This document shows positions 1 through 64,000 of a stretch of 64,000 nt of DNA, in pieces. Position numbers and translations under genes: made by a program. Where the stretch lies: the NCBI GenBank assembly GCA_030655215.1, contig JAURVZ010000048.1, positions 1-64,000 on the forward strand, in the 5' to 3' direction. Within the stretch, counting starts at the first letter, position 1. Each line of letters begins with the position of its first letter. The stretch comes from Pseudolabrys sp. Its GTDB lineage: Bacteria > Pseudomonadota > Alphaproteobacteria > Rhizobiales > Xanthobacteraceae. Under the pieces are notes generated by a model, which searched no databases, was not told the origin of the DNA, and was given only the letters and a program-made list of their open reading frames with translations.

Positions 1-50
1 ACCCCCACCCCGCTCGCTACGCTCGCGACCCTCCCCCTCCAGGGGAGGGT
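1..50. repeat. Partial palindromic intergenic repeat, cut by window edge
   Basis: The arms ACCCTCCCC (28-36) and GGGGAGGGT (42-50) form a near-perfect hairpin just downstream of clpB. The whole stretch resembles the right half of the repeats at 21026-21165 and 60469-60630, which have the same arms joined by a CCCCACCC spacer. The left half presumably lies outside the window. It may work as a terminator for clpB, but there is no strong T-run. Confidence 0.6.
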
Positions 51-61
51 AAAGAGTAGCG

Positions 62-2656
<2,595 letters not shown>

Positions 2657-2811
2657 CATTCCACTCCCTCGGCCCATCTTGGCACCGGACGATTAATTTA
2701 AGGCCCCCGAAGGCGACCCTTTCGACCGATTATGTGGGGGTGGATTATTGCAGTTTGAAGGGGTAACCGGGTGATCGTCGTCACTTTCAGGCCCTTCGAA
2801 AGTCCATCGCC

Positions 2812-3603
2812 ATGCCCAGCCCTACCGCCAAGATCGAGGCCATTTATCGCTACCCGGTGAAGGGCCTGTCGCCGCAGCTTCTGGAGCGGACCGCATTGGT
2901 GCCGGGCCGGACGATTGCCGCCGACCGGCTCTACGCCATCGAGAACGGCCCGACCGGTTTCGACCCGGCGCAGCCTACCTACTTCCCAAAGAACCGCTTT
3001 CTCATGCTGATGAAGAATGAGCGGTTGGCGGCGCTGAAGACCGATTACGACGAGGGGATGCACACGCTGAGCATCGTCCAGGACGGCCGCGAGGCGGCGC
3101 GCGGCGACCTGCGCACCAAGGAAGGCAAGCTGGCCATCGAGGCCTTCTTCCGCCGTTTCATGCCGGACGAGTTGAAAGGTCCGCCCAAGGTGCTGTCAGG
3201 TGAGACCGCCCCCGGTGCGCCGCACAGTTTCTCCGACGTCGCCAAGAAAGTCGTGTCGATCATCAATCTGGCGTCGGTCGCCGAGGTCGAGAAGACCACT
3301 GGGCAGGCGATCGATCCGCTACGCTTTCGCGGCAACATCCATGTCAGCGGCTGGCCGGCCTGGCACGAATTCGACCTGCTCGATGGCGAGCTGTCGGTTG
3401 GCGATGTGCGGCTGAAAGTGGTGAAGCGGATCGTGCGCTGCGCCGCCACCAATGTCGATCCGGCGACCGGCGTGCGCGACATGACCATTCCGAAATCGCT
3501 GTTGCAGAATTTCGGCCATGCCGATTGCGGCATCTATGCCGAGGTGATCAGCGGTGGCGACATCGCCATTGGCGATGCGCTCACCACAAATGTGTTGATC
3601 TAG
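2812..3603 (+). CDS. MOSC domain-containing protein
   Basis: A 263-residue protein with an N-terminal MOSC beta-barrel segment (IEAIYRYPVKGLSPQ near residue 6) followed by a MOSC domain with the typical RCAATNVDPATG segment (around residues 208-220). MOSC proteins are related to the C-terminal part of molybdenum cofactor sulfurase and to YcbX/YiiM-type reductases, and often act on N-hydroxylated substrates through Moco. The physiological substrate cannot be read from sequence. It is divergent from clpB. Its stop codon overlaps that of the convergent gene in the palindrome CTAG at 3600-3603. Start ATG 2812 gives the full N-terminal domain. Confidence 0.85.
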   Translation: MPSPTAKIEAIYRYPVKGLSPQLLERTALVPGRTIAADRLYAIENGPTGFDPAQPTYFPKNRFLMLMKNERLAALKTDYDEGMHTLSIVQDGREAARGDLRTKEGKLAIEAFFRRFMPDELKGPPKVLSGETAPGAPHSFSDVAKKVVSIINLASVAEVEKTTGQAIDPLRFRGNIHVSGWPAWHEFDLLDGELSVGDVRLKVVKRIVRCAATNVDPATGVRDMTIPKSLLQNFGHADCGIYAEVISGGDIAIGDALTTNVLI

Positions 3604-4403
3604 CGCTGGGCGACGCGCAGCTGGCGCTGCGGTTGCGGCGCGGGCTTCGGCTTGGCCTGCTGCACCGGCTTGATCTGCGGCGGCTGCGCTACAACACGCG
3701 GCGCCGGCTTGGCGTCCGGCTTCAGGCCGAACAAATTGGCAAGCCGCGGATCGAGCGGCAGATCGCGACGGCCGGTCGGCCGCGCCGCCTGCGGCGCGCC
3801 AGCCTGCCGATTGGCTTCAGCACGCGGCGCCTCGGCGCGGCTTTGTTCGGCTTCAATGGCCGCCAGCAATTCGGTAATCGGCGAGTCGAGCCCGAGATCG
3901 AGGTCAAGCGGCTTAGCCCCCGCGGAAGCGAACTGCGTGGCGCCACTGCGGTTTTCCGCCGGCATCACATAAGCAATGACGCGCGAGCGGGCATAGGTGG
4001 CTTCACCAACGCGCTTGTTGTGATTGCCGGAAATGATGATCGGGTTGCCGTTGGCGTCGATGCCGGAAACGACGCCGACATGACCGCCCTTCTTGCCACG
4101 GGTGAGCACGGCAATGGCGCCGATGCGCGGCTCAGAAATGCGGCGGCCATATTGCGCGAAGGACTTGGCGGCGTCTGAATTGGTGCCGCTATGGCCGGTC
4201 TTGGCCAGCACCATGTTCATGAAGGTGGCGCACCACAGGCGATCGCGTGCGGTCGGGTTGGTGCCCATATATTTGCGCGCTTCGCTGACCAGCTTGGGCC
4301 AGCCGAACAGGGGCCGCTGGTCGGGCTGACCGAAGGCCGGCACGCTCATCGCGAGAACACCCAAACATCCGAGAGTGACGATCATCCGAACATTGAATTG
4401 CAT
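3600..4403 (-). CDS. TIGR02594 family secreted protein with proline-rich tail (paralog A)
   Basis: From ATG 4403 this gives 267 residues with a signal peptide (hydrophobic run ending VPAFG). The CHAP/NlpC-like TIGR02594 domain follows: the probable nucleophile Cys in RLWCATFMNMVL, His in GHVGVVSG, and the closing motif ISGNHN. Such proteins are probably cell-wall amidases or peptidases acting in the periplasm, but activity is not proven. The C-terminal 90 or so residues are rich in Pro, Arg, Gln and Ala and may be a disordered tether. The neighbouring gene at 4609 is a shorter paralog on the same strand. Starts upstream of 4403 would put residues before the signal peptide and were rejected. 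The stop codon is shared with the MOSC gene. Confidence 0.75.
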   Translation of the reverse strand: MQFNVRMIVTLGCLGVLAMSVPAFGQPDQRPLFGWPKLVSEARKYMGTNPTARDRLWCATFMNMVLAKTGHSGTNSDAAKSFAQYGRRISEPRIGAIAVLTRGKKGGHVGVVSGIDANGNPIIISGNHNKRVGEATYARSRVIAYVMPAENRSGATQFASAGAKPLDLDLGLDSPITELLAAIEAEQSRAEAPRAEANRQAGAPQAARPTGRRDLPLDPRLANLFGLKPDAKPAPRVVAQPPQIKPVQQAKPKPAPQPQRQLRVAQR

Positions 4404-4552
4404 TGCCCGTTGCCCATTGCTTTGCGCGCGGCTGGTATGCGCGGCGATGGCATCGGGATTAGCACGACAATTTTTCTCGAATGGAACAGACTGAATTAAC
4501 AATGAAGTGGTTACCGCGGCAGCATTTACCTTACTTGGGCGCGGTAACAGAA

Positions 4553-4582
4553 AACGCCGCGCCTCTTGCGAGACGCGGCGTT
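4553..4582 (-). terminator. Rho-independent terminator of paralog B
   Basis: AACGCCGCG (4553-4561) pairs perfectly with CGCGGCGTT (4574-4582). Inside the loop, CTC/GAG close a GCAA tetraloop. On the minus strand the hairpin is followed by TTTTC and lies 27 nt after the stop codon of the gene at 4609. A second inverted repeat (GTTACCGC 4510-4517, GCGGTAAC 4541-4548) sits just beyond it. Confidence 0.8.
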
Positions 4583-4608
4583 GTTAATGGCCTTGATGCC
4601 GATCCGAA

Positions 4609-5247
4609 TTACGGAACGACGTAAGCGGCGATACGGCCACGCGGATAAACCGACTCGGCCACCGTGCGATTATGATTGCCGGAGACGATGATCGGATTGC
4701 CGTTCGGATCGATGCCGGAGACGACACCGACATGGTTGCGCATCACGGCGATGGCACCGACCTGCGGACCCGACACGCGCTTGCCATAGCCGGCATATGC
4801 GCGGGCGAGATTGCCGCCACCGGCATGGCCGGTCTTCTTCAGCACCATGTCGAGGAAGGCGCCGCACCAGGCACGGCTGCGCCCGGTCGGGTTGGTGCCC
4901 ATATAGGCGCGCGCCTGGGAGACCAGGGCGTTCGAGGTATGGCCGCCGAAAGCATCGCCGGCGTGCCGACGGCTGGCCCGGTTATAGGGATTGACCTGCG
5001 AACCGCTCTGGGCCCGCCGTTCGGCGCGGCTCTGGCCACGGGAGAGAGTTTCAGTCGGGCCCGAAGTTTGGGCCGAGGCCCGGGCGCCCGCCATGGGATA
5101 GGGCTGGGCATCGGCCGAACGTGAATCGTGGGGGGACGCGGCCGGAAGGGTCGTCTTCTGGACGGGTCTTGCTATGGCCGAACCGGCGAAAGTCACTGCC
5201 GTCAGTGCGCACAACAAATAGGTCGCCCGCCTTCTTACTCGCTTCAT
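4609..5247 (-). CDS. TIGR02594 family secreted protein (paralog B)
   Basis: A 212-residue protein from ATG 5247 (an in-frame start at 5271 would place extra residues before the signal peptide). The signal peptide ends in GSAIA. A low-complexity linker of about 90 residues follows, then the same domain as the upstream paralog: Cys in RAWCGAFLDMVL, His in NHVGVVSGI, and VSGNHN. The two domains align closely (ARAYMGTNPTGRSRAWC here, ARKYMGTNPTARDRLWC in A), so a local duplication is likely. The variable part is N-terminal here and C-terminal in A. A probable peptidoglycan amidase or peptidase; the substrate is unknown. Each copy seems to be transcribed alone, since this one has its own terminator. 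Confidence 0.75.
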   Translation of the reverse strand: MKRVRRRATYLLCALTAVTFAGSAIARPVQKTTLPAASPHDSRSADAQPYPMAGARASAQTSGPTETLSRGQSRAERRAQSGSQVNPYNRASRRHAGDAFGGHTSNALVSQARAYMGTNPTGRSRAWCGAFLDMVLKKTGHAGGGNLARAYAGYGKRVSGPQVGAIAVMRNHVGVVSGIDPNGNPIIVSGNHNRTVAESVYPRGRIAAYVVP

Positions 5248-5563
5248 ATCGTTTAGTCCTCTAGCTATCAAAGCAATGCGCCCCGCCTGGATCGGATTGT
5301 CTTCAAGTTCGCGGTCTAAACGCCGGGGAAACGTGGCAACTTCATGTTGCTCATAAGGTCATTTTATATAAAACTGGCTGCTATGCGCGTTAATACATTT
5401 GGCACAAGATAGGTAATCGATACATTCCTTTAGTTATTCTATGAAAATGGATTTTATACTGTATTCAGTACAGGCGATACTAATTCACATAGTTTTCACG
5501 GCATTGCACCAAAGTTAATGGTGCTCTGCAGCAAAGATGTCGCGGGATTTGGCGGGAGCAGCC
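5248..5563. promoter_or_regulatory. AT-rich intergenic region, no gene seen
   Basis: About 315 bp that are clearly more AT-rich than the flanks, with several TTTTATA-like stretches and a small inverted repeat CTGTA-N5-TACAG at 5459-5473. It holds the promoter of the minus-strand secreted protein starting at 5247, and the 3' end of the metXW unit leads into it. No convincing coding frame or T-run terminator was seen. The low GC could reflect curvature or a regulator site, but no known operator consensus was recognised. Confidence 0.4.
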
Positions 5564-6211
5564 CTACTTTTTCCGGCTGAGCAGAAACACGCCCTGCTCG
5601 CCGAACAGATTCCAGAACCACCACGGCGCGCTTAAGCGCAGCGGCGAGCCCCAAGCATTAAGCGCCACGGCTTTTTCGATCTTCACGTCGATCGCATTGC
5701 AGAGCTGGACGAAGTCCTTGATCGTGCAATGGTGGATGTTCGGCGTGTCGTACCAGGAGTACGGCAGGATATCGGTCTGCGGCATGTGGCCGGCGAACAG
5801 CAATTGCGACCGCACGGTCCAATGGCCGAAGTTCGGGAACGAAACGATGGCATGGCGGCCGATCCGCAACATGTGCTCGAGCACGACGCGCGGCTGTCGG
5901 GTCGCCTGCAGCGTCTGCGACAGGATCACATAGTCGAAGGCATCGTTCGGATAGTCGCCGAGGTCGGTGTCGGCGTCGCCCTGGATCACGGCGAGGCCCT
6001 TGGCAACGCATTCATTGACGCCCTCCCGCGACAATTCGATGCCGCGGCCGTCGACATCCCGGCTTTCGCCCAGCAGATGCAGCAATTCGCCATCGCCGCA
6101 GCCGACGTCGAGTACCTTGGCGCCGCGCGCCACCATTTGCGAGACGAGGACGAGATCGACGCGGGTGCCGGTCGACGTGCGAGCAATCTTTGCGGCGTTG
6201 AATTCGGGCAT
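5564..6211 (-). CDS. metW: Methionine biosynthesis protein MetW
   Basis: A 215-residue SAM-methyltransferase-fold protein with motif I VLDVGCGDGELL (around residues 34-45) and the characteristic MetW stretch SFPNFGHWTVRSQLL. MetW is known to pair with MetX in the acetylation of homoserine in many proteobacteria; its exact chemistry is less settled. The start is 6 nt after the metX stop, so metX-metW form one transcript, controlled from the SAM-II riboswitch upstream of metX. The length matches the family. Confidence 0.95.
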   Translation of the reverse strand: MPEFNAAKIARTSTGTRVDLVLVSQMVARGAKVLDVGCGDGELLHLLGESRDVDGRGIELSREGVNECVAKGLAVIQGDADTDLGDYPNDAFDYVILSQTLQATRQPRVVLEHMLRIGRHAIVSFPNFGHWTVRSQLLFAGHMPQTDILPYSWYDTPNIHHCTIKDFVQLCNAIDVKIEKAVALNAWGSPLRLSAPWWFWNLFGEQGVFLLSRKK

Positions 6212-6217
6212 GGTCGC

Positions 6218-7417
6218 CTACTTCCTGCCGTCGAGGCCGCGCGCCTTGCGGGCGCCTTCAAGGAAGCCGCGGACGATGCCGAACATTTCCGGCTCGTCGA
6301 GCAAAAAGGCGTCATGTCCCTTGTCGGTGACGATTTCGGCAAAGGACACGCGGGCGCTGGCGGCGTTGAGCGCATGCACGGTGGCGCGCGACTCCGAGGT
6401 CGGGAACAACCAGTCGCTGGTAAATGAGATCACGCAAAAGCGCGTCTGCGTGCCTTTGAAGGCATTGGCCAAAGTGCCGCCGGCATCGGCCGCCAGATCG
6501 AAGTAATCCATCGCGCGCGTCAGGTAGAGGTAGGAATTGGCGTCGAAACGCTCGACGAAGGTGCTGCCCTGATGGCGCAAATAGGATTCCACCTCGAAAT
6601 CGGCGTCGAATGAGAATGTCGGGTTTTCGCGGTCTTGGAAGCGGCGGCCGAATTTGCGATGCAAGGCGGCGTCCGACAAATACGTAATATGCGCGCCCAT
6701 GCGGGCGACGCCGAGGCCGCGCCGCGGATTGCCGCCTTCAAGGTGATAGCGGCCGCCATGCCACTCCGGATCGGCCATGATCGCCTGGCGGCCGACTTCG
6801 TGGAACGCAATGTTCTGCGCCGAATGGCGGGTGGCGCAGGCAATCGGCATCGCCGCGAAGACGCGCTCCGGATAGCTCGCCGCCCATTGCAGCACCTGCA
6901 TGCCGCCCATTGAGCCGCCGACCACGGCAAACAAAGTCTCGATGCCGAGATGATCGACCAGCATGGCCTGCGCGCGGACCATGTCGCGCACGGTGACGAC
7001 GGGGAATTCGAGGCCCCACGGCTGGCCGGTGGCTGGATTGGTCGAGGCCGGGCCTGATGAGCCCATGCAGCCGCCGAGGACATTAGTGCAGATGATGAAG
7101 TAGCGCGCCGGATCGAGCGGCTTGCCGGGACCGATCAGGGTTTCCCACCAGCCATTCTTGCCGGTGACCGGATGAACCTGCGCGACATACTGGTCGCCGG
7201 TCAGCGCATGACAGACCATGACCGCGTTCGACTTGTCGGCGTTCAAGGCGCCGTAGGTGGTGTAGGCAATCTGGAACGGCGACAGCAACACGCCGGCGTC
7301 TAATTTGAGCGGCTTGTCAGGCCCGAAGGTGGCAATCAGCGAGTCACGCGGCCGATCGGCATCGCGCACGGCTTCGCCGCGCGCCGCCTGAGTGTGCTGT
7401 GTCTGGATATCCACCAT
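6218..7417 (-). CDS. metX: Homoserine O-acetyltransferase (or succinyltransferase) MetX
   Basis: An alpha/beta-hydrolase of 399 residues from ATG 7417 that acylates homoserine, the first committed step to methionine in the cytosol. The nucleophile Ser sits in [10 protein letters not shown], with the catalytic Asp in FTSDWLFP and His in [10 protein letters not shown]; the oxyanion segment is [12 protein letters not shown]. Acetyl versus succinyl specificity cannot be decided by eye. The distant metZ (50850) encodes a sulfhydrylase usually named for O-succinylhomoserine, so succinyl transfer is possible. Start 7417 is chosen because longer frames run into the riboswitch terminator. Confidence 0.95.
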
Positions 7418-7468
7418 CCGAAACAGGCCCTTGAGCGAGGTCTCCCCCGATCGCTTACAACAGGCCAT

Positions 7469-7503
7469 AAAAAAAACCCGGCCTGAACAAAGGTTCGGCC
7501 GGG
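7469..7503 (-). terminator. Intrinsic terminator of the metX SAM-II leader
   Basis: On the minus strand CCCGGCC (7503-7497) pairs with GGCCGGG (7483-7477) and is followed by eight U residues (7476-7469). The 5' arm can instead pair with CCCGGCC on the plus strand at 7514-7520 (GGCCGGG in the RNA, directly 3' of the aptamer), giving a competing antiterminator hairpin 7497-7520. This is a classical transcription-attenuation platform, 52 nt before the metX start codon. Confidence 0.85.
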
Positions 7504-7518
7504 ACACACGTTCCCCGG

Positions 7519-7573
7519 CCTGTTTAGCGAGTTGTTTAACGTGGCTGCAAGCCGGCCGGCTCAAATGACCACG
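7519..7573 (-). promoter_or_regulatory. SAM-II riboswitch upstream of metX
   Basis: The minus strand reads CGTGGTCATTTG, a GC-rich loop, GCTTGCAGCCACG, then TTAAACAA and CGCTAAA, which matches the known SAM-II (metA motif) consensus of alphaproteobacteria. The P1 stem is CGTGG (7573-7569) with CCACG (7544-7540); the GCTAAA segment forms the 3' side of the pseudoknot. When SAM binds, the downstream terminator should form and metXW should be shut off. A second copy lies upstream of metZ at 50705. Confidence 0.93.
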
Positions 7574-7624
7574 ACCAAAGAGTTAGTACCGGCGACCTTG
7601 CCCGTCAAGACGGGGCTTATCACC

Positions 7625-7741
7625 GTCATGGCCGGGCTCGTCCCGGCCATCCACGTCTTTCTGGGCCTAAAGCAAGACGTGGATGCCCGGCACATAAGGG
7701 CGTTTACGCCCGTCTTCGACGGGCTATGGCCGGGCACGACG
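7625..7741. repeat. Long palindromic intergenic repeat, GTCATGGCCGGG family
   Basis: The arms GTCATGGCCGGGC...CCGGCCATCCACGTCTT and AAGACGTGGATGCCCGG...GGCCGGGCACGAC fold into a long cruciform. The same sequence is present at 52047-52136 with a different loop. In this copy the right arm is split by a 35-bp element (7695-7729). It lies between the divergent metX riboswitch and the chorismate mutase gene. It is a REP-like family; no protein is encoded. Confidence 0.85.
7695..7729. repeat. 35-bp micro-element nested inside a larger repeat
   Basis: The unit runs from TAAGGGCGTTTACGCCC through GTCTTCGACGGGC to TATGG. It matches 30 of 35 positions with 60507-60541, where it interrupts a different repeat family. 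It can form two alternative small hairpins (7698-7711 and 7709-7723). Compared with the uninterrupted repeat at 52047, it replaces a single A in the right arm. Confidence 0.75.
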
Positions 7742-7785
7742 AGGTGGGTTTGATTTCAGGCCCCGCCGCCCCTATCAATGCCGCC

Positions 7786-8628
7786 ATGTCCACACCGCCG
7801 CCAGCCATAGACCTGACTGAACTCCGCAAGGAAATCGACCGTATCGACGAGTCGATGCACGGCCTGCTGATGGAGCGCGGCCAGATCATCGACCGGCTGA
7901 TCGCAATCAAGAAGAGCCAGGAAACGGGTTCGGCCTTCCGTCCCGTGCGCGAAGCCGAGATGATGCGCCGCCTGGTGCAGCGCCACAAAGGCCTGCTGCC
8001 GCTCGATACGGTCGAGAGCATCTGGCGCGTCATCATCGCCACTTTCACCTACGTGCAGTCGCACTTCTCGGCCCATGCCGACTTCTCGGCGGGCGACGCA
8101 CTTATGCGGGATTCGGCTCGCTTCCACTTTGGCTTCACGGTGCCGCTGGTGCCGCATATGGGCGCCGCCGCCGTGGTCGAGGCTGTGTCGAACTCGAAGG
8201 GCGATCTCGGACTGGTGCCGGCGGTGGCGATTGCCAGCGCCGGGCCGTGGTGGACCGCGCTCGAATTCGACGCCGCGCCGAAAATCATCGCCCGCCTGCC
8301 TTTCGTCGAGCGCGCCGACCATCCGGCCGCTTTGCCGGTGTTCATCATCTCGCGCGTCGCGCCGGACGCGATGGCGACCGATACCGGCGTCTGGAGCGTG
8401 CGGGTGTCGGGCTGGTCGCATCATGCGGCGCAGACGCTTGCGCCGATGGCCGACTTCATCGCCGTGCCCGATACGGCGTTCGACGGCGCCGCGCTTCTGG
8501 TGACGCTGCCGAAGGAAAAAGACATCGGCGCCATCACCAAGGCGCTGCTCGATGCCGGCGCCACCGTGCGCTCGACCGCCCTCGTCGGCAGCCATGCGAG
8601 CCGCTATACGGTTGCCGCGAAATCCTGA
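7786..8628 (+). CDS. Chorismate mutase, AroQ domain plus prephenate-dehydratase-like domain
   Basis: 280 residues from ATG 7786. Residues 8-95 or so form an AroQ-type chorismate mutase (LRKEIDRIDESMHGLLMER, then RPVREAEMMRRLVQRHKG), the step from chorismate to prephenate. The rest (FTVPLVPHMGAAAVVEAV, GDLGLVPAV) resembles the periplasmic-binding fold of a P-protein prephenate dehydratase but looks divergent, so dehydratase activity is doubtful. Its operon partners hisC (34 nt downstream) and tyrC belong to the same aromatic pathway. Starts upstream of 7786 fall into the repeat and were rejected. Confidence 0.85.
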   Translation: MSTPPPAIDLTELRKEIDRIDESMHGLLMERGQIIDRLIAIKKSQETGSAFRPVREAEMMRRLVQRHKGLLPLDTVESIWRVIIATFTYVQSHFSAHADFSAGDALMRDSARFHFGFTVPLVPHMGAAAVVEAVSNSKGDLGLVPAVAIASAGPWWTALEFDAAPKIIARLPFVERADHPAALPVFIISRVAPDAMATDTGVWSVRVSGWSHHAAQTLAPMADFIAVPDTAFDGAALLVTLPKEKDIGAITKALLDAGATVRSTALVGSHASRYTVAAKS

Positions 8629-8661
8629 CGACGTCCCGACCAGCAAGAATGGCTTAAGACT

Positions 8662-9765
8662 ATGACCGCGAACCGCCCTACCCCGCGCCCCGGCGTGCTC
8701 GACATCGCCCCATACGTTCCGGGCAAGAGCACAGCGCCCGGCGTCGACAAAATCTACAAGCTCTCGTCGAATGAGAGTCCGCTGGGCCCGAGCCCGAAGG
8801 CGGCCGCCGCCTACCAGGCCGCGGCAGGCAAGCTCGAGGATTATCCGGACGGCGCGGCGACCGAATTGCGCCAGACTATCGGCCGCACTTTCGGCCTCGA
8901 TCCCGACCGCATCGTCTGCGGCGCCGGCTCCGACGATCTGCTCAATCTGCTGGTGCACGCCTATGTGCAGGACGGCGATGAGACCGTTTACAGCGAATTC
9001 GGCTTCCTGATGTATCCGATCTACACGCTCGGACATGGCGGCAAGCCGGTGAAGGTGCCGGAGAAGGACCACACGCTCGACGTCGACGCGATGATCGCGG
9101 CGGTGACGCCGCGCACGCGCATCGTCTTCGTCGCCAATCCGAACAATCCGACCGGCACCTATGTGCCCTTCGACGAGATCAAGCGCCTGCATGCGGCACT
9201 GCCGCCGAACGTCATCCTCGTGATCGACGCGGCCTATGCCGAATATGTCCAGCGCAATGACTATGAGTCCGGCATCGAGCTGGTGGCGACATCCGAGAAT
9301 GTCGTCATGTGCCGCACCTACTCCAAGATCCATGGCCTTGCCGCCGTGCGTCTCGGCTGGCTCTATGGCCCGGCCAGCATTGTCGATGCGCTGAACCGCG
9401 TGCGCAGCCCGTTCAACGTCAGCGTACCGGCGATGAAGGCCGGTATTGCCGCGATCCAGGATGCTGCGCACATCGAGAAGTCGGTCGCGCACAACAACAA
9501 GTGGCTACCCTTCGTCAGCGAAGAACTGAGCAAGCTCGGCCTCAAGGTGACGCCGAGCGTGGCGAACTTCGTGCTGATGCATTTCCCGGAAACGGCGGGC
9601 AAATCCGCGTCCGATGCCGATGCCTTCCTGACAAAGCGCGGCATCATCCTGCGCCGCGTCGGCGGCTATGGATTGCCGAATGCCTTGCGTATGACCATCG
9701 GCGATGAAGAAGCCAACAAACTCGTCGTCGCGACGCTGAAGGAATTTCTGGGGTCGAAAGCGTGA
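8662..9765 (+). CDS. hisC: Histidinol-phosphate / aromatic aminotransferase HisC
   Basis: A 367-residue fold-type I PLP aminotransferase. Visible motifs are [11 protein letters not shown] near the N terminus, [10 protein letters not shown], the aspartate in VIDAAYAEY, and the PLP lysine in [15 protein letters not shown]. HisC enzymes transaminate imidazole acetol phosphate, and in this operon context (chorismate mutase, tyrC) may also act on aromatic keto acids or prephenate. Its stop overlaps the tyrC start as GTGA (9762-9765), implying translational coupling. Confidence 0.92.
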
Positions 9766-10724
9766 GCAAGACGAAGCCGCTCTACAACCGCCTTGCCTTG
9801 ATCGGCGTCGGCCTGATCGGCTCGTCGATTGCGCGCGCGGCGCGGGCGCAAGGCGCGGTCGGCTCGATCGTCGCCACGGCGCGCTCGGAGACGACGCGCA
9901 AGCGCGTTGCTGAACTCGGCCTCGCCGATCAGGTGGTCGAGACAGCGGCCGCGGCTGTCGAAGGCGCTGACCTCGTTATCGTCTGCATTCCGGTCGGCGC
10001 CTGTGGCCCGGTGGCCGCGGAGATTGGCCCGCATCTGGCGCCCGGCGCGACCGTGTCCGATGTCGGCTCGGTCAAAGGATCTGTGGTGCGCGATATGGCG
10101 CCGCATCTGCCGAAGACCATTCATTTCGTTCCGGCGCATCCGGTGGCCGGCACCGAATATTCCGGTCCCGATGCCGGCTTCGCCGAACTGTTCGTCAATC
10201 GCTGGTGCATTCTGACGCCGCCGGAAGGCCAGGACCCCGCCGCTGTCGAGAAGCTCGCGGCGTTCTGGCGCTTGATCGGCGCCAATGTCGAGACCATGGC
10301 GCCCGACCACCACGACCTTGTGCTGGCCGTCACCAGTCATTTGCCGCATCTGATCGCCTACACCATCGTCGGCACCGCCGATGAACTGGAAGCGGTGACG
10401 CGCTCGGAAGTGCTGAAATTCTCCGCCGGCGGTTTCCGCGACTTCACCCGCATCGCCGCCTCCGACCCGACCATGTGGCGCGACGTTTTCCTGCACAACA
10501 AGGATGCGGTGCTGGAAATGCTCGGGCGTTTTAATGAAGACGTCTCGGCGCTGACCAAGGCGATCCGCAAGGGCGACGGCGACGCATTGTTCGATCACTT
10601 CACCCGCACCCGCGCCATTCGCAAAGGCATCGTGCAGATCGGCCAGGATTCACCGGCGCCGGATTTCGGCCGCGCGCATGAAGACCTGCCGCACGAGCCG
10701 CTGCCCAAGCCTTACGAAAGCTAA
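9762..10724 (+). CDS. tyrC: Prephenate/arogenate dehydrogenase
   Basis: 320 residues beginning at GTG 9762. The N-terminal Rossmann motif [17 protein letters not shown] binds NAD(P); [15 protein letters not shown] holds the substrate-site His, and the helical dimer domain follows ([10 protein letters not shown]). It oxidatively decarboxylates prephenate or arogenate in tyrosine synthesis. It lacks a fused ACT or chorismate mutase domain. Last gene of the chorismate mutase-hisC-tyrC operon. Its TAA (10722-10724) overlaps the stop of the convergent lysE gene. Confidence 0.92.
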
Positions 10725-11332
10725 CGCTCCGCCAGGGCCAGCCTCGCGCCCAGCAACACGAAAGCGCCGGCGAACGTGCGGCGCATCCAGGTGACGACGC
10801 GCGGGCGCGTCGTCACGTGATCGCGGATCGATGCGGCAAACAGGCCGTAGCCGACGAACACAACGAACGTCATCAGCATGAAGACGGCGCTGAGCTCGAG
10901 CATCAGCGTCACCGCCTGCGGCTCGTCGGCATTCACGAACAGCGGCAGGAACGCCAGAAAGAAAATCGACAGCTTCGGATTGAGAATGTTGAGCAGGATG
11001 CCTTTGCCGGCGATCTGCGCCACCGAGCGGCCATCGAGCTGCTTCTCGACCTTGATCGGTGAGTGATCGCGCCACGTCACCCACGCCATGTAAAGCAGAT
11101 AAGCGCAGCCGGCATATTTGAACATCTCGAAGGCCAGTGCGCTGGTGTGCAGCAGCGCCGCAAGGCCCATGATCGCCGCGGCGATGTGCGGCAGGATGCC
11201 GAGCGTGCAGCCGAAGGCGGCAACGACGCTGGCGCGGCCGCCGCGCGAGAGGCCGATCGCCAACGTGTAGAGCACGCCGGTGCCGGGCGAGACGACGACG
11301 ATGAATGAGGTGATGAGGAATTCGAGGGTCAT
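10721..11332 (-). CDS. LysE/RhtB family amino acid exporter
   Basis: A 203-residue membrane protein with about six hydrophobic helices and the family signature SPGTGVLYTLAIGLSRG near the N terminus, plus LNPKLSIFFLAFLPLF. LysE/RhtB proteins export amino acids or homoserine lactones across the inner membrane; the substrate is not predictable. It is a single gene, convergent with tyrC with stop codons overlapping in CTAA. Confidence 0.9.
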   Translation of the reverse strand: MTLEFLITSFIVVVSPGTGVLYTLAIGLSRGGRASVVAAFGCTLGILPHIAAAIMGLAALLHTSALAFEMFKYAGCAYLLYMAWVTWRDHSPIKVEKQLDGRSVAQIAGKGILLNILNPKLSIFFLAFLPLFVNADEPQAVTLMLELSAVFMLMTFVVFVGYGLFAASIRDHVTTRPRVVTWMRRTFAGAFVLLGARLALAER

Positions 11333-11375
11333 GCCGCTAGTCTAGCCAGGCCGACAGACGCGGCAATACCGAATT

Positions 11376-12353
11376 CTACTCGGCGGCCTGCATGGTGCTT
11401 TGCAGCTTGTCCTGCGCGTTGACCAGGCGCTGCATCATCTTGAGATCGCGCTCGGTCAGCTCAAGGCAGGAATCGGCCCAGATCGCGACGATGCGGTCGA
11501 GCTCGCCCAACGTCACCGGATTGACCTCGCGGCCGGCGCGATAGACGCCACGGGCACCGGCATGACGGCGCTTGTGCTTTTCCATATATTCGCGCACGGC
11601 CTCGATACCCTGCCCGGGCTCGGCGACAATATGAACAAGGCCGGCGTCGACCATTTCCTCGGCGGTATAGGTACGGCCCGACAGCATCATCTCCTCGGCA
11701 AAGGCCGCACCGATGCGCCGCGACAGGAGCGTGTAGGCGCCCATGCCGGGGAACAGACCGAACAGGCTTTCCGGGAAACCGAACTTCGCATTGCGCTCGG
11801 CAATGATCACATTGAACGACAGCAGCGTCTCGAAGCCGCCACCGAAGGCATCGCCCTGTGCAAGGCCGATGGTGATCATGGGCAGACCGAGCGTGTTGAT
11901 GTTCTTGTGCAGCACGCGCACGCAGGATTCGCCGTAGGCGATCAAAGCATGCCGGTTGCGCTCGCGGATCTTGGCGAGGAAGTAGTCGAGATCGCCGCCG
12001 AGGTTGAACACGCCGGGCGTGCGCGAGCCGACGATGAGATAGCGCAGATCATTCGGGCGATCGGCAAACATCGCAGTAACGCCGCGCTGGCCGGCGTGCA
12101 TGTCGTCAAGCAGTCCAAGATTGTAACTCGGACGCCCGCGCGGCCGCATGAAGGTCCACAGCGCGCCGGTGGTCTCGTCCCACGACACTTCCAATTGCTC
12201 GAGGTCGAACAGTTGCTTTGCGTCGTTGTCGCGCTTCAACTCGAATTGTTTTTGCTCGAACGCCTGCTCCGGCGGCGGTGACGCGGCGAATGCCAGCGTC
12301 TTCACGCCCGTCCGAGCGGCGGAGGCTAGGCCCGTCTGAGTTGCAACACCCAT
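11376..12353 (-). CDS. RpfF-like crotonase (putative DSF-family signal synthase)
   Basis: 325 residues from ATG 12353 (an in-frame GTG lies two codons upstream). The crotonase core resembles RpfF of Xanthomonas closely: VFNLGGDLDYF, CVRVLHKNI, QGDAFGGGFETLLSFNVIIAE, FGFPESLFGLFPGMGAYT, and a C-terminal IWADSCLELTERDLKMM. RpfF converts acyl-ACP to cis-2-unsaturated fatty acid signals, using two glutamates. Both are present here as E175 (GGGFE) and E195 (FPES), with the same 20-residue spacing as E141/E161 of Xanthomonas RpfF. The N-terminal 60 residues are an extension of unknown role. It is divergent from a PAS-GGDEF-EAL gene, as RpfF is linked to RpfR elsewhere. Signal synthesis is inferred, not shown; an enoyl-CoA hydratase-type role remains possible. 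Confidence 0.8.
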   Translation of the reverse strand: MGVATQTGLASAARTGVKTLAFAASPPPEQAFEQKQFELKRDNDAKQLFDLEQLEVSWDETTGALWTFMRPRGRPSYNLGLLDDMHAGQRGVTAMFADRPNDLRYLIVGSRTPGVFNLGGDLDYFLAKIRERNRHALIAYGESCVRVLHKNINTLGLPMITIGLAQGDAFGGGFETLLSFNVIIAERNAKFGFPESLFGLFPGMGAYTLLSRRIGAAFAEEMMLSGRTYTAEEMVDAGLVHIVAEPGQGIEAVREYMEKHKRRHAGARGVYRAGREVNPVTLGELDRIVAIWADSCLELTERDLKMMQRLVNAQDKLQSTMQAAE

Positions 12354-12365
12354 GAACACAACCCG

Positions 12366-12397
12366 TTAAGTATTCCTTAACCCTAACAGACCGTTAA
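12366..12397 (+). promoter_or_regulatory. Two tandem CtrA-like boxes
   Basis: TTAAGTATTCCTTAAC (12366-12381) fits the CtrA consensus TTAA-N7-TTAAC exactly. CTAACAGACCGTTAAC (12383-12398) fits with one mismatch in the first half-site. Their starts are 17 bp apart. They lie 12-45 nt upstream of the RpfF-like start codon and about 240-270 nt upstream of the PAS-GGDEF-EAL gene, so either direction could be controlled. Binding is inferred. Confidence 0.6.
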
Positions 12398-12636
12398 CAC
12401 CCTTACAATAATACTTTTGCCGTTAACCATATTGTCTTCGTGCAGCACTCGCGCAAATGCGGAAGAAAGCCGCGTGCTCGCGTATTTGTGAATGCTTTTT
12501 ATAGTGCAGAAAAATTCTGCGAATTGCGGCGTCTTTGTTGAGCGGTCGTTCACCACAACCCGCGATTAGCCTGTTCGTTTGCGGGTTGTTGAACTTCCGC
12601 CGGTACGCTGGTGGCGAAGGTAACCCGCGACGTCAC

Positions 12637-14964
12637 ATGATTTTCAAGAAGCTGATCAAGACACGGAAGGAAGACGCCGAGCTCTCGTCAGAGATTCGCG
12701 CCTCTCTAATCGAGTCGCTTTTTGCACCGATCTCGTCGCTGATCGTCGGCGCCGTCGGCTGCGCCATCGTCGGCGCGCTGGTCGCATGGCGCGTCCATGA
12801 CGACGTCATCATGGCAACGTCGATTGCCATCTTCTCCATCGGCATGCTGCGCGTCGCCTCGGCGCTGCTGTACAAGAAATACGAGAAGACCGGCGACCGC
12901 GCGGCGACGCGGATCTGGGAACGCGTTTACGAATATGGCGCCTGGGGCTTCTCTGCGCTGCTCGGCTTGTTGTGCTGGCTGACGATCAGCCAGAGCTCGG
13001 ACGTTTCGCTGCAGCTTTCAGTGACGGCGACATCGATCGGCTATGCCGCGGCGATCTCCAGCCGCAATGCCGGCCGCCCCTTCATCGCCATTGGCCAGCT
13101 GGCGCTTTGCACGGTGCCGATGGCCATCGCGCTGCTGATGTATCCCGACTGGATTCACAAGACGCTCGGCGTCGTCGCCCTGCTGTTCATCTACGGCATG
13201 ACCGACATTTCGCTGGCGATCCGCGACGTCATCATCCAGGCGCTGACCATGACGCGCAAGGAAGCCGCTTTGGCCGCCCGCTTCGAACAGCAAGCCAGCC
13301 GCTTCGACATTGCGCTGAACAACATGTCGCACGGCCTGTGCATGCTTGACGAACGCGACCGCCTGCAGGTCTGGAACAACCGCTTCACCGAAATGCTGCA
13401 TTTGCAGAATGCGCCGATCCGCGTCGGCATGCACATGTCACAGCTGGTGCGGCACAGTATCCGCGCCGGCAATCACAAGTCGCGCAACGTCAAACAGGTG
13501 TTCGACGACTTTACCGCCGCCTTGCAACACGACGCATTCGACCAGTTTCAGATTTCGCCGGATGGCGAACGCACCCTCTCCGTCTCGCGCCGCATGATGT
13601 CCGGCGGCGGCTCGGTCGTCATTCTAGAGGATGTCACCGAACGAAAGCGCGCGCAGGAGCGCATTGAGCGGCTGGCGCGCTTTGACGAACTCACCGGGCT
13701 GGCAAACCGGGCGCAATTCCGCGAGCGCATCAATGTGATGCTGGCGGCGGTGCACAAACTGGAAAATCATATCGCCATTCACTTGATCGATCTCGACCGC
13801 TTCAAGTCGATCAATGACACGCTCGGTCATCCGATTGGCGACAAGCTGCTCAAGCAGGTCGCCAACCGTCTTTCGACGCAGATCAAGCGCGGCGACATGA
13901 TCACCCGCTTCGGCGGCGATGAATTCGTCGTCCTGCAGACCGGCACGCCGAACCATGACGATGCCAAGGCGCTGGCGCTGCGCCTCGCCGCGACGCTGAA
14001 CGATCCGTTCGAAATCGACGGACATCGCATCGATATCGGCGCCTCCATTGGTGTCGCCATGGCGCCGAAGGATGGCACCGACGCCGACGAACTATTGAAG
14101 AAGGCCGACATGGCCTTGTACGCCGCCAAGAAGCTCGGCGGCGGCGACCATCATTTCTTTGCGTCCGAAATGGAAGATGCCGCGCAGGACCGCCGCGCGC
14201 TCGAACTCGATTTGCGCGAGGCCATTGCCGCGCAGCAGTTCACGCTGAACTTCCAGCCGCTGGTCGACCTGCACAGCGGCAAGGTGACGACATGCGAAGC
14301 GCTGGTGCGCTGGACGCATCCGGTGCGCGGCGCCGTGTCGCCAGCCGAATTCATCCCCGTTGCCGAAGAAACCGGCCTGATTGTCGCGCTCGGCGAATGG
14401 GTTTTGAACCGCGCCTGCGTCGAGGCGGCGACATGGCCGAACGACGTGAAGGTCGCGGTCAACCTGTCACCGGTGCAATTCAGGGACCGCAGCCTGGCGC
14501 TGCAAGTCGTGACAGCGCTGGCCAAGTCAGGATTGCCGGCGCCTCGGCTTGAACTCGAGGTCACCGAGCGCTTGCTGCTCGAGGACAGCGATGACACGCT
14601 GGAGACAATGGAGCAGCTCAAGAAGCTCGGCGTCAGCCTCTCGCTCGACGATTTCGGCACTGGCTATTCGTCGCTCAATTACTTGCGCAAATTCCCGTTC
14701 CACAAGATCAAGATCGACCAGTCCTTCATTCGCGACCGCGGCAATGAGCGCGAGGCGAAGGCGATCATCAGCGCCATCGCCAGTCTTGGCGCCGGTCTCG
14801 ACAAGATCGTGGTGGCAGAAGGCATCGAGACCGAAGAACAGCGCAAGCTGGTCATCGCCCAAGGCGTGCATGAAGGTCAGGGCTATTTGTTCGGCCGGCC
14901 GATGAACGCCGAAGCTATTCGCACGCGGCTCGCGGCGCCGGTCAACGCGCAGCTGGTCGCTTAG
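12637..14964 (+). CDS. Membrane PAS-GGDEF-EAL c-di-GMP enzyme
   Basis: 775 residues from ATG 12637. About six membrane helices (residues 30-190) are followed by a PAS domain (about 225-340; FDIALNNMSHGLCMLDE), a GGDEF domain (about 350-510) and an EAL domain (about 525-765). The active-site GGDEF is intact at 426-430, so diguanylate cyclase activity is possible. The inhibitory site reads KxxD (417-420) instead of RxxD, suggesting weak product inhibition. The EAL motif (554-556) and DDFGTGYSSL loop are intact, so phosphodiesterase activity is also expected. The PAS-GGDEF-EAL order matches RpfR, the DSF receptor, but a membrane domain stands where RpfR has its RpfF-binding domain. An inverted repeat in the leader (GTTCA/CAACCCGC 12548-12563 with GCGGGTTG/TGAAC 12581-12594) may affect expression. 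The stop overlaps that of DUF2125. Confidence 0.93.
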   Translation: MIFKKLIKTRKEDAELSSEIRASLIESLFAPISSLIVGAVGCAIVGALVAWRVHDDVIMATSIAIFSIGMLRVASALLYKKYEKTGDRAATRIWERVYEYGAWGFSALLGLLCWLTISQSSDVSLQLSVTATSIGYAAAISSRNAGRPFIAIGQLALCTVPMAIALLMYPDWIHKTLGVVALLFIYGMTDISLAIRDVIIQALTMTRKEAALAARFEQQASRFDIALNNMSHGLCMLDERDRLQVWNNRFTEMLHLQNAPIRVGMHMSQLVRHSIRAGNHKSRNVKQVFDDFTAALQHDAFDQFQISPDGERTLSVSRRMMSGGGSVVILEDVTERKRAQERIERLARFDELTGLANRAQFRERINVMLAAVHKLENHIAIHLIDLDRFKSINDTLGHPIGDKLLKQVANRLSTQIKRGDMITRFGGDEFVVLQTGTPNHDDAKALALRLAATLNDPFEIDGHRIDIGASIGVAMAPKDGTDADELLKKADMALYAAKKLGGGDHHFFASEMEDAAQDRRALELDLREAIAAQQFTLNFQPLVDLHSGKVTTCEALVRWTHPVRGAVSPAEFIPVAEETGLIVALGEWVLNRACVEAATWPNDVKVAVNLSPVQFRDRSLALQVVTALAKSGLPAPRLELEVTERLLLEDSDDTLETMEQLKKLGVSLSLDDFGTGYSSLNYLRKFPFHKIKIDQSFIRDRGNEREAKAIISAIASLGAGLDKIVVAEGIETEEQRKLVIAQGVHEGQGYLFGRPMNAEAIRTRLAAPVNAQLVA

Positions 14965-16085
14965 AACACCGCTGGCGCGTCGCCGAGCGGGATCGGCCCC
15001 AGATACATCCGGCCATCGTCAAAGCGCAGCGGCAAGGTCACCGCCGGCTGGCCTTCCAGCGTGGTCTTCTCGCCGAGCATATTGATGCCGGCCGACAGGT
15101 TGGCGCCAACTTGCTGCCGCGCCATGTTGCCAAGGCCCGGCGACAGGCGATCGAGCGCGCCGGCGAGTTTGTCGACCTGCGGCGAGGTCTGGATGATCTG
15201 CTGCGCGCCGATCAGCTTCAGGAACGGTTCAAGCCCGGCGACGGTCACGCGTAACTGGCCTTGCAGCCGTCCGGTCGGATTGATCGAGACGCTGCCGCTG
15301 CCAATCGCGATGGTTTCACCTTGCTGCACGCGCGCCTGGGTGACGTCGATGCGGCCGCCGTCTGCCTGGATCTGGCGGAAGCGCTCGGGCCAGGGCTTCG
15401 GCGAGAAGTCGTTGAGGCCGCGCAGCACCGTATCGATACTGGCGTCGAGCGGCAGGGCCATGGCCGGGTGCATATCCGGCGCCACGGCGTCGTCGAGACG
15501 CAGCGCCACTTCGATCACCGGCTGGCTGAGCGCCGAGCCTTCGGCGAGGCGGCCATGCACTTCGATGCGGTTGGCCTTGACCAGCGTCCGTGTCGTGCCG
15601 CCATTGACGGCATCGATGACCGGCTTGTCGAGCACCACGGAGCTGCGCTCCGGCGCCGCCGGCGTGCCGCGCACGCTCGCTTGCGCCAGCTTCCAGTTGA
15701 CGACCAGTTGCGGCGCCTCGCCGGTGGCGGCGACGGTGAGCGGCCCGCGAAATTCGCTGATCAGCAGGTTCGGCTCATAGACTTGCGCCGCGACAACAAT
15801 GCCCCGCGCCTTGATCTCAAGCGGCGGCTGGCTGCGCTGAAACTGCGCCAAGGCGGCGTCGCAGTTCACTTCAAATCGGAAGGGAAAGCCGCCGAAGCTC
15901 TCCGAGCCGCAGGCGTAGATGCGCCCGGCCTGCGCCTCGCGCGCGCGCCAGCCATCGAGGGCCGTCTGCGCCTTGTCGGTTGCGGTGTACCAGAACAGGC
16001 TCCAGCCGCCGCACACAGCCACGACCACAAGCAGCAAAATAACGTAGCGCCAGGACGTGCGGCGTGGGGAGTAGGAGTTGTCCAT
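14961..16085 (-). CDS. DUF2125 family membrane-anchored protein
   Basis: 374 residues with one N-terminal membrane helix (YVILLLVVVAVCGGWSLFWY) and a large beta-rich periplasmic part. The ACGSESFGGFPFRFEVNC segment near residue 58 and the C-terminal TLPLRFDDGRMYLGPIPLG are typical of DUF2125 proteins of alphaproteobacteria. The function is unknown; the fold recalls AsmA-like or lipid-transfer proteins, but that is speculative. Convergent with the c-di-GMP enzyme; the two stop codons share TTAG (14961-14964). Confidence 0.85.
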   Translation of the reverse strand: MDNSYSPRRTSWRYVILLLVVVAVCGGWSLFWYTATDKAQTALDGWRAREAQAGRIYACGSESFGGFPFRFEVNCDAALAQFQRSQPPLEIKARGIVVAAQVYEPNLLISEFRGPLTVAATGEAPQLVVNWKLAQASVRGTPAAPERSSVVLDKPVIDAVNGGTTRTLVKANRIEVHGRLAEGSALSQPVIEVALRLDDAVAPDMHPAMALPLDASIDTVLRGLNDFSPKPWPERFRQIQADGGRIDVTQARVQQGETIAIGSGSVSINPTGRLQGQLRVTVAGLEPFLKLIGAQQIIQTSPQVDKLAGALDRLSPGLGNMARQQVGANLSAGINMLGEKTTLEGQPAVTLPLRFDDGRMYLGPIPLGDAPAVF

Positions 16086-16225
16086 CGTCTGTCAGACACC
16101 TGCGGAATGCGGCGTTTATACGCCGGTCAGTCACGCGCCTTCTCTGCGCATGTTCGCCGCTGAAAACAAGGGCCCGAAAGGTCCGCAGTTGCCCCGAAAC
16201 GGGTGGCCTGATAGGCGAACGCGGC

Positions 16226-16786
16226 ATGAGCGCGGACACACATCAGGGCACCGGGGATTTCTGGGTTTTCGCTTACGGATCGCTGATGTGGCGGCCGGGG
16301 TTCGAGGTGCTGGAGCGGCGCAAGGCGCGGCTGGTCGGCGCCCACCGCGCGCTCTGCGTCTATTCGTTCGTTCATCGCGGCACGCCGGAGAAGCCCGGCC
16401 TGGTGCTCGGCCTCGACCGTGGCGGCAATTGCCGCGGCATCGCCTACCGGGTGGCGCCGGAGAAACGCGCCGCGACGATCGATTATCTGCGCGAGCGCGA
16501 GCAGGTCACCATGGTTTACCTGGAAGCCTGGCGTCAGGTCTGGCTCGACGACGATCCGCGACTGAACGTGCAGGCGCTGTGCTACATCGTCGACCGTGGC
16601 CACGAGCAATATGCCGGCCGGCTCAGTGCGGCGGAGCAGTTGCACTATTGCCGGCAGGGGCATGGCAAGTCAGGCGCGTGCCGGGATTATGTGCTGGCCA
16701 CCGTGGCTGAGCTGGAAACGCTCGGCGTCCGCGACCCCGGCCTGCATCTGCTCGCGGCGCAGCTCAAAGGCGCGCACGAGAGTTAG
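16226..16786 (+). CDS. chaC: Gamma-glutamylcyclotransferase ChaC
   Basis: 186 residues from ATG 16226. The N-terminal WVFAYGSLMWRPGF is the diagnostic glycine-rich motif of the ChaC/GGCT fold, followed by RALCVYSFVHRGTPEKPGLVLGL. The catalytic acid probably lies in YLREREQ. ChaC cleaves glutathione to 5-oxoproline and Cys-Gly in the cytosol. A longer frame starting at 16064 would overlap the DUF2125 gene and was rejected. Stops overlap with plsC in TTAG (16783-16786). Confidence 0.93.
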   Translation: MSADTHQGTGDFWVFAYGSLMWRPGFEVLERRKARLVGAHRALCVYSFVHRGTPEKPGLVLGLDRGGNCRGIAYRVAPEKRAATIDYLREREQVTMVYLEAWRQVWLDDDPRLNVQALCYIVDRGHEQYAGRLSAAEQLHYCRQGHGKSGACRDYVLATVAELETLGVRDPGLHLLAAQLKGAHES

Positions 16787-17520
16787 GAATTCGCCGCGAT
16801 CTCGGCGCGGCCTTCGTCGATCAGGCGCGCGGTCGCGGTCTCGATGTCGCTCTGCAGCTTCTTGAAGAAGGTTTCCTTGTCGAGGCCCGGCTGGATCGGA
16901 TCAAGGATCTCGACCACCACCGTTCCCGGAATGCGCAGGATCGAACGGCGCGGCCAGAACAGGCCGGAGTTCAACGCGATCGGCAGACACGGCACATTCA
17001 TCGACGCATAGAGATGCGCGATGCCGTGCTTGTAGCGCGGCTCGGCTCCAGCAGCGCGGCGCGTGCCTTCCGGGAAAATCATGAGCTGGCGGTTATCGGC
17101 AAGCTCAACCTTGGCCCGCTCGGTCATCGCATTGAGCGCCTGCCCGCCGGCGCTGCGATCGACCGGCACCATGCGGCCCTTCTTCATCAGCCAGCCGAAC
17201 AGCGGGATCCACATCAGTTCGCGTTTGACGATAAACAGCGGCCGGTTGAACAGCTGCAGCAGCGCAAAGGTCTCCCACGCCGACTGGTGCTTGGACGCAA
17301 CCAGCAGCGGCCCTTGCGGAATCTTCTCACGGCCGCGGATCTCGTATTTCACGCCGCAGACGACGCGCAGCAGAAACAGATTGATGCGGCCCCATGTCGT
17401 CGCCACCCAGACGATCGCATGATACGGCATGAAGAATGTCGGCAGCGCCAGGATCAGCAGGATCAATGTGTTCAGATAGAACAGCACATTGAAAATGATC
17501 GAGCGCACAAGAATCAACAC
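16783..17520 (-). CDS. plsC: 1-acyl-sn-glycerol-3-phosphate acyltransferase
   Basis: 245 residues with N-terminal membrane helices (IIFNVLFYLNTLILLILALP), the acyltransferase motif KHQSAWETF (the HX4E variant of HX4D), and FPEGTRRAAG. It adds the second acyl chain to lysophosphatidate at the inner membrane. It follows ydcF by 13 nt, so it probably ends the ftsE-ftsX-ydcF-plsC unit. Confidence 0.93.
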   Translation of the reverse strand: MLILVRSIIFNVLFYLNTLILLILALPTFFMPYHAIVWVATTWGRINLFLLRVVCGVKYEIRGREKIPQGPLLVASKHQSAWETFALLQLFNRPLFIVKRELMWIPLFGWLMKKGRMVPVDRSAGGQALNAMTERAKVELADNRQLMIFPEGTRRAAGAEPRYKHGIAHLYASMNVPCLPIALNSGLFWPRRSILRIPGTVVVEILDPIQPGLDKETFFKKLQSDIETATARLIDEGRAEIAANS

Positions 17521-17533
17521 AGGGACAAGTCCT

Positions 17534-18145
17534 TTACAGCGCGCCGTCGGGATCGAGGCTCATGCGGGTAAGCGCGAACAAATATTTCAGATATTCCGCC
17601 ACCAGAAACCGCGCCGTGCTGACATTTTGCCACCACGGCTCGGTCTTCACCTTTTCCGATATCACAGGATAGGGGATCAGCGCGACATCGGGCAATTGGT
17701 GCTCGATTTCGGCCATCGCCCGCGGCATGTGCCAGTTCGATGTCACCACGATCAGCGAGTTGAAATTGTGCGAACGCGCCCAGCGCTTGGCTTCCAGCGC
17801 ATTGCCGAAGGTGTTGAGCGCCGAGCGGTCGAGATCGATGCAGCAGGTGAAGAACTTGGAATAGAGCGGCGTCAGCCGGGCGATCTCGGTGGCGCTGGTA
17901 GCGCGGTGCACCCCGGTGATCAACAGCCTCTTGCCGCGCTCCCCCGCCAGCAACTCGATCGCGTCCGGGATGCGCGCCGCCGCCCCGGTCAACGCAACAA
18001 TGCCGTCGGCGCGGCGATCGACCGGAACTTCCTCACCGGCAATCTGCGCGGCGAAAGCAAAGAAGCCGATGGTCAGCAGCAAGCCGCCCACGACGGCAAT
18101 CGTCATGGTGAGAAAACCAATCCAGCGGGCAAGACCTGCGAGCAT
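17534..18145 (-). CDS. YdcF family protein (DUF218)
   Basis: 203 residues from ATG 18145, one nucleotide after the ftsX stop; a TTG start at 18154 is possible. An N-terminal membrane helix (FLTMTIAVVGGLLLTIGFF) precedes the DUF218 domain: DGIVALTGAAARI, RLLITGVH, and the conserved VVTSNWHMPRAM. DUF218 members include ElyC/SanA-type proteins linked to envelope biogenesis and YdcF, which binds SAM; the role here is unknown. Its place with ftsEX and plsC suggests an envelope function. Confidence 0.88.
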   Translation of the reverse strand: MLAGLARWIGFLTMTIAVVGGLLLTIGFFAFAAQIAGEEVPVDRRADGIVALTGAAARIPDAIELLAGERGKRLLITGVHRATSATEIARLTPLYSKFFTCCIDLDRSALNTFGNALEAKRWARSHNFNSLIVVTSNWHMPRAMAEIEHQLPDVALIPYPVISEKVKTEPWWQNVSTARFLVAEYLKYLFALTRMSLDPDGAL

Positions 18146-18146
18146 A

Positions 18147-19106
18147 TTAATCAATCATCTCAAGTGTCCGATTGACCGTATGCCGCGATGTGTAGGCGGT
18201 GACAATGGCCGTCAGCACGATCTGACACAGGACGCCGATATAGCCGGCCCAGCCGATCGAGAATGAACCGAACAAGGCCGAGGTCTGGTCCCCGCCGGCG
18301 GTGCCGCTGAACCAGCCGCTGATCAGGGACAGCAGCAAGAACAGCAGAATGGCGCCGCCGCCGCCAATGGCGCCGCCTTGCAGGCCGAGCAGCAGGAAGT
18401 GGCGCTGGAAATTGCCGGCGATGAAGCCGTTCTTGGCGCCGACGAAGTGCAGCACTTCGATCACCGTCTTGTTGGTCGCCATGGCGCCGCGTGTCGCAAA
18501 GGTCACAGACAGCACCGTCGCCGCAAACATCAACATCAGCACGCCGATGCCGACGGCGACGGCCGTGCCGGCCATGGCGCGCATGCGATCCATCCAGCCG
18601 CGATGATCGTCGAGCGTTGCGCCCGGCGCTTGTTCCGCCAGCGTGCGGCGCAGCTGGCCCATGTCTGGCCGCGCGCCGGAGGCGAAGTTGACCACGATCA
18701 TGCGCGGTACCGGCAGGTCGTCCAGCTTCAGCCCGCTGCCGAGCCACGGCTCCAGCAGTTTGGCGGATTCTTCCTTGCTGTAGACGCGCACGTCGGCAAT
18801 GCCGGTGACGCCGCGCACAACAGTCGCCGCCCTCGCGACGGTTGCATCGACATCGCGGCCTTGCGCCGGCAGGACTTGTATTGTGACTTCGCGCGCAACA
18901 TCGGATTGCCATTCGCTGGCGGCCTGGCTCACCAGCACCACCGCACCGGTAGTCAGCGACGCCAGAAACGTCATGATGGCAACGACGGCAATCAGCGCGC
19001 TGCCCGAAATCGAATTGCGCGGTACCAGAGGCGTGTCGTAACGCGGACGCGCCATGCCCTGCATCCGCGTCGGCGCCGTCATTTCCTCTTGCTGTTGCTC
19101 GGACAT
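18147..19106 (-). CDS. ftsX: Cell division protein FtsX
   Basis: A 319-residue ABC-transporter-like permease with four membrane helices (about residues 36-60, 185-210, 230-262, 285-307) and a periplasmic loop between the first two, where FtsX contacts peptidoglycan-hydrolase activators. The FtsX core segment TNKTVIEVLHFVGAKNGFIAGNFQRHF is visible in the predicted coupling region. With FtsE it regulates wall hydrolysis at the septum. It follows ftsE by 8 nt. Confidence 0.93.
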   Translation of the reverse strand: MSEQQQEEMTAPTRMQGMARPRYDTPLVPRNSISGSALIAVVAIMTFLASLTTGAVVLVSQAASEWQSDVAREVTIQVLPAQGRDVDATVARAATVVRGVTGIADVRVYSKEESAKLLEPWLGSGLKLDDLPVPRMIVVNFASGARPDMGQLRRTLAEQAPGATLDDHRGWMDRMRAMAGTAVAVGIGVLMLMFAATVLSVTFATRGAMATNKTVIEVLHFVGAKNGFIAGNFQRHFLLLGLQGGAIGGGGAILLFLLLSLISGWFSGTAGGDQTSALFGSFSIGWAGYIGVLCQIVLTAIVTAYTSRHTVNRTLEMID

Positions 19107-19114
19107 GATAAATC

Positions 19115-19774
19115 TCAGTCGTAGATGTGCAGCCGGCCGTCATGCAACACGAGACGGCGCGCATCGTACTGATCCATCAGGGCGATATCATGGGTGGCGA
19201 TCACCACCGACGTTCCGGATTTATTGAGTTCGATGAACAGCCGCAGCAGGCGCTGCGCCAAGGGCGGATCGACATTGCCGGTCGGCTCGTCGGCGAGCAG
19301 CAATTGCGGCCGCGCAATGACGGCACGGGCAATCGCCGCGCGCTGCTTTTCGCCGCCGGACAATACCGGTGGCAGCGCCCACATGCGCTCGCCGAGATCG
19401 ACCCAGCGCAACAGCTCGATCACTTCATCGCGATAGCTTTCTTCCGGCCGGCCCATCACACGCAGAGGCAGCGCGACGTTTTCATATGTGGTCATATGAT
19501 CAAGCAGGCGGAAATCCTGGAACACGATGCCGATGCGGCGGCGCAGGGTCGCCACTGCGTCCTTCGACAGAGTCGCGACGTCATGACCGAACTGCGTGAT
19601 CAGCCCGCGCGTCGGCTTCATCGACAGAAACAGCAGCTTCAGCAGCGATGTCTTACCGGCGCCGGACGGCCCGGTGAGAAACTGGAAGGAATGCGGCTCG
19701 ATACGGAACGAGAGATCGCGCAGCACCTCCGGGCCGAGACCATAACGAAGACCTACGTTCTCGAACCGGACCAC
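19115..19774 (-). CDS. ftsE: Cell division ATP-binding protein FtsE
   Basis: A 219-residue ABC ATPase starting at GTG 19774. Walker A GPSGAGKTSLL, the Q-loop VFQDFRLLDHMTTYENVA, signature LSGGEKQRAAIARA, Walker B LLADEPTGNVD and the H-loop VIATHD are all present. It drives FtsX in septal cell-wall remodelling. First gene of the ftsE-ftsX-ydcF-plsC unit, with its promoter in 19775-20064 opposite the zinc-ribbon gene. No other gene is supported in that gap. Confidence 0.95.
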   Translation of the reverse strand: MVRFENVGLRYGLGPEVLRDLSFRIEPHSFQFLTGPSGAGKTSLLKLLFLSMKPTRGLITQFGHDVATLSKDAVATLRRRIGIVFQDFRLLDHMTTYENVALPLRVMGRPEESYRDEVIELLRWVDLGERMWALPPVLSGGEKQRAAIARAVIARPQLLLADEPTGNVDPPLAQRLLRLFIELNKSGTSVVIATHDIALMDQYDARRLVLHDGRLHIYD

Positions 19775-20064
19775 GCCGTCGTCTCCGATATTTGTCTTCA
19801 GAGCGCCGAGGATATCCCCGGCGCCAGCTTAGTCCCAAACCGGCCCGGATGGCCCCGTGCTGCGGCGACCTTCGGGAAACGCCCAGAATCGCGCATTTAC
19901 AAGGGATATCACAGTGCCGCCGTCGACATAGGCCCGCATTGAGGCCGGAACGAAGCACCCGGCCAGACTTATGGTGTGGCCGCCCATGGTTTCCAGTCCA
20001 TTAACGGTCGGCTGGTAGGTTCGAGGCCGGAACACGTCGCCGGTCCAGGTTACCTGTACAAGTC

Positions 20065-21021
20065 ATGCTGATTGTCTGCCCCAATTGTGCGACCTCCTAC
20101 ATGATCGACCCGGCCTCGGTCGGGCCGAACGGTCGCGCCGTGCGTTGCGCGCGCTGCAAGTCGACCTGGTTTGCCGGCGCCAACGCCACCAAGGCGGCGC
20201 CCGGCGTTTCGGCCTTTGTCGATGGCGTGATCGCCGAAGCCGAGGCTGAAACCGGCGGAGCCAAGCCAGCGCAAGCTGACAGTCCGCCGCCGCCTTCCAT
20301 GGAATCCCCGGCGACCGCTGACGAATTCGGCCGCGACGAGCCGGCGCCGCGCAGCGAGCCGGACTTCGACGATGCCAGCCGCAACAGCGATCTCGCGCCG
20401 CGCGCCGACGAGCCGCATGAAGAGCATGCCGGCCTGACTATCACGGATGCGCCGTCTCTTGTGCCGCCGCTCGACCATGACACGCACTCGGAAGGCGTCT
20501 TCGGCAACGATCCCGAAGAAGCCGACAGCTATATCGCCCGCCGCCAGCGTTTGAAGGAACGGCGCAAGCAAACCAGGCGCACATCGCGCTGGACCGCCAT
20601 CATCCTCGTTCTGTTTGCAGTCAATGTCGCGCTGATCGGCGCGCGCAGCGAAGTGGTGCGCTATCTGCCGCAGACCGCGTCGCTGTTTGCCGCGGTCGGC
20701 CTGCCGGTCAATCTGCGCAATCTGAGATTTGACGACGTCAAGATCAGTAAGGAAACGCAGGACGGCGTCAGCATCCTGATAGTCGAAGGCGTGATCGCGA
20801 ATACCGCCAGCAAGCCAACCGACGTGCCGCGCCTGCGCTTCTCGGCGCGCAATGCTGCCGGCCAGGAAGTCTACACGTGGACGGCGCTGCCGCGGCGCAG
20901 CCTGCTCGGCGTCGGTGAGAATGTTGAATTCCAGAGCCGCCTCGCCGCCCCGCCGCCGGACGCGACCGATGTGATGGTGCGGTTTTTCAATGCGCAGGAC
21001 GCAGCAAGCGGAAGTAAGTAG
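20065..21021 (+). CDS. MJ0042 zinc-ribbon protein with membrane helix
   Basis: 318 residues. The N terminus is an MJ0042/zinc_ribbon_4 finger (VCPNCATSYMID and VRCARCKSTW, two CxxC pairs). An acidic, Pro/Ala-rich linker follows, then one membrane helix (WTAIILVLFAVNVALIGA, about residue 182) and a C-terminal DUF3426-like domain (IVEGVIANTASKPTDVPRLR). This architecture is common in alphaproteobacteria next to ftsEX. The function is unknown; the ribbon is cytosolic and the C-terminal part periplasmic if the helix is real. Confidence 0.85.
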   Translation: MLIVCPNCATSYMIDPASVGPNGRAVRCARCKSTWFAGANATKAAPGVSAFVDGVIAEAEAETGGAKPAQADSPPPPSMESPATADEFGRDEPAPRSEPDFDDASRNSDLAPRADEPHEEHAGLTITDAPSLVPPLDHDTHSEGVFGNDPEEADSYIARRQRLKERRKQTRRTSRWTAIILVLFAVNVALIGARSEVVRYLPQTASLFAAVGLPVNLRNLRFDDVKISKETQDGVSILIVEGVIANTASKPTDVPRLRFSARNAAGQEVYTWTALPRRSLLGVGENVEFQSRLAAPPPDATDVMVRFFNAQDAASGSK

Positions 21022-21025
21022 TGCT

Positions 21026-21165
21026 GCTTTATCCCTCCCCGGTTACGGGGAGGGTCGACCGCAAAGCGGTCGGGGTGGGGCGATGCCAAATTGATAGATG
21101 ACCCCACCCGACCCGCCTTCGCCGCGCTCGGCGGGCCACCCTCCCCTTTCAGGGGAGGGATAAGA
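21026..21165. repeat. Compound palindromic repeat between convergent genes
   Basis: The outer arms CTTTATCCCTCCCC...GGGGAGGGT (21027-21054) and ACCCTCCCCT...AGGGGAGGGATAAG (21138-21164) flank inner pairs GTCGGGGTGGGG/CCCCACCCGAC. The family also occurs at 1-50 and 60469-60630. It fills the whole gap between the zinc-ribbon and DUF4175 genes and could end transcription from both sides. Confidence 0.8.
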
Positions 21166-21169
21166 AAGA

Positions 21170-23746
21170 TCAAAAATCCTTCAACAGCCGCTCGATATAA
21201 TCCAGCTCCAGCTGCGGCCGCACGCTTTCGCCAAACCGCTTGCGCAGTTCTTCGAGAATGCGCCGCGCGCGCTGCGCATCGATCTCGCCCGGCACTTTCA
21301 CCGTCGTGTCGTCGCCATATTCACGGCCACTCATCGGACGGCCGAGCGGATCGGTGCCCTGATCGGCGCGCTGCCGGCCATTGCGGCCCGGCTGGCCGGG
21401 ACCCGGACCTTGGCCCTGTCCCTGACCTTGCTGTTGCGCCTGTTGCTGCGCCAGACCTTGCGCCCCCTTGCGCATCGCCTCGAGCGCGCGGCCCTGTCCG
21501 TCAACGGCGCCATCGGCATCGCCTTCGCCGAGCGCGCCTTCGGCATCGCCCATGGCTTCACCGGCGCCGCCGAGTTCACCCATCTCGTCGCCGCCCTGCT
21601 CGCCTTGCTGTCCTTCGCCTTTTTCGCCCTGACCCTTTTCACCCTGCTGGCCCTGGCCGCGCTGCTTCAATTGCTCGAGCAACTTTTGCAACCGGTCCTT
21701 CAGCGCCTGCTGGTCCTGCTTCAGGTCGCCCATTTGCTTGTTCGGCCCACGCTGGCCGCGCTGGCGCTGCTGCCGGTTGTCCTGACCTTCCTTGAACGTC
21801 TTGTCGCGCAATTGCTGCTGCTTGCGGATCATGTCGGCGAGCTCGTCGAGCGCCGAGTTCATGTCGTCGTCGCCCTGCTCGCCGGGCGCACCCGGACGCG
21901 CGGTCTGCAGGTTCTCCATCATCTGCTGCAACTGATCGAGCAACTGCTTGGCGGCATCGCGGTTGCCCGAGCGCGCTTGCTGCTCGAGCCGGTCCAGCAT
22001 GCTCTTCAAGTCCTGCTGGCTGAGCATGCGCGTATTGTTGTCGAGCGGCCGCGAAAGCGCTTGCGGGTTCTTGCGCATCTCCTCGGCGAGCGCCTGCAGG
22101 AACTTGTCCATCGCGGCGCGCAGATTATCCATCAGTTTTTTAAGTTCTTCGTCGCTGGCGCCGCGCTCGAGCGCCTGACGCAACGCATCCTGCGCCTGCC
22201 GCAAAGCCTGTTCGGCCTGCGAGACATTGCCGTCTTCGATCTGCAAGGCCATGTGCCACAGCCGCGCCACGACATCGCGCAACGAGTCGTCGCTCTTGGC
22301 ATTGCGCAGATCGAAATACACCGAGCGCAGGCCGAGATAGATGCCGGCCTCCGGCGTGAAGCGTTCCGGCGCCAAAGCCAGCACGTCGAGCGCGTCGAGC
22401 ACCAAAGGCTTCTCATTGGCATCGAGCGCGAGGATGCGGCGCTGTTCGATCAGCGCACGCGCCAAAGGCTTGACGAAGATGCGCTGCGGCAAGGTCACTT
22501 CAGACGCTTCGCTGCGGCCTTCATTGCCGGCTTCATCGCGCGCCGTCAGCGTCATCATGACGGTGCCGCCGGCGAGCGGATGCTCGGTCAAATCATGCGT
22601 TGTCTGCGCAACGCCGGCGCGGGCGCGCGCCTGCGGCAAGGTCAGCGCAAAGTCCGGCGAGGTGTAAAGCGGGCGGCGCTCTTTCGCGGCCTGCGGCTGA
22701 TCCTTGATCGCGAAGATCGCCTTGGCTTCCACGACGCCATAGTCGTCATCCATGCGGTAGTCGAGCCGCAACGCGCCGCGTGCCTGACGTTCCGGCTCCT
22801 TGACCAGCGAAATGTTCGGCGTGCGATCCGGAATGGCGCTGAAGGTCCACACCGGGCTGGTGCGGCCAACGCCGTTCAGGGTCAGCGAGCCGTCGGTCTT
22901 GAGGACGAAGCGGCGCTCCTCGGTGCCCGCGGGCGCCGGCGCCTTGGCATCGGCCGGTGCTTCTTCGAGGCCGCCGACGCGGACGATGTCGAAGGTCACT
23001 TTGCCGGTGGCGCGGATCACGACCTGGCTGCCGGCCGGTACGGAGACAGGCTCGGCGGCATTCTGCGCGGTGTCACCCGGACGCAAGCCCGGCAGCATCA
23101 CCGGCGGACGGCCGGTATAAAGCGGCGGCGTCACCCAGGCATCGACACGGAAATTGGCCGGCGTCACCACACCGCGCCAGTCGAAAGCGGCGGTGATGCG
23201 GCTTGTGCGTTCGCCGCTGGCGGCAAAGAAGCTGGCAACGACGAGAATGAGGGTCAGCGCGCGAAGCGCCATCGGGTCGCGGATCGAGAGTCTTGGCTGC
23301 GGCCAGCCGGCCTTCAAATTTCGCGCCGACAGCAATGCGCGCTCGACATGGGCGCGCCACAGCGCCTGCGCCACCGGGTCGTCGCGGTTGGCTGCCATGG
23401 CGTCGGAAACAGCGGTCGCCGGGCGGTGCGTCTCGCCGCTGACGCTATCGAGGCGGCGTAGGCCCTCGCTATCGTTCGGCAAGCGCAACCGGAAAAGCGG
23501 GATTGCCGAGGCGATCAGGACCAGCGCAAGAATGACGAGGGCGATGGCTCGGGCGAGCGGCGGCAGCACGATCCAGAGACCAGCCCAGGACACAGCAAGG
23601 AACAGGCCGATGGCGACGAGGATCGAGGCCAGAGCCGGCCAGAACCGCTCCCAGAACAGGGAGGATCGGGCGCGCTTGAGCGCGCGCGCCAGAATGAGCC
23701 TGGGCGAGTGCGGCTTGTCGGAACCCTGGTCGTTCAAATCGTCCAA
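21170..23746 (-). CDS. TIGR02302/DUF4175 family large membrane protein
   Basis: 858 residues, probably starting at TTG 23746 with GGAG six nt upstream; no nearby ATG fits. Three N-terminal hydrophobic helices (about residues 35-55, 58-85, 158-175) are followed by a periplasmic region with beta-rich parts and then a long Gln-rich coiled coil (residues 490-700) ending in a Gly/Gln/Glu low-complexity stretch (GQGQQGEKGQGEKGEGQQGE). The C terminus is again charged and helical. Members occur throughout Hyphomicrobiales, often beside lysA and argH as here. The function is unknown. Confidence 0.85.
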   Translation of the reverse strand: MDDLNDQGSDKPHSPRLILARALKRARSSLFWERFWPALASILVAIGLFLAVSWAGLWIVLPPLARAIALVILALVLIASAIPLFRLRLPNDSEGLRRLDSVSGETHRPATAVSDAMAANRDDPVAQALWRAHVERALLSARNLKAGWPQPRLSIRDPMALRALTLILVVASFFAASGERTSRITAAFDWRGVVTPANFRVDAWVTPPLYTGRPPVMLPGLRPGDTAQNAAEPVSVPAGSQVVIRATGKVTFDIVRVGGLEEAPADAKAPAPAGTEERRFVLKTDGSLTLNGVGRTSPVWTFSAIPDRTPNISLVKEPERQARGALRLDYRMDDDYGVVEAKAIFAIKDQPQAAKERRPLYTSPDFALTLPQARARAGVAQTTHDLTEHPLAGGTVMMTLTARDEAGNEGRSEASEVTLPQRIFVKPLARALIEQRRILALDANEKPLVLDALDVLALAPERFTPEAGIYLGLRSVYFDLRNAKSDDSLRDVVARLWHMALQIEDGNVSQAEQALRQAQDALRQALERGASDEELKKLMDNLRAAMDKFLQALAEEMRKNPQALSRPLDNNTRMLSQQDLKSMLDRLEQQARSGNRDAAKQLLDQLQQMMENLQTARPGAPGEQGDDDMNSALDELADMIRKQQQLRDKTFKEGQDNRQQRQRGQRGPNKQMGDLKQDQQALKDRLQKLLEQLKQRGQGQQGEKGQGEKGEGQQGEQGGDEMGELGGAGEAMGDAEGALGEGDADGAVDGQGRALEAMRKGAQGLAQQQAQQQGQGQGQGPGPGQPGRNGRQRADQGTDPLGRPMSGREYGDDTTVKVPGEIDAQRARRILEELRKRFGESVRPQLELDYIERLLKDF

Positions 23747-23948
23747 AAGCGGCTCCGCTTTTCGGGCTTTAAGAGAATCTCGCCGAACCCGACGCTAACA
23801 CAGGCAAGTGGGAGAGCAATTCCCAGGCCACGTCACTTCCGCGGCATCGGGCCGGCCCGCGGGTCAATCGAGCCAAGTTAATGGGTCAACTTCAAGGCGG
23901 GTGGTGCTGGGCCACCCCTCGATGGCAACCTCGCGCGAGCCGCAATCT

Positions 23949-24027
23949 CCGTTCGTCCCCGCGAAAGCGGGGGCCCAGCGCTATCTTCTTGGAAGTACTG
24001 GGTCCCCGCTTTCGCGGGGACGAACGG
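23949..24027. repeat. 79-bp palindrome in the lysA-DUF4175 gap
   Basis: CCGTTCGTCCCCGCGAAAGCGGGG (from 23949) and CCCCGCTTTCGCGGGGACGAACGG (to 24027) are long complementary arms, extended by CCCAG/CTGGG around a loop of about 20 nt. It lies in a 309-bp gap (23747-24055) where no gene was found. Each arm is itself a small hairpin (CCCCGC-GAAA-GCGGGG). A family of mobile palindromes with this sequence is common in related genomes; no second copy is in this window. Confidence 0.85.
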
Positions 24028-24055
24028 TTATTGGCGCATTGCGCCTGAAATCAAA

Positions 24056-25321
24056 TCAAAGCCAGCCGGGCAACCGGTCCAGCGCGATCAGCTCGTCGGC
24101 ATCGACGCGTGGCCGCACCACCGCCCATTCGGCGCCGTTCACCAGCACCTCCGGCACGAGGGCCCGGGTGTTATAGGTACCCGCCTGCACCGCGCCATAC
24201 GCGCCGGCGGTCATCACCGCCAGCAGCGCGCCGTCCCTGGGTTCCGCCATGTCGCGGTCCTTGGCCAGGAAGTCGCCGCTCTCGCAGACCGGGCCGACGA
24301 CATCGGCCTTGATGCGGGGCGCGGTCCCGCGATCCTCATCGACCGGCAGGACCGCGTGATAGGCCTCATATAAAGTCGGGCGGATCAGATCGTTCATCGC
24401 CGCATCGACCACCACGAAGTTCTTGGCTTCGCCGTGCTTCATGAACAGAACGCGCGTGACAAGGATGCCTGCATTGCCGACCAGCAGACGGCCCGGCTCG
24501 AAGATCAAACGGCAACCGAGATCGCGCGTCGCCTTCTTGACCACCGCGGCATAGGCGTCCGGCGACGGCGGCGGTTCATTGTCGTCGCGATAGGGAATAC
24601 CGAGACCACCGCCGAAATCGACATGACTGATCGTGTGGCCATCGGCGCGCAGTTCGCGCACGAAGTCGGCCAGCAGCGCGAAGGCATTGCCGAACGGCTC
24701 CAGATCCGTGATCTGGCTGCCAATATGCATATCGACACCGGCGACCTTGATGCCGGGCAGCTTGGAAGCGCGGGCATAGACATGACGCGCCGTGCTGATC
24801 GGAATGCCGAACTTGTTCTCGGCCTTTCCCGTCGCAATCTTGTGGTGCGTCTTGGCGTCGACATCAGGATTAACGCGGAACGAGACATGCGCGGTGCGGC
24901 CCTTGGACGCGGCAATCTGCGACAGCAGTTCGAGCTCCGGCTCGCTCTCAATATTGATGCAGAGGATGTTCTCGTCGATGGCCAGCGCCAGCTCGCGCGC
25001 GGTCTTTCCCAGGCCGGAGAACATGATCTTTTCGGCGGGAATACCGGCGGCTACGGCGCGCTTGAGTTCGCCTTCGGACACGACATCGGCGCCGGCGCCC
25101 AATTTGGCGAAGGTCTTGATGACCGCCTGGTTGGAATTCGCCTTCATGGCGTAGCAGACCAGCGCATCGACATCGGCAAAGGCTTGCGCGAACACCTTGT
25201 AGTGGCGCTCCAGCGTCGCGGTCGAATAGCAATAGAACGGCGTGCCGACCGCCTCGGCGAGGTCGATCAGGTTCACGGCCTCGGCATGCAGGACGCCGCC
25301 GCGATAATCAAAGTGATGCAT
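24056..25321 (-). CDS. lysA: Diaminopimelate decarboxylase
   Basis: A 421-residue fold-type III PLP enzyme making lysine from meso-diaminopimelate in the cytosol. The PLP lysine is in VCYAMKANSNQAV, the glycine loop in HVDFGGGLGIPY, and the Cys of the substrate site in GPVCESGDFLAKDR; the C-terminal GAYGAVQAGTYN is typical. It follows the small lipoprotein gene by 9 nt, giving the operon argH, small protein, lipoprotein, lysA. Confidence 0.97.
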   Translation of the reverse strand: MHHFDYRGGVLHAEAVNLIDLAEAVGTPFYCYSTATLERHYKVFAQAFADVDALVCYAMKANSNQAVIKTFAKLGAGADVVSEGELKRAVAAGIPAEKIMFSGLGKTARELALAIDENILCINIESEPELELLSQIAASKGRTAHVSFRVNPDVDAKTHHKIATGKAENKFGIPISTARHVYARASKLPGIKVAGVDMHIGSQITDLEPFGNAFALLADFVRELRADGHTISHVDFGGGLGIPYRDDNEPPPSPDAYAAVVKKATRDLGCRLIFEPGRLLVGNAGILVTRVLFMKHGEAKNFVVVDAAMNDLIRPTLYEAYHAVLPVDEDRGTAPRIKADVVGPVCESGDFLAKDRDMAEPRDGALLAVMTAGAYGAVQAGTYNTRALVPEVLVNGAEWAVVRPRVDADELIALDRLPGWL

Positions 25322-25330
25322 GGGGCGCGC

Positions 25331-25618
25331 TCAGTTGAGCAGGACGTCGAGCGGAATTCGTTTCTGCGGACCCTTCGGCGCCCGCGGCTGACCGTCCTGG
25401 CCGACGCCGGGATTGCCGTTCAGGTCCTCGCCGCCGATCGGGATCTGGCGGCCGTTCGAACTCATATCCACCAGGTCCGGCTGCGCGACACCATCGAGCG
25501 AGGCGCCCGGCGGCGGATCCAGCGGACCTTTACGGCCGCACGCGGTCAAACCGAGCGACAGGGCCAGCACGCCGATCGTGGCGAGACGGTAGAGCGGAAG
25601 AACGCGGGATGAGGGCAA
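25331..25618 (-). CDS. LptM-like small lipoprotein
   Basis: 95 residues starting at TTG 25618, nine nt after AGGAG; longer in-frame starts exist to 25654 but lack an RBS. A lipoprotein signal peptide ends in the lipobox LTAC-GRKGPLDPPPG. This N-terminal motif is that of LptM (YifL), which in E. coli binds and matures the LPS translocon LptD. Position next to lysA matches the E. coli arrangement (yifL-dapF) in spirit. The role is inferred from the motif only. Confidence 0.8.
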   Translation of the reverse strand: MPSSRVLPLYRLATIGVLALSLGLTACGRKGPLDPPPGASLDGVAQPDLVDMSSNGRQIPIGGEDLNGNPGVGQDGQPRAPKGPQKRIPLDVLLN

Positions 25619-25674
25619 GCGGTGAATCTCCTGGATCGGCTTCCACCTTAGCAAAGCCGGGATAAAAGGCGAAA

Positions 25675-25935
25675 TCAGGTCTCGTCCGGACCGGAGCGCC
25701 GGCTCGGCAACCGCCGGTCCGGGGCTTCAATGCCATGCAGGCGCTCGCGCTGGGCTTCCAGCCAGGTCAGCCGTTTAAAGGCGTCCTTGCGCAAGTTGGA
25801 GTTGGTGGCGCGGTCCAGCCGCCACTCGGCGCCCTCGATCAGCAATTCGAGCTGCGCCAGCGAAAGCTTTGCCGCCTCGGCTTCGGTGTTGGCGCCGCCT
25901 TTCAGACGGCCCATTTTTGGTTCCTGGGCCTTCAC
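25675..25935 (-). CDS. Conserved hypothetical protein downstream of argH
   Basis: 86 residues. The GTG start at 25935 overlaps the argH TGA as GTGA, a sign of translational coupling; an ATG lies at 25914. The protein is charged and mostly helical ([36 protein letters not shown]) with no membrane segment. No known domain was recognised. The operon position between argH and the lipoprotein gene supports it as a real gene. Confidence 0.65.
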
Positions 25936-27323
25936 GGGACGGAATGGCCCAGTTTCTTCAGCCAGCGCTTGGCCTGCGTCTTGACGTTCTTCGGCGCGGT
26001 GCCGCCGAAGCTGACGCGGCTCTTCACCGACTTGTCGACCGAAAGGACGTTGAAGACGTCATCGGTAATGGTCGCCTCGATCGCCTGCATGTCGGCGAGC
26101 GACAGCTTGTGCAGCGCGACGCCATCAGCCGCCGCCTTGGCGACGATGCGGCCGGTAATGTGATGCGCATCGCGGAACGGGATTTTCAAGGTCCGCACCA
26201 GCCAGTCAGCAAGGTCGGTGGCGGTGGCATAGCCCTCGCCGGCCGCCTTCTTCATCTTGGTCGCGTCGGGCGTGAGATCGCCGACCATGCCGGTCATCGC
26301 CGCAATCGACAGCGACAGCGCGGACAAAGCGTCCATGACGCCTTCCTTGTCCTCCTGCATGTCCTTGGCATAGGCCAGCGGCAAGCCCTTCATGACAATC
26401 AGAATGCCGTTGAGCGCACCTATGATGCGGCCGGTCTTGCCGCGCACAAGTTCGGCGGCGTCCGGATTGCGCTTCTGCGGCATGATCGATGAGCCGGTGG
26501 TGAACTTGTCGCTCAGCTTGACCAGGCCGACCAAAGGCGAGGTCCACATCACGATCTCTTCGGCAAAGCGCGACAAGTGCACCGAGGCAATCGACGCCGC
26601 TGCCAAAGTCTCCATGGCGAAGTCGCGGTCCGACACGGCATCGAGCGAATTGGCCGCAGGCCGGTCGAAGCCGAGCGCCTTGGCGGTCATGTCGCGATCG
26701 AGCGGAAACGACGTGCCGGCCAGCGCCGCCGAGCCGAGCGGCATTTCGTTCAGCCGCTTGCGTGCGTCGGCGAAGCGGCCGCGGTCGCGCGCCGTCATCT
26801 CGACATAGGCGAGAAGATGATGACCGAAGGTCACCGGCTGCGCGGTTTGCAAATGGGTGAAGCCCGGCATCACCGTGCCGGCGTGCTCAAGCGCCTTGGT
26901 GGCGAGCGCGAGCTGATAAGCGGCGAGCGCGGCGTCGATCGTATCGATGGAGTCACGCATCCATAGCCGGAAGTCGGTCGCGACCTGATCGTTGCGCGAG
27001 CGCGCGGTGTGCAGTCGACCCGCCGAGGGGCCGATGATCTCGGTCAGACGGCTTTCGACATTCATGTGAATGTCCTCGAGCGCGCGCTTGAAGGTGAATT
27101 TGCCGCCCTCGATTTCTGACAGGATCGTGTCTAGACCGTGTGCGATGTTTTTCGCATCGTCCGCCGCAATGATGCCTTGCTTGCCCAGCATGTCGGCATG
27201 CGCCTTGGACGCGGCGATGTCCTGCCGGTACAAGTGCCGGTCGAAGTCGATGGAGGCGTTGATTTCCTCCATGATGGCGTCGGGACCGGTCTCAAAACGG
27301 CCGCCCCACATCTTGTTGCTCAT
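25932..27323 (-). CDS. argH: Argininosuccinate lyase
   Basis: 463 residues from ATG 27323 ([10 protein letters not shown]). It splits argininosuccinate to arginine and fumarate. The family signature [12 protein letters not shown] is present with the catalytic Ser, plus [16 protein letters not shown] and [20 protein letters not shown]. Frames extending further upstream would run antisense through tlpA and were rejected. It is divergent from tlpA, an arrangement also seen in Bradyrhizobium. argF and argD lie at 57-59 kb, so the pathway is scattered. Confidence 0.97.
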
Positions 27324-27365
27324 CGTGTCGCTCTCACGCCGTTCTGACCCAAGGTTTCTCTGCGC

Positions 27366-28040
27366 ATGACCGAAAGCCCACCCCGCACCCGCGCCGTCAA
27401 ACGGCTCATTCTCGTCTTGGCCGGCGGGCTGGCCGGCGTGGCCGTCGGTCTGGCCGGGGTATACGGGATTGCCACCCTTGCAGGCAATCTGTTCGGCGGA
27501 GCAGACAAAACGGCTTCGGTTTGCCGCCCGGCGGTCGATCTGGCGGCGAAAATCGCCCCGTTCGCGCGCGGCGAAGTCGCCGCCGTAACGGTCGCCAAGA
27601 ACCCGCTGCAGCTCCCCAACCTCGCCTTCCAGGATGCCTCCGGCAAGGCGCTGACCCTGGACGCCTTCCGCGGCCGGACCGTGCTGGTCAATCTGTGGGC
27701 GACCTGGTGCGTGCCGTGCCGCCAGGAAATGCCGGCGCTCGAGGCGCTGGAGAAGAAGCTTGGCAGCCCGAATTTCGAGGTGGTGACGATCAATATCGAC
27801 ACCCGCGACGCCGAGAAGCCGAAGACCTGGCTCAAGGAGGTCGGCATTACGGGTCTCAAATATTACGCCGATCCAAACGCCAAGACCTTCCAGGACCTGA
27901 AGTCGGTCGGTCGCGCCTTCGGCATGCCGACGACGCTGCTGGTCGATCCGCAAGGCTGCGAGATCGGCACCATTGCCGGCCCGGCCGAATGGGCAAGCGA
28001 CGATGCGGTCAAGCTGGTCGAAGCCGCGCTGGCGAAATAG
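27366..28040 (+). CDS. tlpA: TlpA-family thiol:disulfide oxidoreductase
   Basis: 224 residues with an N-terminal membrane anchor ([21 protein letters not shown]) and a periplasmic thioredoxin domain. The active site is [15 protein letters not shown], the WCVPC of Bradyrhizobium TlpA, with the cis-proline in GMPTTLL. An extra Cys pair (VCRPA and PQGCEI) matches the structural disulfide of TlpA. TlpA reduces copper-delivery proteins for cytochrome oxidase assembly; a Sco protein is encoded at 37.9 kb. Confidence 0.93.
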
Positions 28041-28072
28041 CCGCGTCCGCATTAGCGTGACGCGGGGGCGCC

Positions 28073-28726
28073 ATGGCTGATTTCACCAACGCATTTCTGC
28101 TGGTCTATGCCGGTCTGTTTCCGATCATCAATCCGATCGGCGGCGCGCCGATCTTTCTCGGCCTGACCGCAGGCTCGACCGATGCCGAGCGTCAGGCCTT
28201 GGCCAGCCGCATTGCCATCAATAGCACCCTGTTGCTGATCGGCTCGATGTTCGTCGGCTCACACCTGCTGGTGTTCTTCGGCATCACGCTGCCGGTGGTG
28301 CGCATCGCTGGCGGTCTGGTGCTGATCGCCTTCGCCTGGAATCTGCTGCATAGCGGCACCAATTCGGAAGACCAGCGCGCCGCCGGCGCGGCGCCGCGCA
28401 CGGCGATCGATTCATTTTATCCGCTGACCATGCCGCTCACCGTCGGCCCCGGCTCGATCTCGGTTGCCATTGCGCTCGGCAGTCAGCGGCCGGTGGCAAC
28501 AAACGATTGGGCGCAACTGACCTTGCTCGCCGGTTCGGCGATTGCCGGCATCATCGCCGTCGCGATCACGATCTATGTTTGTTACCGCTTCGCCGACCGC
28601 ATCATCGCATTGCTCGGCAGGAGCGGTACCAATGTCGTGGTGCGGCTGTCAGCCTTCATCCTGCTGTGCATCGGCATTCAGATTTTGTGGAACGGCTACA
28701 GCGTGCTCGCGCACATCACGCCGTGA
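28073..28726 (+). CDS. MarC family membrane protein
   Basis: 217 residues and six predicted helices. Family marks are [17 protein letters not shown] near the N terminus and [17 protein letters not shown] at mid-length. MarC/UPF0056 proteins were once thought to give antibiotic resistance, but their function is unsettled. It starts 32 nt after tlpA and may share its transcript. Its last 11 nt overlap the convergent motility gene. Confidence 0.92.
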
Positions 28727-28916
28727 TGTTTACGTTCTGACCGACGCCCGTGCCGGTGTTGGCAAGGCTCTGAAGGTTCTTCTGGGCGGATTCCAGCACC
28801 TGCGCGATCGCGCTTTCCGACGCCGCGTTCATCTTCAGCATCTTGGCAGCCATGGTGGTCTGCGTCTGGCTGGCCTGCGATGAGGCAAAGGCGGATGCGA
28901 TCGAGGAAATGTCCAT
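28716..28916 (-). CDS. YjfB-like putative motility protein
   Basis: A 66-residue protein, MDISSIASAF... with helical TTMAAKMLKMNAASESAIAQ, matching the small YjfB/putative motility protein family found with flagellar genes. It is coupled by TAATG (28914-28918) to the upstream gene. No other flagellar gene is in the window. The C terminus overlaps marC by 11 nt on the opposite strand. Confidence 0.75.
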   Translation of the reverse strand: MDISSIASAFASSQASQTQTTMAAKMLKMNAASESAIAQVLESAQKNLQSLANTGTGVGQNVNITA

Positions 28917-29236
28917 TATGCCACCATGTTGACGCGCGACTGCACCGCGGCGATGCGGGATGATGCGGCGTCGATCTGCTTGTTGCGCGCTTCCATTGCG
29001 GCATCTTTCATATCGTTGACACGATTGACGCCGGCCTGTGCCGCATTCGTCGCTTCGCCGCTGACGCGGTTGATCTGCGCCTGCGCCAGCGCGCTGGTGA
29101 TGCTGCTCAACCGGGACTGCATGGAGTTCAGCTGCTGCGCCATTCCGGCGCGCTTCGCCTGCAGCTTCTGCAACTGCGTCTGCTGCCCGATACCGGCGGG
29201 GCCGACCTTGGCCGCTATGGAACGAAATCCAACCAT
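28916..29236 (-). CDS. Small coiled-coil protein upstream of the YjfB homolog
   Basis: 106 residues from ATG 29236, seven nt after AGGGA. Almost wholly helical with heptad-like repeats (LQKLQAKRAGMAQQLNSMQS, NRVNDMKDAAMEARNKQIDA) and no membrane segment. No known domain was recognised. Translational coupling to the YjfB-like gene suggests a shared, perhaps motility-related, role. A near-CtrA site (TTAA-N7-TTAC, 29279-29293) lies 43 nt upstream of the start. Confidence 0.6.
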   Translation of the reverse strand: MVGFRSIAAKVGPAGIGQQTQLQKLQAKRAGMAQQLNSMQSRLSSITSALAQAQINRVSGEATNAAQAGVNRVNDMKDAAMEARNKQIDAASSRIAAVQSRVNMVA

Positions 29237-29350
29237 CAACACGTCCCTTGTCCCAGCCGAGACGCTAGGCGTGCAGGGTTAACCGACCTTTACCTCCGCT
29301 CCCCGCTGCGGCCCCTTGACGCGCGCGCCCGGACGCCTATACTTAACCAC

Positions 29351-29779
29351 ATGGTTTACTATTCAGCCTCGCCACTCGACCGCACCTTCGCCGCCTTGTC
29401 GGACCCCACCCGACGGGCCCTGCTCGCGCGCATGAGCGAGACCGAGGCGATCTCGGTCAGCGAACTGGCTGAGCCCTTCGCCATGTCGCTGCCGGCGATC
29501 ATGAAGCACCTCGATGTGCTGGCCGGCGCCGGCCTGGTGGCGCGGGAAAAAACCGGCCGCACCGTGTCCTGCCGACTGGAGGCCGGGCCCATGCAGGAAG
29601 CCAATGAATGGCTGACGCGCTACGCGCGCTTCTGGAACCAACGCCTCGATCAACTCGCCGCTTTCCTGGAGGAAGACGAATGTCCGACACCCTCACTAAG
29701 CCAAGCCTCACCATCAAGCGGCGCTTCAAAGCCGCGCCCGCCAAAGTCTACGCCGCCTGGACCGACCCGGAAAAAATGA
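29351..29779 (+). CDS. ArsR-family transcriptional regulator
   Basis: 142 residues with a winged helix-turn-helix: ALSDPTRRALLARMSE, then SVSELAEPFAMSLPAIMKHL as the recognition helix region. No metal-binding Cys cluster is visible, so this is the SRPBCC-linked, non-metal subgroup. The reading frame runs 100 nt into the SRPBCC gene; the last 33 residues (Pro/Ser-rich) are encoded by that overlap and may be non-structured. Probably autoregulates the three-gene unit. Confidence 0.88.
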   Translation: MVYYSASPLDRTFAALSDPTRRALLARMSETEAISVSELAEPFAMSLPAIMKHLDVLAGAGLVAREKTGRTVSCRLEAGPMQEANEWLTRYARFWNQRLDQLAAFLEEDECPTPSLSQASPSSGASKPRPPKSTPPGPTRKK

Positions 29780-30117
29780 GCCGCTGGCTCGGGCCCGGCG
29801 ACGTCAAACGCGTCGAGGCCAAGACCGACCTGCGCGTCGGCGGCCGCTATTCCATCCGCATGGTGATGGCGGACGACGAGCACAATGCGCTGGGCGTCTA
29901 TCGCGAGATCGTGCCGAACGAGAAGCTCGTCTTTACCTGGGCGTGGAAATCGACGCCGGAGCGCGAGTCGCTGGTCACCGTGACCATCGTGCCCGATGGC
30001 GACGGCAGCCTCATGACGCTGCATCACGAACAGTTCTTCGACGAAGCCGCGCGCGACAACCACAACAAGGGTTGGACTGAAATTGTCGAGCGTCTGGCCG
30101 CACTGGTGGAGGCGTAA
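29680..30117 (+). CDS. SRPBCC/AHSA1 domain protein
   Basis: 145 residues from ATG 29680, preceded by GGAGG; earlier in-frame starts are inside the arsR domain. The AHSA1/START-like fold shows FKAAPAKVYAAWTDPEKMSRWLGP and GGRYSIRMVM, ending in NHNKGWTEIVERLAALVEA. Such proteins bind small hydrophobic ligands; the ligand is unknown. The ArsR-AHSA1 pair is common in bacteria. The gene ends directly before the DUF899 start. Confidence 0.88.
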   Translation: MSDTLTKPSLTIKRRFKAAPAKVYAAWTDPEKMSRWLGPGDVKRVEAKTDLRVGGRYSIRMVMADDEHNALGVYREIVPNEKLVFTWAWKSTPERESLVTVTIVPDGDGSLMTLHHEQFFDEAARDNHNKGWTEIVERLAALVEA

Positions 30118-30849
30118 ATGTCACATGCTGTTGTTTCACAGAGCGAATGGCTGGAGGCGCGCAAGGGGCTGCTGGCCAAGGAAAAGGAATTCACCCAGGC
30201 GCGCGAGGCGTTGGCCGCGCAACGCCGCGACCTGCCCTGGGTGAAGATCGACAAGCCCTATGTGTTCGACGGTGAGAGCGGCCGTGAAAGCCTGAGTGAG
30301 CTGTTCGCCGGCAGGAGCCAGCTCATTGTCTATCACTTTATGCTGGCGCCCGGCTGGGGCGAAGGCTGCAAGAGCTGCTCTTATCTTGCCGATCATTTCG
30401 ACGGCGCCATCCCGCATCTGGCGGAACGCGATGTCACCTTCGTTGTGATCTCGCGCGCGCCTCTGGCCGAGATCGACGCCTATAAGCAGCGCATGGGCTG
30501 GAAATTCAAATGGCTGTCGTCGAACGGCAATGACTTCAATAGCGACTTCAAAGTGTCATTCCCGGAAGATCAGGTCGGCCAGGAAGGCATTTATAATTTC
30601 GGCACGACTAAGGTCTATGGCGACGAGATGCCGGGCATCAGCGTGTTGACGCGCAACAAGGCCGGCGAAGTTTTCCGCACCTATTCGGCTTATGCCCGCG
30701 GCCTCGACAACATGATCGGCACCTATCAGTTTCTCGATCTGGTGCCGAAGGGACGTGACGAGGACGGCTTGCCGTTCACCATGTCATGGGTGAAGCGGCA
30801 TGATGAGTATGAGCAAGCCGTTATCGCCGCCAAGTCCTGCTGCGGCTGA
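30118..30849 (+). CDS. DUF899 thioredoxin-like protein
   Basis: 243 residues starting one nucleotide after the SRPBCC stop. The DUF899 family signature is seen in LIVYHFMLAPGWGEGCKSCSYLADHFDG, with a CxxC (GCKSCS) at the site expected for a thioredoxin fold, then VTFVVISRAPLAEIDAYKQRMGW. The C terminus ends in SCCG. The function is not established; a redox role is inferred from the fold. Co-transcribed with arsR and AHSA1. Confidence 0.88.
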   Translation: MSHAVVSQSEWLEARKGLLAKEKEFTQAREALAAQRRDLPWVKIDKPYVFDGESGRESLSELFAGRSQLIVYHFMLAPGWGEGCKSCSYLADHFDGAIPHLAERDVTFVVISRAPLAEIDAYKQRMGWKFKWLSSNGNDFNSDFKVSFPEDQVGQEGIYNFGTTKVYGDEMPGISVLTRNKAGEVFRTYSAYARGLDNMIGTYQFLDLVPKGRDEDGLPFTMSWVKRHDEYEQAVIAAKSCCG

Positions 30850-30855
30850 CGCGTT

Positions 30856-30989
30856 TCCCGGGCGCAGCGCAGCACATCTTTTTGGTGCGCTGCAGACCCG
30901 GGATCCCGGTTGTTTTATTGTAATGTGCAGGAAGTAACCGGGGTCCCGGATCTGCGCAGCAATACTTTGTATTGCAGCGCGTCCGGGAC
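30856..30989. repeat. Compound inverted repeat, CCCGGGCGCAGCGCAGCAC family
   Basis: Two hairpins side by side: GCGCAGCAC...GTGCGCTGC (30864-30893) and TCCCGGATCTGCGCAGCAATA...TATTGCAGCGCGTCCGGGA (30944-30989), joined by GGGATCCCGG/ACCGGGGTCCC arms. It fills the 160-bp gap between the DUF899 and MAPEG genes. No coding sequence. Sequence is unlike the other repeat families here. Confidence 0.8.
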
Positions 30990-31009
30990 ACAAGAGTGGG
31001 GAACACACC

Positions 31010-31399
31010 ATGCCGCTTACAATCACCGCGCTCTACGCCGCGATCCTGGCGCTGATCATTGTTGCGCTCGGCATCAACGTCACAGTGCATCGCATGAAGC
31101 TTAAGGTCTCGCTGGGCGATGGCGGCAATCCCGTCATGCTGCGCGTGATCCGCATGCACGCCAATGCCGTCGAATATCTGCCGCTCGCGCTTGTCTTGAT
31201 GGCACTCTATGAACTCAATGGCGGCTTGCGCTGGCCCTTGCATGCCGTGGGCATCGCCCTGATCACCGGCCGCATCATCCAGAGCTGGGCGATGTTGAGC
31301 GACAGTCCAATGCCCAAGTCCGGCCGCGGCATCGGCCAGCTGCTGACATGGGGATCGCTTGTTGCGCTGGCGCTGTTGAACTTGGCGAAGGTGATTTAG
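31010..31399 (+). CDS. MAPEG family membrane protein
   Basis: 129 residues with four predicted membrane helices and the MAPEG motif RMHANAVEYLPLALVLMALYE (around residues 45-65). Relatives include glutathione transferases of the membrane type and YecN-like proteins. The bacterial substrate is unknown. Confidence 0.85.
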   Translation: MPLTITALYAAILALIIVALGINVTVHRMKLKVSLGDGGNPVMLRVIRMHANAVEYLPLALVLMALYELNGGLRWPLHAVGIALITGRIIQSWAMLSDSPMPKSGRGIGQLLTWGSLVALALLNLAKVI

Positions 31400-31420
31400 C
31401 GGCCCGCTCATCCCCCCTCC

Positions 31421-31530
31421 CCGTCACCCTGAGGTGCGAGGCCGATGGGCCGAGCCTCGAAGGGCGACGGCCGCCGCACTCGGGCCGTCGTCCTTCGAGG
31501 CGCGCAAGAGCGCGCACCTCAGGATGACGG
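31421..31530. repeat. 110-bp palindrome between convergent genes
   Basis: CCGTCACCCTGAGGTGCG (31421-31438) pairs with CGCACCTCAGGATGACGG (31513-31530), and CCTCGAAGGGCGACGGCC pairs with GGCCGTCGTCCTTCGAGG inside. It lies between the MAPEG and hydroxybutyryl-CoA dehydrogenase genes, which converge. A strong cruciform or double hairpin is possible and could stop transcription in both directions. Confidence 0.85.
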
Positions 31531-31562
31531 GTTATAAAATGGAGCGCGTCGCTAAAAAATAA

Positions 31563-32447
31563 TCAGCGCGTCGGGACCGGCTTGTCGCCGCGGTAGTCGT
31601 AAAAGCCGCGCTTTGTCTTGCGGCCGAGCCAGCCGGCTTCAACATATTTCACCAGCAGCGGGCAAGGCCGGTACTTCGAATCGGCGAGGCCTTCGTGCAG
31701 CACCTGCATCACTGACAAACACGTGTCGAGGCCGATGAAGTCGGCGAGCTCAAGCGGGCCCATCGGATGATGCGCGCCGAGGCGCATGGCGGTGTCGATG
31801 GCTTCGACATTGCCGACGCCTTCGTACAAAGTGTAGATCGCCTCGTTGATCATCGGCAGCAGAATGCGGTTGACGATAAAGGCCGGGAAATCCTCCGAGA
31901 CGGCGATCTGCTTGCCTAGCTTGCGCACGAACACCTTGCTCGATTCAAACGTCGCGTCGTCCGTGGCAATGCCGCGAATGACTTCGACCAGCTCCATCAG
32001 CGGCACCGGATTCATGAAATGGATGCCGATGAAGCGCTCCGGACGATCGGTCGATGACGCCAGACGCGTGATCGAGATCGACGAGGTGTTGGTGGCGATG
32101 ATGGCTTCCGGCTTCAGCGAGGCGCAGAGATCAGAGAAAATCTTGCGCTTGGCTTCTTCCTTTTCGATGGCCGACTCGATCACAAGATCGCAGGCCGCCA
32201 GATCGTCGTATTTCTCGCCCGCCTTGATGCGCGACAGGCCGGCCTTGCGGTCTTCTTCGGTGATGGTCTTCTTGGCAACCTGCTTGGCCATGTTGCCATT
32301 GATGGTGGCAAGCGCCTGCTTGATGCGATCCGGCGCGAGGTCGTTCAACACCACGTTGAACCCGGCCAGCGCGCAAACGTGCGCGATGCCGCCGCCCATC
32401 TGGCCGGCGCCGACCACGCCAATCGTCTGAATATCTGCCGCCATCAT
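31563..32447 (-). CDS. hbdA: 3-hydroxybutyryl-CoA dehydrogenase
   Basis: 294 residues from ATG 32447 (a TTG three codons upstream is possible). N-terminal NAD site IGVVGAGQMGGGIAHVCALAG; the conserved HFMNPVPLMELVEVIRG holds the catalytic His, with NRILLPMINEAI and HHPMGPLELADFIGLD in the C-terminal domain. It interconverts acetoacetyl-CoA and 3-hydroxybutyryl-CoA in fatty-acid or polyhydroxybutyrate metabolism. Downstream of etfB-etfA in an operon that channels acyl-CoA oxidation. Confidence 0.93.
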   Translation of the reverse strand: MMAADIQTIGVVGAGQMGGGIAHVCALAGFNVVLNDLAPDRIKQALATINGNMAKQVAKKTITEEDRKAGLSRIKAGEKYDDLAACDLVIESAIEKEEAKRKIFSDLCASLKPEAIIATNTSSISITRLASSTDRPERFIGIHFMNPVPLMELVEVIRGIATDDATFESSKVFVRKLGKQIAVSEDFPAFIVNRILLPMINEAIYTLYEGVGNVEAIDTAMRLGAHHPMGPLELADFIGLDTCLSVMQVLHEGLADSKYRPCPLLVKYVEAGWLGRKTKRGFYDYRGDKPVPTR

Positions 32448-32535
32448 CTGATCCAATCAAAACTGCTTCGCGGCTCTTTTACGCCGAACCGCAAGACGGC
32501 GCCACTGGGGCGCCGCCGGTTAATTCACGGGCCGG

Positions 32536-33480
32536 TTACTTGCCGATCTTGCCCAGTTCGGTCACCAGTTCGGGCAAGATCGTATAGAGATCGCCGACCA
32601 GGCCGTAATCGGCGACCGCGAAGATCGGCGCCTCTTCGTCCTTGTTGATCGCGACGATCACCTTGGAGTCCTTCATTCCGGCGAGATGCTGAATGGCGCC
32701 GGAAATGCCGACCGCAATGTAGAGATCGGGCGCGACCACCTTGCCGGTCTGGCCAACCTGCCAGTCGTTCGGCGCGTAGCCGGCGTCGACCGCCGCGCGT
32801 GACGCGCCCATCGCCGCACCAAGTTTGTCGGCCACCGGCTCGATATATTTGGTGAAGTTCTCGCGGTTCTGCATGGCGCGGCCGCCGGAGATGTTGTTCT
32901 TGGCCGAGGTCAGTTCGGGACGATCCGACTTCGACAGTTCCTCACCAACGAAGGACGACAGCGCCGGATCGGCAGCGGCCGTGGCATTCTCGACCGGAGC
33001 CGAACCACCGGCGCCGGTGGCCTGGAAGGTCGAGGTACGGACCGTGATGACTTTCTTGGGATCAAGCGACTTCACGGTCTGGATCGCATTGCCGGCATAG
33101 ATCGGCCGCTCGAACGTGTCCGGCGAAACGACCTTGATGATTTCCGAAATCTGCATGACGTCGAGCAATGCGGCAACGCGCGGCATGACGTTTTTGCCGC
33201 TGGTCGTGGCAGGGGCGACGATATTGTCGTAGCTGCCGGCGAGCGACACAATCAGCGCCGCCAGCGGCTCGGCAAGGAAGTGTTCGTAGGGCGCGGCGTC
33301 GGCGAGCAGCACCTTGGCGACGCCATCGAGCGTGGCTGCGGCATCGGCGGCAGCCTTGGCGTCCTTGCCGGCGACGAGGATATGAACATCGCCACCGAGA
33401 GCCTTGGCAGCGGTGAGCGCCTTGGCGGTGGCGTCCTTGAGCGACTTGTTGTCGTGCTCGGCGAGAAGAAGCGTGGCCAT
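32536..33480 (-). CDS. etfA: Electron transfer flavoprotein alpha subunit
   Basis: 314 residues. The N-terminal ETF domain (LLLAEHDNKSLKDATAKAL) is followed by the FAD domain with GRAMQNRENF, VDAGYAPNDWQVGQTGKVVAPDLYIAVGISGAIQHLAGM and INKDEEAPIF, the ETF-alpha signature. With EtfB it carries electrons from acyl-CoA dehydrogenases to the quinone pool. It begins one nucleotide before the etfB stop region (33482), so the two are translationally linked. Confidence 0.96.
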   Translation of the reverse strand: MATLLLAEHDNKSLKDATAKALTAAKALGGDVHILVAGKDAKAAADAAATLDGVAKVLLADAAPYEHFLAEPLAALIVSLAGSYDNIVAPATTSGKNVMPRVAALLDVMQISEIIKVVSPDTFERPIYAGNAIQTVKSLDPKKVITVRTSTFQATGAGGSAPVENATAAADPALSSFVGEELSKSDRPELTSAKNNISGGRAMQNRENFTKYIEPVADKLGAAMGASRAAVDAGYAPNDWQVGQTGKVVAPDLYIAVGISGAIQHLAGMKDSKVIVAINKDEEAPIFAVADYGLVGDLYTILPELVTELGKIGK

Positions 33481-33481
33481 G

Positions 33482-34231
33482 TTAAATTACTCCCGCTTCG
33501 TCTTTAAGTTTGGCAACGAGCTCGGCAACCGAACCCACCTTGACGCCGGACTTGCGGCCGGACGGCTCGCTGGTCTTGACGATTTCAAGGCGCGGCTTGG
33601 TGTCGACGCCGTAGTCGGCCGCGGTCTTTTCCTCGATCGGCTTTTTCTTCGCCTTCATGATGTTCGGCAGCGAGGCGTAGCGCGGCTCGTTCAAACGCAA
33701 GTCGGTCGTGACAATGACCGGCGCCTTAAGCTTCACCGTCTGCAAGCCGCCGTCGACTTCGCGCGTCACCGAGACGCTGTCGCCATCAATGGCGATCTTC
33801 GAGGCAAAGGTGCCCTGCGCCCAGCCGAGCAATGCGGCGAGCATCTGGCCGGTCTGATTTGAATCGTCGTCGATCGCCTGCTTGCCGAGAATGACGAGGC
33901 CGGGCGTTTCCGCCTCGACAATGCCCTTGAGGATCTTGGCAACCGCAAGCGGCTCAACGACGCCGTCGGCTTTCACCAGGATGCCGCGGTCGGCGCCCAT
34001 GGCGAGCGCGGTGCGGATGGTTTCCGAAGCCTGCTGCGGTCCGATCGAGACAACGACGATCTCGGTGGCCTTGCCGGCTTCCTTCAGACGGATCGCCTCT
34101 TCGACGGCGATTTCGTCGAAGGGATTCATCGACATCTTGATGTTGGCGAGTTCAACGCCGGAACCGTCGGCCTTGACGCGGATTTTGACGTTGTAATCGA
34201 CGACCCGTTTGACGGGCACCAGGATTTTCAT
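33482..34231 (-). CDS. etfB: Electron transfer flavoprotein beta subunit
   Basis: 249 residues. [19 protein letters not shown] at the N terminus and the AMP-binding loop [24 protein letters not shown] are diagnostic of ETF-beta, as is [43 protein letters not shown] (motif read in parts). Partner of etfA, first gene of etfB-etfA-hbdA. Confidence 0.96.
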
Positions 34232-34349
34232 GGTCTGAATCTGCTCCTCGGGCCAAAAAGCCCATATTCGGGGCCCGTAATATTGATGCGGCGCACCCTA
34301 ATAGCCGCCCTATTCGGGGTCAACGCCGGGCAACTATGCGCGCGGCGCC

Positions 34350-34964
34350 CTAACGGCTCAGCGCGCGCTGGACGAAATCACACGCAGCCGCCGGCGCGCG
34401 CTGCAACATGAACACCCTGTCGGCGGCGCCGAACTCGCGCATGACCGGCTTATCTCGGCTCGCCTGTTTCACCATCATCAGGTCGTCCTGAAGATAGACC
34501 ATCAAGGTATCGGCATCCTTGCCGCGGTCGACGATGAGGTAGCCGCCCTCTTCCGCGCTCAATGTGTCGAAGACATCCGGTATCGCCGCCATCATGCAAC
34601 CGCCGCCGGTGTCCTTCCTGAATTCCTTGACCAGCGGCCGGCCGGACGTATCGACATTTACCTCCCGGATCCAGCGGCAGCCGCCTTGCGCGAACCAGGG
34701 CAGCGCATCGCCCTTGCGAATGAGGCCAAGCCCGACGCCGAGACCCAGAATGGGCGGCGTGCCTTCCGGCTTGTCGTAGGAAAAACGCACCGCCATCGAC
34801 ATCGTCGTCTGCTTCGGATTCTTGCGCAGATGCGCGGCGTCATAGACGCGGGTGAAGCAGGCGCTGGTATCAGCCTTGGGCGGAATGAGTTCGTCGAGCG
34901 GGCTCGCCGCCTGCGCGATGCTGAGGGTCGCCAACAACACGAAAGGTGCGAGGGCGATGTTCAT
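34350..34964 (-). CDS. Hypothetical secreted protein
   Basis: 204 residues from ATG 34964 with a clear signal peptide ending AQA. The mature protein has an acidic/basic alpha-beta character, with paired Cys (SACFTRVYD, GGCRWIRE, GGGCMMAAI, AACDFVQ) that may form disulfides in the periplasm. No known domain was recognised. It sits 7 nt after the adenosyltransferase gene and may be co-transcribed with it. Confidence 0.7.
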   Translation of the reverse strand: MNIALAPFVLLATLSIAQAASPLDELIPPKADTSACFTRVYDAAHLRKNPKQTTMSMAVRFSYDKPEGTPPILGLGVGLGLIRKGDALPWFAQGGCRWIREVNVDTSGRPLVKEFRKDTGGGCMMAAIPDVFDTLSAEEGGYLIVDRGKDADTLMVYLQDDLMMVKQASRDKPVMREFGAADRVFMLQRAPAAACDFVQRALSR

Positions 34965-34971
34965 GACGGTG

Positions 34972-35544
34972 CTACCGGTTTTGCCCCGGCGCCCACAGCA
35001 CGTCGCCGGCGCCTTTGTCATTGGCATAGCGGCCGGCAACGAACAGGTAGTCGGACAGCCGGTTGACGTATTTCAGCGACGGCGGGGACACTTCCTCGCC
35101 GGGCTGGTCCATCAGTTCGACCATGATGCGCTCGGCGCGGCGGCAGACCGTGCGCGCCAGATGCATATAGGCGGAAGCCGCACTGCCGCCCGGCAGGATG
35201 AAAGATTTCAGAGGCGCGAGGCCGGCATTGAGTCGGTCGATCTCGCCCTCGAGCCAGGCGACCTGGGTGTCGGTCACGGTCAGGCGGGCGCCGCCGGGGC
35301 CTTTTTCCGACAGGCAGAGGTCGGCCTCGACGTCGAACAGATCGTTCTGGATGCGGCCGAGGGCCTTATCGAGTTCGGGGTCGCCGGAAGTGTGCAGCCG
35401 CACCAGGCCCATGATCGCATTGACCTCGTCGAGCGTGCCGTAGGCATCGACCCGCAGGTCATATTTCTTTCGCCGCGCGCCGGAGCCGAGCGCGGTCGTG
35501 CCGTCGTCGCCGGTGCGGGTGTAGATGCGATTGAGGGTTACCAT
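34972..35544 (-). CDS. PduO-type cob(I)alamin adenosyltransferase
   Basis: 190 residues. The N-terminal ATP-binding signature RIYTRTGDDGTTALGSG and the C-terminal RTVCRRAERIMVEL with KYVNRLSDYLFVAGRYAN identify the PduO/ATR family, which transfers adenosyl from ATP to cob(I)alamin to make coenzyme B12. It follows a small membrane protein gene by 1 nt. Confidence 0.95.
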   Translation of the reverse strand: MVTLNRIYTRTGDDGTTALGSGARRKKYDLRVDAYGTLDEVNAIMGLVRLHTSGDPELDKALGRIQNDLFDVEADLCLSEKGPGGARLTVTDTQVAWLEGEIDRLNAGLAPLKSFILPGGSAASAYMHLARTVCRRAERIMVELMDQPGEEVSPPSLKYVNRLSDYLFVAGRYANDKGAGDVLWAPGQNR

Positions 35545-35545
35545 T

Positions 35546-35740
35546 TTAGCCCTTCATCACCCAGACCGCGATCATGATGATGATGATCGCCACGAACTGC
35601 AAAAGCACCCGCAACCGCATCAGCTTTTGCGAGCGGTTCGGTGAGCCGCCGCGCATCATGTTGACGAGGCCGAGCAGCAGGACGATCGCGACCGCGCCAA
35701 TCGCGATTGGCACGAGATAGGTGGAGAACAGGTTTGCCAT
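35546..35740 (-). CDS. Twin transmembrane small protein
   Basis: A 64-residue protein with two helices (YLVPIAIGAVAIVLLLGLVNM and LLQFVAIIIIMIAVWVM) joined by a basic loop with MRGGSPNRSQKLMRLR. This resembles HIG1-like twin-helix proteins common in alphaproteobacteria next to the adenosyltransferase. HIG1 relatives bind respiratory complexes; that role here is inference. Confidence 0.8.
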   Translation of the reverse strand: MANLFSTYLVPIAIGAVAIVLLLGLVNMMRGGSPNRSQKLMRLRVLLQFVAIIIIMIAVWVMKG

Positions 35741-35884
35741 GGCAGCCTAATAGCACCGTCCGGTGGGCCCGGCCAACGGGCAGCCAAGGTACCCCCTTGG
35801 ACATAACAGCATACCTGCGGGACTCGCCATCAGGTTGCATTTTTGCTAAATGCGATTGTGGGGTGGGCATAGCGAGTATCAGCT

Positions 35885-37948
35885 ATGGCGGTTGGGGTGC
35901 GCACGAGAGCGGGGCTGAGCCGCTCCTGGAGGGTGTTGGGCGCTGCTATAGGCAGCCCATCGATCGACCCGTCGCGCGACGCGCCGTTCCTTGAGGACAT
36001 ACACGGCTTTCCCGAAATCAACTGCGTGCGCGGCCGGCTTTCCAGCCGGGTCATCGCGGCCGCCGAACTGCGCGCCGAGCGGCTCGGCACCGGCGCCGAC
36101 CGCGTTCTGATTGCGGCCGGCGCGCTCGACGAAGAAACCTATTTGCGGGCGTTGTGCAACAGCACCGGCGTGGTGTTCGAGCCGCTCGATGGAATGCCGC
36201 GCGCGCAATGTCCGCTGGATGACGGGCGACTGATCGACGCAGCCGCAAACGGGCTGTTACCGCTCGTAGCCGAGGGCGGTCTTGTATTTGTTGTCGCGCC
36301 GCGCGGGCTCGCTGTGCGCAAGCTGCTCGGCATGATCGAGGAGACGCCGGCGTCCGCCACGCGCTTCCGCTTTACCTCAGCCGAACGCTTCAATCGCTTC
36401 GTCATGCGATGCGCCGGCAAGCAGCTCGCCGACAATGCGTCCGATGCGCTGAAGCAAAAGTGGCCGGCGCTCGCCGCCGCATCGCCGTACAATCTCGGCA
36501 AGATCTTCATTCTGACGCCAGTCCTGCTGACGATCGCCGCGGCTTTCTATAGTGCACCAGACGGGACAGCACGCTTCTTCGAGATTCTGCTAGCCGCGAT
36601 CTTCGTCGCCTGGCTGGCGCTGCGGATCACCGGCGCTTTGGTGCGCCGTCCGGTGACGGCGCGCATCGTCGCCGGGCGCGACGAGGAACTGCCGGTCTAC
36701 ACCATCATTTGCGCGCTCTATCAGGAGGCGTCGTCGGTGGATGGATTGCTGTCGGCGGCCAAGCGGCTCGACTATCCGCCGGAAAAACTCGACATCATCC
36801 TCGCGGTCGAAGCCGACGACACGGAAACACGCGCCGCCATCGCCGCGAACAGAACTGGCCTGCCGGTCACGGTCATTCCAGCGCCGCCGATCGGGCCGCG
36901 CACCAAACCCAAAGCACTGAACGTGGCGCTGCCCTTCGCACGCGGTACGTTCACCGTCGTTTATGATGCGGAAGACAGGCCGGAGCCCGATCAATTGCGG
37001 TGCGCCTTGCAGGCATTCCGCGACAACGGCGACGACCTCGCCTGCGTGCAGGCGCGCCTGTGCATCGACAACACCGATGACAGCCTGATCGCGCGCTACT
37101 TTACCGCCGAATATGCCGGACAGTTCGATGTTTTCCTGCCCGGCCTGACAGCGCTGCAACTGCCCTTGCCGCTCGGCGGCTCGTCGAACCATTTTCATAC
37201 TGCCACCTTGCGCAAGATCGGTGGCTGGGATGCCCACAACGTCACCGAGGACGCCGATCTCGGCATGCGGCTGGCGCGCTTCGGCTATCGCGCCGACGTC
37301 ATCGACTCGACGACCTATGAAGAAGCACCGGCTGACTTCCGGCCCTGGCTCAAGCAACGCACGCGCTGGTTCAAAGGCTGGATGCAGACGTGGCTGGTGC
37401 ATATGCGCGAGCCTGTGAAGATGTTTCAAGACCTCGGCTTAACCGGTTTTCTCGTTTTCCAACTGATGGTCGGCGGCAATGCTTTGGCGGCGCTGGTGCA
37501 TCCGCTGTTCATGGCCGGGCTGATTTACATGCTGGCGCAAGGCCGCGGCATTGTCGGCGAGACAACGACACTCGCTGTTCTCGGCGCACTGTATGGCATG
37601 ACGGCCATCATCGGTTATCTGACGTCGGCATGGATCAGCTGGCTCGGGCTGCGCCGCCGCGGGCTAGCATCCGCTGGATGGGTCCTGCTGCTCACGCCCA
37701 TCTATTGGCTGATGCTGTCGATCGCGGGATGGCGCGCACTCTTTCAATTATTTTTCGCGCCCTACGCCTGGGAAAAAACCACGCACGGCCTGGCCAAGAC
37801 GTCGCATCGCGCTGATCGCACAACGCGCGCGTTGTTCAACCTCGAACGTGAACTCACCGGCATGAAACAGCGCGGTGAATTGCCGGAGGTGAACGAAGCT
37901 ACAAATACTTCCGCAGTTCAGCCGCAGCTTCGGCGGGCGTCCGCTTGA
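35885..37948 (+). CDS. Membrane glycosyltransferase family 2 with GspE-N-like domain
   Basis: 687 residues. The N-terminal 150 or so residues (ADRVLIAAGALDEETYLRAL, LPLVAEGGLVFVVAPRG) resemble the GspE N-terminal (MshEN-like) domain. Two membrane helices (about 207-250) then lead to a cytosolic GT2 domain: YTIICALYQEASSVDGLL, VYDAEDRPEPDQLRCAL (acidic metal site), VTEDADLGMRLARFGY and LKQRTRWFKGWMQTW (QxxRW). Three or more C-terminal helices follow. Such processive enzymes make and export polysaccharide at the inner membrane; the product is unknown. The start ATG 35885 has no strong RBS; GTG 35897 is possible. The 3' end overlaps the Sco gene by 50 nt. Confidence 0.87.
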   Translation: MAVGVRTRAGLSRSWRVLGAAIGSPSIDPSRDAPFLEDIHGFPEINCVRGRLSSRVIAAAELRAERLGTGADRVLIAAGALDEETYLRALCNSTGVVFEPLDGMPRAQCPLDDGRLIDAAANGLLPLVAEGGLVFVVAPRGLAVRKLLGMIEETPASATRFRFTSAERFNRFVMRCAGKQLADNASDALKQKWPALAAASPYNLGKIFILTPVLLTIAAAFYSAPDGTARFFEILLAAIFVAWLALRITGALVRRPVTARIVAGRDEELPVYTIICALYQEASSVDGLLSAAKRLDYPPEKLDIILAVEADDTETRAAIAANRTGLPVTVIPAPPIGPRTKPKALNVALPFARGTFTVVYDAEDRPEPDQLRCALQAFRDNGDDLACVQARLCIDNTDDSLIARYFTAEYAGQFDVFLPGLTALQLPLPLGGSSNHFHTATLRKIGGWDAHNVTEDADLGMRLARFGYRADVIDSTTYEEAPADFRPWLKQRTRWFKGWMQTWLVHMREPVKMFQDLGLTGFLVFQLMVGGNALAALVHPLFMAGLIYMLAQGRGIVGETTTLAVLGALYGMTAIIGYLTSAWISWLGLRRRGLASAGWVLLLTPIYWLMLSIAGWRALFQLFFAPYAWEKTTHGLAKTSHRADRTTRALFNLERELTGMKQRGELPEVNEATNTSAVQPQLRRASA

Positions 37949-38507
37949 GATTGAACGGCGCGACGAAGCGGCCCTGCTTGTCCATCAAATAGACCAGCGC
38001 CGTGTGGTCCATGCTGTAGTCGTCCTTGTCCTTGTCGCTTGGGACCTTCTTGGAATAGACGCGATAGGCCTTTTCGACCGCATCGATGGCCGCGCGGTCG
38101 CCGGTGGCGGCGCGCACACGCGGATCGAAACTCAACAGATAATCTTTCAGCTTGGCCGCGGTGTCGCGCTCCGGATCGACGGTGATGAACAAAGCTGATG
38201 TCTTGTCGGCGTCCTTGCCGAGCGAGCGCATCAGTTCCGACACTTCGAACAAAGTGGTCGGGCAGACATCGGGACAATGCGTGAAGCCGAAGAACACCAG
38301 GAACGGCTTGCCCTTCATGTCCTGGTCTGTGATCGGCTTGCCATCTTGGTCGATCAACTGGAACGGACCGCCAATAGCAGAAGCGCCCGGTGCGCTATTA
38401 CCACTGCCCATGTTGCCGGTGGCGACCAGGAAGACGCCGAGAAAAATCACCAGCCCGGACAGAAAGGCGGCAACGACCAGGAGGATATGAGTAGCGCGCG
38501 CTGTCAT
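37899..38507 (-). CDS. SCO1/SenC family copper chaperone
   Basis: 202 residues from ATG 38507; upstream in-frame codons run past a small gene and were rejected. An N-terminal membrane anchor (ILLVVAAFLSGLVIFLGVFL) precedes the thioredoxin-like domain with the copper motif FTHCPDVCPTTLFEV and the distal His in MDHTALVYL. Sco proteins deliver copper to the CuA site of cytochrome c oxidase. TlpA (27.4 kb), its known reductant in Bradyrhizobium, is also in this window. Confidence 0.93.
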   Translation of the reverse strand: MTARATHILLVVAAFLSGLVIFLGVFLVATGNMGSGNSAPGASAIGGPFQLIDQDGKPITDQDMKGKPFLVFFGFTHCPDVCPTTLFEVSELMRSLGKDADKTSALFITVDPERDTAAKLKDYLLSFDPRVRAATGDRAAIDAVEKAYRVYSKKVPSDKDKDDYSMDHTALVYLMDKQGRFVAPFNLKRTPAEAAAELRKYL

Positions 38508-38526
38508 GGCGATTGGAAACCTGAAG

Positions 38527-38685
38527 TTAGAAGCACGCCATCCAGCCGGTGCGCAGTATTTCAAAGAAAACCGTGGTTCCGAGATAGGCCCAAAGCGCGA
38601 TTGCGGCGGCAAACAACAGGCCAACACCGAGCGCGGTCAGTAAAACTGGCCACGGCAAGGTCGTTGTTGAAACTGTCGCCGGCAT
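38527..38685 (-). CDS. 52-residue single-pass membrane protein upstream of sco
   Basis: ATG at 38685 (38683-38685 on the plus strand) to TAA 38527-38529 gives 52 residues: a short polar N terminus, one helix (VLLTALGVGLLFAAAIALWA), then GTTVFFEILRTGWMACF. The gene ends 19 nt before the Sco start, on the same strand, so co-transcription is likely. It is too short for most gene callers. Sequences of this shape occur next to Sco/cytochrome oxidase genes in related bacteria; a role in oxidase assembly is only a guess. Confidence 0.6.
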   Translation of the reverse strand: MPATVSTTTLPWPVLLTALGVGLLFAAAIALWAYLGTTVFFEILRTGWMACF

Positions 38686-38933
38686 TGCTGCGCTTTCAGG
38701 TCCATTTTCGGAACCAGAATACGGCCCGGTTCCAGGCCACCCGATTCACATAAGTCGCCCCGGCAGCCAAGGCAACATGCTTCCCTCGCCCTGCGACAAA
38801 TGCGGCGGCATTAACCATGTTCCCACCGGCAAGCCTATAAATCCGGGCATTTTCGGAGTTGCGTTGACTCAAAAGGTTAAAGCCGCAATGAATAAATCTT
38901 AAGGCATCAAAGAACGTCGATATGGAGCACGTC

Positions 38934-39833
38934 ATGCGTACCGCTTTGGCATTAGTTGCCGCGATTTCACTGTCAGTCGCCGGCACTGCCGCGCTGGCTC
39001 AGAGCCCGCAAAGCACGGGCTCGATTCCTCCCGCCGCGACAACGCCGGCAAAATGCGAAAACCCGAACGCACTGGGCGTTGCGCGCGTGGTCGAGATCGA
39101 CACCACCGGTGGCCCGGGCTTCGGCTTCGAGCACTTCAAGGCTTATGACTTCCTGCAGGACAAGGAAGTCGTGCTGACTTTCGATGACGGTCCGTGGCCG
39201 GCGCACACCGCTGCCGTGCTGAAGGCGCTGTCCGACCAGTGCACCAAGGCCTTGTTCTTCACGATCGGCAAGCACGCCGGTTGGCATCCTGAAATTTTGA
39301 AGCGTGTTGTTGCCGCCGGTCACACCGTCGGTACCCATACCTGGTCGCACAAGGACCTGTCGCGCCTGACGGACGATGAAGCCAAGGCGGAAATCGAAAA
39401 GGGCATCGCCGCCGTTTCGATCGCCACCGGCCAGCCGGTCGCGCCGTTCATCCGCTTCCCGGCGCTGCGTCACCCGCCGGCGATGGTGAAATATGTCGGC
39501 GAGCGCAATATCTCGATGTTCTCGACTGATCTCGACTCGTTCGACTTCAAGGCGCGCAAGCCGGACCAGGTCATCAAGACCGTGATGTCGAAGCTGGAAA
39601 AGACCGGCAAGGGCATCATCCTGATGCACGACTTCCAGCAGGCGACTGCGACTGCCGCACCGGATCTGCTCAAGCAGCTCAAGGACGGCGGCTACAAGGT
39701 GGTGCAGATCACCGGCGCCAAGCCGACCGAGCCGAAGAAGGAATTTGTCGAGATGGTGCGCAAAGAAATGGGCGGTGGGCTTGAAGATGCCCGTCCGATG
39801 TCGAGCGTGATCCGGACCGTTCCGGCCAACTAA
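38934..39833 (+). CDS. Polysaccharide deacetylase family protein (NodB-like), secreted
   Basis: 299 residues from ATG 38934, seven nt after GGAG; an ATG at 38922 is also possible. A signal peptide ends in AALAQ. The NodB motifs are complete: VLTFDDGPWPAHTA (catalytic Asp and metal Asp), GHTVGTHTWSHKDLS (metal His pair), RFPALRHPP and ILMHDF. It probably removes acetyl groups from cell-wall or exported polysaccharide in the periplasm. It stands alone, followed by a terminator. Confidence 0.93.
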   Translation: MRTALALVAAISLSVAGTAALAQSPQSTGSIPPAATTPAKCENPNALGVARVVEIDTTGGPGFGFEHFKAYDFLQDKEVVLTFDDGPWPAHTAAVLKALSDQCTKALFFTIGKHAGWHPEILKRVVAAGHTVGTHTWSHKDLSRLTDDEAKAEIEKGIAAVSIATGQPVAPFIRFPALRHPPAMVKYVGERNISMFSTDLDSFDFKARKPDQVIKTVMSKLEKTGKGIILMHDFQQATATAAPDLLKQLKDGGYKVVQITGAKPTEPKKEFVEMVRKEMGGGLEDARPMSSVIRTVPAN

Positions 39834-39853
39834 GCAGGTTACAAAAAATAAAA

Positions 39854-39884
39854 CGGCCGTGCAGCAATGCACGGCCGGCTTTTT
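39854..39884 (+). terminator. Rho-independent terminator, likely bidirectional
   Basis: CGGCCGTGCA (39854-39863), loop GCAA, TGCACGGCCG (39868-39877), then GC and TTTTT (39880-39884). The minus strand also has a T-rich tract (the complement of 39842-39853), so it can end both the deacetylase and the brnA transcripts. Confidence 0.85.
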
Positions 39885-39900
39885 GTTGTCCGTTGGAGAC

Positions 39901-40131
39901 TTACTTTCCGGCCGCCTTGCGCAGCGCCTCGTTGATCCGGTCCTGCCAGCCCGGCCCGTCTTCCTGGAAGTGCTCCAGCACGTCCTTGTCGAGCCGCAGC
40001 GACACCATTTCCTTAACGCCGGGCAGCGACGGCGTGGCCTTCGGCGGCGCCTCAACCGGCTTGGTGGTGACGGCCTTGAACAGCGCCTCGGCATCCTGGC
40101 GGCTGTCGCCGCTGCGGCGTTTGATGGTCAT
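39901..40131 (-). CDS. brnA: BrnA-family antitoxin, orphan
   Basis: 76 residues, ending in the BrnA ribbon-helix-helix region MVSLRLDKDVLEHFQEDGPGWQDRINEALRKAAG. BrnA normally binds and neutralises the BrnT ribonuclease toxin, encoded just upstream. No brnT is found within the 180 bp upstream (40132-40312) or downstream. It may act as a stand-alone DNA-binding protein. Confidence 0.85.
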   Translation of the reverse strand: MTIKRRSGDSRQDAEALFKAVTTKPVEAPPKATPSLPGVKEMVSLRLDKDVLEHFQEDGPGWQDRINEALRKAAGK

Positions 40132-40312
40132 GTTGGTCTCGTCATTGAAACTATGAACTTTTTCGGCCTTCCGGCGCTATAAACCACCTATACCAGACGT
40201 TCTTGCCTTGTGCCCCGATTTAAGGCCACAGTCCGACGCGGCCTTCGGCCCCGAATCAGACGGCCCAAATGGGGCGGCAAAAGGCACTATCCAAAACCAC
40301 AGGGGCACTTAG

Positions 40313-40603
40313 ATGGATGACGATGTCCGGAAACCTATCCGGGCCAACAAGGATTTGTCGCGTATGGCCACGATGAGCATGCCCAAGAAGGAAGCGGCGG
40401 CCGAGCCGGTAGTTGCTACCAAGGCCGGTCAGAACCGCCCCGTTCTCGGGCGCTTTCGGCTCCAGGTCGACCGCCAGACCAAGGCCACCTACGCCTCGTT
40501 GGAAGAAGCCGAGACGGCCGGCAAGGCCATCAAGAAGGCGCACCCGATCGTGCAGGTCTCGGTCTACGACGCCGAGCAGAGCGCGCAGACCTTGCTGGAT
40601 TGA
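40313..40603 (+). CDS. Conserved hypothetical protein
   Basis: 96 residues from ATG 40313, preceded by AGGGGC. Residues 45-85 form a compact alpha-beta unit (FRLQVDRQTKATYASLEEAETAGKAIKKAHP) with a charged N-terminal tail. No known domain was recognised. It is 64 nt upstream of the FabF-like gene and may share its transcript. A later ATG at 40364 is possible. Confidence 0.65.
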   Translation: MDDDVRKPIRANKDLSRMATMSMPKKEAAAEPVVATKAGQNRPVLGRFRLQVDRQTKATYASLEEAETAGKAIKKAHPIVQVSVYDAEQSAQTLLD

Positions 40604-40667
40604 TCGTCCGGGCGTGGGCTTCCGCGCCGGACTGAGCGTCCAAAGGCTGTCGAGTTGCAGGAGCAGC

Positions 40668-41933
40668 ATGCGACGCATTGTAGTCACCGGTTACGGCATC
40701 GTGTCCCCGCTCGGCTGCGGCGCCGACCTTGTGTGGCAAAGATTGGTCGCTGGCCGATCCGGCATTCGCCGCCTGCCCGACAATCTGGTACCCGACGTGC
40801 CGGCGAAGATTGCCGGCGTGGTGCCGACCATCGCTGACGATGCCGAAGGCGGCTTCGATCCGCTGCGCACCGTCACGGCCAAAGAACAGATGCGGATGGA
40901 TCGCTTCATCCAGTTCGCCATGACCGCGGCAGACGAAGCCATCAAGCAATCAGGCTGGGCGCCCTCAACCGACGCCGAGCGCAACCGCACCGCCACCATC
41001 ATTGCCTCCGGCATTGGCGGCTTCGCCACGATGAAGCAGGCGGTGCACACGATCGACCAGCGCGGCGCGCGCAAGCTGTCGCCGTTTACGGTGCCGTCGT
41101 TTCTGGTTAATCTCGCCGCCGGTCAGATTTCCATACGGCACGGTTTCCGCGGCCCGATCGGCGCGCCGGTGACGGCCTGCGCTGCCAGCCTGCAGGCGCT
41201 TGGCGACGGCGCACGCCTGATCCGTACCGGCGAAGCCGATGTCGCCGTCTGCGGCGGCTCGGAGGCCTGCATCGAGCGCGTCAGCCTCGGCAGCTTTGCC
41301 GCAGCGCGCGCACTGTCCACTGATTTCAACGACACGCCGGAGCGGGCGTCGCGGCCGTTCGACAAAAAGCGCGACGGCTTTGTCATGAGCGAAGGCTCCG
41401 CCGTGCTGGTAATCGAAGCGCTCGACCATGCGCTGGCGCGCGGCGCCACGCCTTTGGCAGAGATCGTCGGTTACGGCACCACGTCGGATGCGTTCAGCAT
41501 GGCGGCGGCGCCGTCGGATGGCGAGGGATTGCAACGCTGCATGCGGTTGGCCATTGAAGCCGCCGGCGTGACGCCCGACGTTGTCGGCCATATCAACGCC
41601 CATGCGACATCGACGCCGCTGGGCGACGCTGCTGAGCTCACCGCCATTCGCGGCGTGTTCAATGGGTCGCCGGTGTTGGTGACATCGACGAAGGCTGCGA
41701 CAGGACATCTTTTGGGTGCTGCCGGCGCCATTGGCGCGATCTTCGCCATCGGCGCGCTGCGCACCGGCACGATGCCGCCGACGATCAATCTGGAAGACGC
41801 CGACGATCTTGCATCCGGCCTGGCGATGGTTGGGCCGAAGGCACGGACGCAAGATATCGATTATGCAATGGCCAACGGCTTCGGCTTCGGCGGCGTTAAT
41901 GCGTCGGTGTTGATGAAGCGTTGGGAAGCGTAA
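40668..41933 (+). CDS. Beta-ketoacyl-ACP synthase II-like enzyme
   Basis: 421 residues from ATG 40668 (RRIVVTGYGIVSPLG). The catalytic triad of KAS II is complete: Cys in VTACAASLQALG, His in INAHATSTPLGD and His in STKAATGHLLGAAG. It elongates acyl-ACP by condensation with malonyl-ACP. No fab cluster is near, so it is probably an accessory FabF paralog. Longer upstream frames overlap the preceding gene and were rejected. Confidence 0.92.
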   Translation: MRRIVVTGYGIVSPLGCGADLVWQRLVAGRSGIRRLPDNLVPDVPAKIAGVVPTIADDAEGGFDPLRTVTAKEQMRMDRFIQFAMTAADEAIKQSGWAPSTDAERNRTATIIASGIGGFATMKQAVHTIDQRGARKLSPFTVPSFLVNLAAGQISIRHGFRGPIGAPVTACAASLQALGDGARLIRTGEADVAVCGGSEACIERVSLGSFAAARALSTDFNDTPERASRPFDKKRDGFVMSEGSAVLVIEALDHALARGATPLAEIVGYGTTSDAFSMAAAPSDGEGLQRCMRLAIEAAGVTPDVVGHINAHATSTPLGDAAELTAIRGVFNGSPVLVTSTKAATGHLLGAAGAIGAIFAIGALRTGTMPPTINLEDADDLASGLAMVGPKARTQDIDYAMANGFGFGGVNASVLMKRWEA

Positions 41934-42179
41934 CTACCGGCGGCAGTGACGAACGCCGTTGCGATCGTTCCAGCAGCGGCGGGCGCTGCGGCGATTGACG
42001 ATGTTCGGACCGCCCGTGACCGCGCCGACAACACCACCGACCACTGCGCCGGGAGGCCCGGCCACTACAGCGCCGGCGCCGGCACCAATCGCCACGCCTT
42101 CGAGCGTACCGGCTTGTGCCGCGATCGGCGCAGCCATGAGCGCAAGGGTCATTAAGCCGGCCTTCAGGAAGGTACGCAT
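41934..42179 (-). CDS. Small secreted glycine-rich protein
   Basis: 81 residues from ATG 42179. Signal peptide (LMTLALMAAPIAAQA), then a Gly/Ala/Val-rich stretch (VAIGAGAGAVVAGPPGAVVGGVVGAV) that reads like a glycine zipper, and a basic C terminus RRCWNDRNGVRHCRR with two Cys. Related small proteins occur in many copies in Hyphomicrobiales; the function is unknown. Its stop abuts that of the FabF-like gene with no gap. Confidence 0.75.
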   Translation of the reverse strand: MRTFLKAGLMTLALMAAPIAAQAGTLEGVAIGAGAGAVVAGPPGAVVGGVVGAVTGGPNIVNRRSARRCWNDRNGVRHCRR

Positions 42180-42350
42180 GTAAATCTCCATCACTTTTCA
42201 ATTGGTTATGAGGATAAGTCCGCCTGAGGCAGATCGTTCCAGCCGTGGAACGAGAGGCGGAGGCACAAGTTGGTTCTATGGTGCGCCGCGGCAAACAGGC
42301 CCATATGTGCTTCTGCCGGGCGTCACGTCGAAACGAGAATTGGAATTTCC

Positions 42351-43304
42351 GTGCCAGACATTGTCACTCTCACGATCAATCCGGCCGTCGATATTTTCGT
42401 CAATGTCGACAAGGTCGAGCCGACCACGAAGATGCGTGCATCAGGACCGAAGCGCGATCCGGGCGGCGGCGGTATCAATGTCGCGCGGGTGGCGCATCGC
42501 CTCGGCAGTGACGTTGTGGCGATCTATCCGGTCGGCGGCGCGCTCGGCAAATTGCTGCACCGGCTGGTCGAGCGCGAAGGCATCGACAGCATCGTCACGC
42601 CGTCGCATGTCGAGACGCGTGAGAACTTCACCGCCTTTGAAAACGAGAGCGGCGACCAGTTTCGCTTCGTCTTGCCCGGCTCGAAGCTGCATCCGGCCGA
42701 ATGGGAAGCCTGCCTCGAACGGCTGGTGTCGCTGGAGTCGAAGCCGAAATTCGTTGTCGCCAGCGGCAGCATTCCGCCCGGCGTGCCGGATGACTTCTTC
42801 GCCCGCGTGGTCAAAGCGGCAAAGAAAATGGGCGCGCAGACCGTCGTCGATACATCGGGCGATTCACTGACAGCGGTGCTTGATGAAGGCGTGACTTTGT
42901 TCAAGCCGAACCTGAACGAACTCAGCGAAATGGCCGGCGCCAAGCTGGACACCGACGAGGCCTGCATCAAGGCGTGCCGCAAGCTGATCGTCAGCGGCCG
43001 CGCCGAAGCCGTGGCGCTGACGCTCGGCGACAAAGGCGCGCTGCTGGTCACCGCCAAGCGCGTGTGGAAGGCCAAGCCGCTCGACATTGAAGTGGTCAGC
43101 GCCGTCGGCGCCGGCGACAGTTTTCTCGGCGGCATGGTGTCGGCGCTTGCTGCCGGCAAGCCGATCGAGGAAGCCTTCCGCACCGGCGTTGCTGCCGGCT
43201 CTGCCGCGGTGACCAGCCCGGGCACCGAACTGTGCAGCGAGGCCGATGTGAAGCGGCTACTGCCGCAGGTGCAGATTGAGGAGATCGCTGCGGCGACCGT
43301 CTAG
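42351..43304 (+). CDS. 1-phosphofructokinase-family hexose kinase (PfkB)
   Basis: 317 residues from GTG 42351 (VPDIVTLTINPAVD); longer frames lack homology. The PfkB signatures RDPGGGGINVARVAHRLG and VVSAVGAGDSFLGGMVSAL (with catalytic Asp in GAGD) are clear. Likely phosphorylates fructose-6-phosphate or fructose-1-phosphate; the exact substrate is open. It begins an operon with kdgK (69 nt gap) and eda. A small inverted repeat GTTCC-N6-GGAAC lies in its leader at 42236-42251. Confidence 0.88.
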   Translation: MPDIVTLTINPAVDIFVNVDKVEPTTKMRASGPKRDPGGGGINVARVAHRLGSDVVAIYPVGGALGKLLHRLVEREGIDSIVTPSHVETRENFTAFENESGDQFRFVLPGSKLHPAEWEACLERLVSLESKPKFVVASGSIPPGVPDDFFARVVKAAKKMGAQTVVDTSGDSLTAVLDEGVTLFKPNLNELSEMAGAKLDTDEACIKACRKLIVSGRAEAVALTLGDKGALLVTAKRVWKAKPLDIEVVSAVGAGDSFLGGMVSALAAGKPIEEAFRTGVAAGSAAVTSPGTELCSEADVKRLLPQVQIEEIAAATV

Positions 43305-43373
43305 CCCGATTTTTGTTTGAGCGGCGCTTGCGCTAAACTCGGCGCCAACGAACGTTTAATCAGGCGGGATGGA

Positions 43374-44309
43374 ATGGCTGGGGCGATCGACATTTTGTCC
43401 ATGGGCGAGCCCATGGTCGAGTTCAATCAAACACACGATGGCGGCGGCACGACATTCCTGCGCGGCTGCGGCGGTGACTCGTCGAACTTCGCTGTGGCTG
43501 CGGCGCGGCAAGGCGCACGCGCCGGCTACATCTCCGCCATCGGCAATGACAGCAATGGCGCGCTGCTGCGCAGCCTCTGGCAGACCGAGCAGGTCGACGA
43601 TACGCATGTGCGCACTGTCGAGGATGCGCCGACCGGCGTCTACTTCGTCAGCCATAGCGAGAGCGGCCATCAGTTCGATTTCTGCCGCACCGGATCGGCG
43701 GCGAGCCGCTACACCGCGCAGGATTTGCCACTGGAGGCGATCGCCAGCGCGAGGGTGCTGCACCTGTCCGGCATCTCGCTCGGGATTTCCACCTCGGCCT
43801 GCGACGCCGGCTACCGCGCCATTGAACATGCGCGCGCCAAAGGCGTGACGGTGTCGTTCGACACCAATCTGCGGCGCAAGCTGTGGCCGCTCAGCCGCGC
43901 CCGCGCCGTGATCTGGGACGTCATTGCGCTGTCGAATATCTGCCTGCCGAGCTATGATGACATGATCCAGTTGTCTGACATGACAGATCCGGACAGGATT
44001 GCCGATCGCTGCCTGGAGTTGGGTCCGGAGATTGTCGCACTGAAGCTCGGGGCTAAAGGTACGCTTGTTGCCGACTATGACGAGCGCATCCGCATTCCGC
44101 CCTACCCGTGTGAGTCAGTCGATGCGACCGGCGCGGGCGATACTTTCGGCGGCGCATTTATCGCGCGTCTTGTCGCTAATGATGAGCTCGAAGAGGCCGC
44201 GCATTATGCGGCGGCCGCCGCTGCTTTGTCGACCGAAGGATATGGTGCAGTCACGCCGATCCCGACAGAAGAGCAGGTACGGGCATTGCTGAAGAAAGGT
44301 TTGGCATGA
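43374..44309 (+). CDS. kdgK: 2-dehydro-3-deoxygluconokinase (probable)
   Basis: 311 residues from ATG 43374 (RBS GGCGGGA). Ribokinase/PfkB fold: GGDSSNFAVAAARQGARAGYISAIG, and ESVDATGAGDTFGGAFIARL near the C terminus. It is joined to eda by the ATGA overlap at 44306-44309, which supports KDG kinase, making the KDPG that Eda cleaves. Assignment of the substrate rests on context. Confidence 0.85.
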   Translation: MAGAIDILSMGEPMVEFNQTHDGGGTTFLRGCGGDSSNFAVAAARQGARAGYISAIGNDSNGALLRSLWQTEQVDDTHVRTVEDAPTGVYFVSHSESGHQFDFCRTGSAASRYTAQDLPLEAIASARVLHLSGISLGISTSACDAGYRAIEHARAKGVTVSFDTNLRRKLWPLSRARAVIWDVIALSNICLPSYDDMIQLSDMTDPDRIADRCLELGPEIVALKLGAKGTLVADYDERIRIPPYPCESVDATGAGDTFGGAFIARLVANDELEEAAHYAAAAAALSTEGYGAVTPIPTEEQVRALLKKGLA

Positions 44310-44950
44310 GCGCGAACGCTTCATCAATGCGGGCAAGGGAATTGCTCGTTGCCGCGCCGGTTATTCCGGTCATCACTATTGATCGTGCTTCGGACGCGGT
44401 GCCGTTGGCGCGTGCCCTGGTGCAAGGCGGCCTGCGCGTCATCGAAATCACCTTACGCACCGATGCGGCGATGGACGCAGCCAAGGCGATCATTGCCGAC
44501 GTGCCGGACGCTGTTGTTGGGCTCGGCACGGTGCTGACGCCGGATGATCTCGAACGCGCGCAGAAGATCGGCGCGGCCTTTGCCATCAGTCCGGGCTATT
44601 CGGATGGCTTGCTGCGCGCGGCTGCGGCAGGCGACTTCGCTTATGTGCCCGGCATCCAGACCGCGTCCGACCTGATTGCTTGCGTGACGGCCGGCTTCGA
44701 TGTCGTGAAGTTTTTTCCCGCGGTATCGGCCGGCGGACTTGCCGCGCTCAATGCGCTGAGCGGGCCGTTTCCATCTGTCAGCTATTGTCCGACCGGTGGC
44801 ATTGGCGAAACGAACGCCGCAGAGTGGCTGGCGCATCCGAAGGTCGTTGCTGTCGGCGGCTCATGGATCACGCCGGCGAGCGCCATCGCCAAGGGCGACT
44901 GGCAGGGTATCGAGATGCGGGCGCGAGCGGCGACGAAGTTGCGGGGGTAG
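44306..44950 (+). CDS. eda: KDPG/KHG aldolase
   Basis: 214 residues. PVIPVITIDR and VIEITLRTDAAM (catalytic Glu), then VVKFFPAVSAGG with the Schiff-base Lys, and YCPTGGIGETNAAEWL bind the phosphate. It splits 2-keto-3-deoxy-6-phosphogluconate to pyruvate and glyceraldehyde-3-phosphate, the last step of the Entner-Doudoroff route. Translationally coupled to the kinase. Confidence 0.95.
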   Translation: MSANASSMRARELLVAAPVIPVITIDRASDAVPLARALVQGGLRVIEITLRTDAAMDAAKAIIADVPDAVVGLGTVLTPDDLERAQKIGAAFAISPGYSDGLLRAAAAGDFAYVPGIQTASDLIACVTAGFDVVKFFPAVSAGGLAALNALSGPFPSVSYCPTGGIGETNAAEWLAHPKVVAVGGSWITPASAIAKGDWQGIEMRARAATKLRG

Positions 44951-44963
44951 AGATCGGGGTATC

Positions 44964-45019
44964 GCCCGTCTTCGCTAAAGCTTCGACGGGCAACCTTCCC
45001 TCGCTTCGCGAGCGAAGGT
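44964..45019. repeat. Two small inverted repeats beside tRNA-Gly
   Basis: GCCCGTC (44964-44970) pairs with GACGGGC (44985-44991), and AACCTTC (44992-44998) with GAAGGTT (45014-45020), the latter around TCGCTTCGCGAGCGA. The hairpins lie between the eda stop and the tRNA 3' end. They may help end transcription of both; no T-run follows. Confidence 0.6.
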
Positions 45020-45093
45020 TGGAGCGGGTGAAGGGAATCGAACCCTCGTCGTGAGCTTGGGAAGCTCCTGCTCTACCATTGAGCTACACCCGC
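45020..45093 (-). tRNA. tRNA-Gly(CCC)
   Basis: The minus strand folds as GCGGGTG acceptor, GCTC/GAGC D arm, anticodon loop TTCCCAA (anticodon CCC reading GGG), GAGGG/CCCTT... T arm with GGTTCGATT, closing CACCCGC, discriminator T and encoded CCA. The body closely matches E. coli tRNA-Gly(CCC). The anticodon stem has one mismatch at its base (G27-A43). Confidence 0.95.
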
Positions 45094-45257
45094 ATTGGCC
45101 TGACTCTTCGCAGATTACGTGCAACCGCGCAATTTCCAGTTCCGCCATCCAGAACAAATGTCGAACCGCCTTGTGGCTGCACGGCCCGCCGGCACACTAG
45201 GAACGTGCGCGGCAAACCCGCGTTGAGTCCGCGTATTTGTAGCGTGGAGTGCGTATC

Positions 45258-45497
45258 ATGCAGATGAAAAATGCCTTGCTGGCGCTGACCGAAGCGGTGC
45301 GCCAGGCGCGTCTCGAGATCGCCTGCTACCGCGACGATTTGTGCCGCGGCACGCCGGAAGGCACCGTCGACCGGTTGTCTAAAATTCTTGGCGATGAAGA
45401 GATTAATGCCGCCATGGCGCTGATTGACCCTGACGCCGAGAGCCCGTCGATTGTGCCGCAGCAGGAAGAGCGGCGCGTCTCCGCCGGGCGGCACTGA
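45258..45497 (+). CDS. Conserved hypothetical protein, small
   Basis: 79 residues from ATG 45258 (GGAG eight nt upstream). Mostly helical: LLALTEAVRQARLEIACYRDD and VDRLSKILGDEEINAAMALID. No domain was recognised. Its stop overlaps the next start (TGATG, 45495-45499), so the two are coupled. Confidence 0.65.
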   Translation: MQMKNALLALTEAVRQARLEIACYRDDLCRGTPEGTVDRLSKILGDEEINAAMALIDPDAESPSIVPQQEERRVSAGRH

Positions 45498-45838
45498 TGC
45501 GCAGCCCCAGTCTTAGTCCTGGCCTTGCGCCGGCATTCGATGAAGCCGTTCATCTCGTCCTGTGCGACTTCGGCAAGCAGGGCTTGGCCTATGTCGAGAC
45601 CGAGCCGCTGACCACCGAGCAGAACGTCATCAACAACATGCTGGCCGGACAATACACGCACCCGGTGCAGGTCATGGCGTTCAACATTGCCGAAGGCTGG
45701 TCGCGCGACGTCTCGGAAGATGTGGCGCATGAAGTGCTGGAGCGCGCTCGTGCCGAACACAAGACGATCCCCGAGGAAACCAGAGGCTTCCTCGAGGACC
45801 TGTTGGACGAAGAGCTCGAACCCGAGCTGACCGCCTAG
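45497..45838 (+). CDS. Conserved hypothetical protein
   Basis: 113 residues, acidic, alpha-beta (FDEAVHLVLCDFGKQGLAYVE; ERARAEHKTIPEETRGFLED). No membrane segment or known domain seen. Translationally coupled to the preceding small gene. The stop is shared with the convergent GlsB gene in CTAG (45835-45838). Confidence 0.7.
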   Translation: MRSPSLSPGLAPAFDEAVHLVLCDFGKQGLAYVETEPLTTEQNVINNMLAGQYTHPVQVMAFNIAEGWSRDVSEDVAHEVLERARAEHKTIPEETRGFLEDLLDEELEPELTA

Positions 45839-46089
45839 GCGTTCCGGCGCGCCAGCATGCTCCAGATAAACAGCACCAGGATGGCGCCGAGGACGGCACC
45901 GATAAAGCCGGCGCTTTGACCCGCCTGGTACCAGCCCATTGCCTGGCCGATATAAGTGGCGACGAAGGCGCCGACGATGCCGAGAATGGTCGTCAGGATG
46001 AAGCCGCTCGGCTCGTTCGAGCCCGGATGCAGGAAGCGTGCAACGAGGCCGGCGATGAAACCGATGATGATGGTCCAGATGATGCTCAT
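45835..46089 (-). CDS. GlsB/YeaQ/YmgE family stress membrane protein
   Basis: 84 residues from ATG 46089: three membrane helices with glycine-rich turns (IIWTIIIGFIAGLVARFLHPG, FILTTILGIVGAFVATYIGQ, GFIGAVLGAILVLFIWSML). This is the transglycosylase-associated protein family, found in stress-induced small membrane proteins. Function unproven. Confidence 0.9.
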   Translation of the reverse strand: MSIIWTIIIGFIAGLVARFLHPGSNEPSGFILTTILGIVGAFVATYIGQAMGWYQAGQSAGFIGAVLGAILVLFIWSMLARRNA

Positions 46090-46227
46090 TTTTACCCTCC
46101 AAATGTTCCCCTCAGGAACAATTGGCAGCGGCAATGGTTCCGCCTAAGAACAGTCCAGATTGCTCCGTTTGGCAGTCGCTGACGGAGACGACCGATTCTT
46201 CACATCATTTTCAGCCTGCCCTGCGCC

Positions 46228-47310
46228 GTGGTCATCACCCGCTTCCTCTGGCCGCTGCACTTGCCGCTTCCGGCAAAGGCGGGGGTTGCGGTGCTGCTGC
46301 TGATCGCCTCGCAATATCATTACTGGAGCAAGCTCTCCTCCGGCTCGGTGTTCGCGCCGGAATTTCCGCGCGCGCTGGTGATTGTGTTCAACTGGGCGTT
46401 CGGCGCCATCGTGCTGCTCGCCGCGTTGCAGATACTGCTCGACCTCACGACCCTGTTGCGTATGCCGTTTCAGGGCATTCGTGTCGGCGCGCCGGACAGT
46501 GCGCGCTACGCGATCGCGCTTGTGGCCGCGGGGCTGGCCGCGTTCGGCGTCAGTCAGGCCATCAAGCTGCCGCCACTGAAAGATATCGAATTTAGTATCC
46601 GCGATCTGCCGCCGCAGTTCGATGGCTACAAGATGCTGCAGCTGACCGACCTGCATATCAGCCGGTTGTTTCCTGAGACATGGGCGAGCGAAGTTGTTGC
46701 GCGCAGCAATGCGCTGGGCGTTGATCTGATCGTTATCACCGGCGATTTCATCGACGGCAGCCTCGACATGCGACGCAAAGATGTCGAGCCGTTGCGCGGT
46801 CTGCACGCGCAGGACGGCGTCTATATGATCCCCGGCAATCACGAATATTTCTTCGGCTACCGGGAGTATATGACGCACTTCGCCGGCATGGGGATGCGTT
46901 TGCTGGAGAACAGCCACGCGGTGCTCAACCGCGATGGTGGACAGCTTGTGCTGGCCGGTGTCACCGATGTGTCAGCGCGCGCGACCGGCAATTCCGGGCC
47001 CGATCTTGCCGCAGCGCTCAATGGTGCGCCTTCCGGCGTACCGGTCATCCTGCTCGATCATCAGCCGCGCAACGCGCCGCAAGCCGCCGCGCGCGGCGTT
47101 GCCTTGCAACTGTCTGGGCATACGCATGGCGGCATGATCGTCGGGCTGAACCGGCTGGTCGCCCGCGCCAATAGAGGCTTCGTCTCAGGCCGCTATCAGG
47201 TCGGTGGCATGACACTTTACGTCAATAACGGCACCGCGCTATGGCCCGGCTTCGCCTTGCGCCTTGGCGTGCCGGCGGAGCTGACGCGGATCACCCTGCG
47301 CCGGGCTTAG
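46228..47310 (+). CDS. Membrane-anchored metallophosphoesterase
   Basis: 360 residues from GTG 46228. About three N-terminal helices (to residue 115) precede a calcineurin-like phosphoesterase with LQLTDLHISRLFPE, VITGDFIDGS, MIPGNHEYFFG, ILLDHQPRN and LQLSGHTHGGM, the full metal-ligand set. YkuE-like members hydrolyse lipid-linked phosphoesters; substrate unknown. Its stop shares TTAG (47307-47310) with the convergent ligA-like gene. Confidence 0.9.
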   Translation: MVITRFLWPLHLPLPAKAGVAVLLLIASQYHYWSKLSSGSVFAPEFPRALVIVFNWAFGAIVLLAALQILLDLTTLLRMPFQGIRVGAPDSARYAIALVAAGLAAFGVSQAIKLPPLKDIEFSIRDLPPQFDGYKMLQLTDLHISRLFPETWASEVVARSNALGVDLIVITGDFIDGSLDMRRKDVEPLRGLHAQDGVYMIPGNHEYFFGYREYMTHFAGMGMRLLENSHAVLNRDGGQLVLAGVTDVSARATGNSGPDLAAALNGAPSGVPVILLDHQPRNAPQAAARGVALQLSGHTHGGMIVGLNRLVARANRGFVSGRYQVGGMTLYVNNGTALWPGFALRLGVPAELTRITLRRA

Positions 47311-47579
47311 TGACCTGATGGCGGCGCCGAGCGGATCAGTTCGTTGTAGCGCGGCACGCTGAGACCCACTGCGCCGAAGCGCGCCAGATAGCCCATCATG
47401 AAATCGTTGACGCCCATGACATGCATGGCGACGACATCGCCGGCGAGCAAGGCGTTTCGCTCCGCATCGCTGAGGTCATAGCCGGCAATCGCGCCGGCCG
47501 GGTCGGAGGCCATGCGGGCGCGGAAGTCGTGATCGCGCAGCACCTGACGGCAAATTTTGTTGATGGTGTGGACGGTCAT
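47307..47579 (-). CDS. LigA-like small subunit of class III extradiol dioxygenase
   Basis: 90 residues from ATG 47579, three nt after the ligB-like stop. Helical: INKICRQVLRDHDFRARMASD, YDLSDAERNALLAGDVVAMHVMGV, the LigA fold that caps the active site of LigB. Such heterodimers open aromatic rings beside two hydroxyl groups, e.g. protocatechuate 4,5-dioxygenase. The substrate here is unknown; the operon also has a TctC-type binding protein. Confidence 0.85.
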   Translation of the reverse strand: MTVHTINKICRQVLRDHDFRARMASDPAGAIAGYDLSDAERNALLAGDVVAMHVMGVNDFMMGYLARFGAVGLSVPRYNELIRSAPPSGH

Positions 47580-47581
47580 GA

Positions 47582-48418
47582 TCAGCCCCAACGCCAGCCG
47601 GCATAGGCATGGCCGTTTTCCATTTGCTTGAAAAGAAAGTCCGGCTTGCGGTTATCGGTGAAGGCGAACATGGCGATCCAGTTCAAGAGTTCACCGCCGA
47701 CATTGCCGGCCGCCTGCATTCGGTCTTCGCTCGCTTTGCCAATGATCGTCTCGGTGTCACCAGCCTCGATATCGCGGCACAGCTCGTGCACCCATTCCGG
47801 ATCGGGCACACCGTCGGTCTTGCCGGGATCGATGCGCGGGCCGAACACTTCGAGCGAGAAGCTGCCGGTGCCGATAATGACAACGCGCAGGTCCTCGCTG
47901 AACGCTTCCAGCGCCTTGCGGATCTCCTGGCCGAGCGCAAAGCAGCGCTTCGCCGACGGCAAAGGCGGCACGTGGCCGCTGATGAAGAACGGGATCACCG
48001 GCACTTTCATGCCGGGATTGACGAAGTGCAGCGGCACCATTACCGAATGATCGCAGGAAAAGTCGCGCAGCGAGGCGACGTCATAGTCGGCGCGCACCAG
48101 ATGCTGGTGCAGGTAATCGGCCAGCTTCGGCGCCGATGGCACGGTGTAACTCGGCATGCCGCCGCGCGGCTCGTCATTCGGCCCGGTGAACTTGTCCTCG
48201 ATGCCGATCGCCAGGATCGGAAAGTTGTCGAAGAAGAACGTGTTGTAGTGGTCGGTGTCGAACAGCAGGATGACGTCGGGCTTGGCCGCGATCAGCGACT
48301 CGCGCGCCTTGGCGAACATCAATCCTGTCGGCGATTCCGGCCCCTCCTCTTCCGCCTTGGACGGGAAAAACGGCGTGTGCGGCAAGCCATAGGCAGCAAC
48401 GATTTTAGCCAAACTCAA
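47582..48418 (-). CDS. LigB-like catalytic subunit of class III extradiol dioxygenase
   Basis: 278 residues. Iron ligands expected from LigB are likely His in AAYGLPHTPFFPS and LFDTDHYNTFFFDN, with the conserved Glu in GNVGGELLNWIAMF. The VVIIGTGSFSLEVFGPR and DPEWVHELCRDIE segments are typical. It catalyses non-heme Fe(II) ring opening of a catecholic acid. Genes for later pathway steps are not in the window. Confidence 0.88.
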   Translation of the reverse strand: MSLAKIVAAYGLPHTPFFPSKAEEEGPESPTGLMFAKARESLIAAKPDVILLFDTDHYNTFFFDNFPILAIGIEDKFTGPNDEPRGGMPSYTVPSAPKLADYLHQHLVRADYDVASLRDFSCDHSVMVPLHFVNPGMKVPVIPFFISGHVPPLPSAKRCFALGQEIRKALEAFSEDLRVVIIGTGSFSLEVFGPRIDPGKTDGVPDPEWVHELCRDIEAGDTETIIGKASEDRMQAAGNVGGELLNWIAMFAFTDNRKPDFLFKQMENGHAYAGWRWG

Positions 48419-48424
48419 GTCCCC

Positions 48425-49393
48425 TTAATTCACCTTGATTCCGGCGGCCTTCACCAGCGCGAAATTGTCGTCGATTTCCTTTTTGATCAAGGCGTCGAAT
48501 TCGGCCGCCGTCAATGGCATCGGATCGGCCCCTAACCGCGCCAGCCGTTCCTTGACGCCCGGATTGGCCAGCGCCGTCTTGATCTCATTGTGCAGCCGCG
48601 TGACGACATCATTCGGCGTCGCGCTTGCGGTCAGCACGCCGATCCAGAAATTATATTCCGAGTTCGGAAAACCGGCTTCGACCGTGGTCGGCACATTCGG
48701 CAAAAGCGAAGCGCGCTGCGACGAACTGACCGCCAGCGGGGTGAGTTGGCCGTCATCGATCATGCCTTTCGCCGGCAAGAGCGGCACGAAATAGAAATCG
48801 ACGCGGTCGGCAATGATCTCACGCAGCGCTTCCGGCGCGCCCTTGAACGGCACATGCTGCGCCTCGAACTTGGCGGCCAGCTTGAAACGCTCGGCGTTGA
48901 AATGCGACGCCGTGCCGGCGCCGGCCGTCGCGTAGTTGAAGCTGCCAGGCTTGGCGATGGCCGCATCCACCATGGCGCGCGTCGAGGCATAGTTCTTTGC
49001 CTTCGCAACGACGAGCACGTTCGGCAAATTGGCGAGCGGAATGATCGCCTTGAAATCCTTCACCGTGTCATAGGGCAATTGCGCGAAGGTCGCCGGCGTC
49101 ACCGTGTGCGAGGCCGAGTGCACCAGCAGGGTGTAACCATCGGGTGCGGCCTTCGCCACCGCATTGGCGCCGATCGTGCCGCCGGCGCCGACGCGGTTTT
49201 CGACAACGACGGATTGACCGATCTGGCTAGACACTTGTTCGAAAACTGCGCGCGCAATGATATCGGTGGCACTACCGGCGCTGAACGGCACGACAACCTT
49301 GATCGGCTGCGCCGTGGGCCAGGCTTGAGCGAATGCTGCAGACGGCAAAACGAGCATGGCCAATGCGAGAAAGTACGCGCGTGGTTTGTACAT
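48425..49393 (-). CDS. TctC/Bug family tripartite tricarboxylate transporter binding protein
   Basis: 322 residues from ATG 49393. Signal peptide (LALAMLVLPSAAFAQ), then the Bug-family fold: IKVVVPFSAGSATDIIARAV, QSVVVENRVGAGGTIGANAVAKAAPDGYTLL. These periplasmic proteins bind carboxylates. No tctA/tctB membrane genes are adjacent; it is an orphan like most Bug proteins. It precedes ligB by 6 nt, so the ligand is probably an aromatic or ring-cleavage acid. Confidence 0.9.
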   Translation of the reverse strand: MYKPRAYFLALAMLVLPSAAFAQAWPTAQPIKVVVPFSAGSATDIIARAVFEQVSSQIGQSVVVENRVGAGGTIGANAVAKAAPDGYTLLVHSASHTVTPATFAQLPYDTVKDFKAIIPLANLPNVLVVAKAKNYASTRAMVDAAIAKPGSFNYATAGAGTASHFNAERFKLAAKFEAQHVPFKGAPEALREIIADRVDFYFVPLLPAKGMIDDGQLTPLAVSSSQRASLLPNVPTTVEAGFPNSEYNFWIGVLTASATPNDVVTRLHNEIKTALANPGVKERLARLGADPMPLTAAEFDALIKKEIDDNFALVKAAGIKVN

Positions 49394-49513
49394 CGAATCC
49401 TCCCAACGCATTTTAAGTTTGCGTGTTGTGGGCAGGATACCAGCCGTCTCAGTTTATTTGCAAAGCATTCGTGTGGGCACGCGACCGCATGCCGCGAAAC
49501 GTAGGCACAATTT

Positions 49514-50620
49514 CTACGCCTTGAAATGTTTCGACAGTTTCAGGCTCTGCGCCTGATAATTCGAGCCGATGCCTGAGCCGTAGAGTTTCTCCGGCATCGC
49601 CAGCATCTTCTCATAGACCAGACGGCCGACGATCTGACCGTGCTCAAGAATGAAAGGAACTTCGCGCGAGCGCACTTCGAGCACGGCGCGCGAACCTTTG
49701 CCGCCCGAACCGGCATAACCAAAGCCGGGATCGAAGAAACCGGCATAGTGCACGCGAAATTCACCGACCAAAGGATCGAACGGCACCATTTCGGCGGCGT
49801 AGCCGGGCGGCACCTGCACCGCTTCCTTCGACGCGAGAATGTAGAACTCGTTCGGATCGAGGATCAGGCTTCTATCAGGGCGCGCCGTCATCGGCTCCCA
49901 GAAGTCGAGCACGCTGTAGCCGGCGCGGCGCTCGACATCGATCAGACCGGTGTGACGCTTGGCGCGATAGCCGACGACGTCACCGGCACCGAGCGCACCG
50001 GACAGATCGACACCGACGGCGATGCCATCATTCATGTCGGCATCGTCGCTATCGACCAGCCGCTCGCGCGCATGCAGTTCGCGTAAGGCAACGGAGTCGA
50101 GTTGCGCGCGGCCATAGCGGAAACGGATTTGGCTCAGCCGTGAGCCTTCACGCACCAGCACCGGAAATGTGCGCGGCGAAATTTCAGCATAGAGCGGGCC
50201 GTGATAGCCGGGCTCGATCCGGTCGAAGCCGCGCATCGAGTCGGCGATGACGCGGGTGAAAACATCGAGACGCCCGGTCGAGCTTTTCGGATTGGCCGCG
50301 GCGGAAATCTCATCCGGCAGCGCCAGGCTTTCGAGCAGCGGCACGATATAGACGCAGCCGGTCTCCAGCACCGCGCCGTCGCTCAGCGAGAACTCATGCA
50401 GCTTCAACTCATCGATGCGCTGGGCGACCGTGGTCGAGCCGGGCAAAAAGCTGGCGCGCACGCGATAGGCAATGTCACCAAGACGAAGGTCGAGACTGGC
50501 CGGCTGGATCTGGTCAGGCTGGAATTCAACCGAGGGCAGAATCCCACCATCCGCGGCCAGCTGCGCGATCATGCTGTCGGGCAGGATGCCCTTGTCGTCG
50601 AGGCCGAAGTTGAGCGCCAC
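49514..50620 (-). CDS. dcd: dCTP deaminase, two-domain form
   Basis: 368 residues, about twice a normal Dcd. The N-terminal half has QPASLDLRLGDIAYRV, ANPKSSTGRLDVFTRVI and YAEISPR; the C-terminal half repeats the fold with LDPNEFYILASKEAVQVP, PGFGYAGSGGKGSRAVLEVRS. Either Glu (YAEI or VLEV) could be the catalytic residue. It deaminates dCTP toward dUTP for thymidylate supply. The long form is known in alphaproteobacteria. Divergent from metZ, sharing the 50621-50704 promoter region. Confidence 0.88.
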   Translation of the reverse strand: MALNFGLDDKGILPDSMIAQLAADGGILPSVEFQPDQIQPASLDLRLGDIAYRVRASFLPGSTTVAQRIDELKLHEFSLSDGAVLETGCVYIVPLLESLALPDEISAAANPKSSTGRLDVFTRVIADSMRGFDRIEPGYHGPLYAEISPRTFPVLVREGSRLSQIRFRYGRAQLDSVALRELHARERLVDSDDADMNDGIAVGVDLSGALGAGDVVGYRAKRHTGLIDVERRAGYSVLDFWEPMTARPDRSLILDPNEFYILASKEAVQVPPGYAAEMVPFDPLVGEFRVHYAGFFDPGFGYAGSGGKGSRAVLEVRSREVPFILEHGQIVGRLVYEKMLAMPEKLYGSGIGSNYQAQSLKLSKHFKA

Positions 50621-50704
50621 GCTGTCTACCCTTTATTTTAGGGCCCGATCTAACCCGACAGGCGGCTTGACGGGAAGCCGCAGCCCCCGCTACAAGCAAT
50701 TTAT

Positions 50705-50761
50705 CCCGTGGTCATTTGAAGCCGGCTGGCTTGCCGCCACGTAAAACAAGGCGCTAAAAGG
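50705..50761 (+). promoter_or_regulatory. SAM-II riboswitch upstream of metZ
   Basis: CCCGTGGTCATTTGAAG, a GC loop, GGCTTGCCGCCACG, then TAAAACAAGG and CGCTAAAAGG match SAM-II. P1 is CGTGG (50707-50711) with CCACG (50737-50741). One base departs from the usual GTTAAAC (here GTAAAAC). It should repress metZ at high SAM through the terminator that follows. Confidence 0.93.
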
Positions 50762-50776
50762 CCGGGGACACGTGTG

Positions 50777-50809
50777 CCCGGCCGAGATTTATTCTCCGGC
50801 CGGTTTTTT
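50777..50809 (+). terminator. Intrinsic terminator of the metZ SAM-II leader
   Basis: CCGGCC (50778-50783) pairs with GGCCGG (50798-50803), followed by TTTTTT (50804-50809). The 5' arm CCCGGCC (50777-50783) can instead pair with GGCCGGG (50760-50766) to form an antiterminator around GACACGTGTG. This copies the design seen at metX. Confidence 0.85.
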
Positions 50810-50849
50810 ATTGCGCCAACGCATTTTGGCGCAGCAAAGGAGCGCTGCG

Positions 50850-52040
50850 ATGTCCGGCTCGAATGAGAAAAATTACCGCCCAGAAACCCGGCTGGTTCAT
50901 GCCGGCACGCTCCGCTCGCAGTTCAACGAGATGTCGGAGGCGCTGTTTCTGACTCAAGGGTACAAATACGAGAGCGCCGAAGACTGCGAACAGCGCTTCT
51001 CCGGCAAGATCCCGGGCTACGTCTATTCCCGCTACAACAACCCGACCATGGACATGTTCGAGAAGCGGATGGCCGCGCTCGAAGGCGCCGAGGCCGCGCG
51101 CTCGACCGCGACCGGCATGGCCGCCGTCACAACCGCGCTGATGGGTCTGGTCAAGCAAGGCGACCACGTCGTTGCCGCCAAGGCGCTGTTCGGTTCGTGC
51201 CGCTGGGTGATCGAGGACTGGCTGCCGCGTTTCGGCGTGCCCTGCACGCTCGTCGACGGCAAGGATCTCAATGCCTGGAAGAATGCCGTCCAGAAGAACA
51301 CGGCCGTGCTGTTCATGGAGACGCCGACCAATCCGACGCTCGAGGTTTATGACATTCAGGCGGTCGCCGATATTGCGCACAGCGTCGGCGCCAAACTGGT
51401 GGTCGACAATGTGTTCGCGACGCCGCTGTTCCAGAGCCCGCTCAAGCTGGGCGCCGATGTCGTCGTCTATTCGGCGACCAAGCATATTGACGGCCAGGGC
51501 CGCGTGCTCGGCGGCGTCATCCTCGGCTCCGAGAAGATGATCCTCGACAATTACCAGCAGCTGTTGCGCCAGACCGGGCCGTCGCTGTCGCCGTTCAATG
51601 CCTGGGTGTTGTTGAAGGGCCTCGAGACCTTGTCGGTGCGTGTCGACCGGCAGACGCAGACCGCGGGGAAGGTGTCGGACGCGCTGTCAGGTCACGCCAA
51701 GATCAACCGGCTGATCTATCCGGGCCGCGCCGATCATCCGCAGGCCGACATCATCAAGAAGCAGATGACATCAGGCTCGACTCTGCTGGCCTTCGACATC
51801 AAGGGTGACAAGGAAGGCGCGTTCCGCTTCCTCAACGCGCTGAACCTCATTCTCATCACCAACAATCTCGGCGACGCCAAGACCTTGATCACGCATCCGA
51901 TGACGACAACGCATCAGCGCCTGACGCCGGAGCAGCGCGCCGAACTCGGCATTGGCGATGGATTGGTGCGATTGTCGTGCGGGCTGGAGCATGCTGACGA
52001 CATCATCGAGGATGTGCTCGGCGCGCTGGATAAGGTCTAG
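50850..52040 (+). CDS. metZ: O-succinylhomoserine sulfhydrylase
   Basis: 396 residues from ATG 50850. PLP fold-type I of the Cys/Met metabolism family: YVYSRYNNPTMDMFEKRMAALEG, and the PLP Lys in VVYSATKHIDGQGRVLGG. It forms homocysteine directly from acylhomoserine and sulfide, so it follows MetX (6.2 kb) in one pathway; both carry SAM-II leaders. Frames starting upstream pass through the riboswitch and were rejected. Confidence 0.95.
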   Translation: MSGSNEKNYRPETRLVHAGTLRSQFNEMSEALFLTQGYKYESAEDCEQRFSGKIPGYVYSRYNNPTMDMFEKRMAALEGAEAARSTATGMAAVTTALMGLVKQGDHVVAAKALFGSCRWVIEDWLPRFGVPCTLVDGKDLNAWKNAVQKNTAVLFMETPTNPTLEVYDIQAVADIAHSVGAKLVVDNVFATPLFQSPLKLGADVVVYSATKHIDGQGRVLGGVILGSEKMILDNYQQLLRQTGPSLSPFNAWVLLKGLETLSVRVDRQTQTAGKVSDALSGHAKINRLIYPGRADHPQADIIKKQMTSGSTLLAFDIKGDKEGAFRFLNALNLILITNNLGDAKTLITHPMTTTHQRLTPEQRAELGIGDGLVRLSCGLEHADDIIEDVLGALDKV

Positions 52041-52046
52041 ACAATT

Positions 52047-52136
52047 GTCATGGCCGGGCTTGTCCCGGCCATCCACGTCTTACTTGATTTACTGAAGCCA
52101 AGACGTGGATGCCCGGCACAAGGCCGGGCATGACGA
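52047..52136. repeat. Long palindromic intergenic repeat, uninterrupted copy
   Basis: GTCATGGCCGGGCTTGTCCCGGCCATCCACGTCTT...AAGACGTGGATGCCCGGCACAAGGCCGGGCATGACGA (read in parts) forms a cruciform between metZ and the convergent SGNH gene. It is the same family as 7625-7741 but lacks the nested element. Confidence 0.85.
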
Positions 52137-52160
52137 GCTTGGTGAAAGCTAGGCGCTCTC

Positions 52161-53033
52161 TTAGCGCGTCGTCGGCACGATCGCCGTGGCCGACACGACC
52201 GGCAGCTTGGCCGACGCCTTCACTGACGCCTTGGCCGAGATCATGTTGCGCGATGCCGCTTCGGCGATCGCCATGCCGAGGCCCTTCGCCATGCACTGAT
52301 AACCCCAGTCGTTCATGTGCAGCCCGTCGGCGATGACGAAGCTGGTGAACGGCATGTTGTCAGCTTCGACCCAGCGCTTCATCACCTCAAAGCGGCGAAA
52401 CAAAGCGACATTTTCCTGCTTGGCCGTGCTGGCAATGAACTCGACCATCTTGCCGACCAACGGCTTCTCGATGACCTTCGGCGCATATTGCGGATCGATC
52501 AGCACGACGTCGGCGCCGATGGCGCGCACCTTGTCGAGACCGACGCGGATGTTGGAGCCGGGCTCATTCAAGTTATGATCGCGGATCAGCGAATTGGTGC
52601 CGAGCTGCCACAACAGCAGGTCGGGCTTGTTCGCCATCACCGCGCTGTCAAAGCGCTTGAGCATGTCCGGCACTTCTTCGCCATTGACGCCGCGGTTGAG
52701 CACGGTGAAGGCCTGGCCGGGGAAGCGCTGCTGCAGATCGAGCGCCAACTGGTTCGGATAATTATTGAGCTGCGAGGTGGCGCCGGCGCCGGCGGTTGAC
52801 GAAGAACCGAGCGCGACGATGGTGACCGGCTCGCCGAGCGCAATCTTCTGCGCGACGTGCTTGAGCGGCGCCGTCATCTTCACTTGATCGATGGTCGGAT
52901 TGCACGGCGGCTTCGCGTCTGAAACGCGGGAAGCGTCTTGCGCGGTCGCCACGGCTGGCATGACCAGAACTGTAAATACGGAGAGAGCGGCGAGCCCTTG
53001 AATGGCCCGGTAGGTCAGATCAGTCGCTCGCAC
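52161..53033 (-). CDS. SGNH/GDSL hydrolase, secreted
   Basis: 290 residues starting at GTG 53033 (RBS GGGGGA). Signal peptide ends VATAQ. Block I is IVALGSSSTAGAG with the Ser nucleophile, block III is WQLGTNSLI and block V DGLHMNDWGY gives the Asp-x-x-His pair. Probably an esterase or acyl-transferase of the periplasm. Cotranscribed with a second SGNH-like gene and opgC, so it likely acts on periplasmic glucan or its substituents. Confidence 0.85.
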   Translation of the reverse strand: MRATDLTYRAIQGLAALSVFTVLVMPAVATAQDASRVSDAKPPCNPTIDQVKMTAPLKHVAQKIALGEPVTIVALGSSSTAGAGATSQLNNYPNQLALDLQQRFPGQAFTVLNRGVNGEEVPDMLKRFDSAVMANKPDLLLWQLGTNSLIRDHNLNEPGSNIRVGLDKVRAIGADVVLIDPQYAPKVIEKPLVGKMVEFIASTAKQENVALFRRFEVMKRWVEADNMPFTSFVIADGLHMNDWGYQCMAKGLGMAIAEAASRNMISAKASVKASAKLPVVSATAIVPTTR

Positions 53034-53054
53034 TTAATGGTCCCCCAAGCCCGC

Positions 53055-53873
53055 CTATTGAGCCGGCTTGTCGCCGGATTCGGTCGCTGAAGAAGGTGCC
53101 TTCGACGATTCTAGCACGAGATCGGCTAACAGGCGTCCGAGGCAGTTATGTACGCGTTCAGCCATATCAACTTTCTTCGTGGCAGAATAGAGGTCAAAGG
53201 TACCCAAATCCGACCAGGCTTTCATAAGATTGAAGCGATCGAATAAAGGAACTTCGTGCTGCATCGCCACCCAGCGCATGCTCTCGAGGTAGCTGGTCAG
53301 GGCGATCATTGATTCCGTCCGCGGGCTGTATTGCGGATTGAGGAAAATGACGTCGGAACCGACGGATCTGGCGATTTTGATGCCTTTGGCAAGCGCCTGG
53401 TTGAACTGGTCGGCATCGACCGACTGCATCGCGTCGTAGGTCGCGGTCTGCCAGATCATCAGGGACGGCTTCGAATCCGCCAGCGATTGGCGCATGGTTT
53501 TGACCATGTCGGCGGCGGTTCGGGCCGGCTTGATGTCGGTGGCGACGGTGACCTCGACGCCGGGCAGTTTGGCCGCCAGCGCCGCCTGCAGCCGCCCTGG
53601 ATAGGCGCTCTTGGCGCCTGCCGCGCCCGGCAATTGCGAAGAACCGGCGCCCAGCACCAGCACGCTCAGCTTCTTGGCGGCGATGGCCTTGGTCGTCTGC
53701 GCCAGCGGGAAGGCGATTTCAGTGTGGTGGCCGGGGGCGTCGCATTCGGTCAGTGGCGGGGTAGCGGGGACCGCCGGCGTCTGCGCCACAGCGGGCGCGG
53801 ACAGCCCGGGCAATAGCTGCCCAAGCACCGCCAACACCGGCAGAGCCAGCAAGATTGAGAAGCGCCCCGTCAT
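53055..53873 (-). CDS. Divergent SGNH-like secreted protein
   Basis: 272 residues, signal peptide ending VAQ. The core resembles its neighbour (VLVLGAGSSQLPG for block I; MIWQTATYDAMQ for block III), but the GTN-type Asn and the Asp-x-x-His of block V are not clear (VDMAERVHNCLG). It may be catalytically weak or act as a partner. Its ATG overlaps the opgC stop (ATGA), so the two are coupled. Confidence 0.75.
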   Translation of the reverse strand: MTGRFSILLALPVLAVLGQLLPGLSAPAVAQTPAVPATPPLTECDAPGHHTEIAFPLAQTTKAIAAKKLSVLVLGAGSSQLPGAAGAKSAYPGRLQAALAAKLPGVEVTVATDIKPARTAADMVKTMRQSLADSKPSLMIWQTATYDAMQSVDADQFNQALAKGIKIARSVGSDVIFLNPQYSPRTESMIALTSYLESMRWVAMQHEVPLFDRFNLMKAWSDLGTFDLYSATKKVDMAERVHNCLGRLLADLVLESSKAPSSATESGDKPAQ

Positions 53874-55030
53874 ACTTCGCTCCCCGCGAGGCCTGGTTTT
53901 ACAGGCGGCCGCGGTCCCGGTCCTTGTCTCTCGACCCTTCTATACCACGAAATCAGGGCCCCCGCGCCAACCATTATGGCGATGCCGGCGGCGCTGACCA
54001 GGACGTGCATAAACACCCGGTTGGAAACCTCGGTAAACACGAAATGCCCGGCAAAGGACAAAAACACCCCGAGACAGAAGATTTCCAGCGAATGCCGGCC
54101 ACAAACGATGGCCGGCCAGAAAATCGGCGATTTCAGCGCCGGCCAGTCCTGCGGCACCAGCCAGACAGTAATCACAGCCAGCGACAGGAAATGCAGCATG
54201 CGCAGGACGTCGAGGTTGGTCTTGTCGATCGGATAGATCGACCCGCTGATGAACTCCGGCACATAGGCGCCCAGCGCCGGGAAGTACCAGCTCATGGCAA
54301 TGCTGAAGCAGAAGGCCAGATAGGCAAAAGCCAGCCCGATGACGACTTTCGACTTGATCCAGCGCCCCAGCCTCTTGGCGCCGCCGAGCGCGCACCAGGC
54401 GCCGAACACGAACAGCAATTGCCAGGCGAACGGATTGAACGCCCAGTCGCCGCTCGGATAGGCCGGCAGGTTGATGTCGAACATCCATGACGTCGTGTAG
54501 ATGGCCACGGAAATCAGCAGTCCGAGCGTCGGCGAGCGCAGCAGCAGCCACAGGATCGGCGCGAACCACAACAGCAGCACGATATAGAGCGGCAGCACGT
54601 CCATGTTGACGGGTTTGAACTTCAGCAGCAGCGCCTGGATGATGGTGACATCCGGGTTTTGAATGAAGTTGAGCACGCCCATTTCTTCCGAATAGAGCGG
54701 GTTCTCGAACGAGTGCGAGATGTAGGAAATCTCGGCGAGATAGATGGCGAAGAGGAAGACGTGCGCCACGTAAATCTGCCAGGCGCGCTTGAGCACGCGG
54801 GCCGTCGCGACGATGAAACCGGTGATCTGCATGGCGCGGCCATAGACAAAGGCCGCCGTGTAGCCGGAGATGAAAACGAAGATTTCGGTGGCGTCGCTGA
54901 AGCCGTAGTTCCGGATCGTGACCCAGCTCACCAGGTTTGACGGAATGTGGTCGAGAAAGATGAGCCACAGAGCCAACCCGCGAAACAGATCAAGCCGCAA
55001 ATCGCGTTCGGTCGGAAGCGGGGCTATCAA
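53870..55030 (-). CDS. opgC: OpgC-family membrane acyltransferase
   Basis: 386 residues, about ten membrane helices. The N-terminal RDLRLDLFRGLALWLIFLDHIPSN and IFVFISGYTAAFVYGRAM are diagnostic of OpgC, which succinylates osmoregulated periplasmic glucans in the inner membrane. Start TTG 55030 is the best available but has no strong RBS. First gene of opgC-SGNH-SGNH; no opgG/H synthase is nearby. Confidence 0.9.
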   Translation of the reverse strand: MIAPLPTERDLRLDLFRGLALWLIFLDHIPSNLVSWVTIRNYGFSDATEIFVFISGYTAAFVYGRAMQITGFIVATARVLKRAWQIYVAHVFLFAIYLAEISYISHSFENPLYSEEMGVLNFIQNPDVTIIQALLLKFKPVNMDVLPLYIVLLLWFAPILWLLLRSPTLGLLISVAIYTTSWMFDINLPAYPSGDWAFNPFAWQLLFVFGAWCALGGAKRLGRWIKSKVVIGLAFAYLAFCFSIAMSWYFPALGAYVPEFISGSIYPIDKTNLDVLRMLHFLSLAVITVWLVPQDWPALKSPIFWPAIVCGRHSLEIFCLGVFLSFAGHFVFTEVSNRVFMHVLVSAAGIAIMVGAGALISWYRRVERQGPGPRPPVKPGLAGSEV

Positions 55031-55109
55031 GAGGATTTTCTTTCGTCTGCCGTTTCAGCCATAATCACGCCAACGGAACCAATAGCCAGAACAAGAATAA
55101 GGCATTTAG

Positions 55110-55511
55110 ATGTATCGCGCCGTAACCCGCAAGATCGAGGTCACGGTGACGCCGCGCTTCGTTTCCGAACGCTCGTCACCGCAGAAGGACTATTATTTCT
55201 GGTCCTATACGATCGACATTGCCAATCACGGCTCCGAGACCGTGCAGCTCAAGACCCGCCATTGGCGCATCACCGATGCGATGGGCCGGCTCGAAGAGGT
55301 CAAAGGGCCGGGCGTGGTGGGCGAAGAGCCGACGCTGAAGCCGGGCGAGTCTTTCGAGTACACCAGCGGCGTGCCGCTGCCCACGCCATCCGGTTTCATG
55401 GCCGGCAGTTACGGCATGATCACCGACGACGGCGTTCGTTTCGATATTGAAATCCCGGCGTTTTCGCTGGATGCGCCGTCAATGGCCGGCAGCAAGCGCA
55501 CGCTCAACTAA
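55110..55511 (+). CDS. apaG: ApaG domain protein
   Basis: 133 residues. ITVTVTPRFVSERSSPQ-type start (here IEVTVTPRFVSERSSPQKDYYFWSYTI) and the loop LKTRHWRITDAMGRLEEVKGPGVVGEEPTLKPGESFEYTSG show the ApaG immunoglobulin-like fold (motif read in parts). ApaG is linked to Co2+ and Mg2+ resistance in enterobacteria; function otherwise unclear. It ends 6 nt from the convergent gene. Confidence 0.95.
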   Translation: MYRAVTRKIEVTVTPRFVSERSSPQKDYYFWSYTIDIANHGSETVQLKTRHWRITDAMGRLEEVKGPGVVGEEPTLKPGESFEYTSGVPLPTPSGFMAGSYGMITDDGVRFDIEIPAFSLDAPSMAGSKRTLN

Positions 55512-55517
55512 ATTGAG

Positions 55518-56222
55518 CTACGGCAAGCAGCCCTTAAACCGCTCGAGCGCCTGACGCGGCAGCACGGCGAGCACGGCGCCGCTTTGGGCGAAATCCTGTA
55601 ACGTCTCGAGTTGCGGCTCGGGCAAGGCGACGCAGCCGGCGGTGCCCTTGGCGTCAATACGCCGCACATGGATGAAGATGCACGAGCCGGCGCGCGCCGC
55701 GCGGTTGGTCGGATATTCGACCAGCAGGCCGCGCCGATATTGCGGCACGCGCCACATGTTCTCGCCGCTCACCTGCCAGCCGACCTGTGCGCGCGAGGTG
55801 ATGGTGTTGTAGGCCGGAGATCGCACATCATCGACGCAGGTCATGCCTCCCACAATGCGCATGTAGCCCGGCCGTTGCGACGGGCCGAAGCCGAATGGAC
55901 GGCCGATCGTGTAGAAACCGGCCGGCACTTTCTTGTCGCCATCGACTTTGATCGGTTCGCCCTTTTGCGCGAAAGAGCGAAAGGCATGCGACCAGCCGAC
56001 GCCTTTGTAACCGATCAAGGCGGAGACCGGCGCGCTATCCGTTGTCCAGGGTGCCGAAGGCGAAGCACGCGTGAAGTGCTGCACGCTTGCGGTTGTCGAG
56101 GTCATTGTATCAGCGGTGACCAGCACCAGCTTGCGCGCATCCGCAAGCGGCACCGGGCATGTTTGCGCCACTGCGGCGCCCGGTGCGATCAAAAGGATGA
56201 AAGCTACGAGCGTCGCGCGCAT
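55518..56222 (-). CDS. L,D-transpeptidase-like secreted protein
   Basis: 234 residues with a signal peptide (LVAFILLIAPGAAVAQ). The YkuD-type catalytic region is CIFIHVRRIDAKGTAGCVALPEPQ, with His and the active Cys in GTAGCVAL, preceded by KVPAGFYTIGRPFGFG. It probably forms 3-3 crosslinks or anchors proteins to peptidoglycan in the periplasm. It follows hslO on the same strand, 8 nt after its stop. Confidence 0.88.
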   Translation of the reverse strand: MRATLVAFILLIAPGAAVAQTCPVPLADARKLVLVTADTMTSTTASVQHFTRASPSAPWTTDSAPVSALIGYKGVGWSHAFRSFAQKGEPIKVDGDKKVPAGFYTIGRPFGFGPSQRPGYMRIVGGMTCVDDVRSPAYNTITSRAQVGWQVSGENMWRVPQYRRGLLVEYPTNRAARAGSCIFIHVRRIDAKGTAGCVALPEPQLETLQDFAQSGAVLAVLPRQALERFKGCLP

Positions 56223-56230
56223 GGTGTCTG

Positions 56231-57247
56231 TTATTCCGGTGTGTCGCCCGGTTTCGGATCAGTCTCGCCCGGCGCGAAGGTGTAGGTCGAGCTGCAGAAT
56301 TCGCAGGTCACTGAAATCTTGCCGTTCTCGACCATGTGATCGCGGTCGTCCTGCGAGAAGCTGCGCAGCATTGCCTCAACCGTATCGCGCGAGCACGAGC
56401 ACTGCGCCAGCACATCGGTGCTCTTGAACACGCGCACGCCGGGCTCATGAAACAGCCGGTAAGCCAGCCGCTCGCTCGACACTTCCGGATCGATCAGTTC
56501 GAGATCCTCGACCGTCTCGAGCAAAGCGCGCCCCTGCACCCAGGCATCGTCCTCCGGCGCGCGCTGAACTTCGACGCCTGCCGGCGCATTGCCGGGATCG
56601 AGATCCATGCGGGCGCGATCCGCCGACTTCGGCAGGAACTGCAGCATGATGCCGCCGGCGCGCCAGCGCTTCTTGCCACCGGGCACCAGCTCTTCAGCAA
56701 CCGCCAGACGCACACGCGTCGGGATCTGCTCCGAGCGCAGGAAGTATTCATGCGCGGCGTCTTCGAGCGAGCCGCCATCCAGCGCGACCAGACCCTGATA
56801 GCGCGACGTCGCCGCGCCCTGATCGATGGTCATGGCGAGATGGCCCTTGCCGAGCAGCGCACCGGCATTGCCTTTGCCCGCCGCAACCGCCGCCTCGACA
56901 CCCTCTTTGCCGAAACGCGCGCAGGCGCGCACCTTGCCGGGCGTGGTGTAGTCGACAACCAGCAGGCCGACCGGACCGTCGGTCTGCGTCTGGAGAATGA
57001 AACGGCCTTCCATCTTCAAGGCCGAGCCGAGCATCACGGTCAGCACAATGGCTTCGCCGAGCAGCTTGGCGACCGGCTCCGGATAATCGTGCTTGGCGAG
57101 GATTTCATCGACCACGGGGCCGAGCCGGACGACGCGGCCGCGCAGATCGAGCGCCGCCACTTCAAACGGCATGGCCGTGTCATCCGGGCTGGTCGGCGCC
57201 GGGGCACGGGTCGGTATTTCGGGTGAGATCGTGATGGGGCTTGTCAT
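56231..57247 (-). CDS. hslO: Redox-regulated chaperone Hsp33
   Basis: 338 residues. The C-terminal zinc switch reads CSCSRDTVEAML...CEFCSSTYTF (CxC and CxxC), and the N-terminal domain has KVRACARFGKEGV and the Gln-rich ILQTQTDGPVGLLVVDY. Under oxidation with heat the Cys form disulfides and the chaperone turns on. It follows argF by 52 nt, an order common in Hyphomicrobiales (argD-argF-hslO). Confidence 0.95.
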   Translation of the reverse strand: MTSPITISPEIPTRAPAPTSPDDTAMPFEVAALDLRGRVVRLGPVVDEILAKHDYPEPVAKLLGEAIVLTVMLGSALKMEGRFILQTQTDGPVGLLVVDYTTPGKVRACARFGKEGVEAAVAAGKGNAGALLGKGHLAMTIDQGAATSRYQGLVALDGGSLEDAAHEYFLRSEQIPTRVRLAVAEELVPGGKKRWRAGGIMLQFLPKSADRARMDLDPGNAPAGVEVQRAPEDDAWVQGRALLETVEDLELIDPEVSSERLAYRLFHEPGVRVFKSTDVLAQCSCSRDTVEAMLRSFSQDDRDHMVENGKISVTCEFCSSTYTFAPGETDPKPGDTPE

Positions 57248-57299
57248 TCGGCCTATGTAGGTCGCAATCGCAGAAAGGCGAGTCCCCTACCCCGCGCGG

Positions 57300-58222
<923 letters not shown>

Positions 58223-58223
<1 letters not shown>

Positions 58224-59422
58224 CACGCCGCCCCCTGCTGTCTTGGATGCGCCTTCGCCAAGGTCGTGCAGGCGCGATCGATGCGCGCAATGGCTTCGGA
58301 AATCTCAGTCTCGCCAATGATCAACGGCGCCAGCAACCGCACGACATTGTCGCCGGCGGCCACCGCAAGCATCTCCTCGTTGCGCAGCTCATCGACCATT
58401 TCACCGGCCGGCGGCACCATTTTCAGGCCGATCAGCAGGCCTTCGCCGCGCACTTCGGCGATCACCGAGGAATGCCGGTCTTTCAGTTCGGCCAGACGCT
58501 GCTTCAGCAGCAGGCCGCTCTGGCGAACCTTGTCGAGAAAGCCCTTGCCGGAAACGACATCGAGCACAGCATTGGCCGCGGCCATTGCCATTTGATTGCC
58601 GCCGAAGGTCGAGCCATGCGAACCGGCCGTCATACCCTTGGCTGCTTCCGTCGTCGCGAGGCACGCGCCGATCGGGAAGCCGCCGCCGAGCGCCTTGGCG
58701 ATCGCCATGATGTCCGGCTCAACGCCAGTGTGCTGATAGGCGAACATGTCGCCGGTACGACCGATGCCGGTCTGCACTTCGTCGAAGATCAGCAGCAGGC
58801 CGTTATCGTCGCAGAGCTTGCGCAAAGCGCGCAAGAAATTGTGCGGCACGACGCGGACGCCGCCCTCGCCCATCACCGGCTCAATGATGATCGCAGCCGT
58901 CTCCGGACCGACGGCCTTTTTGACCAGTTCGAGATCGCCAAAGGCGACCTGGTCGAAGCCGGGCATGGGCGGGCCGAAGCCATCGAGATATTTCTTGTTA
59001 CCGGTCGCGGCCAATGCCGCCATTGTGCGGCCGTGGAACGCGCCCTCAAAGGTGACGATGCGATAGCGCTCGGGTTTGCCGGACGCCGACTGATACTTGC
59101 GCGCCATCTTGATCGAGCACTCGATCGCTTCGGTGCCTGAGTTCTGGAAAAATACGAAGTCGGCGAAGGATAGTTCGCACAAACGCGCGGACAGCGTCTC
59201 GCCCTCCGGAATGCGGAACAGGTTGGAGGTGTGCCAGAGCTTTTGCGCCTGCGCGGTAATCGCCTCGACCATATGCGGATGCGCGTGGCCGAGCGCATTG
59301 ACGGCGACGCCCGAGGTGAAATCAAGGTAGCGCTTACCGTCCGCCGTGATCAGCCAGGCGCCCTCGCCCCGCTCGAAAGCGAGGTCGACGCGGGAATAGG
59401 TCGGCAACAGATGCGAGCTCAC
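58223..59422 (-). CDS. argD: Acetylornithine aminotransferase
   Basis: 399 residues starting at GTG 59422. Class III PLP aminotransferase: [48 protein letters not shown] and the PLP Lys in [15 protein letters not shown]. It makes N-acetylornithine and can serve in lysine synthesis. The RBS is weak. A 26-codon frame (59515 to 59435) and a strong hairpin GTGCCGCC/GGCGGCAC (59485-59506) lie just upstream and might control it. Confidence 0.96.
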
Positions 59423-59882
59423 GACCGGGTTCTTTCATCGATGACGAGGGCTTACCCACCATCTTGGCATCGCCAAAATGAATCGTGCCGCCTCAACGGG
59501 CGGCACTTTGAGCATTCTATTGGTGGGGCTTGCCAAGTCAACCGCCGGGCAGGACTCAGCTTTTCGGGTTTTTCCGGGTGGCCACTACCGGTAGCGGGCT
59601 GTGGCAGAGCCGGATGTCCACAGCGATTCGCGACTCAAAATCGCCGTAAGTGCGGATTCTAAAGGAAAACCTGTTGGTAGATGCGGTTTCCGGGGTTGCG
59701 CAAGCTTGCGGGAGAGTCAACCCATAGTGTAGTTTTTTGATCAGGCGCTACGACATGTCGTGCGTAGGGCCACCTAAATCTAGTGCATCCCTGAAGCGTA
59801 CACGTTCAGGCGCGGACAACCCGCGCCAGACGACGGGGGTGGATTCCACCTAAGGCAGCAATCCTGCCGCGGAGAGCCCACT
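59423..59882. promoter_or_regulatory. argD-gcrA divergent control region with seven GANTC sites
   Basis: The 460 bp hold no supported gene apart from a possible 26-codon leader frame of argD (59435-59515, minus, four Arg in 26 residues, no RBS). GANTC sites, the target of the CcrM methylase, occur at 59480, 59553, 59625, 59632, 59655, 59714 and 59842. From base composition only one or two would be expected. GcrA is known to act at methylated GANTC promoters. An inverted repeat CCTGAA...TTCAGG (59790-59810) lies in the gcrA leader. Confidence 0.55.
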
Positions 59883-60377
59883 ATGAGCTGGACCGATGAA
59901 CGGGTCGAACTCCTGAAGAAATTATGGGCTGACGGCCTGTCCGCCAGCCAGATCGCCGCCGAACTCGGCGGGATCACCCGTAACGCCGTGATCGGCAAAG
60001 TTCACCGCCTGGGCCTGTCCGGCCGGGCAAAAAGCCCATCCTCGAACGCGCCGCGTCCGCGCAAGCAGCGTTCGTCCAACCACATGATCCGGGTGCAGCG
60101 GCCGCAGGTTCGCGGCAACACCGCTTTGGCCTTCGACTACGAAGTCGAAGCCGAGCCGGAAATGCTGGAAATCCCGATGGAACAGCGCAAGACGCTGCTC
60201 CAACTCAGCGAGAAGTCCTGCCACTGGCCGGTCGGCGACCCGAGCACGCCGGATTTCTTCTTCTGCGGCGGCGAAAACGCCGACGACAAGCCGTACTGCA
60301 CCTTCCACTGCCGGGTGGCGTTCCAGCCGGCCTCCGACCGCCGCCGCGCGGCCAGCCGGCCGCCGTTCCGGAGCTAG
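59883..60377 (+). CDS. gcrA: Cell-cycle regulator GcrA
   Basis: 164 residues, N-terminal SWTDERVELLKKLWADGLSASQIAAELGGITRNAVIGKVHRLGL is the GcrA DNA-binding helix-turn-helix (motif read in parts). The C-terminal CHWPVGDPSTPDFFFCGG and YCTFHCRVAFQP bind sigma-70 region 2. GcrA recruits RNA polymerase to promoters marked by CcrM methylation in alphaproteobacteria. A terminator follows. Its own promoter is rich in GANTC. Confidence 0.97.
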   Translation: MSWTDERVELLKKLWADGLSASQIAAELGGITRNAVIGKVHRLGLSGRAKSPSSNAPRPRKQRSSNHMIRVQRPQVRGNTALAFDYEVEAEPEMLEIPMEQRKTLLQLSEKSCHWPVGDPSTPDFFFCGGENADDKPYCTFHCRVAFQPASDRRRAASRPPFRS

Positions 60378-60404
60378 GGTTTCGGAGCTGAGCGAGATGA
60401 CAAA

Positions 60405-60427
60405 GGCCGGGGGAAACCCCGGCTTTT
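60405..60427 (+). terminator. Rho-independent terminator of gcrA
   Basis: GCCGGGG (60406-60412) pairs with CCCCGGC (60417-60423), followed by TTTT and a further CCTTTT. It lies 28 nt after the gcrA stop. Confidence 0.85.
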
Positions 60428-60468
60428 CCTTTTGTGCCCCGGACGCGATGCAGCACTCACCCTCTTTT

Positions 60469-60630
60469 ACCCTCCCCCTTGTGGGGAGGGTCGAACGTAT
60501 GAGCAATAAGCGCGCTGACGCGCGTCTTCGACGCGCTATGGCGAATACGTTCGGGGTGGGGGTCGAGGTTATAGCCACCACCCCCACCCCGACCGCTTCG
60601 CGGTCGACCCTCCCCACAAGGGGGAGGGTA
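60469..60630. repeat. Compound palindromic repeat between gcrA and the binding-protein gene
   Basis: ACCCTCCCCCTTGTGGGGAGGGT (from 60469, read in parts) and the mirror ACCCTCCCCACAAGGGGGAGGGT (to 60630) enclose CGGGGTGGGGGT/ACCCCCACCCCG arms. The left half is broken by CGAACGTAT...ATACGTTCG around a 35-bp element (60507-60541). Same family as 21026-21165. Confidence 0.8.
60507..60541. repeat. Second copy of the 35-bp nested micro-element
   Basis: From TAAGCGCGCTGACGCGC to GTCTTCGACGCGC and TATGG. It differs from 7695-7729 at five of 35 positions; three of these (positions 5, 16 and 28 of the unit) are G/C swaps that keep both hairpins paired. Confidence 0.75.
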
Positions 60631-60643
60631 AAGAACGAGAGCC

Positions 60644-61375
60644 TTACCCCTTCGGCGCCACAGCTGCCGCCTGGCCGTGGCGCTTGATCGCCTCGGCCAC
60701 GAAACCGGTCGCCTTCATCTCCTCGATAAAGGCGGCGAGATATTTCTGGCCGGCGAACCGGCCCTTGCTGCAGGCCATGGCCTGGCGGATTTCCATGAAG
60801 CGGCCCGGCATCACCCGCGTGTCCGGATGCGCCTTGGCATAAATGTCGAGCGGCTGGCGCACGCCGCCGGCCGCATCGACCTGGCCGGCCGCAAACAGAT
60901 CGAACATCGAGGAGCCATCGCCGGCGCGCAGCAAGGTGGCGTTCTTCAGCGAGCGCGTCAGGAACAGGTCATAGGCCGCACCGGTGTTGACGCCGACCTT
61001 GATGCCGGCCGCATCGACATCCTCGATCGTCTTGAGCGGTGAATCCTTCGCCACCAGATAGGTGCCTTCGATCAGCACATAGGGCGCGGTGAACTCGACC
61101 TCGGCGGCGCGCGCCGGCTCGATGGCGAGGAAGCAGATGTCCCAGACATTCTTGTTGGCGACATCCGACACCTTGCCGGCCATCGCGAAGACGACGAACT
61201 CAACCGCCACACCAAGGCGCTTGCCCAGCTCACGGGCGAGATCGACGGTGATGCCGGTCGGCTCCGCGCCATCGACGCCAGCCTTGGCCAGCACGATGTT
61301 GCCGACATTGATGGCGGCGCGCAGCTTCCCAGTCGGCGCCAAATCATTGAGAACGTCTTGTTGCGGCTGTGTCAT
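60644..61375 (-). CDS. Family 3 solute-binding protein without a signal peptide
   Basis: 243 residues. The SBP-3 fold is clear: GKLRAAINVGNIVLA, GITVDLARELGKRLGVAVEFV, WDICFLAIEPARAAEVEFTAPYVLIEGTYLV. Normally such proteins are periplasmic and bind amino acids, but this one begins MTQPQQDVLNDL with no hydrophobic leader, and no upstream in-frame leader was seen. No ABC permease or ATPase for it is near. It may be cytosolic or belong to the enzyme-like members of the fold. Confidence 0.85.
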   Translation of the reverse strand: MTQPQQDVLNDLAPTGKLRAAINVGNIVLAKAGVDGAEPTGITVDLARELGKRLGVAVEFVVFAMAGKVSDVANKNVWDICFLAIEPARAAEVEFTAPYVLIEGTYLVAKDSPLKTIEDVDAAGIKVGVNTGAAYDLFLTRSLKNATLLRAGDGSSMFDLFAAGQVDAAGGVRQPLDIYAKAHPDTRVMPGRFMEIRQAMACSKGRFAGQKYLAAFIEEMKATGFVAEAIKRHGQAAAVAPKG

Positions 61376-61440
61376 CGCGGCATCTCCGGCTTCAATAAAG
61401 AAACCGGGTTAGCCGTTTCGGCGCTCAGCTACAATATGGA

Positions 61441-62142
61441 CTATTCCGCGCGGCCGAAGCGATCGTCGAGCGAATAGCCGGCGCCGCGCACGGTGCGGAT
61501 CGGGTCCGGCTCCGGGCCCTTCTTGATCGCCTTGCGCAAGCGGCCGACATGCACGTCGACCGTGCGTTCGTCGATATAGATGTCCGATCCCCAGACACCA
61601 TCGAGCAACTGCTCGCGCGAGAAGACGCGGCCGGGCCGCTCCATCAGGAATTCCAGCAAGCGATATTCGGTCGGCCCCAATTCGATGGCGCGGCCGCCAC
61701 GCGAGACGCGCTTCTTTTCGCGGTCGAGTTCGATGTCGCCAATGTTGAGAATATTGGCGACGCGTTCAGGGATCGCCCGGCGCAGCAGCGCGCGCACGCG
61801 GGCGAGCAATTCAGGCACCGAGAATGGTTTGACGATATAATCGTCGGCGCCGGTGGCGAGGCCCCTCACCTTCTCGCTCTCCTCGCCGCGCGCGGTGAGC
61901 ATGATGATCGGCAACTGTCGCGTTTCCGGGCGCGCGCGCAAGCGGCGGCACAGTTCAATGCCGGACAGGCCGGGCAGCATCCAGTCGAGCACCACCAGAT
62001 CGGGGATGTTCTCTTTCAGCTTGGTGTCGGCTTCATCGCCCCGCGCGGCGCTATCGACCTCGTAGCCTTCGGCTTCGAGGTTATAGCGCAGCAGCATGGT
62101 GAGCGGCTCCTCGTCTTCAACGATCAGGATTCGCGCGCTCAT
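61441..62142 (-). CDS. phoB: Phosphate regulon response regulator PhoB
   Basis: 233 residues. Receiver domain with the phospho-Asp in LVVLDWMLPGLSG and the Lys in YIVKPFSVPELLARV; winged-helix OmpR-type output domain with GPTEYRLLEFLMERPGRVFSREQLLDGVWG and RTVDVHVGRLRKAI (motifs in part). It activates Pho genes at low phosphate. It follows phoU, with a palindromic repeat in the 67-nt gap. Confidence 0.96.
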   Translation of the reverse strand: MSARILIVEDEEPLTMLLRYNLEAEGYEVDSAARGDEADTKLKENIPDLVVLDWMLPGLSGIELCRRLRARPETRQLPIIMLTARGEESEKVRGLATGADDYIVKPFSVPELLARVRALLRRAIPERVANILNIGDIELDREKKRVSRGGRAIELGPTEYRLLEFLMERPGRVFSREQLLDGVWGSDIYIDERTVDVHVGRLRKAIKKGPEPDPIRTVRGAGYSLDDRFGRAE

Positions 62143-62156
62143 AGTACTTTTCCTTT

Positions 62157-62205
62157 GCGCATGATCTTATCCGAAAACCGCTTCACACTTTTCGGGATCA
62201 TGCGC
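62157..62205. repeat. Palindromic repeat inside the pho operon
   Basis: GCGCATGATC (62157-62166) pairs with GATCATGCGC (62196-62205); CCGAAAA and TTTTCGG pair inside. It sits between the phoU stop and the phoB start. Repeats of this GCATGATC...GATCATGC type are common in related genomes. Within a transcript it would form a hairpin and may affect phoB level. Confidence 0.8.
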
Positions 62206-62209
62206 GCTG

Positions 62210-62920
62210 CTAACCGGCCAAGGCCGGAATGGTCGTGGTGTCACCCTTCGGCCGGCGCTCGGTGATCGGGTTGCCGTCGATGATGTAGTGCACGGTCTCG
62301 GCGATGTTGGTCGCGTGGTCGCCCATGCGCTCGATGTTCTTGGCGCAGAACATCAGATGGATGCAGAAGGTGATGTTGCGCGGATCTTCCATCATGTAGG
62401 TGAGCAGTTCACGGAACACCGAGGTGCAGACCGCGTCGATTTCCTCGTCGCCGCGCCACACCGCCATCGCCTTGTTGTCGTCGCGGCGGGCATAGGCATC
62501 GAGCACGGCCTTGAGTTGCTCGACAACCAGGTCGGTCATGTGCTCGACGCCGCGGATCAGTTTCGGCGGCGGGAATTCGGCATTCAGCGCGATGACGCGC
62601 TTGGCGATGTTCTTGGCCAGATCGCCGATACGCTCGACGTCATTGGCGATGCGCAGCGAGCCGACAATGTCACGCAGATCAATCGCCATGGGCTGGCGGC
62701 GGGCAATGGTCAGCACCGACTTCTCCTCGATCTCACGCTGAAGTGCGTCGATCGCGGCGTCCGATGTGGTGACACGCGTCGCCAATGTGGTGTCGCGTTT
62801 GGCCAGCGCATCGACGGCGTCGGCCACCTGCTTTTCGGCGAGGCCGCCCATTTCGGCGACCATGCGCGCCAGGTCCTGCAGGTCGCTGTCAAAAGCCTTG
62901 GCGGTGTGTTGATCGTTCAT
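62210..62920 (-). CDS. phoU: Phosphate signalling regulator PhoU
   Basis: 236 residues from ATG 62920; longer frames overlap pstB and were rejected. Two PhoU helical repeats: DLARMVAEMGGLAEKQVADAV and RIANDVERIGDLAKNIAKRV (the conserved ExxxD metal motif), then MVDAICTSVF-like region and NIERMGDHATNIAETVHYI. PhoU links PstSCAB to PhoR to damp Pho signalling. 19 nt after pstB. Confidence 0.96.
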   Translation of the reverse strand: MNDQHTAKAFDSDLQDLARMVAEMGGLAEKQVADAVDALAKRDTTLATRVTTSDAAIDALQREIEEKSVLTIARRQPMAIDLRDIVGSLRIANDVERIGDLAKNIAKRVIALNAEFPPPKLIRGVEHMTDLVVEQLKAVLDAYARRDDNKAMAVWRGDEEIDAVCTSVFRELLTYMMEDPRNITFCIHLMFCAKNIERMGDHATNIAETVHYIIDGNPITERRPKGDTTTIPALAG

Positions 62921-62939
62921 ATCCAGATTCCTTTTGGGA

Positions 62940-63755
62940 TCAACCGAAGCGGCCGGTGATGTAATCCTGCGTGCGGCGATCGCTCGGCGTCGTGAACATG
63001 CGCGTCGTGTCGCCATATTCGACCAGCTCGCCGAGATACATGAAGGCGGTGAAGTCGGAGACGCGCGCCGCCTGCTGCATGTTATGGGTGACGATGGCGA
63101 TCGTGTAATCTTCCTTCAACTCGTCGATGAGTTCTTCGATCTTTGCAGTCGAGATCGGATCGAGCGCTGAGCACGGCTCGTCGAACAGGATGACTTCCGG
63201 GCGCACCGCGACGGTGCGGGCAATGCACAGACGCTGCTGCTGGCCGCCGGAGAGCGACAGGCCGTTGGCGTCCAGCTTGTCCTTGACCTCGTTCCACAAA
63301 GCGGCGCGCTGCAAGGCCTGCTGCACGCGGTTGTCGAGCTCGGGCTTCGGCAGGTTCTCGTACAGGCGAATGCCGAAAGCGATGTTCTCGTAGATCGTCA
63401 TCGGGAAAGGCGTCGGCTTCTGGAACACCATGCCGACCTTGGCGCGCAGCAGGTTGAGATCCTGCGACGGCTCCAGGATGTCGTCATTGTCGAGCCGCAC
63501 CGTGCCGGTGGCGCGCTGGTTCGGATAAAGATCGTACATCCGGTTGAGGACGCGCAGCAAAGTCGACTTGCCGCAGCCGGACGGACCGATGAAGGCCGTG
63601 ACCTTGCCGTGGTACAGCGACACGTTGATGTTCTTCAACGCGCGGTGATCGCCGTAATAGAAGTCGAGATTCTTGACGGTGACCTTTTCCGACAGGTCGC
63701 TGGCGCTGCTCGCGGCGTGCGTGACAACGGGAATCGTGAAATTGACGGTGCTCAT
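62940..63755 (-). CDS. pstB: Phosphate ABC transporter ATPase PstB
   Basis: 271 residues. Walker [21 protein letters not shown]-loop [19 protein letters not shown], signature [16 protein letters not shown], Walker [14 protein letters not shown]. It energises high-affinity phosphate uptake. Its ATG overlaps the pstA stop (63752-63755). Confidence 0.97.
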
Positions 63756-64000
63756 GATTTCTTACTCTGTGCCCCAAGGAAACGCGCGACGATGCTGAGC
63801 GTGAGCACCGCCAAGGTGATGATCAAAGCGCCGGTCCAGGCCAGTTCCTGCCAGTCCTTGTAAGGGCTGAGCGCGAACTGGAAGATGACGACCGGCAGAC
63901 TGGCGACCGGAGCATTCATGTTGCTGCTCCAGAACTGATTGTTGAGCGCGGTGAACAGCAGCGGCGCCGTTTCACCGGAGATGCGGGCAATGGCCAGCAG
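63752..64000 (-). CDS. pstA: Phosphate ABC transporter permease PstA, C-terminal part
   Basis: 82 codons are in the window; the 5' part lies beyond 64000. The visible end reads [40 protein letters not shown] and the final membrane helix [18 protein letters not shown], typical of PstA. The TGA (63752-63754) overlaps the pstB start. Confidence 0.93.

Follow-up and report, generated by a model that had tools for sequence, protein, structure and literature searches.

The hybrid kinase RpfC passes its signal on by way of a response regulator. Perception of DSF is described in PMC4504480 as following two core pathways, namely RpfC/RpfG and RpfR. RpfR is described as a soluble protein with an N-terminal FI domain (PMC6361424, PMC4504480) and as occurring widely among beta- and gammaproteobacteria (PMC8846402). 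RpfC-RpfG has been reported in alphaproteobacteria from KEGG (PMC8895600); hence, the RpfC side is partly known. The locus presented here combines an RpfF-family crotonase with a divergently encoded membrane PAS-GGDEF-EAL protein, and a literature search over titles and abstract starts (no preprints, few subscription papers) returned no description of this pair.

The locus and the family of its crotonase

The coordinates, strands, and divergent layout of the two genes in the original prediction proved correct on re-reading, and the predicted Hyphomicrobiales-like origin agrees with the same-genus contigs, whose records carry the names Pseudolabrys sp. and Rhizobiales bacterium. The order Hyphomicrobiales includes many soil and plant-associated bacteria; the source bacterium is of soil type. 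The window, meaning the whole stretch of 64,000 nucleotides that was analysed, contains the following features:

10721..11332, minus strand: LysE-type translocator (LysE PF01810), sitting with the pair here, outside the conserved unit
11376..12353, minus strand: crotonase of the RpfF family with 325 aa, putative synthase of a DSF-type fatty-acid signal (NF006452, four RpfF structures, tree)
12354..12636, unstranded: 283-bp region between the divergent genes, presumed to hold the promoters of both (start at 12637)
12637..14964, plus strand: membrane protein of 775 aa with PAS, GGDEF, and EAL domains, proposed to serve the crotonase as receptor/output partner (Pfam; conserved beside the crotonase)
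12730..13248, plus strand: six predicted long helices (residues 32-204) including the conserved RNAxRP motif (structure model)
13315..13659, plus strand: PAS domain PAS_7, PF12860 (Pfam, 91.7 bits)
13678..14139, plus strand: GGDEF domain, GGDEF intact, I-site KxxD (155.3 bits; motifs)
14209..14901, plus strand: EAL domain with EALVRW, DDFGTGYSSL, VNLS, and IKID (234.2 bits; motifs)

The crotonase ORF runs from an ATG at 12353 to a stop at 11376. E175, E195, and the segment FPGMGAY, all named in the original prediction, are located in the sequence, and both glutamates are unchanged across all 25 rows of the crotonase alignment. As a mark of a DSF synthase, for which they had been taken, the catalytic glutamates carry little weight: the same E-20-E spacing is seen in three of the eight other crotonases of the source genome and is thus not diagnostic of RpfF. 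PGMG, on the other hand, occurs in 91/92 RpfF-family sequences versus 0/8 of these other crotonases.

The four best solved-structure matches of the crotonase are all RpfF (158-171 bits), and the next crotonase reaches 59 bits. Burkholderia-type and Xanthomonas RpfF score 170 bits against each other, which is about the crotonase's own distance to the RpfF structures. With NCBIfam NF006452 (PRK08788), the crotonase scores 353.7 bits, above the curated cut-off of 177; with NF053515, the xanthomonad RpfF equivalog, it scores 197 bits, below the curated cut-off of 550. The Burkholderia-type RpfF L244 (611-613 bits to 5fus and 6dgn) likewise stays below the latter at 184 bits, and this cut-off is therefore no general criterion for a DSF synthase. 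A fold search with a low-confidence model of the crotonase places RpfF chains at all of ranks 1-12. Placement in a tree, named as a check in the original prediction, puts the crotonase inside the RpfF clade: among 81 RpfF-family rows and the eight hydratases of the source genome (11 near-copies being left out, as well as L033-L035, which lie on the same contigs as L171-L173), the RpfF-family rows split from the hydratases with a support of 100. By these sequence comparisons, the crotonase is a member of the RpfF family. The product that we infer for it, formed from 3-hydroxyacyl-ACP, is most likely a free cis-2-unsaturated fatty acid.

Architecture of the membrane partner

The frame of the neighbour opens at a TTG at 12535; its homologues begin at an ATG corresponding to 12637. 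Pfam recovers the predicted domain order of PAS_7, GGDEF, and EAL, with kinase domains absent, and the predicted intact motifs of both enzymatic domains are present (GGDEF, EALVRW). The degenerate I-site stands for the partner itself, which has KxxD, but is not a trait of the family, RxxD being found in 19/33 RpfF-linked homologues; as an argument, the I-site has little force. The first ~225 residues match no Pfam family. Herein, the structure model, which is of low confidence (mean pLDDT of 56.5, four-sequence alignment), shows six long helices at residues 32-204 that are consistent with six membrane passes, and this helical N-terminal module probably sits in the membrane. The RNAxRP residues R143, N144, A145, R147, and P148 are invariant in 22/22 aligned rows. 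A fold search with the low-confidence module model gave no PDB match at E≤0.001. The search for an operator common to the pairs of the genus covered 22 divergent regions, and no exact 8-, 9-, or 10-mer recurred in as many as 12 of them.

The six helices had been predicted to replace the RpfF-binding domain of RpfR. They are modelled, at low confidence, but a domain swap in RpfR does not account for the partner: its GGDEF-EAL part groups with a distinct family whose members have this N-terminal module. In the partner GGDEF-EAL tree (calculated without L135 and L172, which are cut by contig ends, and without the frameshifted L178), it forms a branch separate from the RpfR clade; the RpfR label of L245, L246, L260, and L261 reflects similarity and grouping with L244 and not a database name. 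An hhalign comparison of the partner N terminus with the corresponding part of five RpfR-type proteins gave a probability of <1% for an FI domain (shallow profile). The PAS domains align in hhalign at 72% over 39 columns, which is a generic likeness, and these columns stop before the BDSF-pocket positions of RpfR (Ser169, Asn172, Tyr183, Arg187, and Asn202); RpfR PAS is not among the seven PDB matches of the partner PAS at E≤1. The missing FI domain and the separate branch rule out an RpfR variant, and the predicted distinctness of the membrane partner from RpfR is upheld. An RpfC-type input was also considered for the N-terminal module and rejected, as no similarity to RpfC-like input is detectable.

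Inheritance as a unit and exclusion of RpfC

Among 35 genomes of the same genus, the crotonase and the partner both occur in the same 21, where they are always adjacent (21/21), and neither occurs in the other 14. On the genus tree, presence and absence amount to six changes (five of them forced), with identical profiles for both genes. Three sister genomes (G002, G023, and G030) contain a clean empty site, and the pair occupies at least two chromosomal neighbourhoods within the genus. In a sample of 297 genomes of the order, 39 carry RpfF, and the pair is adjacent in 15 of these, in four gene arrangements. The conservation called for by the original prediction is thereby borne out within the genus and recurs across the order. 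That the two genes occur together, are lost together, and recur in four arrangements makes a chance pairing look untenable, and the sequences show inheritance of the two genes as a unit. The LysE translocator adjoins the pair in G011, G012, G013, and G035, and no match to it is found in seven other carrier loci (L321-L326 and L328).

Two genomes (G475 and G642; f64) carry a crotonase of the window's clade with no membrane partner adjoining, and a more distant partner-type protein elsewhere in the genome (133 and 123 bits). Forcing all partner-linked crotonases into one clade (30 rows versus 59) gives an AU p value of 0.047; a single origin of the pairing appears disfavoured, albeit at the borderline.

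An RpfC-type input domain is found in 0/37 RpfF carriers with the membrane partner and in 22/23 without it, among 60 carriers tested. The source genome, which is 80% complete, contains none. The underlying model A6 includes rows from nine of its 22 hit genomes, and the 37 negatives are unaffected by this. Within the order, the partner stands in for RpfC and its response regulator, not for RpfR. Since partner and RpfC exclude each other in these genome sequences, the receptor question becomes directly testable. The closest relatives of the N-terminal module (at least 249 bits) are confined to RpfF carriers (15/15), followed at 181.7 bits by the top score in any genome without RpfF; however, model A1 includes proteins picked for lying beside a crotonase, so that most of the 15 high scorers match by construction, and the argument rests on the ceiling of 181.7 bits outside RpfF carriers and on the co-occurrence within the genus. 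Genomes without RpfF also encode proteins with the same module; as a whole family, the module can therefore not be DSF-specific.

A proposed circuit compared with its rivals and with known systems

We consider it fairly probable that the pair constitutes a two-gene DSF-type circuit, in which one membrane c-di-GMP enzyme replaces RpfC and the response regulator. Herein, the crotonase would turn 3-hydroxyacyl-ACP into the free cis-2-unsaturated fatty acid. The divergent neighbour would be its dedicated partner—with a helical membrane module, PAS, and GGDEF-EAL in a single chain—and would occupy the place held by the RpfC-type sensor kinase and response regulator in other RpfF carriers of the order. 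Upon arriving at the inner membrane, the fatty acid may shift the membrane or PAS module, and the EAL domain would thereby become more active as a phosphodiesterase, in analogy to the effect of BDSF on RpfR. Hence, c-di-GMP would drop as the signal accumulates. Both the direct sensing by the partner and this direction of the response are what we infer.

The enzyme could also act within the cell, its thioesterase side freeing fatty acids and the membrane protein reporting the membrane or fatty-acid state to c-di-GMP without any cell-to-cell signal. RpfF is described as freeing fatty acids from various acyl-ACPs (PMC4504480, PMC6361424), the candidate sensor is predicted to lie in or at the membrane, and partner-related proteins are found without RpfF; however, the swap of RpfC, a known DSF sensor, for the partner within the same RpfF family suits a signal better, and we regard this alternative as unlikely. 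That a DSF-type signal is made and read elsewhere, with the neighbour controlling the synthase by contact or responding to another cue, seems distinctly improbable. It would have precedents in the FI domain of RpfR, described as binding and inhibiting RpfF (PMC6361424), and in a structure that, by its entry title, contains RpfF together with the RpfC REC domain; moreover, fatty-acid binding cannot be assigned to any residue of the partner. Yet the partner is without an FI-like domain, and RpfC-type input is absent from the source genome (at its 80% completeness) and from 36 other partner carriers. Finally, an ordinary enoyl-CoA hydratase, adjacent by accident or by inherited gene order, might explain the glutamate pair shared with three of the eight other crotonases; the fully supported split from these hydratases, the adjacency at no fewer than two sites within the genus, the four arrangements in the order, and the presence/absence profile contradict it, and it is barely credible.

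Beyond the two-gene circuit, we tentatively suggest, at somewhat less than even confidence, a third core DSF pathway in Alphaproteobacteria, in which RpfC kinase and response regulator were replaced, possibly more than once, by one membrane-embedded c-di-GMP enzyme whose six-helix RNAxRP module senses the fatty acid in the membrane. If true, the RNAxRP-module enzyme would represent a hitherto undescribed kind of DSF receptor, and a one-protein membrane pathway in Hyphomicrobiales would bring DSF signalling into organisms where few studies have addressed it.

Compared with known systems, DspI is likewise a crotonase proposed as a maker of DSF-family signals (PMC4504480), but its chains rank 17 and 27 in the fold search, amid ordinary hydratases and below all 12 RpfF chains. 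The RpfF/RpfR system (BDSF; Burkholderia, Cronobacter) shares an RpfF-family synthase beside a PAS-GGDEF-EAL protein with c-di-GMP output; unlike RpfR, the partner has a helical membrane module, no FI domain, and a GGDEF-EAL part on another branch. The RpfF/RpfC/RpfG system (Xanthomonas and alphaproteobacterial relatives) has in common with the pair a same-clade RpfF-family synthase, a proposed sensor in the form of a membrane protein with several helices, and c-di-GMP as output. Unlike RpfC, the partner has no kinase domains and a membrane part without detectable relation, and it combines sensor and output in one chain. Together with the latter two systems, the membrane pathway would offer a natural swap experiment: three different partners, one synthase family, and one second messenger.

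Identity of the crotonase and its partner

The pair consists of a crotonase and a PAS-GGDEF-EAL protein (the partner), which are divergently oriented and separated by a gap of 283 bp.

11376-12353, minus strand, crotonase, intact reading frame
12637-14964, plus strand, partner of 775 residues, intact reading frame

By sequence, the crotonase is a member of the RpfF family. Its best four matches among solved structures are all RpfF (171.3, 167.0, 158.0, and 157.6 bits), and the first non-RpfF crotonase follows at 59.1 bits. The RpfF of the Burkholderia-type locus L244 scores 611–613 bits to 5fus and 6dgn and 170 bits to Xanthomonas RpfF; hence, the window's crotonase is about equally far from both known types as those are from each other. 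In the fold search (structure model with a pLDDT of 58.1, alignment of five sequences), RpfF chains fill ranks 1–12 (E 8.5e-16 to 9.0e-14), with hydratases and DspI coming next from E 3.4e-9. The cut-off of 177 of NCBIfam model NF006452 is exceeded with 353.7. The cut-off of 550 of the xanthomonad RpfF model is reached neither by this enzyme (197) nor by L244 (184), but by the xanthomonad-type L243 (580). NF006452 scores are bimodal in the order, with 39 of 297 sampled genomes at 284–388 bits and the next match at 94.4. A tree, a placement the original prediction had called for, was built from 81 family members together with eight crotonases of the window's own genome; RpfF-family rows split from the ordinary crotonases with an SH-aLRT of 100. 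Herein, RpfR-linked, RpfC-linked, and window-type enzymes lie on one side, within which deeper branches are mostly unresolved. The two catalytic glutamates, initially read as those of DSF synthases, are present and invariant across 25 aligned family rows; they are not diagnostic, since three of the eight hydratases share the pair. Of 92 family members, 91 carry PGMG; it is absent from all eight of these hydratases.

The partner starts at the ATG at 12637, where its homologues begin, and its frame opens at a TTG 102 bp earlier. Pfam assigns PAS_7, GGDEF, and EAL, in agreement with the predicted domain order; no Pfam family covers the first ~225 residues. Where six membrane helices had been predicted, a low-confidence model (pLDDT 56.5) has six long helices, and a fold search with this part gave no match. 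GGDEF and EAL motifs are intact in 32 of 33 RpfF-linked partners, including the window's. A degenerate inhibitory I-site is not a general trait of the system, as RxxD is found in 19 of the 33.

Likeness to RpfR had also been proposed. The FI domain is a feature of RpfR and, as claimed, was not found in the partner, whose own feature is the N-terminal helical module. The PAS domain resembles that of RpfR only generically, and GGDEF-EAL clusters with other proteins having the same module, apart from RpfR and RpfC-linked regulators; the partner is thus not an RpfR. Between the module and the RpfC input, no similarity was detected either.

Inheritance of the pair in the genus

Among 35 other genomes of the genus, the crotonase (E≤1e-30) occurs in 21 and the partner's N-terminal module (at least 251 bits) in the same 21; the remaining 14 have neither gene. 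Four of these 14 are <90% complete (completeness table and G001), and assembly gaps may account for a few of the absences. The genes are divergent neighbors in all 21 carriers (partner frameshifted in G017), so the predicted pair does stay together. Mapped onto a tree built from two flanking proteins (35 genomes, among them the window's; G022, which has neither of the two, left out), presence of the pair requires six changes, five forced by well-supported branches, and every change involves both genes, as their profiles are identical.

At the window's site, the pair is accompanied by a LysE gene and bordered by prephenate dehydrogenase and DUF2125; G011, G013, and G035 show the same arrangement, as does G012 across a contig break. 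This LysE-type translocator (window 10721-11332) has no match in seven other carrier loci examined. In the sisters G002, G023, and G030, the aligned coding ends of the flanking genes are separated by 11, 5, and 11 bp, with stop codons counted, meaning an empty site. Other carriers, for example G024 and G031, also have the flanking genes 11 bp apart, with the pair located elsewhere; a second neighborhood is common to eight of the nine loci examined from these carriers. Hence, the pair is relocated, gained, or lost as a unit, as judged from these comparisons. In six of the nine loci (L168, L169, L322, L324, L325, and L328), a long-chain acyl-CoA ligase (L168: NF004674, 1003 bits) lies ~1–7 kb from the crotonase, recalling the xanthomonad acyl-CoA ligase RpfB adjoining rpfF.

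Membrane partner or RpfC

The order sample of 297 genomes, own included, gives 39 carriers. A membrane PAS-GGDEF-EAL gene, truncated in G259 where the contig ends, is adjacent in 15: divergent in one (the window), convergent in seven, co-directional with the partner first in five, and with the crotonase first in two (4-bp overlap in G221). An RpfC-like hybrid kinase is adjacent in 18; five lack any partner within 8 kb, and in G216 the genes, which may be linked, lie on two contigs, each aimed at a contig end. Four kinases checked for their domains are HisKA-HATPase-REC-Hpt, beside REC-PAS-GGDEF-EAL or REC-kinase proteins. In many alphaproteobacterial loci (L164, L231, L234, L236–L240, and similar), this second protein is kinase-bearing instead of a c-di-GMP enzyme; L164, the one checked, is REC-PAS-HisKA-HATPase.

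Outside the order, 10 of 12 class loci carry an RpfC-like kinase. The phylum search matched 63 genomes; 19 fetched loci comprise 10 kinases with and one without a detected input domain, five RpfR-type proteins, one MerR-PAS-GGDEF-EAL protein, one relative of the window's partner (L259), and one without any. The MerR-PAS-GGDEF-EAL protein, immediately following an RpfF-family gene on the same strand (L255:7411-10295, G777, same phylum), is possibly a further partner type, seen in one genome. At L259:4919-8427 (G839, same order), the crotonase lies downstream of the partner relative on the same strand and scores 166 bits, just below the cut-off of 177. Small genomes of family f209 make up more than half of the 62 phylum-sample genomes over the family cut-off, several copies carrying one internal stop.

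Sixty RpfF carriers were scanned with a profile for the RpfC-type input domain (E≤1e-8). The 37 that have a membrane partner (the window's genome, 21 in the genus, and 15 more) gave no match; of the other 23, 22 gave a single match each and G152 gave none. Nine of these 22 had themselves supplied rows to the profile, and the 22 include four of the five carriers that have no partner nearby. By this measure, membrane partner and RpfC exclude each other, even within single families (f14, f29). R.D.EH occurs in the N termini of 22 of 28 RpfC-like kinases, and nine keep all five residues (Arg15, Asp17, Ser18, Glu19, Gln22) that Xanthomonas RpfC is reported to need for sensing DSF (PMC5391125). Together, the split and these residues support the view that RpfFs in this order belong to DSF circuits, with the membrane protein standing in RpfC's place. 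Against this reading count the crotonases of G475 and G642 (L235, L256; f64), which belong to the window's clade with no partner adjacent, inside what, going by ORF starts alone, resembles a cluster of polysaccharide genes, and with a distant partner relative elsewhere in the genome, and the use of the N-terminal module by proteins unrelated to RpfF. So does L162, where the GGDEF motif is lost and ECL stands in place of EAL.

RpfF-linked partners form three branches: one containing the window's partner (27 rows, among them G216, with a support of 100), that of f29 (five), and L163/L166 with L259; 15 proteins from RpfF-less genomes fall between them. The history was either one old pairing followed by many losses or repeated recruitment from a single protein family; the AU test speaks against a single clade of crotonases with membrane partner, but only at a borderline level (p 0.047).

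Comparison with known DSF systems

A membrane PAS-GGDEF-EAL partner of RpfF was not found in the literature searched. A 2015 review names two core DSF pathways (PMC4504480), and RpfR is assigned to beta- and gammaproteobacteria in a review from 2022 (PMC8846402). By analogy with RpfR, whose phosphodiesterase is activated by BDSF (PMC4504480, PMC6361424), the crotonase would release a cis-2 fatty acid that passes into the membrane. Either the helical module or the PAS module, each a possible sensor, would respond, and EAL activity would then lower c-di-GMP.
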